A DNA stretch of 48,719 bases, taken from Hyphomonadaceae bacterium. Lineage in GTDB: Bacteria > Pseudomonadota > Alphaproteobacteria > Caulobacterales > Aquidulcibacteraceae. A program made the position numbers and the translations under genes. Every line of letters starts with the position of its first letter. The first letter of the stretch is position 1. The notes under the pieces are model-generated. The model was not told the DNA's origin. It searched no databases and worked only from the letters and a program-made list of their open reading frames with translations. The stretch is from contig JAKFWO010000019.1 in assembly GCA_021731815.1 (NCBI GenBank), positions 1 through 48,719 of the forward strand, given 5' to 3'. Of the stretch, positions 1-48,719 are shown piece by piece.

Positions 1-1198
1 CCCCCAGCACCGCCCCGGGCAGGGCATAACCGAGGCTCGCGGCCCAGCCGGTCGCGCGGGCCAGCGGGAAACGCTGGGCGCAGGATGCGAGCATCAGACC
101 AAGCGCCAGCGTCAGCACCGCCGCGGCCAGCCCAAGCCCCGCCGATTGCGCCAATAGCGGCAGCGCCCGCAAGGTCTGGCCGGCGAAGTCACTGCCGATT
201 GTGAGCGCAACCAACCGGGCCACCGGAATCCCGAAGCCGAAAGCCAGCATGAGCGCACATAGCCCGAAGGCAGCGAGCGCTGCGCCAGGCGGAAGGATGA
301 CCGGCGTTGCGGTGCGTCCATTGCTGCGCCCCGGTCCGGAAAAGCGCGCACCCGCCCGGCCGATCCGTTCGAGCGTGACCAACAATGCCGCGATCCCGGC
401 CAGCAGGATCCCGAGACGCGCGGCGCTGGCAAGGTCGCCAAAGGATTCCCAGGCCCGGAACACCCCAACCGACAGGGTGGGAACCCCGAACAGGGATGCC
501 GCCCCGTAATCGGCAAGGCATTCCATACCGAGAAGGGCAGCCCCCGCCAGAATGGCCGGCCGCGCCGCCGGCAGGCTGGCGCGCCAGAAGGCGGAAACCG
601 GCCCCGCGCCAAGGCTGCGGGCGGCTTCGGCAAGCGCCGCTGATTGACCGAGAAAGGCCACCCGCGCGGCGAGATAGATATAGGGATACAGCGTCACCCC
701 CAGCACGAAAGCGAGGCCGGGGACCGACCGGATCCCGGGGGACACATATTCCCCCACCCGCCAGCCGGTGAGTTCCCGCGCGAGACTCTGAACCGGGCCC
801 GCGACATCGAGCAGATCTCCATAAAGCGCGGCCGCGAGATATCCCGGCACAGCCAGCGGCAGAACCAGCGCCCAGCTGAAAAATGCCGACCCCGGAAAAC
901 AGGTCTGCGACGTCAGCCAGGCCGTGACGGTGCCCGCCGGCAGCGCGATTGCCAGGGCACCGGCCAGTACGATGAGCGAAGTGAAGACATGTTCGCCGAG
1001 CCGCGTCGCGACGATATGCCCGAAGGCCGGTGCGTTCGGGGACAAAGCGAGCGCCAGCGTGAAGATCAGGGGCGCGAGAATGACCAGCGCCATTGCCAGA
1101 ATGGCGAAATTCCACGCCCCACCGATATCCCGGGCACCCCATGTCCGGCGCAGCATTCCCCGGGGCCGATTTGCCGCCATGGCGGCGAACAGGCTCAT
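1..1198 (-). CDS. fbpB: Ferric-iron ABC transporter permease, FbpB/ThiP type (3' end outside window)
   Basis: Inner-membrane permease of a binding-protein-dependent importer, most likely for Fe3+ given the binding protein directly upstream. Reading leftwards from an ATG at 1198 the frame stays open to the window edge (about 399 residues), so the C-terminus is missing. The protein is strongly hydrophobic with many predicted membrane spans. Around residues 196-220 it carries the permease EAA loop (EAARSLGAGPVSAFWRASLP), which docks on the ATPase. FbpB/ThiP proteins usually have two such halves. The ATG overlaps the stop of the upstream gene as ATGA, which shows coupling and fixes the start. The ATPase gene would be expected beyond the left edge. 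Family is confident; the substrate is inferred from the neighbour. Confidence 0.85.
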   Translation of the reverse strand, partial: MSLFAAMAANRPRGMLRRTWGARDIGGAWNFAILAMALVILAPLIFTLALALSPNAPAFGHIVATRLGEHVFTSLIVLAGALAIALPAGTVTAWLTSQTCFPGSAFFSWALVLPLAVPGYLAAALYGDLLDVAGPVQSLARELTGWRVGEYVSPGIRSVPGLAFVLGVTLYPYIYLAARVAFLGQSAALAEAARSLGAGPVSAFWRASLPAARPAILAGAALLGMECLADYGAASLFGVPTLSVGVFRAWESFGDLASAARLGILLAGIAALLVTLERIGRAGARFSGPGRSNGRTATPVILPPGAALAAFGLCALMLAFGFGIPVARLVALTIGSDFAGQTLRALPLLAQSAGLGLAAAVLTLALGLMLASCAQRFPLARATGWAASLGYALPGAVLG

Positions 1199-2253
1199 TT
1201 CCAGCCGGCGCGGTCAAAGATCGCCTGGGCCTCCGCCTGGCGCGCGCCGAGATCGGAAAGGGGGGCCGCATCCTCGCGGAAACTGCCCAGGGCCTTCAGG
1301 GCTGGACTCCCCGCCGGAACACCGATTGCGGCCGGAAATTCCTGATTGGCAGCAGCAAGTACCGCCTGTTGGGCGGGCTCCAGCAGGAATTCCAGCAATT
1401 GCTGTGCGTTGGCCGCGTTGTTCGCGTGTTTTGCGACGCCGGCACCCGAAATATTGACATGGGTGCCGAGCCCCTGCTGATCGGGAAAAATCAGCCGCAC
1501 CTTGTCGGCGATCGCACGATCCTCCGGCTTGTCGGAATCCTGCAAACGCAGCAAATAATAATGATTGACCAGTGCCACCGCGCATTGGCCCGCGGCCACC
1601 GCCTTGATCTGGTCGGTGTCGCCGCCCTGGGGCGGGCGCGCCAGATTGGCGACCACGCCCCTCGCCCATAATTCGGCTTCTGCCGCACCCCAGCGGCCGA
1701 TCAACGCCGCCATCAGCGAGAGATTATAGACATTGCCCGAACTGCGCACACAGACGGCATTTTTCCAGCGCGGATCGGCGAGATCGGAATAGGCCCCGAT
1801 CGTGCCTTCGGGCACGCGCGCTTTGTCGACGGCGAGCACGCGCGCGCGTCTGGTCAGCGCATACCAGGCACCACCCGGATCCCGCAGATTGACTGGCAGG
1901 GCGGCATTCAGCACGGAGGATTGAATGGGTTGCAACAGCCCCGCTTCCATGGCCCGGCTGATATTTCCGGCATCGACAGTGATGATGAGATCGGCCGGGC
2001 TTTCGGCTCCCTCGGCCTTCAGACGCTCGATCAATTGTTCGGCGCTCGCCTCGAAGACATTGACGCGAATGCCGCTCCGGTCCTCAAAATCGCGGAACAA
2101 GGCGCGGTCGCCGTCATAATGACGGGCGGAATAGACATTGACCACGCCTGCCGGTTCGGCCAGGGGTTCCAGCTCGCCGCGACCGCCCCAGAACACGAAC
2201 CACGCCAGAACCGCGAGGATCGCGGCCGCCGCAACCCCGAGAATGATACGCAT
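1195..2253 (-). CDS. fbpA: Fe(3+)-binding protein of an iron ABC transporter
   Basis: Extracytoplasmic solute-binding protein of the FbpA/IdiA/FutA family, 352 residues from ATG 2253. That start is preceded by AGGAG at a 6-nt spacing, which makes it better than the upstream in-frame codon at 2352. An N-terminal hydrophobic stretch (about residues 3-20) is a signal peptide or anchor with no clear cleavage site. The mature part has the VNVYSARHYDGD opening typical of the family and a VNHYYLLRL segment. The adjacent tyrosines there correspond to the pair that coordinates ferric iron in Haemophilus FbpA. A GGDTDQIKAVAAG segment just before it is also family-typical. It is the first gene of the operon and overlaps the permease by 4 nt. 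Ferric iron is the best guess; other metals are not excluded. Confidence 0.85.
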   Translation of the reverse strand: MRIILGVAAAAILAVLAWFVFWGGRGELEPLAEPAGVVNVYSARHYDGDRALFRDFEDRSGIRVNVFEASAEQLIERLKAEGAESPADLIITVDAGNISRAMEAGLLQPIQSSVLNAALPVNLRDPGGAWYALTRRARVLAVDKARVPEGTIGAYSDLADPRWKNAVCVRSSGNVYNLSLMAALIGRWGAAEAELWARGVVANLARPPQGGDTDQIKAVAAGQCAVALVNHYYLLRLQDSDKPEDRAIADKVRLIFPDQQGLGTHVNISGAGVAKHANNAANAQQLLEFLLEPAQQAVLAAANQEFPAAIGVPAGSPALKALGSFREDAAPLSDLGARQAEAQAIFDRAGWK

Positions 2254-2784
2254 GAAAAGCTCCTGCAGAATTCTGTGAGGTCGGCGCTCCGGGGCGCGGC
2301 CTGCGCCGTGCGAGCGCCAGTGTCGCGACCCGTCGCCGCCCGGTTGTTGCAAACAATTCTCAATCGCGATTTAGCACAACGCACTATGGATGCAAGCCAG
2401 TGGTTCGATTCAGACATTTGCATCCCGCCTCCCCGAGACGTTCGGCAAATGTCTGAATCATCAGAACCACTGGCAAGGTGTTGATTCGAGTGGAGCTGTT
2501 GAATTTGACATTTGAGCAGGCGCTTCGGGTGAGCGGGACTCAAATGTCAAATTCGCTCCACTAATGGTTCGATTCAGACATTTGCATCCCGCCTCCCCGA
2601 GACGTTCGGCAAATGTCTGAATCATCAGAACCACTGGCAAGGTGTTGATTCGAGTGGAGCTGTTGAATTTGACATTTGAGCAGGCGCTTCGGGTGAGCGG
2701 GACTCAAATGTCAAATTCGCTCCACAGGGGATGCCGCCCTCTCGCTTCATCAATTTTAACCGGACAAATGTTCACATGCGGGTC
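2254..2784. other. Gene-free stretch holding duplicated palindromic repeats
   Basis: About 530 bases with no credible gene. It holds the fbpA leader and then the duplicated C+B palindromes listed separately. The short open frames here read through the palindromes and show no coding character. No Fur-box match was recognised in front of fbpA. Confidence 0.6.
2396..2725. repeat. Composite palindromic repeat (types C and B), tandemly duplicated with a 164-bp period
   Basis: Two copies of the same composite unit start at 2401 and 2565. Each unit holds two long hairpins. Type C (2396-2474 and 2565-2638) has arms reading GTGGTTC, ATTCAGACATTTGC and their complements around a loop of about 20 nt. 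Type B (2490-2561 and 2654-2725) has arms GTGGAGC and GAATTTGACATTTGAG with complements. The two copies look identical over about 160 bp. The GCCAG extension of the first C arm is lost in the second copy, where CTAA precedes it. Related elements occur at 20226-20503, 29410-29633 and 41151-41339, so this is an interspersed intergenic family. I see no encoded transposase. Confidence 0.9.
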
Positions 2785-4440
2785 TCAGGAATTATGCGGC
2801 AGGGGCATTGCATCGGGGGCCGCGCGGGGATTTGACCGGCGAATGCGGGGCCAGGTGCCGGCGGGCCCGGGTTTTTCAGGGCCATGTGGTGGTGCATCCT
2901 CTGCCGGACGCAGGCGGGCGAGGCCATGATCGGTCTTTGCCCAAAAATGGGGCCGGGTGGCGAGTTCATGCAGCGCCCGAAGCGCCGCAAGGCTCTGCAA
3001 TGGCCAATAAAGCGGTGTCGTCAGCAGGGTACGCCAATGCGCAGGCCGCACGCCGGGTGCCGACAGGGTGAGCGCCATGATGGAGAGATAGCCGAGAATG
3101 CCGATGGCACCCATGCCCGTCCAGGAATCGTAGAATATCGCGGTGATCAGACAAGCCGCCACTAATGGAGCGTGCACCAGCGCCGACATTACGCCCCCGA
3201 GCAGGGACACATGCGCCGCCAGCGCCCCCCCGACCCCGACCGCGCGCACAAACGACCATGGCCGCCGCCACACAACCAGAAGCGTCTGGATATGGCCCTT
3301 GATCCAGCGGCTGCGCTGGCGAAGAAAAGCGGGGAGGGTGAGTGGCGCTTCCTCATGGGTCGGCGGTGTGATGAAGGTGGTGTAAAATCCGGCGCCGGCG
3401 ATGCGCATGCCCAGATCGGCGTCTTCGGTGACATTCCACGAATCCCAGCCGCCCAGCCGGCGCAGGACATCCGTGCGGAAATGGTTGCTGGTGCCCCCGA
3501 GCGGCGCGGGCAGTTTGAACCGGCACAAAAAGGGCACCAGAACGCCGAAATGGAGCTGGTATTCCAGCGCGAACTGCCGGGCGACCCAGCTTTCCTGCGC
3601 GTGGTCGATGATCAGCGGGGCCTGGGCGCACACGCAGCGCGGTCCCTCGCGGTCCAGGGCCGCGACGGCTTCGCGCAATTGGCGGGGATCGGGCCGGTCC
3701 TCGGCATCGTAAATGGCGAGGAATTCTCCCCGCGCGACCGCGAGGCCGTAATTGAGCGCGCGCGGCTTGGTGCGCGGGCGGCCGGGCGGCACTTCGAGGA
3801 TCGTGAAATGCGCCGGCAATCGGGCGTTGTCGAGGGCGGCCAGCGTCGGCGCGTCGTCGCATTCGGTGAGCAGGATGATTTCGAGGCGATCAACAGGATA
3901 ATCGAGCCGCGACAATGCGCGCACCAGATCCTCCGCGATATTTTCCTCGCGATAGAGTGCGACGAGGATTGTGTAGAATGGCAAAGTGCCCTCAGCCCCA
4001 TGGGCCGGCTGTTGCATGCCGGCTCCCGGTCTGGTGCCAATATGCACCCGCGACGCCAGCGCCCAGCCCGCAGCACTGAATCGCCAGAAGATCAGGGCGG
4101 CAAAGCCCAAGCCGGCCGCCATCATCGTCCAGTGGCGCGCAAAATCAGGTGCCAGCCAGAACATTCCCGCAATCGCGAGCAGAAGAAGCAGGATTACGCG
4201 CGCTTGCGTCCCCGTCAGCACGGATCTTGCGCCATCCGCCACGCGAAAGCTCCGCGGCACCGCACCGGAAAGGGTTGAATGTGTCGTGACGTCCGAAAAA
4301 GACCTGTCTTGTGAAGACCTGTCCCGCGGGAAGGATTCTGGCGCGGAAATGTTTGACCGCACGCGGCTGCGCCGGCCGGGTTTGCCGGTTTTCGTCCCGA
4401 CGGAAAACGGTGTTCGCGCAACACCCATTGCCGGCTTCAT
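2785..4440 (-). CDS. Membrane glycosyltransferase family 2 (cellulose-synthase-like)
   Basis: Processive-type GT2 enzyme that would use a nucleotide-sugar to build or modify an envelope polysaccharide; substrate unknown. After a long polar N-terminus come two membrane spans (about residues 80-120). The cytoplasmic GT-A domain follows with TECDDAPT, the metal-binding YDAEDRPD, the TEDADLG acid motif and QRSRWIKG, a good QxxRW signature. Several C-terminal spans end the protein. At 551 residues it is about normal for single-domain GT2 membrane proteins without PilZ. The start is unsure: the first about 75 residues look unlike conserved sequence, and no good ribosome site lies close to 4440, so a start further in is possible. 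It stands alone, downstream of the SixA-type gene on the same strand. Confidence 0.8.
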   Translation of the reverse strand: MKPAMGVARTPFSVGTKTGKPGRRSRVRSNISAPESFPRDRSSQDRSFSDVTTHSTLSGAVPRSFRVADGARSVLTGTQARVILLLLLAIAGMFWLAPDFARHWTMMAAGLGFAALIFWRFSAAGWALASRVHIGTRPGAGMQQPAHGAEGTLPFYTILVALYREENIAEDLVRALSRLDYPVDRLEIILLTECDDAPTLAALDNARLPAHFTILEVPPGRPRTKPRALNYGLAVARGEFLAIYDAEDRPDPRQLREAVAALDREGPRCVCAQAPLIIDHAQESWVARQFALEYQLHFGVLVPFLCRFKLPAPLGGTSNHFRTDVLRRLGGWDSWNVTEDADLGMRIAGAGFYTTFITPPTHEEAPLTLPAFLRQRSRWIKGHIQTLLVVWRRPWSFVRAVGVGGALAAHVSLLGGVMSALVHAPLVAACLITAIFYDSWTGMGAIGILGYLSIMALTLSAPGVRPAHWRTLLTTPLYWPLQSLAALRALHELATRPHFWAKTDHGLARLRPAEDAPPHGPEKPGPAGTWPRIRRSNPRAAPDAMPLPHNS

Positions 4441-4624
4441 CGCCGCCGAAATCCGGCGACCTCCAGGAAATGGGGCACCGGTTCACAACGCTCACAATGG
4501 TTGGGTTGGGATGGTAGCCCCGGATGGCTGCTACCCTAAAGTGTCCCCCATGCGTCGCCACTAACCAGTGGTAGAAATTGAAATGTAGCCCGGTTTCTGA
4601 CCAGCGGGAGATAAAAACTCGTCA

Positions 4625-5128
4625 TTATTTGGGAGCTGCGAAGAAGACGAGCTTCAATCCATAGTGATTCCATTCCGCATCGGAGGAGCGGAACACTGCT
4701 GCGGCACCCGGAACCATTTTGTCGGCCAGCGCGTCGAAATCGCGCTGATGTTCAAAGCCGGCATTGCGGGCGAGTGCAAGGCCAAGGCTCTGCATCCCAG
4801 GATTGTGGCCGACCAGAACCAAAGAGTGTCGATCGGCAGGTGCCGCGCGAATGGCCGCCCACAGATCCTTCGGCATGGCTTCATAGATGCGGGGCTCGGT
4901 TGTCCCGGCGACGTCGCCGAACACGCGTGAGGCGGCTTCCCAGGTCTCGCGGGTCCGGCGGGCGGGGGAGATGAGCGCGAAATCCGGTCGCAATCCGAAT
5001 TTGAACAGGCGTTCGGCGATCGCCACCGCCGCCGCCGGACCGCTTGCCGCGAGCGCGCGGTCACGGTCATGGCGCTCATCAGTCAGGGGAACGGCCTTGG
5101 CGTGGCGAAACAAGGTGAGGGTGCGCAT
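4625..5128 (-). CDS. sixA: SixA-type histidine phosphatase
   Basis: Small phosphohistidine phosphatase of the histidine phosphatase superfamily, about 167 residues. SixA proteins remove phosphate from histidine phosphotransfer proteins. Visible are the nucleophile motif LFRHAKA right after the start, SPARRTRETWE and the C-terminal VGHNPGM, all family hallmarks. Start choice: ATG 5128 puts MRTLTLFRHAKA at the very N-terminus, as in the family. A GTG at 5152 would instead give a 4-nt GTGA overlap with the upstream patatin gene. Either way the two genes are closely linked on the same strand. No phosphotransfer protein is nearby, so the target cannot be named. Confidence 0.85.
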   Translation of the reverse strand: MRTLTLFRHAKAVPLTDERHDRDRALAASGPAAAVAIAERLFKFGLRPDFALISPARRTRETWEAASRVFGDVAGTTEPRIYEAMPKDLWAAIRAAPADRHSLVLVGHNPGMQSLGLALARNAGFEHQRDFDALADKMVPGAAAVFRSSDAEWNHYGLKLVFFAAPK

Positions 5129-5148
5129 ATGCTGCCCGTCCGCCGTCC

Positions 5149-6933
5149 TCACCCTGTGCTCATGCGGCGCAGGGCACCCTGGAGGGATTTCAGGGATTCC
5201 ACCGCCGCCTGATAGCCCGATGATGTCGCCTTGTCATAGGATTTCCAGTCACGCATCTCGATATGCTGGAGTTCGGGGATGATCAGCAGATCGGTCTTCT
5301 CGCGACCTGCCCAGGGGGTCATGCCAATGGTCGCGGTACGCATCAACAGGCTGGCGATCGGTGGCGCGCTCTGAAAGCCGCGTGTGGCGACCCAGCGGAA
5401 AAAGGTCGGCGGATTGAGGAAATCCCGGGCGTGGATCCCGGTCTCGCGCGCCACATCCACGCCGATGGTAAAGCCGCGATGGGCTTCCTGCATGATATCG
5501 ACGGGGAAATTATTGACCACTGCCCCATCGACCAGCACCGCCGAATCCTCGGTCACCACCGGGGGCAGGATGCCGGGCAAGGAGATCGTGGCGCGCAGGG
5601 CCGCGCGCAACAATCCGGTGCGGTGGATCCGGGTCACGCCATGGGCAAGATCGGTGGAGACGCAGAAAAAGGGCAGCTTCATGTCCTCGATCAGCACATT
5701 CCCGAAATGCTCGGCCAGCCGCATATTGACCCGGTGCCCGCGGGTCAGCGCCACCACCGGCAATGTGTAATCGCCCAGCGGGTTGCTTTCCACAAAGGCC
5801 CGGCGGATGCGCCAGTCGATTTCGTCATCGTCCCAGCCCAGCGCCACACAGGCGGCGATGATCGCCCCCATGGAAGTGCCGCCGACCAGATCGATCGGCA
5901 GCCGCGCATCCCGCAGCGCCTTGATCACCCCGATATGGGCATAGGCCCGCGCGCCCCCGCCCGACAATACCAGCCCGACCGACAGCCCGGCCATGGTGCG
6001 GGCCAGCCGCGCATTGTCATCGCCCGAAATGCCGCGCCAGTGGAACAGGCGTGCGGCATCGCAGGCATTGTACCATTCCTCGGCGCTGGCGGCGGGGGCC
6101 GAGCCGTCATGGTGGAGCAGCACGAGGTCCACGAGGCGAAACTGGCGCGCCGGGCTGCGGTCGTCGGGCAGCAGCGGATTGGAGGGCCGGGCATCTGACC
6201 GTGCGAGAATCCAGATCCGGTCCGCCTGACGCAGGCACAGCCGGAACCAATTGGTGTCGGCGATCGGGGTGATGAGCAGCACGATGTCGTGATTGCGCTC
6301 GAGCTCGTCGAACCAGGTCGAGGCCTGGTGCTCGGCCTCGTCGCCCAGAATGCAGGCGCGCCGGCCGATCCCCTCCAGCGCCGTCTTGAGCATCCGCGCC
6401 CGCATGGCAAGGTCGATGGTGCGCGAGGCCGATATCAGCGCAAACACCCGGGGTTCCGCACGGGGCGATCGCCGCCGCGACTGGCGCAAACGGAACATCA
6501 TCACGCGGGCGAGATTCTGCATCAGCGAGGGATGGGCGCGCACGAGGCGGTTGAACCCCGCGCGCTCGACCCGCAGCAATTCAGTGTCGCGCAGTGCAAA
6601 GACCGAGGAAGTATGGGGCTCGCCTGCGATCAGCGACATTTCGCCCACGGGTTCGCCCGGGCGCAAATGGGCGATGAATTCCGACTTCCCGCCGGGCAAG
6701 GGCCGAAAGACCCCGAGCGAACCCGATACCACAAAGAACAATGCCTCGGCGGGGTCGCCGGCTTCGAACAAGGCCGAGCCGCCGGGCAGGGAAAACCACT
6801 GCACCTCGTCGGCGGCATCGGCGAGGGCTTCAGGCGTGGCGTCGCGCAGAAACGGGATCGCGCGCAGATCCGGCAGCAGCTCCGGGAATGGCGACAGCAC
6901 CGGAAAAGGCTGGGGATCAGATGGCTCTGGCAT
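5149..6933 (-). CDS. Cyclic-nucleotide-binding-domain patatin-like phospholipase (NTE/RssA type)
   Basis: Predicted serine lipase acting on phospholipids or lysophospholipids, resembling neuropathy-target-esterase proteins. The N-terminal cyclic-nucleotide-binding fold (about residues 20-140) includes PGEPVGEMSLIAGEPHTSSV. A linker follows. The patatin domain has the oxyanion loop SGGGARAYAHIG, the nucleophile elbow GGTSMG near residue 352, and the catalytic aspartate in LVDGAVVNNFPVD near residue 468, so the Ser-Asp dyad is intact. The ATG at 6933 (MPEPSDPQ) is preferred to one at 7008, whose extra 25 Arg/Pro-rich residues look non-coding. Its 3' end overlaps the GTG alternative start of sixA by 4 nt. 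It is divergent from the chemotaxis receptor gene. Confidence 0.88.
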   Translation of the reverse strand: MPEPSDPQPFPVLSPFPELLPDLRAIPFLRDATPEALADAADEVQWFSLPGGSALFEAGDPAEALFFVVSGSLGVFRPLPGGKSEFIAHLRPGEPVGEMSLIAGEPHTSSVFALRDTELLRVERAGFNRLVRAHPSLMQNLARVMMFRLRQSRRRSPRAEPRVFALISASRTIDLAMRARMLKTALEGIGRRACILGDEAEHQASTWFDELERNHDIVLLITPIADTNWFRLCLRQADRIWILARSDARPSNPLLPDDRSPARQFRLVDLVLLHHDGSAPAASAEEWYNACDAARLFHWRGISGDDNARLARTMAGLSVGLVLSGGGARAYAHIGVIKALRDARLPIDLVGGTSMGAIIAACVALGWDDDEIDWRIRRAFVESNPLGDYTLPVVALTRGHRVNMRLAEHFGNVLIEDMKLPFFCVSTDLAHGVTRIHRTGLLRAALRATISLPGILPPVVTEDSAVLVDGAVVNNFPVDIMQEAHRGFTIGVDVARETGIHARDFLNPPTFFRWVATRGFQSAPPIASLLMRTATIGMTPWAGREKTDLLIIPELQHIEMRDWKSYDKATSSGYQAAVESLKSLQGALRRMSTG

Positions 6934-7210
6934 TGGGCGCAAGCTCGCTCTTGAGGGCACAGGACGCGTCCGTGGAACCCGAACCCGCCGGACCGAGTGG
7001 GCCCGCATCTCGCTTCATGAATGCCTGCTTTGCCGGGTTTCGGCAAGCACTCGCGCATTGGTGTGCGGGGCGCGGGGTACCGCATGGCCAATACGATTTC
7101 ATCGAAAAGTAACCATCCCAGGTTGAAATGACGGCAAGCAACGGTTGCGCTACAAGGTCAGCGTCCCCGCCCGTTTAGCGCACGGTCTGCACCGCCAGAG
7201 GAAAATGTTG

Positions 7211-8875
7211 ATGTCGTCCAGGACTTCCGTTCGTTCGCTGGTCATTTCCGCCTCGGCCGCCTTGCTGGGCGTCACCCTGCTCGTGGGGGCGGCGGGCCTG
7301 TGGACAAGTTACCGGCTCACCGACCGGATCAATGACAATCAGCGCACGGCGACCGCATTGCGCAATCATCTGTTTGGCGACATGATGCATGATGCCATGC
7401 GGGCCGATGTGATCTCCTCGCTTTATTTCTCGATGCTGGGCGACAAGGTCAAACTCGCGGAGATTCCGGGGGATCTGGACGAGCATTCGGTGGCCTTTCA
7501 GCGCGTGATCGCTGATAATCGCAGGAATCTCAAAGGCGGCGAGGCGCGCCGGGCGCTCGACGCGGTTGCGCCCCGGGTGGATCGCTATATCGAGCGCGCC
7601 CGCTTCATCGTGGCGCGGGCGGAGCAGGATCCGACGGCCGCCAGCGCGGCTTTGCCCGAATTTCTGGCGATCTTCGGCGAGCTTGAAGACAGCATGGAAG
7701 CGGCTGCCGATGTGATCAATGAATTGGGTGATTCCCAGGCCAGAGCCGCACGCTCAGATGAACTGATCTGTCAGATCCTGATGGGGATCGCGGCATTGCT
7801 GGCCTTTTTCTGCGTGGCCTGCGTGGTCACCGCTGCCAATCGCCGGGTGATCAATCCGCTGGTCGATCTCACAAAAGCAATCGAGGCGCTGGCCAAGGGG
7901 CAAAATCAAATCGAGCCGCCCCATCTCGATCGGATGGACGAGATCGGTGGCATCGCGCGCGCAATGGTCGAATTGCAGCGCTCGATCAATCAGGCCGTCA
8001 TGGATGCCGAAATGGCGGAAGGGGCCGCCGGCCGGGTGCGTGCGAAAGTCGCCGCGGAATTCTCGGAGATTCTCGGGCGTTCGCTGGACAGTTTCAAGAC
8101 AGCCTCGCTGGCTTTGGGCGAGGATGCCGATTCGCTGGCCGGTGCGGCCGGGCACAGCCTGCAATTGGCGCATGGGGCCTCGCGGGCGGCCAATGAGGCC
8201 TCCAACAATGTCCAGCTCATCTCGGCCGCAACGACCCAATTGGGATCCTCGGTGCAGGAAATCTCCGACCGCATGACCCAATCGGCCGATCTCGCCAGTG
8301 CGGCGGCCGGAAGCGGGGATGCGACCGGCCAGGTGGTGCAGGAACTGGCGACCGCCGTGCAGCGGATCAGCCAGATCGTCCAGATGATCAATGGCGTCGC
8401 CGACCAGACCAATCTGCTGGCGCTCAATGCGACGATCGAGGCCGCCCGGGCGGGAGAATCGGGCCGCGGCTTTGCGGTGGTGGCGAGCGAGGTCAAGGCG
8501 CTGGCCAACCAGACCTCGCGCGCCACGGAGGACATCGGGAGCGAGATCACCCATGTCCGGCAGGTGACCGACCGCGCCGTGGCGCAGGTGCAGAATGTCA
8601 TCGGGATGATCGAGCGCATGCGCGAGATCAGCGCGACAGTCGCGGCGGCCGCGGTCGAACAGAGTGCCGCGACCAATGAGATCGCCGGCAATGTCGATCT
8701 GGCTTCGTTGGGGGCCGGCAATGCCGCCCGCGATGTCGGTGCCCTGACAGCGGCCACGCAATCGACCAGTGCCGCGAGCGCCCGGGTGCTCGCCCAGGCG
8801 CGCAATGTCCAGGCCGAGGCCGAGGCCCTGCGCGCCGCCGCCAACGAATTTTTCGCAGCCTTCCGGGCGGCGTGA
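7211..8875 (+). CDS. Methyl-accepting chemotaxis protein
   Basis: Transmembrane chemoreceptor, about 554 residues. A first membrane span (about 13-32) is followed by an all-helical periplasmic region of some 150 residues, a second span (about 185-207), a HAMP domain around [17 protein letters not shown], and a long coiled-coil signalling domain. The receptor tip (about 398-435) has the conserved [19 protein letters not shown] and [15 protein letters not shown], which contact CheA/CheW. No C-terminal CheR-binding pentapeptide is seen; the protein ends FFAAFRAA. Start: AGAGG lies about 9 nt before ATG 7211, while ATG 7205 is too close to it. No other chemotaxis genes are in the window and the ligand is unknown. 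Confidence 0.92.
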
Positions 8876-8915
8876 GTCGGTTTCGATCCCTCAGCGAATG
8901 GCGCGGAGAAGTGAT

Positions 8916-10121
8916 ATGCACAGGTGGATTCGCGCGCCGAAAATGGTCGGGGCGCTTGCGGTACTCGCCTGCGGGCCGACTGGCGCGGCATTGGCGCAAA
9001 CCCCGCCGCCGGAGGAGAAAGTCCGGACTTTTGAGTGGTCAGTGGAATATCTTGGCGATGTCATTGCTGTGGCCGGCGCGGGGGTGCGGAATTCCACTTT
9101 TTACCTCGACAATCTGTCGCTGACGGGCAGTCTCGATCTCGAACGCCTGATCGGCTGGAAGGGCGCGAAGCTCTCGGGCCAGTTCCTCAACAATCTCGGC
9201 GGACGGCCCAATGAAGTGGCGGGAACGCTGGAGGGGGTGGACAATATCGAGGTCGCGGACCCCGCCGCAAAATTGTTCGAGCTTTATCTCGACCAGAATT
9301 TCGCCTCTGACCGCATCCTCGCGCGGGTCGGGTTTTTCGACCTCAATGCCGAATTCTACACCACGGAATCCGCCGGTTTGCTGGTGGGGCCCGCCTTTGG
9401 CATCGGTTCGGAACTGGCCTCGACCGGGCCCAATGGGCCGTCGATCTTTCCTTCCACGGCGCTCGGGGCCCTGCTGCGCGGCACCATCGCCGGGGATTTC
9501 TATCTTCAGGCCGCTGGCCTCAATGCCGAATCCGGGGTTCCCGGCGATCCCGGCGGAATCAATATTTCATTTCGCGACGGGGCGCTGGTCATCGCCGAAA
9601 CCGGCTGGAAAGGTGCCGGAAAACTGGCGATCGGGGGCTGGGCCTATACGACGCGCCAGGAGGATATTCGCGAAATCGATATCGCCGGCGATCCGGCACT
9701 TCGCCGTGCTTTCGGGGCCTATTTCATCGCCGAGCACCCGTTTTTCTCTGGTGATGAAGCGATCCGTGCGACCTCGGCCTTTGTGCGCCTGGGTGTTTCG
9801 GAAGGTGAGACAACGCCCTTCGCCGCCGGGGCCCAGACCGGTCTCCATGTCGCGCGGGTGTTCGAAGGGCGGGCGGATTCGGAACTGAGCCTCGGCCTGC
9901 GCGCGGCAAAGCTGAATGGCAAGGCGCGGGCCAATCTGCTGGATCGGGGCGAGAACCCGGCCGAGGCGGAATTCGGCGTGGAACTCACCTTCTCCGACCG
10001 GGTCCATGGGCCGCTGCGGCTGCAACCCCTGGTCCAGTGGAACGCCAATCCCGGCGGAATCGGCGATGCGCGCTCGGTCTTCGTGTTGGGCTTCCGCTTC
10101 GGCATCGCCTTCGGGCAGTAA
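8916..10121 (+). CDS. Carbohydrate-selective porin, OprB family
   Basis: Outer-membrane beta-barrel porin, 401 residues, likely for passive sugar uptake. ATG 8916 has GGAGAAG about 5 nt upstream and gives a signal peptide ending GAALAQ, which the longer frame would bury. The mature protein shows OprB-type features: WSVEYLGDVIAVAGAG, repeated amphipathic strands, LFELYLDQNFASDRILARVGFFDLNAEF in the family's central region, and a C-terminal strand ending in aromatic residues (FRFGIAFGQ). It lies 40 nt after the chemoreceptor gene on the same strand, so the two may be co-transcribed. The substrate is not determinable. Confidence 0.8.
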   Translation: MHRWIRAPKMVGALAVLACGPTGAALAQTPPPEEKVRTFEWSVEYLGDVIAVAGAGVRNSTFYLDNLSLTGSLDLERLIGWKGAKLSGQFLNNLGGRPNEVAGTLEGVDNIEVADPAAKLFELYLDQNFASDRILARVGFFDLNAEFYTTESAGLLVGPAFGIGSELASTGPNGPSIFPSTALGALLRGTIAGDFYLQAAGLNAESGVPGDPGGINISFRDGALVIAETGWKGAGKLAIGGWAYTTRQEDIREIDIAGDPALRRAFGAYFIAEHPFFSGDEAIRATSAFVRLGVSEGETTPFAAGAQTGLHVARVFEGRADSELSLGLRAAKLNGKARANLLDRGENPAEAEFGVELTFSDRVHGPLRLQPLVQWNANPGGIGDARSVFVLGFRFGIAFGQ

Positions 10122-10163
10122 ACCGGCGCGGGCGGCCGGTGCGATCTCGACCTATTCCGCGAC

Positions 10164-13100
10164 CTATTCCGCCGGTTGCGCCAGCAGGTCGCGGTCCTTC
10201 GCCTTGTCGCCCGCCAGCAGCAGATAGATGGCCGGCGTGACCACACGCGCCAGCAGCGTCGAACTGACCAGCCCGCCAATGATCACAATGGCCAGCGGCG
10301 AATAGAGCTTGGACGGCTGGATCACCAGCGCGAGCAGCCCCCCGATGGCGGTCAGCGAGGTGAGCAGCACCGGCAGAAACCGCATCTCACCGGCGCGCTC
10401 CACCGCTTCGCGCGCGGCCATGCCCTTTTTGCGCAGCTGATTGGCGAAATCGACCAGCAGGATTGAATTCTTGATCTCGATGCCGATCAGCGCGACGAAA
10501 CCGACCATGGCGGTGAAAGACAGCGAATAGCCCGAGATCGCCAATCCGACCAGTCCGCCAAGGATGCCGAAGGGGATGACAAAGGCCACGACCAGCATTT
10601 GCGAGAAGGCACCGAATTCCAGCAGCAACACTGCCAGCACTCCGAAAATGGCGATCAGGATCGCCGCACCCAGCCCCGAAAAGGAGCGCGAGGCCGATTC
10701 CGCCTGTCCGCCGAATTCAAGGCGATAGCCGGGCGGCAGTTTGAGCGTCGCGAGATCCGCCGCCACCGCCTCCGTGACGCGCGAGGTGAGAAACCCGTCC
10801 TTGACCTGTGACAGGATCGCGACATTCCGTTCGAGCTGGTAGCGGTTGATCCGGGCAGGCGAAGAACTGAGTGTGGGCGCGCTGATCGAGTCGAGCCGCA
10901 CCGGGGTCCCCGCCTCGGTCCACACATAGAGGCGTTCGAGAATTTCGGCCTCCGGCGCACCAAAAGCGGCCGGGACCGCGGCCAGCGCCGGGCTCGGGCC
11001 ACCGCGCAGGCGGATCGGGTAGGAATCCCCCGTCGGATCCCGGATTTCGGCGACTTCCGCCCCTGCGGTCATGATACGCAGGGTTTCATCGATGACCCCC
11101 GGCGCAATGCCGAGTGCCGCGGCCTTTTCGATGTCGAGACGCAAATCGAGGTCGATTTTCGGCACCGCCAGCGGATTTTCCACGTCACGGGTTCCGGGAA
11201 CGGCGCGCACCCGTTTCTCCACTTCGCGCGCCAGCGATTCGAGTGTCGCGAGATCCTTGCCACGAATACGCACTTCGATGGGAGCTTCGAGCGGGGGGCC
11301 GTTCTCGAACTGGCGCAAGGTGATGCGGGCCCCCGGCCACGATTTGAACTCGGCACGCAATTCGTTGAACAGCACCGGGGTGGCCTTGCCATCAAATTTA
11401 TCGAGGCCAACATAGATCTGGCCCACATTGGCCTTCACGGGACCCGATCCGGTATTGTAATAGACCTGCGGATTGCCGCGACCGGCATTGGAATAGGTCC
11501 AGATCACCTCTTTGCGCGCGCGCAGGGTTTCGTCGGCAAAGCGCACGGCCTTGTCGGTCTCGGCGATATTCGAGCCCTCCGGCAATTCCACATCGACAAG
11601 GAAATAGGGGCTGTCACTGTCAGGAAACAGGCTGAAGCCGACCTTGTTGACCAGCAGAAGCGATGCTGCGCACAAAGCGAGACCGACAAACACCGTCACC
11701 AGCGGCCGCAACAGGGCCACATGCAGCACCGGGCGATAGACCCGGTGAATGATCCCCATCACGGCATCGAGTGCGGGATTGGAATGGCCTTGCGCCTTCG
11801 GATCCAGCATCACCGCCGCAAGGAAGGGAATGATGGTCAGCGAGACGATGAGGGAGGCAAAGATGGTCAGTGTCACCGCCACCGGCAGCGAGCGGATGAA
11901 CGCGCCCGGCCCCTCGGGCAGATTGAGCAGCGGCAGAAAGGCCAGAAGCAGCGTCGCCGTGCAGCCCATCACCGCCACCCAGATCTCGCGCACGCCTTCG
12001 ATCGCGGCTTCGCGGCGCGGCAGGCCCTCGCGTAATCGCCGGGCGATGTTTTCGGTGACGACGATGGAATCGTCGACCAGCAGGCCCAGCGCCAGAACGA
12101 AGCCCGAGATCGATAATTGATTGAGCGTATAGCCCAGCGCCCCCAGCGCAAACACACCGAGCGCCAGCGAGAGCGGGATCGACATCATGACGATGAATGC
12201 CGCCCGCAGCCCGAGCGGCAGCAGCGTCACCAGGACCAAAGCGATGGCGATGCCGAAATCGCGACCGAGATGTTCGAGCCGGTATTTCACCTGCTTTGCC
12301 TGGCGAAAGCCCCATTCAAAGGCCACTTCGGGGGGCAGGTTCGCCTTGAACCCGGCAATGCCGTTTTCCAGCGCGGACGTGACGGCGAAAATGTCCTCGC
12401 CCGCCTGTGCCTTCACGCTGACAAACACCGCCCGCTTGCCGTTGAAGCGGGTGATATGGCGGGCCTCGTCATTGCTCCAATAGATTTTGGCGACATCGGC
12501 GAGCGCCAGCGGGCTGGCATTCGGGATCCGCACGGGCACCCGCGCGATTTCCTCGAGACTGGTAAAGGCACCGGTGGCCTTGATATTGAAACGCCGCCCG
12601 CCGGCCTCCACCGCACCGATCGGCAGGTCGCGGCCCTCATTGCGCAGGGACTGGGCAATGGCCAGCGGCGACACCCGATATTGCGCCAATTGTTCGAGAT
12701 CGAGCTCCACCGTCACCTGGGAAGGGGCCGCGCCCCAGATCTCTGCATCCATCACCCCGGCGGTGCGTTCGGCGATGTCGGTCAGGTCGCGGGCGAGCGC
12801 CTCCAGCAATCGGGGAGAAGCCGTTTCGCTGACCAGCGCGATCTGGGCGATCGCGGCAACCGCAGGCGAGGCCTTGATGATGCGCACATCGCTCACGCCT
12901 TCCGGCAAAGTGGCCAGCACGGCATTGACTTCGCGGCTGGCCTGGTCGAAGGCGCGATCGATATTCACGCCCCACAGGAAATCCACGGCAATGATGGCCG
13001 AACCGTCCTGAACGACGACATAGGTCTTGTCGACATCGTCGAGCCCGTTAAGCGCCTTTTCGATCGGGATGGCGACGATCTGTTCGATATCGGCGGCATC

Positions 13101-13265
13101 GGCGCCCGCGAAGCTCAGGCTGACATTGACCCCGGGAAATTGCACCGGCGGGTCTTCGCCCTTCGGCACATTCGACAGGGAATTATAGCCGAGCAGAATC
13201 AGCATGGTGAAAACCACCAGGGTGAATTGCCAGCGTGTGATGAAAAACTCGGTGAAGGCGCGCAT
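10164..13265 (-). CDS. RND efflux pump inner-membrane transporter (AcrB/MdtB-like)
   Basis: Proton-driven inner-membrane pump subunit, 1033 residues, the normal size for the HAE-type RND family. The N-terminal span is followed by a periplasmic domain with QFPGVNVSLSFAGADAADIEQIV. The first membrane bundle contains LLVDDSIVVTEN with Asp398-Asp399, matching the proton-relay aspartates of AcrB. A second periplasmic domain and a second membrane bundle (LVGLAISGYSLSFTAMVGFV and following) complete the duplicated architecture. It lies 29 nt downstream of the adaptor gene, so it is the second gene of an efflux operon. No outer-membrane channel gene is adjacent. Drug or metal specificity cannot be read from the sequence. 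Confidence 0.93.
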   Translation of the reverse strand: MRAFTEFFITRWQFTLVVFTMLILLGYNSLSNVPKGEDPPVQFPGVNVSLSFAGADAADIEQIVAIPIEKALNGLDDVDKTYVVVQDGSAIIAVDFLWGVNIDRAFDQASREVNAVLATLPEGVSDVRIIKASPAVAAIAQIALVSETASPRLLEALARDLTDIAERTAGVMDAEIWGAAPSQVTVELDLEQLAQYRVSPLAIAQSLRNEGRDLPIGAVEAGGRRFNIKATGAFTSLEEIARVPVRIPNASPLALADVAKIYWSNDEARHITRFNGKRAVFVSVKAQAGEDIFAVTSALENGIAGFKANLPPEVAFEWGFRQAKQVKYRLEHLGRDFGIAIALVLVTLLPLGLRAAFIVMMSIPLSLALGVFALGALGYTLNQLSISGFVLALGLLVDDSIVVTENIARRLREGLPRREAAIEGVREIWVAVMGCTATLLLAFLPLLNLPEGPGAFIRSLPVAVTLTIFASLIVSLTIIPFLAAVMLDPKAQGHSNPALDAVMGIIHRVYRPVLHVALLRPLVTVFVGLALCAASLLLVNKVGFSLFPDSDSPYFLVDVELPEGSNIAETDKAVRFADETLRARKEVIWTYSNAGRGNPQVYYNTGSGPVKANVGQIYVGLDKFDGKATPVLFNELRAEFKSWPGARITLRQFENGPPLEAPIEVRIRGKDLATLESLAREVEKRVRAVPGTRDVENPLAVPKIDLDLRLDIEKAAALGIAPGVIDETLRIMTAGAEVAEIRDPTGDSYPIRLRGGPSPALAAVPAAFGAPEAEILERLYVWTEAGTPVRLDSISAPTLSSSPARINRYQLERNVAILSQVKDGFLTSRVTEAVAADLATLKLPPGYRLEFGGQAESASRSFSGLGAAILIAIFGVLAVLLLEFGAFSQMLVVAFVIPFGILGGLVGLAISGYSLSFTAMVGFVALIGIEIKNSILLVDFANQLRKKGMAAREAVERAGEMRFLPVLLTSLTAIGGLLALVIQPSKLYSPLAIVIIGGLVSSTLLARVVTPAIYLLLAGDKAKDRDLLAQPAE

Positions 13266-13294
13266 GGAACCGGTCCGTGAGAGCGGAAAAAAGG

Positions 13295-14419
13295 TCAGGG
13301 CTTCGCCGCAGCGGCCGGATCCTCGGGCTGAACCTGCTGGCCGTCGCGCACATAGGCTCCGCCAGCAGCAATGATGCGCTCGCCTTGCGCGAGACCATCG
13401 AGCACGATGATCCCGCCCCGGGCCAGGCCGCCGGTCGTCACCACCCGGCGGCGCGCGATATTGGCCGCGTCCACTACATAGATGAAGCCCTGGTCGGCGC
13501 GGGCGTCGAAAATTGCGAGCGGTGGCACGAGGAAACTGCCCGCCGGCCGTGATTCAGCACCCGCCTGCCGCGGGAACAGGCCGATAATGACCACGCCCGG
13601 GGGTGGTGCCTTGGCATTGGGGAAGGCGATCTCGATTTCGAAATCGCCATTGGCGGAATCGCCGCTCGCGGCGATGGCCGTCACTTTTCCGGTGACCGGG
13701 CTGTCGCCGAGTTCGGAGCCCCGCACCAGCGCCGGGCCGCCCAGCCGGATGTCGCGCACATCGCGCGCCCTGATCCCGACCCGCGCCACGATCCCCGAAC
13801 CGGTCTCGCCCAATGTCAGCACCGGCGCACCGGCCGCGATGATTTGCGCGGGTTCGGCCTGACGCGCGAGGATCATGCCGCCGGCAGGGGCGATGATGAT
13901 CGCCGTCGAACGGTCGAAATTGCGCGCCGCCTGGGCTGCTTTGGCGCGTTCCACCGCGAGTTTCGCGTCATCGAGCCGCGCTTGTGCCACAAATCCCTTG
14001 TCAAACAGGGCCTGGTTGCGCGCAAGATCGGTCTCGGCCTTGACAAGGGCCGCTTCCGCTTCCTGATTGGCCGCCGCGACCTCGACCGGCTTGAGCGCGG
14101 CGAGCGCCTGGCCTGCAACCACCCGTTCCCCGGCATCGACAGAGATGCGGGCGATCACGCCCCCCACCTTGAAGCCGAGCGCCAGTTCGCGCTTGTAGCC
14201 GGTCAGGCCGCTCGCGCGGATATAGCCTTCCTCCGCCACTGGCGCGATCGTGACCAGCTCGACGCGCGGACGCTCTTCTGCGACGATCCCAGTGGTCGAG
14301 GCCTTGCTGCCCGTGCATCCCGCAAGCATGGCAAGCGCTGCGACGCCCGCAAGCCCGAGCAGCGCGGGGAATCCTGTTTTCCGTCGGTGATCCATGAAAC
14401 CGGACATGAAACTGGGCAT
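13295..14419 (-). CDS. RND efflux periplasmic adaptor (membrane fusion) lipoprotein
   Basis: HlyD/AcrA-family adaptor linking the pump to an outer-membrane channel. The signal sequence ends in the lipobox LAGC, so the protein is probably lipid-anchored. A biotinyl-lipoyl-like half motif (GFKVGGVIARISVDAGERVVAGQALAAL) and a helical hairpin (NQEAEAALVKAETDLARNQALFDKG) follow, then beta-barrel domains. Three in-frame ATGs at 14419, 14407 and 14395 sit on a 12-bp tandem repeat; which is used is unclear, and 14395 (MDHRRKTGF) gives the most typical signal peptide. First gene of the operon with the RND pump; a strong palindrome lies about 105 bp upstream. Confidence 0.9.
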   Translation of the reverse strand: MPSFMSGFMDHRRKTGFPALLGLAGVAALAMLAGCTGSKASTTGIVAEERPRVELVTIAPVAEEGYIRASGLTGYKRELALGFKVGGVIARISVDAGERVVAGQALAALKPVEVAAANQEAEAALVKAETDLARNQALFDKGFVAQARLDDAKLAVERAKAAQAARNFDRSTAIIIAPAGGMILARQAEPAQIIAAGAPVLTLGETGSGIVARVGIRARDVRDIRLGGPALVRGSELGDSPVTGKVTAIAASGDSANGDFEIEIAFPNAKAPPPGVVIIGLFPRQAGAESRPAGSFLVPPLAIFDARADQGFIYVVDAANIARRRVVTTGGLARGGIIVLDGLAQGERIIAAGGAYVRDGQQVQPEDPAAAAKP

Positions 14420-14424
14420 GAAAC
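14393..14424. repeat. 12-bp tandem repeat carrying three in-frame ATGs
   Basis: The octamer CATGAAAC occurs at 14393, 14405 and 14417, a 12-bp period with slightly varied filler. Read on the minus strand it gives GTTTCATG three times and three in-frame start codons four residues apart at the N-terminus of the efflux adaptor. Confidence 0.75.
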
Positions 14425-14522
14425 TGATCCTTGATCCGGTTGCAGCGCATCATGGCTCGCATCCAGGACGAGAAAAGGGCCAACATGATTTAGGGCCCAC
14501 CACGATATAGGGGATCCGCGCA

Positions 14523-14547
14523 GAAAAGTAAACAGCGTTCACTTTTC
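14523..14547. promoter_or_regulatory. 25-bp near-perfect palindrome, candidate operator of the RND operon
   Basis: The arms GAAAAGTAAAC and GTTCACTTTTC, separated by AGC, are complementary at 10 of 11 positions. Such a length and core (GTAAAC...GTTCAC) is typical of TetR/AcrR-family operators upstream of RND pumps. On the minus strand a plausible -35 (TTTACT) lies inside the palindrome and a -10 (TATATC) lies 17 nt further, so binding would block transcription of the adaptor-pump operon. No regulator gene lies next to it in this window. Confidence 0.6.
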
Positions 14548-14594
14548 GGATGCATCCAAAGCCCGGCATGTCGAAAGGGCAAATGCCCGACCAT

Positions 14595-15629
14595 TCAGGC
14601 CTTGCCGGTGACGGCGGCCTCAACCCCCTTTTCGGTGAGCTTGCTCAGGCACATCCAGCAGAAACCGGTGATCCCGCTGGCACCGGCGGCGGCGGCGGCG
14701 AGACCGGTGACGCCGTGAAATGCATGGAGTGCACCGAGCATCATCCATTTCATCCCGAGGGCCATCAGGCTGCTCGTGGCAACCACTCCGATGGGAACCA
14801 CGAGGACGATAAAGACCGGGGTCAAATCTTCCCTGCGTGCGTTGTTCCAGCGCGCGAACAGCCAGAAACCGGCCGCGCCCATCAACAATTGGCCGATCGG
14901 CAATGCTGCATGCCAGATGCCGCCATGCGAAAGCCGGGTCAATGTCCGGACCAGCGCCGCGGCGGGCGCGAGGAGCGGGTGCATCGGCCAGGTTTTTCTC
15001 TCTGCTTCGGAGGGGGCCGTGGTCGCCGGGGAGTCGGTCACCCTGGAGTCCGGAGGCGCAAACAAAGGCGGGCGTGGGGGTGCAAGGGCGCATCCGGGTG
15101 GTACGCGGCCCAGTGCCTGCGCCGATTGGTCGAGGCAGGACGAATAAAGCGCACAGCCCTCGCGCCCGGGTTCGGCGATACAGACGGAGGCTGACAGGCC
15201 GCTTCGAAATGCCGCCTCGCATTCAGGAGACTGGCTCGGCAACACCCGCGCCAGTTCGCAGGCCATGGCTTTGACGCGGGCCTCGTTGACCGCCGCCAGT
15301 TCTTCGGGTGTCAAGGTCAATCCAGAATGCAGCGGCGGCGGCCGATAGATCCATTCCCCACGCATGGCAGGACCCAGATCCGCCCAATAGCCTTTCACCA
15401 AAGCCAGAGGGGCCATGGCCGCGAGCCGGTCGATCCATAATTTCTGGCTCGCCTGGGCGCGGGCCAGAGTTTCACGATCAAACGCTTTCTCGCAGACGAA
15501 ACCGATGGCGAGCGACACCGCAAACAGCAGGACAAAGCCGGTTAATCGTCGCAGGAACGGATTTTCGATGCGATTGATAGTCGCAAGCATCCCCCGTAAT
15601 CGGGGCGCAGGCTGAGGCTGTTTCGGCAT
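14595..15629 (-). CDS. Cys-rich membrane protein of unknown function
   Basis: I do not recognise this 344-residue protein. The start is supported by GAGGAG 8 nt before ATG 15629. It has one membrane span near residues 28-46, then an extracytoplasmic region of about 180 residues with at least six cysteines (MACELARV, SPECEAAF, SVCIAEP, GCALYSSC, PPGCALAPP), which suggests disulfides. A Pro/Ala-rich linker follows, and the C-terminus has about four spans, with a GFCWMCL motif near the end. It is divergently transcribed from clpB and lies 175 bp before the efflux adaptor gene on the same strand. A role in envelope stress would be guesswork. Confidence 0.6.
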   Translation of the reverse strand: MPKQPQPAPRLRGMLATINRIENPFLRRLTGFVLLFAVSLAIGFVCEKAFDRETLARAQASQKLWIDRLAAMAPLALVKGYWADLGPAMRGEWIYRPPPLHSGLTLTPEELAAVNEARVKAMACELARVLPSQSPECEAAFRSGLSASVCIAEPGREGCALYSSCLDQSAQALGRVPPGCALAPPRPPLFAPPDSRVTDSPATTAPSEAERKTWPMHPLLAPAAALVRTLTRLSHGGIWHAALPIGQLLMGAAGFWLFARWNNARREDLTPVFIVLVVPIGVVATSSLMALGMKWMMLGALHAFHGVTGLAAAAAGASGITGFCWMCLSKLTEKGVEAAVTGKA

Positions 15630-15701
15630 GGCTGCGTTCTCCTCACATTGTCGGGATTAACGCCACCGGCGCGACGGCGCAAGCAAATCCTCGAATTCCG
15701 G

Positions 15702-15730
15702 CTTGTGCCGGGCCAAAGCCCCCTTATCTA
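15702..15730 (+). promoter_or_regulatory. Candidate heat-shock (sigma-32) promoter of clpB
   Basis: CTTG at 15702 is followed about 14 nt later by CCCCTTATCTA. This resembles the alphaproteobacterial RpoH pattern of a CTTG -35 and a C-rich TATNT -10. It lies about 100 bp before clpB, a gene usually under RpoH control. The match is by eye only. Confidence 0.4.
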
Positions 15731-15763
15731 ACTGATACAGAGACCGGCGGGCGGCACTCCCCC

Positions 15764-15811
15764 CGAACCGACTGTCGACCCGACTGCCGACCCGACTGCC
15801 GACCCGACTGC
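15764..15811. repeat. 12-bp tandem repeat in the clpB leader
   Basis: Three perfect copies of CGACCCGACTGC (15776-15811) are preceded by a degenerate copy (CGAACCGACTGT) and followed by a partial one. The repeat ends just before the GGAG ribosome site of clpB. Confidence 0.85.
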
Positions 15812-15831
15812 CGAAACGACGGAGCAGACCA

Positions 15832-18426
15832 ATGGATCCCGAAAAATTGACCGAGCGCGCCCGGGCCCTGATGCAGGAAGCCCAGATGGCGGCCTTGCGC
15901 CAGAACCACCAGCAATTCACCCCCGAACATCTGCTTCTGGCGCTGCTCGAGGACAAGGAAGGCCTGGCGCTCGGCCTCGTCACGGCAGCGGGTGGCGACA
16001 AGGCGGCAGCCCTGGCGGGCGCGCAGGCGGCTGTTCATGCCTTGCCCCAGGTGAGCGGCGGCGACGGAAAAATCTACCTGTCGCCCGTACTCGCGAGGAT
16101 TCTGGCTGCGGCCGAGGATTTCGCCAAAAAGCGCGGCGATCTTTTTGTGCCGGTCGAGCGTCTGTTGCAGGGGCTCGCGGCCATTGGGGAAGCCAAATCC
16201 GCCCAGATTCTGAAACAGGCCGGGCTCGATCCCAAAAAGCTCGAGATCGCCATCGATTCCCTGCGCAAGGGCCGGACCGCCGACAATGCCCATTCCGAGG
16301 ATTCCTACGAGGCGCTGGAGAAATATTCCCGCGACCTGACCGATGCCGCGCGCAAGGGCAAGCTCGATCCGGTGATCGGCAGGGACGAGGAAATCCGCCG
16401 CGCCATTCAGGTATTGTCGCGCCGCACCAAGAACAATCCGGTGCTGATCGGCGAGCCAGGCGTCGGCAAGACGGCGATCGCCGAGGGGCTCGCCTTGCGT
16501 ATCGTCAATGGTGACGTGCCCGAAGGCCTGCGCGGCAAACGGCTTCTGGCGCTCGACATGGGCGCGCTGATCGCAGGGGCAAAATTCCGGGGCGAATTCG
16601 AGGAACGGCTGAAATCGGTGCTGAAGGATATCGAGGCCGCTGGCGGCGATGTCGTCCTGTTCATCGACGAAATGCACACGCTGGTGGGCGCGGGGAAGGC
16701 CGATGGGGCGATGGACGCCTCCAATCTCCTCAAGCCGGCTCTGGCGCGCGGGGAATTGCATTGCGTGGGCGCAACAACGCTCGACGAATATCGCAAGCAT
16801 GTGGAGAAGGATGCCGCCCTTGCCCGAAGATTCCAGCCGATTTTCGTGGCGGAACCGAGTGTGGAGGACACGATCTCCATCCTGCGCGGCCTCAAGGACA
16901 AATATGAGGTTCATCACGGCGTGCGCATTTCCGACAATGCGATCGTCGCCGCCGCCACTTTGTCCAATCGCTATATTGCCGACCGCTTCCTGCCCGACAA
17001 GGCCATCGATCTGATGGACGAGGCGGCCTCGCGCCTGCGCATGCAGGTCGATTCAAAGCCCGAGGAACTGGACGAGGTCGATCGCCGGCTGCTGCAATTG
17101 CGCATCGAACGCGAGGCGCTGAAAAAGGAGAGCGATCCCGGTTCCATCGACCGCCTCGGAAAAATCGGCGCGGAACTCGACCGGCTGGAGGCGCGCTCGA
17201 ACGAGATCACCACGGCCTGGCGGCTGGAAAAGGACAAGCTGGCCTCGGCCACCAAACACAAGGATGAGCTGGAGACGCTGCGCCAGCAATTGGAAGAAGC
17301 CAAGCGTCGCGGCGATTTCAACCGGGCCGGCGAATTGCAATATGGCCGCATCCCGGAAGCCGAAAAGCGCATCGCCGATGCCGAGCAATCGGGCGTCGGG
17401 CTGGTCAAGGAAGTGGTGGATGCCGAGGCGATTGCCGAAATCGCCTCGCGCTGGACCGGCGTGCCGATCGAAAAGATGCTGGAGGGCGAGAAGGGCAAAT
17501 TGCTGGCCATGGAAAACCAGCTCCGCCAGCGTGTGGTCGGTCAGGAGGAGGCGCTGCTCGCAGTCGCCGATGCCGTGCGCCGGGCCCGCGCGGGGCTCAA
17601 TGATCCGGGGCGCCCGATCGGCAGTTTCATGTTTCTGGGCCCGACCGGCGTGGGCAAGACCGAACTGACCAAAGCGCTCGCCGAATTCATGTTTGATGAC
17701 GAAGCGGCGGTGCTGCGCATGGACATGTCGGAATATATGGAAAAGCACAGCGTTTCCCGCATGATCGGCGCGCCTCCCGGCTATGTTGGCTATGATGAGG
17801 GCGGGGCGTTGACCGAAGCGGTGCGCCGGCGGCCTTATCAGGTCGTGTTGTTCGACGAGATCGAGAAGGCCCATCCCGACGTCTTCAACATCCTGCTCCA
17901 GGTGCTCGATGACGGCCGCCTGACCGATGGTCAGGGCCGCACGGTGGATTTTCGCAATACGCTGATCATCATGACCAGCAATCTGGGCTCGGAGCATCTG
18001 GCGCGCCTGCCGGACGGCGAGAGCGTGGATGAGGCCCGCGAGCCGGTGATGGAGGCCGTGCGTCGCCATTTCCGGCCGGAATTCCTCAACCGGGTGGACG
18101 AGATCATCCTGTTCAGCCGGCTCCAGCGCGCCGATATGGCAAAGATCGTCGATATCCAGTTGAAGCGGCTCGAAAAACTGCTCTCCGACCGCCAGATCGT
18201 CATCACGCTCGACCGCGATGCCCGCGAATGGCTGGCCGCGCGCGGCTATGATCCGGTCTATGGCGCGCGCCCGCTCAAGCGGGTCATCCTCAAGGAATTG
18301 CAGGATCCGCTGGCGCGCGCCCTGTTGCAGGGCCGGATCAGGGATGGCGACCGCGCGATCATCACCATGGAAGGCGGGCGGCTGATGATCAATGGCGCGC
18401 CGATCAAGGCAGAGGCGCTGAATTAG
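15832..18426 (+). CDS. clpB: ATP-dependent protein disaggregase ClpB
   Basis: Hexameric AAA+ disaggregase that rescues aggregated proteins with DnaK. The 864 residues match the family length. The N-terminal Clp repeat domain begins [21 protein letters not shown]-1 has Walker [10 protein letters not shown] near residue 206 and Walker [11 protein letters not shown]. The long coiled-coil middle domain (about 395-525), which separates ClpB from ClpA/ClpC, is present. AAA-2 has [10 protein letters not shown] near 603 and [11 protein letters not shown]. The start is ATG 15832, after GGAG, directly behind a 12-bp tandem repeat. Heat-shock regulation is likely. Convergent with proA. Confidence 0.98.
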
Positions 18427-18491
18427 GGCGGGTCGAGAGCGGGACTTGATCGGCCCCGAAAATGCGAGGATTCAATCAGTGAAATTGCGCT

Positions 18492-19823
18492 TTATCCCGG
18501 CCGGATCTGGCCGGTTCCGCGCAGCACATATTTGAAGGTGGTGAGTTCGCGCGCGCCTACGGGTCCGCGGGCGTGCAGGCGGCCCGTGGCGATGCCGATT
18601 TCTGCCCCCATGCCGAATTCGCCACCATCGGCAAATTGGGTCGAGGCATTATGCAGAACGATTGCCGAATCCACTTCGGCGAGGAAGCGAGCGGCGGCCT
18701 CCTGGTTTTCCGTGACGATGCACTCGGTATGGGCTGAACCGAAGCGCGCAATATGGTCCATGGCGGAATCGAGATCATCCACCACCCGGATCGCGAGGAT
18801 TGGGGCCAGAAACTCGTGCCCCCAATCCTCCGGGCGCGCCGGGATCATGGCCGGCACGATCTCGCATGCCCAGGCATCGCCGCGCAATTCGCAGCCAGCG
18901 GCAAGAAGTGCCGCGGCGATGGCCGGCAGCAATTCATCGGCGCAATCCTGGTCGATCAGCAGACATTCGGTCGCCCCGCACAATCCGGTGCGCCGCATTT
19001 TGGCGTTAAGGGCGATCCGCACTGCCATTTCGCGATCGGCGGCGCGGTGGATGTAAGTGTGGCAGATCCCTTCGAGATGGGAGAGCACTGCGATCCGCGC
19101 TTCCTTCTGCACCCGCTCGACGAGGCTTTTGCCGCCGCGCGGGATGAGCAGGTCGAGCGCGCCATCGAGTCCCGTCAGCATTTCCCCGACCGCCGCGCGA
19201 TCCGTAATGGGCACCAGCCCGATCGCCGCTTCCGGCAGGCCGGTGTCGCGCAAGGCGCTGCGCAAGGCCGCGTGAATGGCGGTGGCGGTGGCAAAGGCTT
19301 CGGAACCCGCCCGCAGGATGGCGCAATTGCCCGCCCGCAGGCAGAGCGCGGCGGCATCGGCAACGACATTGGGCCGGGCCTCGAAGATGATCCCGATCAC
19401 TCCGATCGGTACGGCGACCCGGGCGATATCGAGCCCATTGGGCCGCGACCAGCGCGCAAGCTCGGTCCCCAGCGGGGCGGGCCCGAGCGGGTCGGGCAAA
19501 GCCGCGATGTCGTCAAGCGCCGCAGCGATCCCCGCAAGCCGTGTCGCGTCGAGAAACAATCGGTCGAGCATGGAAGGCGACAGCCCGGCTTCGGCACCTG
19601 CCAGCATGTCGACGCGGTTGGCCGCGAGGATGGGTTCGGCCCCTGCCCGGATGGCGCGCGCCATGGCGGCGATCGCAGCCGTGCGTGTGTCAGCCCCTGC
19701 CAGCCGGATTTTCGGTGCAGCCGCGCGGGCGGCGACACCCATGCCGCGCATCAGATTGGTGACGCAAACTGAAGATGCGGGATCCGGGTTTAAATGTCGC
19801 CCTCCGGCCGAAGGAAATTTCAT
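18492..19823 (-). CDS. proA: Gamma-glutamyl phosphate reductase
   Basis: NADPH-dependent reduction of L-glutamyl-5-phosphate to glutamate-5-semialdehyde, the second step of proline synthesis. It belongs to the aldehyde dehydrogenase superfamily. The catalytic cysteine lies in MRRTGLCGATECLL, and the GGKSLVERVQKEARIAVLSHLEGICHTYI region is characteristic. Start: ATG 19823 overlaps the stop of the upstream small ORF as ATGA and gives 443 residues. ATG 19751 (MRGMGVAARAAAP) gives 419, closer to the usual 415-420. Coupling favours 19823; family length favours 19751. The usual partner proB is not adjacent. Confidence 0.95.
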   Translation of the reverse strand: MKFPSAGGRHLNPDPASSVCVTNLMRGMGVAARAAAPKIRLAGADTRTAAIAAMARAIRAGAEPILAANRVDMLAGAEAGLSPSMLDRLFLDATRLAGIAAALDDIAALPDPLGPAPLGTELARWSRPNGLDIARVAVPIGVIGIIFEARPNVVADAAALCLRAGNCAILRAGSEAFATATAIHAALRSALRDTGLPEAAIGLVPITDRAAVGEMLTGLDGALDLLIPRGGKSLVERVQKEARIAVLSHLEGICHTYIHRAADREMAVRIALNAKMRRTGLCGATECLLIDQDCADELLPAIAAALLAAGCELRGDAWACEIVPAMIPARPEDWGHEFLAPILAIRVVDDLDSAMDHIARFGSAHTECIVTENQEAAARFLAEVDSAIVLHNASTQFADGGEFGMGAEIGIATGRLHARGPVGARELTTFKYVLRGTGQIRPG

Positions 19824-20128
19824 GTTGCAACGGAAATGGCGAGTGGAATGAGCGCGGAACCGCCATCGCCGCCGGGGATTGCTCCAATTCCCCCTACAAG
19901 CCCAAGCACATGGGCCTGACCGCTGGCGCGGTTGTTCTTGTTGACCAGCCGCACACCGATATCTCCTGCAACCACCAGCATTTGTCGGCCCGGCAGCAGC
20001 TGGTTTCCTGCGACCCATACCGGCCCCGATCCGGCCGATAATTCCAGCAATACCGCAATGGTGCCATTATGGCGGACGACCAGCTTCTGGTCCGGCTGTT
20101 CCGGGGACAGGGAAAATGCCAATTGCAT
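19820..20128 (-). CDS. Small uncharacterised protein coupled to proA
   Basis: A 102-residue frame I do not recognise. It looks real: AAAGGA lies about 7 nt before ATG 20128, and its TGA overlaps the candidate proA start ATG by 4 nt. The composition is ordinary for a soluble beta-rich protein (QKLVVRHNGTIAVLLELSAG, then LLPGRQMLVVAGDIGVRLVN), with a Gly-rich segment near the end. It has no membrane span and no metal motif. It may have a regulatory or structural role unrelated to proline. Confidence 0.55.
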   Translation of the reverse strand: MQLAFSLSPEQPDQKLVVRHNGTIAVLLELSAGSGPVWVAGNQLLPGRQMLVVAGDIGVRLVNKNNRASGQAHVLGLVGGIGAIPGGDGGSALIPLAISVAT

Positions 20129-20225
20129 GCATGGTCCTTTGGTGAGAGTTCAGAGGGCAGGGGTCCGGGGCAATCCCGGGGGAAGAGTGAAGTTTTGGGA
20201 CCCGGTGTGCCTCGTACCGGAAACC

Positions 20226-20337
20226 AGAGCATTTTCAAGGAAATCCGAGCCGAATGTCTGAATTGAAAATGCTCGGATTCAAGGATTTGGAGCGCGTTCA
20301 GGCGAAAAACCGGATGTCACTTTTTCTGAACGCGCTC
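20226..20337. repeat. Palindromic repeat type A, copy 1
   Basis: Two hairpins. The first has arms AGCATTTTCA and TGAAAATGCT around an AATGTCTGAATT core. The second has 12-nt arms GAGCGCGTTCAG and CTGAACGCGCTC. Near-identical to the copies at 29410, 29523 and 41151. Confidence 0.9.
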
Positions 20338-20338
20338 A

Positions 20339-20414
20339 AGTGGAGCGGACCAAACATTCGCTACCCACTTGCGCGCCAACCTCCGAGCCGAATGTTTGGT
20401 CCATAAGCTCCACT
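20339..20414. repeat. Palindromic repeat related to type B
   Basis: Outer arms AGTGGAGC and GCTCCACT, with inner arms GGACCAAACATTCG and CGAATGTTTGGTCC. The outer arms match type B at 2490; the inner arms have diverged by paired changes, so the stem is kept. Confidence 0.85.
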
Positions 20415-20431
20415 AAGCTCATGTTTACAGC

Positions 20432-20503
20432 GTGGTTCTTATGAATCTGACATTTGCAATCGCGCACGGCCAAAATGGGATGCAAATGTCAGATTCGAAC
20501 CAC
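20432..20503. repeat. Palindromic repeat type C touching the GT4 stop codon
   Basis: Arms GTGGTTC and GAATCTGACATTTGC with their complements. Its right end runs into the TAG stop (20505-20503, minus strand) of the glycosyltransferase gene, which reads CTAG across the junction. Confidence 0.88.
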
Positions 20504-21621
20504 TAGTCCCGAACACCCTGTTCCGCCCCGGCGACGATTTTCGTCTTTTTGCGCCGGAACAGCCGGATGAGCCGCAGGCGCTTCCAGAAACGGCGGCGTT
20601 CAAGTGGCGGCAATTGCTGGAGATTGCGCACGAATTCCTCGGCACAGGCGCGCCAGGAAAAACGCTCGGCATAAGCCCGACAATCCGCCCGATCCATGGC
20701 AAGTGCTTCCTCGATGGCGGTGCGGAGATTGATATTGATTGCGCCTGCTTTTGAGCCCGGAATGATGTCCTTGGGGCCGGGGGCCGGGAACGCCGCGACC
20801 GGCGTGCCGGCGGCCATGGCTTCGAGAATCACGAGGCCGAAAGTGTCGGTGAGCGAGGGGAAGACGAAGACATCCGAATCGGCAAAATAGCGGGCCAGTT
20901 CCTCCCCGAAGCGCGGTCCGGCAAAATGCGCGTCCGGATATTTTTCCGCCAATTCTTCGCGCTGGGGGCCGTCGCCGACCAGAACCTTCGTGCCTGGCAG
21001 GTCAAGTTTCAGGAATTCCTCGAGATTCTTTTCGACCGCCACCCGTCCCACGCTCAGCATGATCGGGCGCGGCAGATCGGCGAACATGCCGCCATCGAGC
21101 CCACGCTTCGCGGGGTCGAACATGTCGGTATCTACACCGCGGCTCCAGGCCTCGATATTGGTAAAGCGTTTGGCGACCAGTTCATCGCGCATCGAAGGCG
21201 TGGCGACCAGCATTCGCCCCGAGGGCCGGTGGAACCAGCGCATATAGGCATAGCCCGCCCAGAGAGGGATCGGCAGGCGCGCGGTCACATATTCAGGAAA
21301 CCGCGTGTGATAGCTCGTGGAAAACGGGAAGCGGTGCTTGATGCAGATCGACCGCATCGCGATCCCCAGCGTGCCCTCGGTCGCGATGTGAACTGCATCG
21401 GGCGCGAAAGCGAGGAAACGTTCCTCGACCTTTGCGCGTGCATTCACCGCAAGGCGAATCTCGGGATAGGTGATAAGCGGCACGGTTTTGAAGCCATCGG
21501 TGGGCGCAACGACTTCGACTTCGTGGCCGAGCCCCCGGCATTCATCGATGACGCGCGACAGGGTCCGCACCACGCCATTGACCTGGGGTTCCCACGCATC
21601 GGTGACAAGAAAAATCCGCAT
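20503..21621 (-). CDS. Glycosyltransferase family 4 (GT-B fold)
   Basis: GT4 glycosyltransferase, about 372 residues, similar in layout to MgtA/SqdX-like lipid glycosyltransferases. From ATG 21621 the N-terminus is MRIFLVTDAWEPQVNGVVRTL, the typical first strand and glycine loop; the longer frame adds repeat-derived residues and is rejected. The C-terminal nucleotide-sugar domain has PIMLSVGRVAVEKNLEEFL, VLVGDGPQ and FVFPSLTDTFGLVILEAMA, which holds the conserved glutamate. A basic tail (RRRFWKRLRLIRLFRRKKTK) may bind membrane. The product is probably a glycolipid or exopolysaccharide; donor and acceptor are unknown. Its TAG stop abuts a type C repeat. Downstream of the sensor kinase on the same strand. 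Confidence 0.88.
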   Translation of the reverse strand: MRIFLVTDAWEPQVNGVVRTLSRVIDECRGLGHEVEVVAPTDGFKTVPLITYPEIRLAVNARAKVEERFLAFAPDAVHIATEGTLGIAMRSICIKHRFPFSTSYHTRFPEYVTARLPIPLWAGYAYMRWFHRPSGRMLVATPSMRDELVAKRFTNIEAWSRGVDTDMFDPAKRGLDGGMFADLPRPIMLSVGRVAVEKNLEEFLKLDLPGTKVLVGDGPQREELAEKYPDAHFAGPRFGEELARYFADSDVFVFPSLTDTFGLVILEAMAAGTPVAAFPAPGPKDIIPGSKAGAININLRTAIEEALAMDRADCRAYAERFSWRACAEEFVRNLQQLPPLERRRFWKRLRLIRLFRRKKTKIVAGAEQGVRD

Positions 21622-21680
21622 AAAGGAGATTTCGTCGAATTCCGCCGCCGGTGCAAGTGATTCCGCTGTTGCGGCGCGAT

Positions 21681-21710
21681 GAGGATCGACCCGGTGAGGA
21701 TCGACCCGGT
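21681..21710. repeat. 15-bp perfect tandem duplication
   Basis: GAGGATCGACCCGGT occurs twice without a gap in the leader between the sensor kinase and GT4 genes. Confidence 0.8.
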
Positions 21711-21765
21711 GATGAACTTTCCCCGGGCCGGCGCGCAATCGATCCGTATCATCCGGTTGGCAAGC

Positions 21766-23649
21766 TTATTCCTGCACAGGTGGCAGACGCGCAGGCAGCG
21801 TCAAATGAAAGCGCGAACCCTTGCCAAATTCGCTCTCCACCTCGACCGTTCCACCCATCAATTGCGCGAATTCGCGGGTGATGGCGAGACCCAGCCCGGT
21901 CCCCCCGACCCGGCGGGTCGGGCTGGCATCGACCTGGACAAAGGGCTGAAACAGTTTTTCGAGGTCCTCGGGCCGCATTCCGATCCCGGTATCGGCCACG
22001 GTGAAGATGATTTTTTCGCCCGTTTCGTCGAGGGCGATGGTCAGGCGGATCTCGCCGTCGCGGGTGAATTTCGCCGCATTGCTCAGAAGATTGAGCAGGG
22101 ATTGCAGCACTTTTTCGCCATCGGTGAACAGGCCGATATCCCCGACCTGGTTGTCGACGACCCAGGCATTGTTATTGGCACTGGCCAAGGGAGCGAAAAT
22201 GTCTCCGGTCCTTGCGATGATCTCCCCGACCGATACCGGCCCGATCCGGAGCTTCATCCGTCCGGCCTCGAGCTTCGACAGATCGAGTACATTATTGATC
22301 ATGCTGAGCAAATGCCGCGCCGCCCCGGTGATCCGCCTGGCGTCCTCGAGGCTGGTTTCCGCACCGGCGGCCTCGCAATCCTCCATCAGGATTTCCGAAT
22401 AGCCGATGATTGCATTGAGCGGCGTGCGCAATTCATGGCTGATATTGGCAAGGAATTTTGACTTCGCCCGACTGGCTTCCTCTGCGGTGCGTTTGGAATT
22501 GATCAGCGCGCGGATCAGCAATGCCAATTCCCGGTGGCACTCGGAAAAACGCCCGAATTGGGCCGAAGGCAGTCTGTTTTGATGGCTATCGGCTGCGGCG
22601 GGCGGGTTAAATTCCGCAAGATAGGCTTCGAGTTCGGAAAAAGTATCGGAGGGACCGCCTTCGCCGGCCAAATCCTGCCAGTCATTCATGGCGATGGCAT
22701 TGGCACGATGGAGCGTGCGCGTCACCAGGGCGCTCAGCCGGTCGGCGCTGTCGACAGCCTTGCGCAATTCCTGTTCGGTCCGCACCCGTTCGCTGATATC
22801 CTCGATCGTGCCTTCGTAATAGGCAAGCGTACCGTCGGGATCATGGACCTCGCGCGCGGTTTCGCTGACCCAGATCTTTTCGCCGGTGGCGTGGCGATAG
22901 ATTTCGGAGACAAAATTGGCGACGGCACCGGTCTTTGCAATTTCCTCGACAAATTCGTCGCGCCGGACTGGATCGACATACCATTCCCGCGCGATCGAGG
23001 TCGCCGCCGCCAGCCACTGGCTTTCGGTTTCATATCCCATCATGCGCACAAAGGCTGGATTGGCGCGGTGGGGGCGGCCTTCCGCGGTCGAGCGGTATAT
23101 GCCGATCACGGCATTGTCGTAGAGCGCGCGGAAGCCCTCGCCCGGAATATCGGACAGCGGAATCATTTCCCGTTCGGGCTCAAACAAAATGAGCGCGGCC
23201 GATCCAAAAACGCATTCGACAGGGGCGGGCGCGGCCGCCGCGATCAGTGCGAAAAGCGTTCCATCGGTGCAGCGCATCAGAAGACGCAATTCCTCGACCA
23301 TCTGCAAACGGACGACGCGGTCGATCAACTTGCTCCACATTTCGCCATGGATGAAGGGCGATTCCGCAGGCTCAGGCGACGGCGGGTTTTCGGGAGTGGC
23401 GGCGTTTCCGGTTCCGAATTTCAGACGAAAGGCGCGGGTGCTCCACAGGATTTTACCTGAAGGATCGGTCGCACAGGCCAGAACGCGGGCCTGGTCCAAT
23501 TGCCGCGGCAGACGCATGCGGGAATCAGCGTCCGGGTCGCAGGAACGCGCCGGTATTGCGTCATTGTCAGCTGTAAGACGGGCAGTTTCGATTGCTCTTT
23601 GCTCCACTGCTGCCCAATCCTTGCCGAAACCGCTTTTGGCCCGCGACAC
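21766..23649 (-). CDS. PAS-domain sensor histidine kinase
   Basis: Predicted soluble kinase of a two-component system, 627 residues, with no clear membrane span. Two PAS-like regions are seen: one near residues 55-175 and a clearer PAS/PAC near 185-310 (GIYRSTAEGRPHRANPAFV, then a PAC ending YYEGTIEDISERV). The H-box ISHELRTPLNAIIGYSEIL places the phospho-accepting histidine at residue 405. The N-box (LLSNAAKF, near 524), G1 (ADTGIGM) and G2 (GGTGLGL) make a complete HATPase. GTG 23649 is the first possible start; ATG 23517 is an alternative, and neither has a strong ribosome site. No response regulator is adjacent, so it is an orphan kinase here. Confidence 0.9.
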   Translation of the reverse strand: MSRAKSGFGKDWAAVEQRAIETARLTADNDAIPARSCDPDADSRMRLPRQLDQARVLACATDPSGKILWSTRAFRLKFGTGNAATPENPPSPEPAESPFIHGEMWSKLIDRVVRLQMVEELRLLMRCTDGTLFALIAAAAPAPVECVFGSAALILFEPEREMIPLSDIPGEGFRALYDNAVIGIYRSTAEGRPHRANPAFVRMMGYETESQWLAAATSIAREWYVDPVRRDEFVEEIAKTGAVANFVSEIYRHATGEKIWVSETAREVHDPDGTLAYYEGTIEDISERVRTEQELRKAVDSADRLSALVTRTLHRANAIAMNDWQDLAGEGGPSDTFSELEAYLAEFNPPAAADSHQNRLPSAQFGRFSECHRELALLIRALINSKRTAEEASRAKSKFLANISHELRTPLNAIIGYSEILMEDCEAAGAETSLEDARRITGAARHLLSMINNVLDLSKLEAGRMKLRIGPVSVGEIIARTGDIFAPLASANNNAWVVDNQVGDIGLFTDGEKVLQSLLNLLSNAAKFTRDGEIRLTIALDETGEKIIFTVADTGIGMRPEDLEKLFQPFVQVDASPTRRVGGTGLGLAITREFAQLMGGTVEVESEFGKGSRFHLTLPARLPPVQE

Positions 23650-23703
23650 CGAAAAGCCGGGCTGGGAATCCGATTATCCGGGTCTGATATCACAAGAAAG
23701 TTA

Positions 23704-24270
23704 TCAAGTGATAAGAATCGGACGCCATACCCCCATAAAAGCCGCAATCGTGATCAGGCTCATGAGGCCGATAAAACGCGCGCGGCTGAGTGCGACCTCC
23801 GGCGCGTGAACCATCAGGGCCGTGGCCGCTCCGAAGCACAGGAATTTTATCCCGACATAGGGCGGCGGGGACAGCCAGGCCCCGGACAGGATCGCGATGG
23901 CGGCCAGGGTCGTGGCGGCGAAAACCCCAAGACGCAGGATCTTTTCGAGCAGGACACGATCCGCGGGCCTCGGGGCAGGGCGGCGGATGAAATCGATGAG
24001 GAATAGCAACCAGAAAGTGGCCGCCAGAAGCGATGCCACCCAGACGCTTGCGCTGGTGGCGTTCCAATTGGCGTAAACAAGGCCAAGGCCAAGAGGGCCG
24101 GCAAATACCGCACCGGCGGCGGCCCAGATGCGGAAGCGGATTGCGAGGTCCATCTGCCCCGGCACTCCCGACCTTGCCACCACCCGGGCGGCGGTACTGC
24201 CCGCGACCCAGAACGCAAAACAGGTGATATGGGCGAGAATCAGCAGGGCCTTGAGCAGCGTGAATGCCAT
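23704..24270 (-). CDS. Small multi-span membrane protein, CopD-like layout
   Basis: A 188-residue integral membrane protein. The start is secure: AAGGAGG lies about 6 nt before ATG 24270. Five to six spans can be drawn, with histidine 14 in the first (LLILAHITCF) and an aromatic-rich last span. The arrangement resembles the CopD/DUF2269 group of small membrane proteins, but I see no decisive motif. It precedes the sensor kinase gene by 54 nt on the same strand, so the two may be co-transcribed. Function unknown. Confidence 0.6.
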   Translation of the reverse strand: MAFTLLKALLILAHITCFAFWVAGSTAARVVARSGVPGQMDLAIRFRIWAAAGAVFAGPLGLGLVYANWNATSASVWVASLLAATFWLLFLIDFIRRPAPRPADRVLLEKILRLGVFAATTLAAIAILSGAWLSPPPYVGIKFLCFGAATALMVHAPEVALSRARFIGLMSLITIAAFMGVWRPILIT

Positions 24271-24382
24271 CTGTGCCTCCTTTTTGCGTTGATCGCATTG
24301 AGCCTTGCGCCAGAGTGTTTAAGGTGCGCGCGCGCATAGTTCAAACCCGTGCCGGCTGTTCCTCCTGTCAGGGACATCTGTC

Positions 24383-24463
24383 CCGGACTATCGGCCCGGA
24401 CTATCGGCCGGGATTAACGGGCCGGGATTAACGGGCCGGAATGATGGAACCGGAATGATGGAA
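24383..24463. repeat. Chain of three doubled minisatellite units
   Basis: Six units, all beginning CCGG, sit head to tail without spacers: CCGGACTATCGGC twice (13 bp), CCGGGATTAACGGG twice (14 bp) and CCGGAATGATGGAA twice (14 bp). The array ends 8 nt before the GTG start of the Nudix gene, and its last bases form part of that gene's purine-rich leader. Confidence 0.9.
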
Positions 24464-24471
24464 GAAAAGTC

Positions 24472-24954
24472 GTGATCCTTCTTCAGGATATTCCCCAGTT
24501 CGGACTCCGACGTACCGGCACCGATTATCCCGATCGGCCCTGCGCCTATGGCATCGGCCTCGACATGCTCGGGCGGATTGCGGTGGCCGAGATCGGCCTG
24601 CGTCCGCCTTTCGAATATGATTTGCCGGGCGGCGGGCTCGATCCCGGCGAAAGCCCGGTGGAGGCGCTGGTCCGTGAGTTCCGGGAAGAGACCGGGCTTC
24701 AGGTCGAGGCCGGCGACCTCATTGCCAAAGCCGGGCAATATTGGGGGCGCGCCGATGTCAGGCCCCGGAATTCGCTGTGCCATTTCCATCTGGTCCAGAT
24801 CGCCGGCGACCATGGGGCCCCGGTCGAGCACGACCATCGCCTCGTCTGGCTGTCGCCCTTCGATGCCGCGCGCCGCATGCGCCACGATGCCCATGCCTGG
24901 GCGATCCTGAAATGGCTGCGCCTGACCGAGGAACACGCCCATGGCTTCGTGTGA
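24472..24954 (+). CDS. Nudix hydrolase
   Basis: Hydrolase of a nucleoside diphosphate linked to another moiety, 160 residues. The Nudix box at about residues 50-72 fits GX5EX7REUXEEXGU exactly and ends REFREETGL, so the metal-binding glutamates are intact. The start is GTG 24472 after a GGAAGAAAAG leader; no better start exists in frame. The protein resembles the MutT-like group with a C-terminal HRLVWLSPFDAARRM segment. Substrate unknown. Its leader is a minisatellite array. Confidence 0.85.
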   Translation: MILLQDIPQFGLRRTGTDYPDRPCAYGIGLDMLGRIAVAEIGLRPPFEYDLPGGGLDPGESPVEALVREFREETGLQVEAGDLIAKAGQYWGRADVRPRNSLCHFHLVQIAGDHGAPVEHDHRLVWLSPFDAARRMRHDAHAWAILKWLRLTEEHAHGFV

Positions 24955-25104
24955 GGGGGGGGCACCGGCCGACATACCGCCGTCTGGTCGCAAGGAGCAG
25001 GTGGATTTCAAATCAAAAAAACTTCGCGACAATTCCTGGTTTTCCAGACAAAGTCAGGAATGACGACGCGTTTACATAATATTTGTAGGGAGATCCTGCC
25101 TGTT

Positions 25105-25722
25105 ATGTACCGTTCCATGTCTGTCGCTTTGCTGATTGGCACGATTGGCTTGACGGGCCCGGTTGCGGCCCAGAGTTTTGACGATCCCATCGCGCGCTGC
25201 CGGAGCGCGGGTGATGACAAGGCCAGGATCGCATGCCTTGAATCGGCCCTGCGTGTGATCCCGCCGGTTTCTCCGGGTGGCTTGCCATCTGCGACCGCGA
25301 CCACACCAACACCCCAGGGAACAGTTCCGTCGGAGCCGGGCCCGATCCTGCCGACGACGTCTCCAGCGACTTCTGTACCAGCGCCGCCAGCCCCTGCAAT
25401 CTCGGTCCCGCGGCAAACCGCGGCCACCGGCCTTGGGGCCGAACAGATCGTGCGAAAACAGGAACGCAAACGCCCGAACAAGGAGAAATCCCGTGAAAAG
25501 ATCGAATCGCCGATCCAGTCTTTCGCGCGGAATTCGCTCGGCAAATGGGTGTTTGTTTTAAAGAACGGCCAGATCTGGCGTCAATTGCAGGGCGATCCGA
25601 CAAACCCCGTTTTGCGCGAGGAAAGCAATTATACCGCGTCCATTCGCCGGGGCACGATCAGCGGCTACCGGATGAATATCCGCGAAGTGCGGAGCACCCT
25701 GGTGGTCGAACGACTTCGCTGA
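25105..25722 (+). CDS. Exported protein with Pro-rich linker, unknown function
   Basis: About 205 residues from ATG 25105; ATG 25117 is also possible. A signal peptide ends GPVAAQ. A short helical part with two cysteines follows (IARCRSAGDDKARIACLESAL), then about 60 Pro/Ser/Thr-rich residues, a basic charged stretch, and a small C-terminal beta domain (GKWVFVLKNGQIWRQLQGD, then RGTISGYRMNIREV). The C-terminal pattern recurs in hypothetical periplasmic proteins of alphaproteobacteria, to my recollection, but no function is known to me. It precedes the convergent TonB receptor gene. Confidence 0.65.
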   Translation: MYRSMSVALLIGTIGLTGPVAAQSFDDPIARCRSAGDDKARIACLESALRVIPPVSPGGLPSATATTPTPQGTVPSEPGPILPTTSPATSVPAPPAPAISVPRQTAATGLGAEQIVRKQERKRPNKEKSREKIESPIQSFARNSLGKWVFVLKNGQIWRQLQGDPTNPVLREESNYTASIRRGTISGYRMNIREVRSTLVVERLR

Positions 25723-25838
25723 TCGGACCCCGCCTTTTGCCATTGTCCTGGACCTGCGGGCCGTGGGTGCCAACGACCCTGTCACGTCGCGAAAGACATC
25801 GACCAGCGACCACCACCCGGCTTTCCAGGATAATCAAC

Positions 25839-25870
25839 AAAAAAGCGGCGCGTTCTTTCGAACGCGCCGC
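25839..25870 (-). terminator. Rho-independent terminator of the TonB receptor gene
   Basis: Perfect 10-bp stem GCGGCGCGTT/AACGCGCCGC with a 6-nt loop. On the minus strand it is followed by six T. It lies 48 nt past the receptor stop codon. Confidence 0.88.
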
Positions 25871-25917
25871 AAGGTTTCCATCGTCCTTTTGATTTCCCAA
25901 AAGGGCGAGGGTCAGAA

Positions 25918-28900
25918 TCAGAACCGGATCGAACCGTTGAGGAACAATGTCCGCCCGAACAGGTCATAGCCTGCCGATGTGACCGCGTTATTGCGCTGGA
26001 ACCCGCGTGTAGAATCGATCAGTGGCGGTGCCCTGTTGGCAATATTGTTGACGCCCGCGGTCAGAGAGAAATTGTTGCGCGACCACGTTACGGAAACGTC
26101 ATGATACCAGACAGGATCAACAAAATCGACGATGGTTCCAATCTCGGCCACGGGCCGGGCAGCACCGGTGGGCGACACCAATTGGTCGAGGAAACGAACC
26201 GGCGCGGCGAGCGACCCGTCATTGTCCTGCGCACCGAGGCGACGGTTTTCCACCGTGACGTCGAATTCGCCCCAGCGGAAATTGGCAACATTGTTGAAAC
26301 GGAATCGGGGAGATCCGATCTCGCCAACATTGTCGTCACGATCCGACGGATCGAATGTCTCCCGCTCCTGCTCCAATTGATAGGAGGAGGTGGTCGTGTG
26401 CGTGAACGCGATGGGGCTCCCCGCCAATTTGAATGGAAGGTCGAATGTCAATCTTGTGTTGACATCGACACCCTTGGCCGTCTCTTCCCCGATATTGAAG
26501 AAGGACACGTCGATTTCGTTGATGATATTGGACGTCGCACCGGTTCCGGGCCGCGAGATCAGCGAGCAGAAGGGGCTCGACAAGCTCGGGAAATCGGTGT
26601 CCAGAAAGCAATTGGCGACAATCAGGCTCGCATCCGGTTCCGCGACCGTATCCCGGATCCGGATATTGTAATAGCTTGCCGCGAGAACGAAATCGAAGGA
26701 TTTGAACCAGGGTTGGGTGAAACTGCCAGAGACGGTGAAGGACCGCGAAGTTTCCGGCAGCAGCTCCGAATTCCCGCCCGAGATCGTTGAGATCGATGTA
26801 ACGCCCTGACTTCCCAGAACGGTGGCGTCCGGCACGCCATTGCCGCTGGTATCGGTGAACAATACACCGCTCGCGATACAATTTTGTACCCGGTTGGCAA
26901 ATTGCGCCTCGGTATCCGAACCCGCGGAGGTCAAGGCATTGGTGATATTGACGGCAATGCAGGGGTCGAGAGTGCCGGCGGACGCACCGCCCTGATCGGC
27001 GAGGAATTGCTCCCGCAGATTGGGTGCACGGAAGGATGTGCCATAGGCACCCGAAAACTGAAGCCAGTTCACCGGACGATACAAAGCCCGCGCCCGATAG
27101 GTCACATCATCGCCGAAATTGGATTCGTTTGTGTAACGTACCGCACCATCGATTTGCAGGAGGTCGATCCATGGCTTCTCCCGGATCAGCGGAATGTCGA
27201 CTTCGCCAAAGAATTCATAGAAGCGGCGTGCGCCATTGGTGTCGCCTTCCACGGAGGGTGCTTCGGCAGCATTGGTCCCGAAGACGCCGTCTGTTGAATT
27301 CTGCGAACGAATGACATCGCGACGATATTCACCACCAAAGCCCGCCGTGATCGCACCGCCCCAGGGAGAGGTAAACAATTCCCCGCCGAAAAAGCCATTG
27401 ACCACAAATTGCTCGATCGCGGTGCGATTGGTGCGCGTCCCCACCAGGAAATCACGTTCGGCATCCGTGAAAATCCCTTCACCGGTACGTCCGCCGGTAT
27501 AGAGATCGGGATTGGCGAAATTGATCGGAATGCAGGTCTGTGGTGTTACGAAGGCCCCGTTTTGGTCGGTATTGTTCGGGATATCGCAGCTCAGCGATCC
27601 GTCCGCCAATTGGCGGACATTGAGCGTCGCAAGCGTCAGATTGGGTTCGAACAGGATGGGCTGGGACTGGAATCCGATGCCTCGGTCAAAGGAGAAATAG
27701 GTGTCCCAGTTCCAGCCCTTTTCCCCGAGAAAGCCACCCGCGAAATCACCGCGAAAGCCCGCGACGAAGCGGAATTGTTCCAGCTCGACATTGCGCGTCT
27801 GCGGCACGTCTTCGAGCGTCAGGATGGGGGCAATATCAACCGGAAAGGGGTTGAGCGGGTTATCGACCCGGCCGATGACGACGCCGTTTGCGTCCAGCTG
27901 GTCGATTTGTCCGGGCACATCCGGGAAGATCTGTTCGGTCGATGCGATCGAAAAAGTACGCCGGTTGAGGTAATAGCTCTCAAAATAGAATTGTTCATTG
28001 TTCCAGAAATTCAGATCGACCGAGCCATTGGCAATGACCGAAATCCGCCGTGCATCGCCGACCAGATCGGCAAGTCCGCGTTCCGTCTGGTCATTGTAGA
28101 ACGGAACCAGCGGGAAGCGGGTGTTCTGGCTTCCCGGAGGTGCGGGGATTGCGGGATCGAACAGCGGCGGCTGGGGAACTGGAAGCGCAAACCCGGTCGA
28201 GAAATTGGGAATGCCGATATCGGTGGCCCCGGGTGTAAAGAAGAATTGGGTTGCCGTGATCGGGGCACCGGTAAACGGATTGGGAAACGGAACCGCGACA
28301 CCGGGCGATGCAATGATCACATTGTCAAAAAAGCCACTGCGGGGCAATTGCCGGATCGAGCCATCCGGCGCGACGGTGATTTCGCGCAGGGACGAACTGA
28401 AATCGCGTTTGTTGGTCTGCACGCGTGAGCGCTGGAACCATTCGCCACCCACCAGGATGCGCGCTCGCTCGCCCGATGAGCCGGCGAGAAACGAAACCTG
28501 GTATACATCTCCGCCAGGATCGAGCGGCTGTTCGAAGTTACCCGAGACCTCGAGCCCTTCAAATTCGCTGCGCAATGTGACATTGACGACGCCGGCCACC
28601 GCATCCGCGCCATAGATCGACGAGGCACCTTCGGTCAGCACTTCCACGCGGTCGACCAGCGCAAGGGGAATCAGCCCCAGATCCGGCTGGGAGGGCGCGC
28701 CGCGAACACCGGTGGCGGCCAAACGGCGCCCGTTCACCAATACGAGCGAGCGTGCTGCACCGAGATTGCGCAAATTGATGTTGGATGAGCCGACACCACC
28801 CTCCGGAGGCGCTTCGGTCGCGTTGGAATTTCCGGCATTGTTGTTCAGCGACTGGTCGATCTGTGTGCCATTGGCCACAGTCGAGCGGGTCAGCAATTCC

Positions 28901-29181
28901 TGGATTGTACTGACGCCTACCTTGCGGGCGTCCTCAATCTTGAACACCTGAAGCGGAGAGGGGCTGTTGAAGGAATCCTTGCGCAGCCGCGAGCCGGTGA
29001 CCACGACTTCTTCGGCGGATTCATCGTCCTCCGCATCCTGGTCGGCCGCGTCCTGAACCTGAACCACATCGGTCGTCACTGCCTGCGCCCAAGCGGCACC
29101 CGGCTGACCCAATACCGAAACGCCAACGATAAACGTGCACGCACGCAGGTGCTGCTGCCATTGCTTCAGTGACCTTTTGAT
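25918..29181 (-). CDS. TonB-dependent outer-membrane receptor lacking a recognisable start codon
   Basis: Large TonB-dependent transporter, about 1064 residues after the signal region. The plug domain has EEVVVTGSRLRKDSFNSPSP, then NLRNLGAARSLVLVNGRRL and YGADAVAGVVNVTLR. The barrel ends in NGSIRF with a terminal phenylalanine. The first conventional start in frame is TTG 29112, but it cuts through an evident signal peptide. In-frame codons 29181-29113 encode KRSLKQWQQHLRACTFIVG followed by VSV, and then LGQPGAAWAQA. Back to the in-frame stop there is no ATG, GTG or TTG. Candidates are ATC 29181 or CTG 29169, so either a rare start is used or a start was mutated. The ligand is unknown; no siderophore or sugar genes are adjacent. 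A terminator follows. Confidence 0.88.
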   Translation of the reverse strand: MKRSLKQWQQHLRACTFIVGVSVLGQPGAAWAQAVTTDVVQVQDAADQDAEDDESAEEVVVTGSRLRKDSFNSPSPLQVFKIEDARKVGVSTIQELLTRSTVANGTQIDQSLNNNAGNSNATEAPPEGGVGSSNINLRNLGAARSLVLVNGRRLAATGVRGAPSQPDLGLIPLALVDRVEVLTEGASSIYGADAVAGVVNVTLRSEFEGLEVSGNFEQPLDPGGDVYQVSFLAGSSGERARILVGGEWFQRSRVQTNKRDFSSSLREITVAPDGSIRQLPRSGFFDNVIIASPGVAVPFPNPFTGAPITATQFFFTPGATDIGIPNFSTGFALPVPQPPLFDPAIPAPPGSQNTRFPLVPFYNDQTERGLADLVGDARRISVIANGSVDLNFWNNEQFYFESYYLNRRTFSIASTEQIFPDVPGQIDQLDANGVVIGRVDNPLNPFPVDIAPILTLEDVPQTRNVELEQFRFVAGFRGDFAGGFLGEKGWNWDTYFSFDRGIGFQSQPILFEPNLTLATLNVRQLADGSLSCDIPNNTDQNGAFVTPQTCIPINFANPDLYTGGRTGEGIFTDAERDFLVGTRTNRTAIEQFVVNGFFGGELFTSPWGGAITAGFGGEYRRDVIRSQNSTDGVFGTNAAEAPSVEGDTNGARRFYEFFGEVDIPLIREKPWIDLLQIDGAVRYTNESNFGDDVTYRARALYRPVNWLQFSGAYGTSFRAPNLREQFLADQGGASAGTLDPCIAVNITNALTSAGSDTEAQFANRVQNCIASGVLFTDTSGNGVPDATVLGSQGVTSISTISGGNSELLPETSRSFTVSGSFTQPWFKSFDFVLAASYYNIRIRDTVAEPDASLIVANCFLDTDFPSLSSPFCSLISRPGTGATSNIINEIDVSFFNIGEETAKGVDVNTRLTFDLPFKLAGSPIAFTHTTTSSYQLEQERETFDPSDRDDNVGEIGSPRFRFNNVANFRWGEFDVTVENRRLGAQDNDGSLAAPVRFLDQLVSPTGAARPVAEIGTIVDFVDPVWYHDVSVTWSRNNFSLTAGVNNIANRAPPLIDSTRGFQRNNAVTSAGYDLFGRTLFLNGSIRF

Positions 29182-29283
29182 CCCCTTTGATGCGAGATCG
29201 CCACTGCGGATTGCCTCCGACTTGTCAGCGATCTTCCCTGATAAACAATTTGTAACCCCTGGTTCACAATTCCGTCAACCTAA

Positions 29284-29311
29284 ATATGTCAGTTTTTATA
29301 TGTCAGTTTTT
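29284..29311. repeat. 14-bp perfect tandem duplication
   Basis: ATATGTCAGTTTTT occurs twice in direct succession in the presumed promoter region of the TonB receptor gene, about 100 bp before its signal-peptide codons. Confidence 0.85.
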
Positions 29312-29409
29312 GGCAATGTGCGCTGGCGTGTACGCGACTCTATCGGCGGATTCTCGATTGCCCGGAGGCGAGATTGCCGGACCCATCCCGCACAAGGGGG
29401 GGGGCGGCC

Positions 29410-29633
29410 AGAGCATTTTCAAGGAAATCCGAGCCGAATGTCTGAATTGAAAATGCTCGGATTCAAGGATTTGGAGCGCGTTCAGGCGAAAACCGGATTC
29501 CACTTTTTCTGAACGCGCTCTGGAGCATTTTCAACGAAATCCGAGCCGAATGTCTGAATTGAAAATGCTCGGATTCAAGGATTTGGAGCGCGTTCAGGCG
29601 AAAAACCGGATTCCACTTTTTCTGAACGCGCTC
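29410..29633. repeat. Two tandem copies of palindromic repeat type A
   Basis: Copy one covers 29410-29520 and copy two 29523-29633, with TG between. They differ by very few bases. Each has the AGCATTTTCA/TGAAAATGCT stem and the 12-bp GAGCGCGTTCAG/CTGAACGCGCTC stem. They lie between the TonB receptor leader and the 3' end of the P-II gene. Confidence 0.92.
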
Positions 29634-29675
29634 TGACAGGCGGCACTCAAGCCCGCCCGGCTTTCCCCCGCTCCA

Positions 29676-30020
29676 TCACCCGTTCAGGGCGGCGGCATCG
29701 GTTTCGCCGGTGCGGATGCGCAGGATGGAATCGAGATCGATGACCCAGATCTTGCCATCCCCGATTTTGCCGCTATTGGCGGCCTTGGCGATGACTTCCA
29801 CGATGCGTTCGACATCGGCGCTGGCGGCTGCGATCTCGACCTTGACCTTGGGCAGCAGGCGGATTTCGTATTCCGCTCCGCGATAGACTTCGGTCTTGCC
29901 CTTTTGCCGGCCATAGCCGCGCACTTCGGTCACCGTCATGCCGGCCACGCCGATCGCGGCAGCCGCATCGAGCACCGAATCGAGGCGCGAGGGTTTGATG
30001 ACGGCAGTGATCAGTTTCAT
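29676..30020 (-). CDS. P-II nitrogen regulatory protein
   Basis: Trimeric nitrogen/2-oxoglutarate/ATP sensor, 114 residues. The T-loop reads GRQKGKTEVYRGAEYEI, with Tyr51, the uridylylation site of GlnB/GlnK, in place. The N-terminus MKLITAVIKP and the C-loop (SGKIGDGKIWVIDLDSILRIRTGE) match the family. GlnB and GlnK cannot be told apart from sequence alone. Its ATG overlaps the stop of the upstream methyltransferase gene as ATGA. Neither amtB nor glnA, the usual neighbours, is adjacent. Confidence 0.95.
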   Translation of the reverse strand: MKLITAVIKPSRLDSVLDAAAAIGVAGMTVTEVRGYGRQKGKTEVYRGAEYEIRLLPKVKVEIAAASADVERIVEVIAKAANSGKIGDGKIWVIDLDSILRIRTGETDAAALNG

Positions 30021-30832
30021 GGCGAGGGTGGGGCTGTGAGGGTCACGTCGGGGACAGTCGCATCTTCGGTCTGCTGCGGGTCAATAGCAGGCGTGCGGGC
30101 CAAAACCGAGCCTTGCACTGTTTTCGGTCGCCAGCCAGCCTGTTTTGCGAAAGCAATCGCGCGGCTTCCCCTGATGGGTGCGACGACATGCTTGATCGCC
30201 TCGGTCATGGCGACCCCGCCCAGCACCGGCCACAATCTTTCGCCGATCTGCTCCCATAAGGGTGCGAGCCGGCGCACGACCGGCCAATCGACCGGCGGCG
30301 CAAACAGGGCAAAGCTCGAGGCCTGCGGCGAAAAACAGGCGGCTCCCAACAGGGCGCGCAATTGTCGCTGGGTGAAAGACCGTCCATGGCCGAAGGGCGT
30401 GTGCTCGAAATGCGACCACACGCCGGTGCGATTGGGAACAATAACGATGAGACGCCCTTCGGGGGCCAGCACCCGCCAGATCTCGCGCAGCAGGCGCCCG
30501 GGATTTTCCGCCTCTTCAAGGCCATGGCAGACAAGCACCCGATCGAATATTGCATCGCGAAACGGCAATCGGGATTCAGAACCAATCACCGCATACCCGT
30601 TGGGTTGGGCATCCGCGCGATGGGCAGGCACGATCTCGCTTGCATAACGATCCGGGACAAACAATCCGAAGCGGCGCGCATGGGCAAACCGGTCGGAAAA
30701 CGGTGCGCAATAGCCCCAGCCGAGCACGTCCAGCCCCCTCGCATCCGGCCAGATGGCCGCGATCCGGCGATTGAGCGCCGCCGCCGCCATTCGGCCGGCG
30801 GGACTGTCGTAAAACTGGCGGATGGCGGACAT
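30017..30832 (-). CDS. SAM-dependent methyltransferase, class I
   Basis: Predicted methyltransferase, 271 residues, of the Methyltransf_11 type. The region LDVLGWGYCAPFSDRF replaces the usual DxGxGxG loop and is degenerate. The later motifs are clearer: SESRLPFRDAIFDRVLVCHGLEEAENPGRLLREIWRVLAPEGRLIVIVPN. The methyl acceptor is unknown. The weak motif I leaves some doubt about activity. Its stop overlaps the P-II gene start by 4 nt, so the two are translationally coupled. Confidence 0.8.
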   Translation of the reverse strand: MSAIRQFYDSPAGRMAAAALNRRIAAIWPDARGLDVLGWGYCAPFSDRFAHARRFGLFVPDRYASEIVPAHRADAQPNGYAVIGSESRLPFRDAIFDRVLVCHGLEEAENPGRLLREIWRVLAPEGRLIVIVPNRTGVWSHFEHTPFGHGRSFTQRQLRALLGAACFSPQASSFALFAPPVDWPVVRRLAPLWEQIGERLWPVLGGVAMTEAIKHVVAPIRGSRAIAFAKQAGWRPKTVQGSVLARTPAIDPQQTEDATVPDVTLTAPPSP

Positions 30833-30878
30833 GGGGCCGCTTTTTAGCGCATTTCCGGCTTTATGGAAATCCTGGGCC

Positions 30879-30920
30879 GGGCGTCGTGGTCAGGGCGTCG
30901 CGGTCAGGGCGTCGCGGTCA
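30879..30920. repeat. 14-bp tandem repeat, three copies
   Basis: GGGCGTCGTGGTCA followed by two copies of GGGCGTCGCGGTCA, just upstream of the methyltransferase start. Confidence 0.85.
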
Positions 30921-30955
30921 GGGCCTGGCGGGCCAGAAGGCGCGCCCGGGAATCG

Positions 30956-31195
30956 TCATGCACCGGGGCCTTTGCGGCGGCGCAAATTCTCCCGCAAGGC
31001 CGCCCGCAGCCGGGCATGGCGCAATTTCCTGGGGTCAGGCGCGGGGTTGACTTCGCCATTGCCCTCACCATTGCCCTCACGTGAGTTCCGCGATTCTGTC
31101 CGATCGGTGCCCGCGGTCCTGAAGGCGTCACCGGAAATGGCTTTGGGCTCTGGTGGCGATTCTTCACTCCCTCCCGGCGGAATGATTTGGGACAT
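30956..31195 (-). CDS. Small Arg-rich conserved-type protein
   Basis: A 79-residue protein from ATG 31195, which is preceded by a G-rich ribosome site. The N-terminal half is polar and includes a tandem EGNGEGNGE from a doubled 12-mer. The C-terminus, DPRKLRHARLRAALRENLRR and RKGPGA, matches in style the short basic helical tail (RLAxALRxNLxRRK) of small alphaproteobacterial proteins of unknown function. It lies 164 bp from tRNA-Thr on the opposite strand. No function is assigned. Confidence 0.55.
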   Translation of the reverse strand: MSQIIPPGGSEESPPEPKAISGDAFRTAGTDRTESRNSREGNGEGNGEVNPAPDPRKLRHARLRAALRENLRRRKGPGA

Positions 31196-31359
31196 TTCCC
31201 CCCCCCTTTTCACGGCAACGCATTTCAGGATGCGCCTGCCGGGGTCGATCGTCAAACCGCCTTGCGCGATCATACTGCCAGTTTTCCTGCAGATTGCGCG
31301 CGGGGTGCTTTCCATCCCGCGGGCAAGCGAATATAGGGGCTGTTCCTTTCCGCCGGCTG

Positions 31360-31434
<75 letters not shown>

Positions 31435-31511
31435 GCGGGGGCGGAGGGGATTTCCGCCCGGGCGGGGCCCGCAAACTGGACGCCAGCCGCGAAGGCGGCT
31501 AAATCTGGCGC

Positions 31512-31943
31512 ATGGCTTTTCTTTATCTTCTTGGCGCGTTCGGGCTCTATCTCGGCTGGCGCGGATTCCGCAAAATGGGTGCCACGGAGCGCAAACGTCT
31601 GCTGCGTTACGGGGTGGCGATTGCGCTCATCATATCGGGGACCGGGCTAATGGTTCTCAAGCGCAGCCCGGCGGGGATTGTCGCCCTGATTGCCGGGCTG
31701 GTCCTGCTCGGGATCGGGGTGCGGAATCGCAAAAGCGGGCCTCGCCCCGCGCCGGCGCGCCAGCCGGGCCTGAGCCGGGCGGAGGCCGCAGAAATCCTCG
31801 GCGTGGCCCCTGATGCCTCGCGTCAGGAGATTACCGCCGCCCATCGCCGGCTGATGCTGCGCCTCCATCCCGATCAGGGCGGCAGCGACTGGCTGGCCAA
31901 CCGGATCAATTCTGCGCGCGATCGGTTGTTGCGCAAGTCCTGA
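31512..31943 (+). CDS. Membrane-anchored J-domain protein (TIM14/Pam18-like)
   Basis: A 143-residue J protein with its J-domain at the C-terminus. An N-terminal hydrophobic segment and a second span (about 35-70) anchor it. The J-domain runs from about residue 85 (SRAEAAEILGVAPDASRQEI) through the essential HPD in LHPDQGGSDW to RINSARDRLLRKS. It would stimulate DnaK ATPase at the membrane. Layout and size match the alphaproteobacterial relatives of mitochondrial Pam18/TIM14. It follows tRNA-Thr on the same strand. Confidence 0.88.
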   Translation: MAFLYLLGAFGLYLGWRGFRKMGATERKRLLRYGVAIALIISGTGLMVLKRSPAGIVALIAGLVLLGIGVRNRKSGPRPAPARQPGLSRAEAAEILGVAPDASRQEITAAHRRLMLRLHPDQGGSDWLANRINSARDRLLRKS

Positions 31944-32105
31944 CGCATGTGAGCCTTCCGATGAACCAGTTCCGCGCCCGGAACGACGCGCCGGGATTTC
32001 CTCTCCGACCGGCTTCGTGTAACTGCAGGCATGCGCGCCGCATGGTCCAGCGATACATTGGCCCCCCCGATCCACTCGAAATTGTCATGCCTTGCCGGGA
32101 TTTCC

Positions 32106-32630
32106 ATGGTTGACCTCTCCTCGATCGAACTTCCCGCCGACAAGGCGGAACGCTATGCCGAAATCCGCCGGCAGATATCCGGGGTGGTCGGGGGCGAACC
32201 CAATCGAATCGCGCGTCTGGCGAGTGCCGCGAGCCTGCTCGCTTCAGGCTTCGCGTCGCGATTCATCTGGACCGGATTCTATATGGTCGATCCCGAAAAC
32301 GGGACCGGTCAGGGAGCTGACACGGCATCGGAACTGGTCGTTGGCCCCTATCAGGGCAATCTGGGCTGCCTGCGCATTCCTTTTGGCAAAGGTGTGTGCG
32401 GTGAAGCCGCCGCGCGCCGGAAAACCGTGCTGGTCAGGGATGTCCATGCTTTTCCCGGCCACATCACCTGTGATTCACGCTCGCAATCAGAGATCGTCGT
32501 CCCGCTGTTTGACCGCAATGGCAGCCTCGCGGGCGTTCTCGATGTCGATTCGGCGGAATTGGACGCATTCGACGAAATCGACCGGCACTGGCTTGAAGCA
32601 ATCTGTGCGGAGCTGCTCGTCCTGCCGTGA
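32106..32630 (+). CDS. msrC: Free methionine-(R)-sulfoxide reductase (GAF domain)
   Basis: Reduces free Met-(R)-sulfoxide. A 174-residue single GAF-domain protein. The three redox cysteines are at 88 (LGCLRI), 98 (GVCGE) and 122 (ITCDS), with the same spacing as Cys84/94/118 of E. coli fRMsr. The stretches VRDVHAFPGHI and GVLDVDS are conserved. Compared with the short family form it has a few extra residues near 63-73. Start ATG 32106 was chosen because the family begins shortly before the first helix; the longer frame from 32031 adds unrelated residues. It lies upstream of dnaN. Confidence 0.92.
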   Translation: MVDLSSIELPADKAERYAEIRRQISGVVGGEPNRIARLASAASLLASGFASRFIWTGFYMVDPENGTGQGADTASELVVGPYQGNLGCLRIPFGKGVCGEAAARRKTVLVRDVHAFPGHITCDSRSQSEIVVPLFDRNGSLAGVLDVDSAELDAFDEIDRHWLEAICAELLVLP

Positions 32631-32748
32631 TCGGGGTCGATCCGGCGTGCGGGGTCTATTGCTGAAAACGCTCTGTTTTCGGGGCGAAATGCGGTAGTGA
32701 TCCGATTCCGTCCCCGTTTTTCCTTCAATTTTTGACCGGACCGAGTGA

Positions 32749-33866
32749 ATGAAGATCCGCATCGACCGCGCCGCTTTGCTGAAGGCCCTGACCCGTGTGC
32801 AGAGTGTTGTCGAAAGGCGCAACACCATCCCCATCCTTGGCAATGTGCTGCTCAGGGCGGAGGGAGATCATCTGCGCCTCGTGGCAGCGGACCAGGAAAT
32901 GGAAGTCGTCGATTCCGCCGATGCCGAAATCGAACGTGCGGGCGCGATCACCACGCCGGCCCATATGTTTTTCGATATCATACGTAAATTCCCCGAAGGG
33001 GCCGAAATCCGGCTGGAGACACTGCCCGACCGCAAGGATCTGATGATTTTCTCGGGACGCTCGCGTTTCCAATTGGCGACATTGCCGGCCGATGATTTTC
33101 CCAATGTCGCCAATGAGCGATTTCCGACGCGCTTCACGGTCCCGGCGGCGGCGCTGGCGCGGCTGGCGGCCAAGACCCGCTTTGCCATTTCCACCGAGGA
33201 GACGCGATATTACCTGAACGGCGTTTTCCTGCATGTGGCGAACGGGACCGATGGCAAGCTCTTGCGCGCGGTCGCCACCGATGGCCATCGGCTTGCGCTC
33301 GCCGAAATGCCCGCGCCGGAGGGCTCGGAAAGCATGCCGGCCATTATCGTGCCGCGCAAGACCATACAGGAAATGATGCGCCTGTTGCAGGATGTCGGGG
33401 AGGAGGTCGAGATGTTCGTCTCCGAAAGCCGCATACGCTTCGAATCTGGCCGCATCGCGCTGATGTCCAAGCTCATCGAAGGCTCATTCCCCGATTATGC
33501 CCGGGTGATTCCGCGCGGAAACCGCAGTCATCTCAAGGTGGAGAATCAGGGCTTTGCCGCCGCCGTCGATCGCGTGGCCACGGTTTCGGCCGAACGCTCG
33601 CGATCGGTGAAAATGGCGGTGGATGACGGCAAGGTGGTGGTCACGGTCAACCATCCCGAATCCGGGTTGGCCACCGAGGAAATCTATGCCGAGACCCCGG
33701 CCGAACCGCTCGAAATCGGCTTCAATGCCCGCTATCTCCTCGATGTCTGTGAACAGATCGAAGGCGAGGATGCCCTGTTCGAATTTGGCGATGCCGGCGG
33801 CCCGGCGCTGGTCCGCGACAGCGGCGATTCGTCGTCACTGTTCGTGTTGATGCCATTGCGCGTCTG

Positions 33867-33867
<1 letters not shown>
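32749..33867 (+). CDS. dnaN: DNA polymerase III beta clamp
   Basis: Homodimeric sliding clamp, 372 residues, three repeated domains. N-terminus MKIRIDRAALLKALTRVQSV, central TRFAISTEETRYYLNGVFLH and DGHRLALAE, and C-terminal VLMPLRV are diagnostic. The TGA overlaps the recF ATG by one base (TGATG), so the two are coupled. The dnaA gene often found upstream is absent; msrC is there instead. A short GAAAAC/GTTTTC dyad (32664-32680) in the leader has no T-run, and its role is unclear. Confidence 0.98.
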
Positions 33868-37564
<3,697 letters not shown>

Positions 37565-37573
37565 CATCCCGGC

Positions 37574-38542
37574 TCAACGCGGGGCGGCGGCGCGGCGCAA
37601 TCGGTCATTGATCGCCTCCCCGAGCCCCTGACCGGGGCCGAAATCCGGAATGGGCGCGACTGCGATGCATCGGGCTCCCATCGAGTCCAGCGTTCGCAAA
37701 AAGGCAAAAAGATTGGCCGCCGCCTCTGTGAGATCACCTGCGGGCGAGAGATCGAGCCGTAATCGGGTCGCAAAGCCGGCCAATTGGCCATGGAAATCAA
37801 GCGCGGCCTCGCCTGCCCTTACGTCGTGCGCCGCGAGCCGTAAGGCGGTGTCCGGCGCGTAATGGGAGGCAAGCATACCCGGCGCGGTGATTTTCAACTC
37901 TCCTTCCGACTCTCCTTCCGGTGAACCGAGCGGGCCGGTGATCGCCTCGATCTGCTCGCGCGGCAAGGCCCCCGCCCGCAGCAGCAGGATGAATGGCCCG
38001 GTCAGCGAGACAATGGTGCTTTCAAGCCCGTGAAGACATGGCCCGCCATCGATGGCCAGCGCCACATCCGCGAGCTCGCGACAGGCTTCGACAGTGGTCG
38101 GCGATAATCGCCCCGAACGATTCGCCGAGGGTGCGGCGATCGGCCCGCCAAATTCCGCCAGCACAGCGCGCATCAAAGGATGGGCTGGCACGCGGATGGC
38201 GGCGCTGGTGAGACCCGCCAATGCCAGAGACGAAACGCCCGCATTCGGCCGCAGGGGTGCGACGAGGGTCAGCGGCCCCGGCCAGAAGGCCTCGGCAAGG
38301 CGCAGGGCCAATGGTGGAAGCACGACAATCGCTTCGGCTGCGGCAAGATCCGTGACATGGAGAATGAGCGGATTGAACCGCGGCCGGCCCTTGGCCGCAT
38401 AGATCGCCGCAATCGCCAGGTCATTGCGGGCATCGGCCCCCAGCCCATAGACGGTCTCAGTCGGCAGTACCACCAATTGCCCCTCACGCAGGGCACGGGC
38501 GGCTGCGCGGATGGCCGCAGGCTCGGGCGGAAGGATCTGCAT
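37574..38542 (-). CDS. L-threonylcarbamoyladenylate synthase, Sua5 type
   Basis: Makes threonylcarbamoyl-AMP from threonine, bicarbonate and ATP for t6A37 modification of ANN-decoding tRNAs. The YrdC domain has PTETVYGLGADA, KGRPRFNPLILHV and APSANRSGRLSPT. The 322-residue length and the C-terminal segment GMLASHYAP mark the two-domain Sua5 form rather than short TsaC. A perfect 12-bp duplication near 37895-37920 adds the acidic GESEGE stretch in the interdomain linker. It lies 19 nt after the ABC ATPase gene on the same strand. Confidence 0.95.
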   Translation of the reverse strand: MQILPPEPAAIRAAARALREGQLVVLPTETVYGLGADARNDLAIAAIYAAKGRPRFNPLILHVTDLAAAEAIVVLPPLALRLAEAFWPGPLTLVAPLRPNAGVSSLALAGLTSAAIRVPAHPLMRAVLAEFGGPIAAPSANRSGRLSPTTVEACRELADVALAIDGGPCLHGLESTIVSLTGPFILLLRAGALPREQIEAITGPLGSPEGESEGELKITAPGMLASHYAPDTALRLAAHDVRAGEAALDFHGQLAGFATRLRLDLSPAGDLTEAAANLFAFLRTLDSMGARCIAVAPIPDFGPGQGLGEAINDRLRRAAAPR

Positions 38543-38561
38543 GGTCAGGATATGGTTTTGC

Positions 38562-39557
38562 TCAGGATTTGGGCCCGGTCAGGGCCACAAATACGTCCTC
38601 GAGATCGGGTTCCTGGGTCTTGAGATCCTTGATGGCGATGCCGGCGGCACGAATGCGGTCGAGCAAATCCTCCACCCGGACCGCGCCCTGGCGCCAGGTG
38701 AAGATGAGCGTCCCTTCGTCCGTCAGCACCGGGGCAAGATCGAGGAGATCGGCCGGTGCCGCCGAAAGTCGGCTCGTGGGCTCAATGATCAATGTCTTGT
38801 GGTCCAGCCGCTTCAGCAATTGAACGGTGGATTCATTGGCCGTGACCGCACCATTATCGATGATGGCGATGTGGTCGCATAATTCCTGGGCTTCCTCGAG
38901 ATAATGGGTGGTGAGCACGATCGTCACCCCCTCTGAATTGAGCCGACGGATCATTGCCCATAATTGCCGGCGCAATTCGACATCGACCCCCGCACTCGGC
39001 TCATCGAGAACGAGGATCGGCGGTTCATGCACCATGGCCTTGCCGATCATCAGCCGCCGCTTCATGCCGCCCGACAATTGCCGGACATAGGCTTCGGCCT
39101 TGTCGGCCAGCCCCATGAGCCCGAGCAATTCCTCCGTCCGGCGCTCTGCCCTCGGCACGCCATAAAAGCCGGCCTGCAGCTCCAGCGTTTCGCGCGGCGT
39201 GAAAAAGGGGTCCATGTTGAGCTCCTGGGGGACCACTCCGATCGCAGCGCGCGCCGCCCGCGGATGCAGGTCGATATCGATGCCCCACAGGCTCATCTGC
39301 CCGGCGCTCTTGCGGACCATCCCGGACATGATGTTGATGAAGGTGGATTTTCCGGCACCATTGGGCCCCAGCAATCCGAAGATCGAACCGCGCGGGATTT
39401 CGAGATCGATGCCGCGGAGCGCCATCCTGGCCGGCGAGCGTTTGGTCGCCGAATAGGTCTTGTGAATGCCGTATGCAGCGATGGCGAGTTCGGGAGCAAT
39501 GTCGGGCACGCCGTGTTTTGCGGGCGGGCGAGAGGCAGAACCGGCGTGATCGGGCAT
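38562..39557 (-). CDS. ABC transporter ATP-binding protein (YadG/NodI-like exporter type)
   Basis: ATPase subunit of an ABC-2-type exporter, 331 residues from ATG 39557 (MPDHAGSA); the longer frame runs through a CAGAT repeat. Walker A is LLGPNGAGKS, the Q-loop is VVPQELNMDPFFT, the signature is LSGGMKRR, and Walker B is ILVLDEPSAG. A C-terminal domain of about 90 residues follows, as in YadG/CcmA-like exporters. The expected permease gene is not next to it: sua5 follows immediately. The partner must be elsewhere or outside this window. Confidence 0.9.
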   Translation of the reverse strand: MPDHAGSASRPPAKHGVPDIAPELAIAAYGIHKTYSATKRSPARMALRGIDLEIPRGSIFGLLGPNGAGKSTFINIMSGMVRKSAGQMSLWGIDIDLHPRAARAAIGVVPQELNMDPFFTPRETLELQAGFYGVPRAERRTEELLGLMGLADKAEAYVRQLSGGMKRRLMIGKAMVHEPPILVLDEPSAGVDVELRRQLWAMIRRLNSEGVTIVLTTHYLEEAQELCDHIAIIDNGAVTANESTVQLLKRLDHKTLIIEPTSRLSAAPADLLDLAPVLTDEGTLIFTWRQGAVRVEDLLDRIRAAGIAIKDLKTQEPDLEDVFVALTGPKS

Positions 39558-39565
39558 GGAAATTC

Positions 39566-39622
39566 CAGATATGAACAGATGACCAGATATTAACAGATGA
39601 TCAGATGACCAGATGGCCAGAT
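39566..39622. repeat. CAGAT short-period repeat
   Basis: CAGAT occurs seven times at 8- or 10-bp spacing (39566, 39576, 39584, 39594, 39602, 39610, 39618) directly upstream of the ABC ATPase start. Confidence 0.75.
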
Positions 39623-39733
39623 GAACGGTGTTTGCCCGCCGTCGGGAAGCGCATCGGTCTGGCGCAGGCACACAAAAAAAGGCTACACCATGGGTCTACA
39701 CTGTCGCGCCCGAGGATCAAGAAGAGGATTCCC

Positions 39734-39934
39734 ATGAAGACGACCGCGCATGACGCGCCCGAAACCCTGCTCGCCGATGGCAAACGCGTGCGCTGCGATG
39801 GCGGCGGCGGGGCGCTCGGCCATCCGGTCGTCTATTACGACATGGGCGCGGCCGATGATGTGGAATGCCAATATTGTGGCCGGCGCTATGTCGTGCGGGG
39901 TTCGGCGCGGGCACGGTTTTTGGGCCTCGCGTGA
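39734..39934 (+). CDS. Zinc-finger protein, NDUFS6-like
   Basis: A 66-residue protein with AGAGGA about 6 nt before ATG 39734. Its Cys-(x7)-His-(x15)-Cys-x2-Cys pattern (VRCDGGGGALGHP, then VECQYCGRRYV) matches the zinc-finger domain of the complex I accessory subunit NDUFS6 and its small alphaproteobacterial homologues. The bacterial role is probably complex I assembly or stability, inferred from the family. A longer frame from 39605 is rejected for lack of a ribosome site. Confidence 0.88.
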   Translation: MKTTAHDAPETLLADGKRVRCDGGGGALGHPVVYYDMGAADDVECQYCGRRYVVRGSARARFLGLA

Positions 39935-40009
39935 GGTCTGTTTTCTGGTTGAGGCTCCGCTGTCCGGGGTCGGCTCCGACGCGATTCGGACGCGGGGAGT
40001 AGCGGGTTT

Positions 40010-41152
40010 ATGACGAATGTCCCGGGCAATGGCCCGAAGAAAACCGGTTTGCCCAAAAACGGGCCAGCGAAACCTCCCGGGTCAACGGCACAGCGCAATG
40101 CCATCCCGCCCCGGGCCGCAAAACCCGATGGCGACAAGAAAGTGAGCCTTGCCTTGCAAGGGGGCGGCGCGCATGGGGCCTATGCGTGGGGCGTCATGGA
40201 TTATCTGCTGGAGGACGGCCGCGTTGCCATCCCAGCCGTGACCGCCACCAGTGCGGGTGCCATGAACGCCGTGGCCTATGCCTATGGCTTCATGCGGGGC
40301 GGCAGGGAAGGTGCGCGCGAGACGCTGCATAATTTCTGGGATGCCGTGGCCCGCAAGGGTGCGCTCTTTTCCCCCTTCGCCCAGAATCGCTGGATGCAGA
40401 TGACGCCGTTCTCGCCTTTCGCATTTTTCAGCGCGATGGCCAATTACGCCAGCCCTTATGATCTCAACCCGTTCGATTTCAACCCGTTACGCGATATTCT
40501 CGACGAAATGATCGATTTCGGCGAACTCAATCGCTGCAAGACGATCAAGCTCTTTATCTCCGCGACCAGCGTCGCCACCGGCAAGGCGAAGGTCTTCGAC
40601 CGCACGACGGTGACGCGCGAGGCGGTGCTGGCTTCCGCCTGCCTGCCGCAAATGTTCCAGGCGGTGGAGATCGAAGGGGAATCCTATTGGGACGGGGGCT
40701 ATGTCTCCAATCCGGCTTTGTTTCCCCTGTTTTACGAGGACACGCCGCGCGATGTCCTGATCGTGCATCTCAATCCCATCACGCGGCACGACACCCCCCG
40801 ATCGGCGGCCGACATTGCCAATCGTCTCAACGAGATTACCTTCAACGCCGCCCTCATCGCCGAATTGCGCGCCATTGCCTTTGTCCAGCGTCTGCTCGAC
40901 GAAAACTGGCTGACCCGCACCATCCGCAGCCGGTATCGCCGGATCCTCGTACATGCCATTCGCGCCGACCGGACCTTGGCCGATCTCTCGGTCGAGTCGA
41001 AATTCGACACGTCCTGGGAATTCCTGACCGATCTGCGTGACCGGGGGCGGGAAGCGGCGGCGCAATTTCTGGAGGCGCATTTCAGCGATCTCGGCCGCAA
41101 ATCCACAGTCGATGTCCGCGAGGAATTTCTGGAGCCAGCGCTAAATCGCTAG
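40010..41152 (+). CDS. Patatin-like phospholipase, no cNMP domain
   Basis: Predicted serine acyl hydrolase, 380 residues, with a basic Pro/Lys-rich N-terminus. The oxyanion loop is LQGGGAHGAYAWG. The nucleophile elbow reads TATSAGAMNA, so the first glycine of GxSxG is alanine while the serine and the last glycine are kept. The catalytic aspartate lies in YWDGGYVSNPALF. The dyad is thus present. It is a different subfamily from the patatin at 5149-6933. Its TAG stop directly abuts, and shares bases with, a type A repeat. Confidence 0.87.
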   Translation: MTNVPGNGPKKTGLPKNGPAKPPGSTAQRNAIPPRAAKPDGDKKVSLALQGGGAHGAYAWGVMDYLLEDGRVAIPAVTATSAGAMNAVAYAYGFMRGGREGARETLHNFWDAVARKGALFSPFAQNRWMQMTPFSPFAFFSAMANYASPYDLNPFDFNPLRDILDEMIDFGELNRCKTIKLFISATSVATGKAKVFDRTTVTREAVLASACLPQMFQAVEIEGESYWDGGYVSNPALFPLFYEDTPRDVLIVHLNPITRHDTPRSAADIANRLNEITFNAALIAELRAIAFVQRLLDENWLTRTIRSRYRRILVHAIRADRTLADLSVESKFDTSWEFLTDLRDRGREAAAQFLEAHFSDLGRKSTVDVREEFLEPALNR

Positions 41153-41262
41153 AGCATTTTCAAGGAAATCCGAGCCGAATGTCTGAATTGAAAATGCTCA
41201 GATTCAATGACTTAGAGCGCGTTTAGGCGAAAGCCAGACTCCACTTTTTCTGAACGCGCTCT
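41151..41262. repeat. Palindromic repeat type A, diverged copy
   Basis: Same two-hairpin layout as the other type A copies but with more substitutions (CTCAGATTCAATGACTTAGA in the middle, GCGTTTAGGC in the second stem). Its first bases AG are the last two bases of the patatin TAG stop. Confidence 0.88.
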
Positions 41263-41310
41263 GGTTGTGGAACTTCAACAGGTTGTCCATTGCTCGCCAG
41301 CTGGTATCAA

Positions 41311-41339
41311 TGGGATGCAAATGTCAGAATCAAACCACT
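41311..41339. repeat. Half of a type C palindrome at the ubiG stop codon
   Basis: The stretch from TGGGATGCAAATGTC to CAAACCACT equals the right arm of a type C element; the left arm is absent. It runs into the ubiG TAG stop (41340-41338, minus strand), again reading CTAG at the junction. Confidence 0.8.
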
Positions 41340-42108
41340 AGCCATTTCCCGGCCCGGTTTTTTCGGCACCGAGCATGTAATTGACCGAACAATCGGGCGT
41401 GAGGACAAAACGATCGGCGAGGGGCTGCCATGTCACGCCGATTGGCGGGTGGACGCGCAGGCCGACCGCCTCGAGCCCTCCGGCCAATTCCTCGGGGCGG
41501 ATAAATTTGTCGAATTCATGCGTGCCCGCCGGCAGCCAGCGCAACACATATTCGGCCAGACCGATGGCCAGCGCGCGTGCCCTCAGCGTGCGGTTGATGG
41601 TGGCGGCAAACAACAATCCACCCGGCCCCAAGGCGCGGGCGGCGGCGGCGTAGAAATCCGGCAGGCTCTCGACATGTTCGAGCACTTCCATGGCCAGAAC
41701 CACGTCGAAGGCGTCGATATGCGTGTCGGAAAAATGCTCGATCGCACCGGTTTCGTAGTGGATCGCGAGCCCCATCATTTCGGCATGGGCACTGGCGGCG
41801 GCGATGCCTTCGGGGGCTGCGTCCAGTCCGGTCACGTCCGCACCAAGCCTTGCGAGGGGCTCGGACAACAACCCGCCGCCGCAGCCAATATCGAGGATCG
41901 AAAGCCCGATCAGCGGCCGCCGCAAGTCCGGATCGCGCCCCAGCCTGCGGCAGATTTCATCGCGCAGGAAACCAATTCGCAATGGGTTGAGCCGGTGCAA
42001 CGGGCGCATCGGCCCGTCTTCCGCCCACCAGTGATCCGCAAGCGCGCCGAATTTTTCGGCCTCGCGAGGCGAGACGGAGGGGGCCTGCGGGATTTCCGGA
42101 ATGCTCAA
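41338..42108 (-). CDS. ubiG: Ubiquinone biosynthesis O-methyltransferase
   Basis: SAM-dependent O-methylation of two hydroxyls in ubiquinone synthesis. 256 residues from TTG 42108. That start has GGAGG about 7 nt upstream and overlaps the stop of the XRE gene as TTGA; an upstream ATG at 42183 would overlap that gene by 79 nt. Signature features: ADHWWAEDGPMRPLHRLNPLRI, motif I LDIGCGGGLLSEPLARLGA, MEVLEHV, and the C-terminal SVNYMLGA. Its stop codon abuts half of a type C repeat. Confidence 0.96.
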   Translation of the reverse strand: MSIPEIPQAPSVSPREAEKFGALADHWWAEDGPMRPLHRLNPLRIGFLRDEICRRLGRDPDLRRPLIGLSILDIGCGGGLLSEPLARLGADVTGLDAAPEGIAAASAHAEMMGLAIHYETGAIEHFSDTHIDAFDVVLAMEVLEHVESLPDFYAAAARALGPGGLLFAATINRTLRARALAIGLAEYVLRWLPAGTHEFDKFIRPEELAGGLEAVGLRVHPPIGVTWQPLADRFVLTPDCSVNYMLGAEKTGPGNG

Positions 42109-42335
42109 TCCCCGTCCTCCGGTGCCGGGTCCTCGGGGGCGAATTGCAGAATATCGCCCGGCTGGCATTTCAGCTCGCGGCACAGGGCATCAAGCGTCGA
42201 GAACCGGATGGCGCGCGCCTTCCCGGTCTTGAGGATCGACAGATTGGCGATGGTGATGCCGACGCGGTCGCATAATTCCGTGAGCGACATGCGTCGCTCC
42301 AGCAACATGCGGTCGAGGGTGACGCGAATACCCAT
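42105..42335 (-). CDS. XRE-family HTH regulator (YozG-like)
   Basis: A 76-residue Cro/C1-type DNA-binding protein: LTELCDRVGITIANLSILKT is the helix-turn-helix, and LDALCRELKCQPGDIL the conserved third/fourth helix. It begins 5 nt after the DUF2975 gene. Such HTH-plus-DUF2975 pairs are common in bacteria and are presumed to be a membrane protein with its regulator. Its stop overlaps the ubiG TTG start, so ubiG translation is tied to it. Confidence 0.9.
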   Translation of the reverse strand: MGIRVTLDRMLLERRMSLTELCDRVGITIANLSILKTGKARAIRFSTLDALCRELKCQPGDILQFAPEDPAPEDGD

Positions 42336-42340
42336 GGCGA

Positions 42341-42892
42341 TCAGATCGTCATCTGTTCTTCAGCGCGCAGGCGCGCGCCTTCATCAAAGATCTGGGCGAG
42401 CACCAGAAGAACGATCACCGCCATCCAGGCCGGAATATTGAAATCAAGGTCGGTCCTGATCGCGCCGCCCCCGAGTTTTCCGAAAGCCCGTGTGAGGGCT
42501 TCGACAATGCCCGGCATGATGTAGGAGGCAAGGGTAAGCGCGGCGATTGCCACAGCCAGCACCCGGATGCGGCGGGCATTTTCGGGGACGAAGGGATCTC
42601 CGGCCTCCAGCGATGCGATGATGCGCCGCAAGGCCGTCGTGACGAAAATCGCCCCGATCCCGATGATGACGCAGCCGATTGCGCCGAGCAAAAGCGCGTG
42701 CCAGCCATTGGGTTGCGCCTGAATTTGCAGGATACTCGGCAGCTTGATCTCGCCCCCTCCGTTCATGGCGATGATCGCCAGCAGGGCCAGAAGCAGCACC
42801 CCGAACGCGGTCAGGCCCCAGGAGGCGGCGACCGCGATATCAAGCGCCACCCGCAGAATTCCGGTGCTCCACGATCGCAAGGGTTTGGCCAT
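42341..42892 (-). CDS. DUF2975 membrane protein
   Basis: 183 residues, four predicted spans. ATG 42892 has GGAGG about 7 nt before it; the longer frame to 43057 runs through a 14-bp tandem repeat. The central segment (ALRRIIASLEAGDPFVPENA, then RRIRVLA) is the DUF2975 signature. Function unknown; paired with the XRE gene downstream in the usual way. Divergent from sufE. Confidence 0.85.
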   Translation of the reverse strand: MAKPLRSWSTGILRVALDIAVAASWGLTAFGVLLLALLAIIAMNGGGEIKLPSILQIQAQPNGWHALLLGAIGCVIIGIGAIFVTTALRRIIASLEAGDPFVPENARRIRVLAVAIAALTLASYIMPGIVEALTRAFGKLGGGAIRTDLDFNIPAWMAVIVLLVLAQIFDEGARLRAEEQMTI

Positions 42893-42998
42893 GAATATCC
42901 TCCGGCTGCGTCCATACCGGGTGCCAGACCCGGAGCGCAAGTCTATTGTCGCAAGCCCATCGGCGCGGACCCTGCAAGTTCCGAACCGCAATCCCCGA

Positions 42999-43040
42999 TC
43001 CCCGGAATGAGACCCCCGGAATGAGACCCCCGGAATGAGA
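42999..43040. repeat. 14-bp tandem repeat, three copies
   Basis: TCCCCGGAATGAGA, then CCCCCGGAATGAGA twice, in the divergent region between the DUF2975 gene and sufE. Confidence 0.85.
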
Positions 43041-43043
43041 CCA

Positions 43044-43073
43044 TTGATCCGGCGCATAATCTATTCTTATAGC
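43044..43073 (+). promoter_or_regulatory. Candidate promoter of sufE
   Basis: TTGATC and TATAGC are separated by 18 nt, each a 4-of-6 match to the housekeeping consensus, about 100 bp before sufE. It lies immediately after a tandem repeat. By eye only. Confidence 0.35.
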
Positions 43074-43171
43074 CATGTTTGCGTCAAATCCGCATCTCGG
43101 CCAGGATCGAAAATAAAGCGGGGACCTTTCCCCTGATATTGGCCATAACGGGGCTTGCATGCGAAAAATTC

Positions 43172-43645
43172 ATGGCGACCATGGCTGAAACCTCGACCAC
43201 GGCTCCTGCAGTCCATGACATCAGCGCGCGCGCTGCCGAAATCGCGGATGATTTTGCGCTTCTGACGGATTGGGAGGATCGCTTCGCTTTTCTGATGGAG
43301 GCGGGGGCCGAAATGCAGCCCCTCGAACCCGGAGAGCGCATTGGGGACAACAAGGTGCGGGGTTGCGCGAGCCAGGTGTGGCTGGTCTCGGGGATCTCTG
43401 ATTCCCCTCATGGCAAGGTCCTGCGATTGCGCGGGGAATCGGATGCGCTTTTGGTGACGGGGTTGGTTGCGCTTGTCGTGCGCCTGTTCGACGGGCAAAA
43501 GCCCGAGGCGGTGCTCGCCTTCGATGCGCGGCAATTCTTCGATCGCCTGGGCTTGCGCGGTGCCTTGACTCCGCAACGCTCCAACGGCCTTTCGGCGATG
43601 CTGGAACGGGTGCGCGCCGATTGCGCTGCCCATGGCAACAATTGA
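43172..43645 (+). CDS. sufE: SufE-family cysteine desulfurase sulfur acceptor
   Basis: About 157 residues from ATG 43172 (ATG 43181 is equally possible; neither has a strong ribosome site). SufE takes persulfide sulfur from SufS for Fe-S cluster assembly. The active-site cysteine is in VRGCASQVWL, and the flanking DDFALLTDWEDRFAFLMEAG and GLSAMLERVRA are typical. It is not next to other suf genes. The flavoprotein gene follows within 20 nt, so they form an operon. Confidence 0.93.
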   Translation: MATMAETSTTAPAVHDISARAAEIADDFALLTDWEDRFAFLMEAGAEMQPLEPGERIGDNKVRGCASQVWLVSGISDSPHGKVLRLRGESDALLVTGLVALVVRLFDGQKPEAVLAFDARQFFDRLGLRGALTPQRSNGLSAMLERVRADCAAHGNN

Positions 43646-43663
43646 AGCAAGAGGATGGCCTCG

Positions 43664-44350
43664 ATGGATGATTTGAAGGATGCGCCTTCCGGCTTTGTGC
43701 CGCTTCAGGGTTTTGCCCGCCGGAGCGGGGCTGAAATCACCCGGGCGGCCGGGGAAATGGCGGACAGGCTGGCCTTGCGGCGCACGATCCGGGAATTCTC
43801 CGCCGAACCGGTGCCGCGTGCGGCCATCGAGGCCGCGATCCGCGCCGCGGGCTCGGCACCTTCGGGGGCCAACAAGCAGCCCTGGCATTTCGTGGCCATC
43901 TCTGATCCGGGGCTGAAGCACGAAATCCGCGAGGCGGCCGAGGAAGAGGAGCGCGCCTTTTATGCCGGTCGCGCGGGCGAGGAATGGCTGCGCGATCTCC
44001 GGATCTTTGGCACTGACTGGCGAAAACCGTTTCTTGAGATTGCGCCCTGGCTGATCGTCGTCTTCCAGCAGAATTATGCGCTCGATCCCCTGACCGGCCA
44101 GCGCGGCAAGCATTATTATGTCCAGGAAAGCGTGGGCATTGCGAGCGGCCTGTTGCTCGCGACCTTGCATCTGTCGGGGCTTGCGACCCTCACCCATACA
44201 CCGAGCCCGATGAATTTCCTCCGCACGCGGCTGGAACGGCCGGTCAATGAGCGCGCGGTGATGATCGTGGTCACGGGCTATCCGGCGGATAATGTCATGG
44301 TTCCCGATATTTCACGGCGGACGCTTGAACAGATTTCGGTGTTTCGCTGA
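43664..44350 (+). CDS. Nitroreductase-fold flavoprotein, iodotyrosine-deiodinase-like
   Basis: FMN enzyme of the nitroreductase superfamily, 228 residues from ATG 43664 (AGAGG 9 nt upstream; ATG 43655 is too close to it). The layout follows iodotyrosine deiodinase (IYD) closely: RRTIREFSAEPVP, AAGSAPSGANKQPWHFV, GLKHEIREAAEEEE, KHYYVQESVGIASGLLLATL, GYPADNVMVPD. IYD binds the halotyrosine zwitterion through Glu, Tyr and Lys (157, 161 and 182 in human). The equivalents here are Glu96, Tyr100 and Lys121 with identical spacing (4 and 21). Reductive dehalogenation of halotyrosines is therefore plausible; it is not proven. Downstream of sufE. Confidence 0.85.
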   Translation: MDDLKDAPSGFVPLQGFARRSGAEITRAAGEMADRLALRRTIREFSAEPVPRAAIEAAIRAAGSAPSGANKQPWHFVAISDPGLKHEIREAAEEEERAFYAGRAGEEWLRDLRIFGTDWRKPFLEIAPWLIVVFQQNYALDPLTGQRGKHYYVQESVGIASGLLLATLHLSGLATLTHTPSPMNFLRTRLERPVNERAVMIVVTGYPADNVMVPDISRRTLEQISVFR

Positions 44351-44579
44351 AATCCGGGCCGGCGGGGGACAGGAACCCGATCTCTGGACACAGTCCGGTC
44401 CAAAAAGACCTGAAAAGGCCGCACTCTAAATTATTCCTTTGTTTTCATGGTGTTCGCAAGAATTTTTCCATGAAGACAAAGACTAAATCCGTCCGATGGA
44501 CGGAATTTGCAGGGGCTATTCCGGCGAAAATGAGTGAGCCACCCTTACGAAGATCCCGCTTCCGGGCCTCGCCACGCCC

Positions 44580-45860
44580 TCAGTGCGGCATTCCCATCCG
44601 CTTGGCAAAGCGCGCGGCACCGTTAACGCCGGTCTTCGGGCCGATGGCGGCGGCGGCGATCGGGCCGGCAGCCGCGCGGGCAGCGATCTCGCGCACATCT
44701 GCGGCCGAAACCGCATCGACGCGCGCGGCGATCTCCGACAGGCGCATGACCGTGCCGCGCGCAAATATCTGCGCTGCCATCCATTCGAGCCGCCCCAGAG
44801 GCTGTTCGGCCCCCATCAGGATCTGCGCCTTGAGCATGGTCCGCGCGCGGGCCAGCTCGTCGGGCCTCGGCCCATGTTCGGCGAGGTCGAGCAGGATTTC
44901 GGCGATCGCTTCGGCGGCTTCCCCGGCGCGGGCGGGCGCGGTCGCGCAATAGATCCCGATCCGGCCAATATCCGACCAGGTCTCGTTATAGGAATCAATC
45001 GTGTAAGCGAGGCCACGCTTCTCACGGATCTCCTGGAAGAGCCGCGAGGACATGCCACCGCCAAAAATTTCGGCAAAGACCCGGCTGGCATGGAACAAGG
45101 GATCAAGCTGCGAGGGTCCGGGTGCCGAGAAAACCAGATGGGTCTGTTCGAGTTTCCGGATCTCGCTCAAGAAACCGGCCTGTGCGACCGGCGCCGCTAT
45201 TGCGCCCTCTGGCGCGGCATCCGCCTCGGCCTTCAGCGCGCCAAATCGCTGCTCGATCAACGAAAGCGCGGCCTTGTCGTCAAAAGCTCCCGACAGTCCG
45301 ACAATGATCCGCTCGGGGCGCAGAAATTGTTGGCGCAGGCGGTCGAGCGCCGGCGCGTCGATCCCTTCCAGCGAAAGCGGGTCGCCCAGAATGGGCCGCG
45401 CCAGCGCATGGCCGCGAAACGCGACGGTTTGGGCGAGCGTGAAGACATGATCGTCCGGCGTGTCGCGCGCCTCGCCCATTTCCTGCAGGATGACATCGCG
45501 TTCGCGCGCGATCTCGGCCGGCGGCAGATCGGGAACCAGCACGGCGGCCGACACAAGATCGAGCGTCGGCACCGCATTTTCGCCAAGGGTTCGCGCATAA
45601 TAGGTGGTGCGTTCATAGCCCGCACCGGCATTCATATTGGCACCCAGCGCCTCGACGGCCTCGGCAAAAGCACGGGCATCGCGTCCCCCGGTGCCCTTGA
45701 AGGCCATATGTTCGAGGAAATGCGCCGCGCCCGCCAGTTCCGCAGGTTCGTGGCGCGCGCCCGCATCCACCCACACGCCAAGCGCCGTTGAAGCCAGCCC
45801 CGGCAGCGGGTCGAACACGACCCGCACGCCATTGGCCAAATGATGGATGAGCGGTTGCAC
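44580..45860 (-). CDS. M16-family zinc metallopeptidase
   Basis: Homologue of the mitochondrial processing peptidase beta subunit, 426 residues. The inverted zinc motif HFLEH is at 47-51 and the third ligand Glu127 lies at the expected 76-residue distance, so the enzyme looks active. The start is GTG 45860. A Gly-rich segment GGGMSSRLFQEIREKRGLAY matches the family's C-terminal half. The substrate is unknown; bacterial relatives degrade peptides. It follows rpsD by 17 nt on the same strand, so it is probably co-transcribed. Confidence 0.93.
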   Translation of the reverse strand: MQPLIHHLANGVRVVFDPLPGLASTALGVWVDAGARHEPAELAGAAHFLEHMAFKGTGGRDARAFAEAVEALGANMNAGAGYERTTYYARTLGENAVPTLDLVSAAVLVPDLPPAEIARERDVILQEMGEARDTPDDHVFTLAQTVAFRGHALARPILGDPLSLEGIDAPALDRLRQQFLRPERIIVGLSGAFDDKAALSLIEQRFGALKAEADAAPEGAIAAPVAQAGFLSEIRKLEQTHLVFSAPGPSQLDPLFHASRVFAEIFGGGMSSRLFQEIREKRGLAYTIDSYNETWSDIGRIGIYCATAPARAGEAAEAIAEILLDLAEHGPRPDELARARTMLKAQILMGAEQPLGRLEWMAAQIFARGTVMRLSEIAARVDAVSAADVREIAARAAAGPIAAAAIGPKTGVNGAARFAKRMGMPH

Positions 45861-45877
45861 CCGGTCGGGATCAGCGA

Positions 45878-46492
45878 TCAGGACGAATAGAATTCGACGA
45901 CGAGATTGGGCTCCATCCGCACGGGATAGGGCACTTCCTCCAATTGCGGCACGCGCACATAAGATGCGGTCATTTTGGAGTGATCGACGCTGAGATAATC
46001 GGGCACGTCGCGCTCGGGCAGGCTGACGGCCTCGAGGACAAGGCCCATATTGCGTGAACGCTCGCGCACTTCCACCACATCACCCGGCTTCACCGAATAA
46101 GACGCGATATTGACCCGCCGCCCATTGACCAGAATATGGCCGTGATTGACGAATTGGCGCGCGGCAAAAATGGTCGGCACGAATTTCGCGCGATAGACCA
46201 AAGCGTCGAGCCGGGATTCGAGCAGGCCGATCAGGTTCTGCGAGGTATTGCCCTTCTTGCGCAGGGCATCCTTGTAGATCCGGGAAAACTGGCGCTCGGT
46301 GATATTGCCGTAATAGCCCTTGAGTTTTTGCTTGGCCATTAGCTGGAGGCCGTAATCGCTCACCTTGCCCTTGCGCTGGCCATGTTGGCCGGGGCGCGTT
46401 TCGCGGGCATTATAGGGCGATTTGGGGCGGCCCCAGATATTTTCACCGACCCGGCGGTCGATCTTGTGCTTGGCATTGATCCGTTTGGACAT
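45878..46492 (-). CDS. rpsD: 30S ribosomal protein S4
   Basis: Primary 16S rRNA-binding protein, 204 residues from the ATG at 46492 ([14 protein letters not shown]), which has GAGGAAA upstream. It has the S4 RNA-binding fold ([20 protein letters not shown] and [15 protein letters not shown]) and the C-terminus [16 protein letters not shown]. The longer frame to 46741 is not conserved. As usual in alphaproteobacteria it is separate from the main ribosomal protein operons. Confidence 0.97.
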
Positions 46493-46809
46493 GATTTCCT
46501 CAAAAAAACCGTAATTGCCCCCGATTGGCGATCGGAGGGCAGAAAGCGACAACAGCGCGGTCCGGCCGCGGGGCGTCCAAAAGCCCCGGCGGCGATGATC
46601 CGGAAGCCGCCTTGCAGCGGGATCCGGACGAACGGCGGCGCACGCGCGACCCGTCAACGGGGGCAGCCAGCCACCCGCAAAGCCGGGGTTTGTGGCCGCC
46701 GGCATCGGAAAAGTCAAGCGCGGGCACGGGATGCTTCTCATGTAAAATTCGCGAGATCACTAATTTAATTTTCTTGTAATTAGAAAAACTATGAATTAAA
46801 AGAAGCCAC
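46493..46809. other. Divergent intergenic region, rpsD / sdpR-like gene
   Basis: About 317 bases. The first 240 are GC-rich rpsD leader with no recognisable structure. The last 60 are markedly AT-rich and should hold promoters for both directions and the candidate operator listed separately. Confidence 0.55.
46760..46783. promoter_or_regulatory. AT-rich dyad, candidate autorepressor site
   Basis: CTAATT and AATTAG flank a 12-nt AT-rich spacer, about 27 bp before the ArsR-type gene. ArsR/SdpR repressors commonly bind AT-rich dyads over their own promoter. Sequence appearance only. Confidence 0.4.
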
Positions 46810-47181
46810 ATGAACAAGGTTTTCAAGGCCCTCGCCCACCCGGTTCGCCGCAAGGTGCTGACATTATTGCAGAACGGTCCGATGCTTTCGGGCGACATCG
46901 CGGATGCATTCGACCTGGCCTGGCCGACCATGACGGCCCATCTCACCCAGATGAAAGAGGCCGGACTCGTGTCGGCTGAACGGCGGGGCACGAATATTCA
47001 TTATCGGCTCAACGCCTCGGTAATGGAGGAGGCGGCGGGCTTTCTGCTCACGCTTGCAAAAATCGGGGAACCCGCCGGGGCGATTCCCGCCCCGGTCCCG
47101 CCCCATGCACAGGCCCATGCACAAGCCCATGTACAGGCCCATCTACAGGCCCATTTACAGGCCAAGGGAGACGAAACATGA
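46810..47181 (+). CDS. ArsR-family repressor, SdpR-like, with His-rich repeat tail
   Basis: Winged-helix repressor, 123 residues. The HTH region is MNKVFKALAHPVRRKVLTLL through DLAWPTMTAHLTQMKEAGLV and the wing RRGTNIHYRLN, as in SdpR-type autorepressors. There is no CxC metal motif in the helix. The last about 25 residues are a four-residue repeat (AQAH, AQAH, VQAH, LQAH, LQAK) encoded by five 12-bp repeats, giving four evenly spaced histidines. Its TGA overlaps the sdpI-like ATG by 4 nt. In Bacillus, SdpI sequesters SdpR at the membrane when toxin is present; a similar loop may operate here, but no sdpC is visible. Confidence 0.88.
   Translation: MNKVFKALAHPVRRKVLTLLQNGPMLSGDIADAFDLAWPTMTAHLTQMKEAGLVSAERRGTNIHYRLNASVMEEAAGFLLTLAKIGEPAGAIPAPVPPHAQAHAQAHVQAHLQAHLQAKGDET
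47102..47161. repeat. 12-bp coding repeat, five copies
   Basis: Units CCCATGCACAGG, CCCATGCACAAG, CCCATGTACAGG, CCCATCTACAGG and CCCATTTACAGG. They encode the His-rich tail of the SdpR-like repressor and differ from one another by one or two bases. Confidence 0.92.
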
Positions 47182-47918
47182 TTCGCATTGGAATGCTGGT
47201 TTCGACCGTGTGTATCACCATCATGTGCGGGTTATGGTATTGGCTGGCCCGTGAAATGCCGGCGGATGCGACGAGCGTGCCGGTGCATTGGGGGCTCAAT
47301 GGTGCGCCCGATCGCTTCGTTTCCGGGGCCGACGCGATCCTCGGCTTTGGCCTGTTGCCGGTCTCGGGGGCCATTCTGGCGATTGTCCTCGCCCTGGCAC
47401 CGCTTCTCGATCCGTTCAGGGACAATCTGCGCCGGAGTGCGCGGGGCTATCTGATCGCCTGGGCGGGTGGCATGATTGCGTTGACAGCGGTGGCCGCCGG
47501 GTCAGTCCCGGCAATGCTGGCGGCGGGCGCGGGCGAGACGGGGGCCTCGCTCAGCCTGTTTGCCGGCGAATGGCCCGCCCGTATCATGCTGGCGGTGACG
47601 GCCATGTTCATCCTTCTGCTGGGGGATGCATTGCCCAAGACACGGAAAAACTTCTTTATTGGCGTGCGCACCCCCTGGACATTGACCAGTGATCTTGCCT
47701 GGGAAAAGACCCATCGACTGACCGGGCGCCTTTTCGTCCTGACCGGACTTTGGGGCCTTGTGGCGGCATTCTGGCTCAAGGGCATGGCCGCTGCCCTCGC
47801 ACTCGGTGTTCCAATGATCGCCAGCGTGCTTATCGCCGTCGTCTATTCCTTTCTGGTGTGGCGGCGCGACCCGGAGCGCCAAATTTCGGCCAGCGAATTG
47901 TCCGCGCCGGAACGGTGA
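47178..47918 (+). CDS. SdpI-like DUF1648 membrane protein
   Basis: 246 residues, six to seven spans. The DUF1648 signature VPVHWGLNGAPDRFVS is near residues 34-50, and the SdpI signature ALPKTRKNFFIGVRTPWTLTS, continuing as DLAWEKTHRLTGR, near 153-185. Bacillus SdpI gives immunity to the SdpC peptide and acts as the receptor that holds SdpR. Translationally coupled to the repressor gene by ATGA. No toxin gene is seen nearby. Confidence 0.9.
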   Translation: MIRIGMLVSTVCITIMCGLWYWLAREMPADATSVPVHWGLNGAPDRFVSGADAILGFGLLPVSGAILAIVLALAPLLDPFRDNLRRSARGYLIAWAGGMIALTAVAAGSVPAMLAAGAGETGASLSLFAGEWPARIMLAVTAMFILLLGDALPKTRKNFFIGVRTPWTLTSDLAWEKTHRLTGRLFVLTGLWGLVAAFWLKGMAAALALGVPMIASVLIAVVYSFLVWRRDPERQISASELSAPER

Positions 47919-47926
47919 TCACGCCG

Positions 47927-48616
47927 TCATTGTGACGAGCCCGGCATGGCGACGGGACCGGAAAGCTCCCCATTGGCCATTGCGCGCTCGTGGTCGAGCA
48001 GCCACGCCTTGCGGGAAAGCCCGCCGGCATAGCCGGTCAGCGTCCCGTCCGCGCCGATCACCCGATGGCAGGGCGTTGCGATCGCGATCGGGTTGAGCGC
48101 ATTGGCGCGCGCCACCGCCCGTATTGCTGTGGGAGCACCGATCGCCGCGGCGATATCGCGATAGGCGCGCGTCTCGCCGAGCGGGATTTCACGCAAAGCG
48201 CGCCAGGTCTTCTCCTGAAAGGCAGTACCGCCCCCATTTTGCGGAATTTCCGCAAGTGCTTCGGGAAAGCCGGCGAACCACGCCTCGAGCGCGTCGGCCA
48301 GCAATTCCGGTGCCAGGGCGGGCCGGGTCTCTGACCTCGCGAAGCGTTTTCCCAGCAGGGCGCTGTAGCGCGCTGCGAAGGGCGCGAAGTCGAGCGAGAC
48401 GAGGTGCCAAGCCTCGGGGCGCCCGACAGGCGTGAAGGCGACCAGCAATGGACCGAGGGGAGAGGGCAGTTCGGCAGTTCCGATCACGGGAATTTCCCGC
48501 CGGTCGGACGGGGGGCCTCCTTCCGGGGCCGGGCCAATCAGGGATTCTGGCCCCCCGGATCGCGGCGATGAATTCCGGGCGGGGGTGGATGAGGGCGTGG
48601 GTAAAATGGCGGGCAT
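47927..48616 (-). CDS. Methylated-DNA--protein-cysteine S-methyltransferase
   Basis: Suicide O6-alkylguanine repair protein, 229 residues. The acceptor cysteine is in ATPCHRVIGADG, preceded by AIRAVARANALNPI and followed by YAGGLSRKAWLLDHE, all diagnostic of the Ogt/AdaB group. The N-terminus up to about residue 45 is Pro/Ser-rich and not conserved; AAAGG about 8 nt before ATG 48616 supports that start. Convergent with the sdpI-like gene. Confidence 0.93.
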   Translation of the reverse strand: MPAILPTPSSTPARNSSPRSGGPESLIGPAPEGGPPSDRREIPVIGTAELPSPLGPLLVAFTPVGRPEAWHLVSLDFAPFAARYSALLGKRFARSETRPALAPELLADALEAWFAGFPEALAEIPQNGGGTAFQEKTWRALREIPLGETRAYRDIAAAIGAPTAIRAVARANALNPIAIATPCHRVIGADGTLTGYAGGLSRKAWLLDHERAMANGELSGPVAMPGSSQ

Positions 48617-48632
48617 GGTCGGGATCCTTTCA

Positions 48633-48686
48633 GATTGGGTTTCGCTGGCGGATTGGGTTTAGCTGGCGGATTGGGTTTCGCCGGCG
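48633..48686. repeat. 18-bp tandem repeat, three copies
   Basis: GATTGGGTTTCGCTGGCG, GATTGGGTTTAGCTGGCG and GATTGGGTTTCGCCGGCG, in the leader of the alkyltransferase gene. Confidence 0.88.
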
Positions 48687-48719
48687 GCCTCGATGTCATG
48701 ATCCGGGTGACGGAGACGG
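48659..48719 (-). CDS. Possible 3' end of an upstream gene at the window edge
   Basis: One minus-strand frame is open from the window end and stops at TAA (48661-48659) after about 19 codons. This could be the C-terminus of a gene lying to the right. It falls partly in the 18-bp repeat, so the evidence is weak. Confidence 0.2.
   Translation of the reverse strand, partial: RLRHPDHDIEAAGETQSAS

Follow-up and report, generated by a model that had tools for sequence, protein, structure and literature searches.

Why do three genes in one stretch of DNA stop exactly where a small repeat element begins, and why does each of these junctions read CTAG? The stretch analyzed here (48,719 nt, hereafter the window) contains CTAG only 3 times, versus 31.6 expected from dinucleotide shuffles, and all 3 are element edges and at the same time in-frame TAG stop codons. 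Nine further element junctions were read in the window, and none of them (0/9) is CTAG. The features concerned are the following.

2400–2725, + strand: CD tandem pair, with junctions CCAG (2397), CTAA (2561) and CAGG (2725), none of them a stop
20224–20227: left junction of the array near 20 kb, CCAG, non-stop, decayed
20227–20337, + strand: AB element of the array near 20 kb
20337–20340: inner junction of the array near 20 kb, CAAG, non-stop, decayed
20340–20503, + strand: D2C2 element of the array near 20 kb (two hairpins, 164 bp)
20503–20506, − strand: CTAG junction, stop of a GT4-type glycosyltransferase gene (GAC-TAG at 20505–20503)
29411–29633, + strand: AB tandem pair, with junctions CCAG (29408), CTGG (29520) and CTGA (29633), none of them a stop
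40010–41152, + strand: patatin-like phospholipase gene (weak NCBIfam matches, below cut-off)
41149–41152, + strand: CTAG junction, stop of the patatin-like gene (CGC-TAG at 41150–41152)
41152–41261, + strand: AB element (hairpin A then hairpin B; consensus 111 bp), 87.6 bits
41261–41264: junction of the AB element with a second element, CTGG, non-stop, decayed
41264–41338, − strand: second element, a mosaic whose right part (41286–41338) is a C-type end
41338–41341, − strand: CTAG junction, stop of ubiG (GGC-TAG at 41340–41338)
41338–42183, − strand: ubiG (TIGR01983), convergent with the patatin-like gene

The original prediction placed CTAG at the junctions of the patatin-like, ubiG and GT4 stops with the repeats, which we confirmed at all three, and called the tetramer rare. 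This rarity extends from the window to the genome: in a blind 400-kb sample CTAG occurred 42 times, with an observed/expected ratio of 0.30 under a trinucleotide chain and 0.15 under a dinucleotide chain. Only 1 of these 42 served as a stop at the border of an element, so that the 3 of 3 in the window are unusual for this genome too. The type A element had been thought to start at 41151; an alignment of all copies moves its first base to the G at 41152, with the T and A of the patatin-like stop coming from the flank, and the overlap of stop and element stands.

The elements are 111–164 bp long, carry no transposase and are present in many copies (88 mapped hits, fragments included). In the window, Rfam at gathering scores detected a single tRNA and no family for the elements, and a search of a plasmid collection gave 0 matches. 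We regard them as a new family of a known type.

Copies were located with nhmmer and genes were called with a purpose-made gene caller in the genome studied here (G000), which, like that of the relative G001, is a draft assembly. A census of edges covered 609 kb of G000, chosen partly around elements, and the 88 mapped hits provided 124 outer ends; the mosaic element at 41264–41338 was too degraded to be included among these hits, and the ubiG-stop junction was left out of the tabulated ends. The outer-end tetramers included CTAG (30, or 31 with G as the first base of the element), CCAG (29) and CTGG (26); the pattern C-YR-G was common to 89 of the 124, GTAG occurred once, and the two edges of the element were constrained symmetrically. 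Taken literally, most copies lack CTAG, a result that the original prediction had set against itself, but the other ends are mostly one transition away from it. Since CCAG and CTGG each differ from CTAG by a single transition, the non-CTAG ends are the informative part of the census. Among 37 TA ends, 23 coincided exactly with the stop of a called gene directed into the element, a proportion that is partly circular because scoring as a stop presupposes TAG; in 3 further copies, scored as other, a variant right end was present and a CTAG 3–5 bases out was the stop of a gene. The comparison with the partner end is less affected by this circularity: the far end of stop-anchored elements was readable in 16 cases and was CTAG in 1, CCAG or CTGG in 9 and another tetramer in 6, counting the window's 41261 edge, which abuts the second element and was tallied as an outer end because the next mapped fragment starts only at 41286.

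The reading that we consider probable is that the elements are IS630-type MITEs whose insertion site was the TA within CTAG, and that edges not serving as stops have decayed, most simply through Vsr, with stops kept by selection. A transposase of the IS630/Tc1/mariner kind, the presumed mover, which was not found in the genome today, would have inserted the elements and duplicated the TA, giving each new copy the form C-TA-[G...C]-TA-G. With G as its first base and C as its last, an element entering a CTAG stop would restore TAG at once, and in a tail-to-tail gene pair with one common CTAG it would restore both stops, so that landing in a stop codon may do a gene no harm. Functionless CTAG edges would then decay to CCAG or CTGG, each through one T-to-C substitution in one of the strands, with Vsr very-short-patch (VSP) repair as the simplest candidate agent, and edges that serve as stop codons would be preserved by selection. 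We infer that TA was duplicated, that an IS630 transposase moved the elements in this lineage and that Vsr caused the decay. The proposal that insertion is targeted to CTAG stops survives in part: CTAG, including that of stops, appears to be the target, but as most non-stop CTAG edges have decayed in this genome, much of the coincidence with stops looks like survival. The same reading explains why mini-transposons and stop codons meet at a tetramer that is rare. If it is true, every insertion introduces a pair of equally old CTAGs, stop codons are the main CTAG refuge at the elements, and an element that supplies a base of a stop becomes locked to the end of the gene.

Neither an IS630 nor a DDE_Tnp_1 transposase turned up in G000, and a TA-TIR-TIR-TA rule applied around DDE genes gave no candidates; the IS630 ends in relatives were recognized from a list of CTAGs near DDE genes. 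Three IS630 copies (in G099, G020 and G089) were 1053–1056 bp long and each was bounded by CTAG on both sides, while 5 of their 6 ends carried GAGC; the boundaries were set at CTAGs, so that the flanking tetramer is partly by construction, but the like lengths and the GAGC ends are not. The A/B ends of MITEs in G020 and G066 matched the IS630 ends of G099 at 12–13 of 16 bases, a level that 0 or 1 in 5000 shuffles attained. The match was weak for the A/B ends of G000 (9–10 of 16) and at chance level for C/D ends (4–6 of 16); for the C/D elements, a link to IS630 would be through the TA edges alone. In related genera, outer ends read CTAG in 16 of 16 cases in G020 and 27 of 48 in G001, and many of the relatives' copies had TA/CTAG at both edges. 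No empty site was seen among the genomes compared, none of which belongs to the same genus.

TA at both edges and a preference for CTAG are features of the IS630 and Tc1-mariner families (IS630, ISY100), and the relatives' A/B termini are in common with IS630 copies; unlike these transposons, the elements described here lack a transposase, are 111–164 bp long and contain two internal hairpins, and their C/D termini differ. The CTAG preference of IS630 is reportedly the subject of a 1991 paper by Tenzen and Ohtsubo, to judge from its title. The elements also resemble the rhizobial RIME, which are mosaic intergenic palindromic units. In Brucella, ~100-bp palindromic repeats (Bru-RS1 and Bru-RS2) are likewise tied to TA-duplicating insertion, at YTAR (PMC2266754, PMC3163539 and PMC10800456). 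There, according to the published descriptions, IS711 enters the palindrome, whereas here the palindromic unit itself would insert.

The genome encodes an E. coli-type Vsr in an open gene (TIGR00632, 4e-39, positions 1–119 of 119; PDB 1cw0, 7.4e-41), adjoining a gene for a Dcm-like C5 methylase whose product scored 411 bits on PRK10458, below the model cut-off of 710. Vsr of the E. coli type acts on T:G in CTWGG, an activity on which the following counts bear indirectly. When the flank base was C (CTAGG on the other strand), edges read CTGG in 18 cases and CCAG in 2; with other flanks the counts were 8 and 27, respectively (Fisher p 2.3e-6). Non-stop ends comprised 14 TA, 60 CA+TG and 4 CG, compared with 24.8, 38.4 and 14.8 if the two bases had changed independently; the excess of CA+TG and the shortage of CG point to one hit, not two. 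Relative to dinucleotide expectation, CTAGG was used at 0.08 and CTTGG at 0.56 in G000, and the values for CTTGG in relatives were 1.57 (G001), 0.81 (G020) and 1.93 (G066). At similar copy divergence, CTAG was present at 6 of 79 non-stop AB ends in G000 versus 20 of 41 in G001 (p 5e-7), and no Vsr was found in G001. On balance we lean toward viewing the transposon edges as a natural recorder of VSP repair, in which Vsr, following a CTAGG hierarchy, erases functionless CTAG while stops are spared by selection. Such edges would offer a paired control of the same age with which to gauge the changes that a mismatch-repair enzyme makes across a genome.

The strongest alternative, though an unlikely one, is that CTAG at the edges was lost to general selection against this tetramer (by restriction or DNA structure) and not to Vsr repair. 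It gains from the behavior of CCAGG/CCTGG, which should rise under repair but stood at 1.05 of expectation here (1.20, 1.07 and 1.54 in relatives) and so counts against Vsr. It also gains from the failure of Vsr presence alone to predict decay across relatives, an idea that we rejected: the Vsr-positive G020 retains CTAG at 9 of 9 non-stop ends and the Vsr-positive G066 at 4 of 10. The methylases beside Vsr in seven relatives are 26–31% identical to that of G000 (apart from one short 43% match), and, on this sequence comparison, could possibly differ in specificity. General selection fits less well with a loss that is mostly T-to-C, CCAG and CTGG making up 42 of 79 non-stop AB ends in G000 and the equally serviceable CTAA/TTAG falling outside the twelve commonest tetramers there, or with a direction of decay that tracks the CTAGG context; moreover, CTTGG is depleted too, though it is not a CTAG word. 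CTAG depletion and VSP repair were reportedly treated together by Bhagwat and McClelland in 1992. Enterobacteria are likewise poor in CTAG, a fact that general selection could claim as well; PMC5337935 attributes the depletion to VSP repair. What differs from enterobacteria is that decay is read here at transposon edges, where the stop-codon end of each insertion is an internal control for its partner; no account of VSP repair eroding CTAG at MITE edges was found in the literature searched, most subscription journals lying outside that search.

It is quite improbable that the target is C-YR-G in general (CTAG, CCAG or CTGG), duplicated as found and without any decay. The 89 of 124 outer ends that fit C-YR-G agree with such a target, as does the independence of the TA state from copy score: no age effect, in which less diverged AB copies would retain TA, was found (p 0.87 for TA retention versus copy score). 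Variable duplication of CA, TG or TA would make the two ends of an element match, but left and right dinucleotides were alike in only 6 of 26 elements (8.2 expected), of 16 elements with TAG at one end only 1 carried CTAG at its far end, and the outer ends of G020 were CTAG throughout (16/16); we therefore rejected it.

We give equally little credence to a REP-like origin, in which a Y1 (RAYT/IS200-type) transposase would mobilize the elements, recognizing a tetranucleotide beside a hairpin and making no target duplication, an analogy drawn in the original prediction. REP/RAYT elements have GTAG at the foot of the hairpin, a tetramer read here at 1 of 124 outer ends, and REP/BIME form paired hairpins and tandem arrays, which the two-hairpin units and arrays described here resemble. 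One Y1 gene is present, and an element whose last bases are CTA, inserted at CTA|G without duplication, would leave an identical picture. However, this Y1 gene, the only one found in the genome, lies within a GC-rich repeat set of its own that bears no relation to the elements; the edges are of CTAG type and constrained alike on both sides; and in relatives the IS630 copies lie between CTAGs and have termini in common with the A/B elements. The analogy was rejected on the strength of the Y1 gene's own repeats, and the TA edges and the relatives' IS630 copies point instead to the IS630/Tc1/mariner type.

There remained the suggestion that insertion creates the stop and fixes a new C-terminus. 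Among readable homologues of UbiG, 54 of 61 end level with residues 275–281 of 281; 7 of 11 homologues of the patatin-like protein end at 374–376 of 380, and the other 4 run 5–28 residues longer; homologues of the GT4 protein end at 399–427, compared with 411 here. NCBIfam models reach to within 2 residues of the end in six proteins that stop at element edges (GreA, Zwf, TldD, FlgE, CheD and a FabG-like protein), and four others that also stop at junctions (FtsA, a C-terminal protease, a TPR protein and a ScbR-like regulator) have tails beyond their family models that are uninformative either way. These comparisons indicate that the stops are native in the majority of the proteins that allowed a judgment, and for these, truncation by insertion with a new stop made at the junction was rejected as most improbable, even though the G of the stop comes from the element and the short tails of homologues vary, as in the 4 longer patatin homologues. 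Elements located at the shared stops of convergent genes were observed in three genera: the patatin-like/ubiG pair here, one called case in G020 and two in G066.

The coincidence of element edges, CTAG and stop codons is real. CTAG occurs three times in the window, compared with 31.6 expected from dinucleotide shuffles, and all three copies are the stop/element junctions of the original prediction, which were borne out by the sequence:

41149-41152, + strand: stop of the patatin-like gene
41338-41341, - strand: stop of ubiG
20503-20506, - strand: stop of the GT4 glycosyltransferase gene

Among 12 element junctions read in the window, CTAG was present in these 3, each a stop codon; the remaining nine were CCAG (three), CTGG (two), CTAA, CAGG, CAAG and CTGA. 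The patatin/ubiG array is the general pattern on a small scale: a CTAG stop codon marks each outer edge, and the inner edge at 41261, where the AB element adjoins the degraded C-type element, reads CTGG and serves no gene as a stop. A CD element at 2401-2725 forms a perfect 161-nt tandem duplication, and a near-identical tandem CD pair is located on a different contig (C10:29986-30311).

The window's genome (G000; 2,531,755 bases, 48 contigs) had 56 matches to the A head (no more than 3 mismatches) and 18 to the C tail. Mapping in 609 kb, comprising copy surroundings and a blind 400-kb sample and including the window, yielded 88 hits, fragments counted.

Elements mapped in 609 kb of the window's genome
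AB element (hairpin A + hairpin B): 111 bp, 70 of 88 hits
CD element: 162 bp, 12 of 88 hits
D2C2 element: 164 bp, 6 of 88 hits

Intact elements begin with G and end with C, and part of them occur in tandem, with one dinucleotide common to neighbors. In three tandem triple AB arrays (C1:159711-160046, C29:19357-19693 and C30:4703-5037; spacing about 113 bp), neighbors share one junction dinucleotide, which in C1 is CG, both bases being changed.

One of two proposed alternatives was that insertion is targeted to CTAG stop codons. When three flanking bases and the element's first base were tabulated as the end tetramer, CTAG was found at 30 of 124 outer ends in G000 (31 if the element base is set to G), and the other 94 were CCAG (29), CTGG (26), CGAG (6), TCAG (5), CTCG (5), ATAG (3) and rarer tetramers; the 41261 edge was scored as an outer end, and the ubiG edge is absent from these counts as its degraded C-type fragment lies outside the 88 hits. 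With genes called by a home-made codon-usage gene caller, 23 of the 37 TA ends coincided exactly with the stop codon of a gene directed into the element and 14 did not, and the other 87 ends had CA (34), TG (26), CG (4) or other dinucleotides (23). A called gene ran past the junction at a single end of the 124 (C24:48607, by 66 bases). Three of the "other" ends, in AB copies at C18:52873, C30:27098 and C3:68434, had a variant right end, GCTCACATC followed by TAG, in which a CTAG 3-5 bases farther out provides the stop of the gene reading into the element; these copies perhaps represent a variant terminus and three additional stop-codon insertions.

Since a stop end is TAG by definition, the other edge of the same element is a better test. 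In 16 elements a stop lies at one edge and the tetramer at the opposite edge could be read (41261 among these); it was CCAG (5), CTGG (4), CTCG (3), TCAG (2), CTAG (1) or CCGA (1). Within a single insertion, the stop edge was thus retained and the opposite edge usually lost. The coincidence is best explained by mini-transposons that targeted CTAG and by later erasure, most likely by Vsr, of most non-functional CTAG edges, so that CTAG at element edges remains mainly as stop codons.

The pattern CYRGAGCATTTTC was present in 42 of 101 genomes, with many copies in few, and copies from other genera of the family include AB-like elements that have a CTAG on either side. Three relatives were compared with a like-for-like AB count in G000.

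Outer ends, mean divergence from consensus, and word use relative to dinucleotide expectation
G000: 98 AB ends; 19 stops; 79 non-stop, with CTGG 21, CCAG 21, CTAG 6; 6.7%; CTAG 0.15, CTAGG 0.08, CTTGG 0.56
G001: 48 ends; 7 stops, 7/7 CTAG; 41 non-stop, CTAG 20, AATC 4, TTAG 3, CTAA 3, CCAG 3, CTGG 2, singles; 6.1%; CTAG 0.65, CTTGG 1.57
G020: 16 ends, 16/16 CTAG; 7 stops; 5.9%; CTAG 0.59, CTTGG 0.81
G066: 20 ends; 10 stops, 10/10 CTAG; 10 non-stop, CTAG 4, CCAG 2, CTGG 1, three more; 2.4%; CTAG 0.62, CTTGG 1.93

Elements touched a stop in 6 of 9 cases in G020 (one at both ends) and 9 of 11 in G066 (two at both ends), more often than ordinary intergenic CTAGs of these stretches did (p 0.006 and 0.003, rough values as the stretches were chosen around elements); on the same basis, G001 showed no excess (7 of 30 elements, p 0.38). 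In L201 and L198 (stretches of G020) and L214, L209 and L211 (G066), elements are flanked by two open frames, each longer than 100 codons, that terminate in the element's CTAG edges as in patatin/ubiG; the gene caller backed this convergent arrangement once in G020 and twice in G066.

Non-stop ends of G000 comprised 14 TA, 60 single changes and 4 double changes, versus 24.8, 38.4 and 14.8 under independence. Because single changes dominate and double changes are rare, CTAG itself looks like the substrate, changing to CCAG or CTGG and hardly ever CCGG. The direction depended on the preceding base: after C (CTAGG on the other strand) there were 18 CTGG and 2 CCAG, and after other bases 8 and 27 (p 2.3e-6 for all, 1.8e-5 for AB alone, 0.07 for C/D alone); none of the 23 stop ends was preceded by C. 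The TA state showed no relation to copy score in G000, a point against the decay reading, and no empty site was seen. Vsr repair acts on T:G in CTWGG, and this context is the one expected of it. G000 encodes a Vsr, matched by TIGR00632 at 4e-39 and by the E. coli structure 1cw0 at 7e-41, whose gene directly adjoins that of a Dcm-like methylase; a search for Vsr in G001 (94% complete) was negative. Word use is partly in line with Vsr repair; CCAGG, the repair product, counts against it (1.05 of expectation in G000, 1.20 in G001, 1.07 in G020, 1.54 in G066). Also counting against Vsr as the cause, G020 is among the 55 of 101 genomes with Vsr, as is G066, and still has CTAG at 9/9 non-stop ends. 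Methylases adjoining the relatives' Vsr genes are only 26-31% identical over long stretches to that of G000, which allows, but does not prove, a different specificity there. Vsr is most likely the eraser, and selection against CTAG could contribute to edge loss; our confidence in the overall reading is slightly reduced because CCAGG is not enriched and the partner-end sample is small (n=16). In the blind 400-kb sample, 15 of 42 CTAGs sit within about 12 kb (L156 5534-17402, from C8:60001-80000), perhaps recently acquired DNA in which CTAG depletion is yet to come.

The alternative that insertion creates the stop and fixes a new C-terminus was addressed with homologs and family models, which favor native stops for most of the proteins open to judgment. 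For UbiG, 54 of 61 readable hits (64 in total) stop level with residues 275-281 of the 281-residue window protein, and 7 at 282-295. Of 11 readable patatin hits (12 in total), 7 finish at 374-376 and 4 at 385-408 (window protein 380). GT4 homologs (29 loci) end at 399-427 versus 411 in the window, with at least two alignments crossing a stop. NCBIfam was run on 20 of the 23 stop-junction proteins, other than patatin and GT4; at the cut-offs used, 9 of the 20 had no family. Models extend to no more than 2 residues from the protein end in GreA, Zwf, TldD, FlgE, CheD and a FabG-like protein; TipF has 12 residues beyond the last matched residue, and FtsA, a C-terminal protease, a TPR protein and a ScbR-like regulator have longer tails.

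With regard to the transposase, searches of G000 for IS630 (PF13358) and DDE_Tnp_1 (PF01609) genes were negative, and IS630 genes occurred in 3 of 8 genomes searched. Three copies in relatives measure 1053-1056 bp from CTAG to CTAG, with GAGC at 5 of 6 ends, the CTAG flanks being partly by construction as copy limits were placed at CTAGs; a fourth match was partial, with the left end alone seen. Compared with the IS630 ends of G099 (another relative), element ends of G020 and G066 were identical at 12-13 of 16 bases, A/B ends of G000 and G001 at 9-10, and C/D ends at 4-6, the chance level. Because of these terminus matches and the IS630 copies between CTAGs, the A/B elements are best read as IS630-type MITEs. 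According to PMC2170065, transposition in the IS630 family occurs at TA, which is duplicated; a 1991 paper that it cites reportedly deals with CTAG preference. The analogy to REP/IS200-type enzymes was not supported: the sole Y1 gene found in G000 is RAYT-like and lies amid its own GC-rich repeats. At this locus (L167 440-1280 and 1800-1950, near C36:10834), about a dozen copies of a GC-rich REP-type repeat lie on the two sides of the gene and include 26-nt inverted pairs, some of them perfect.
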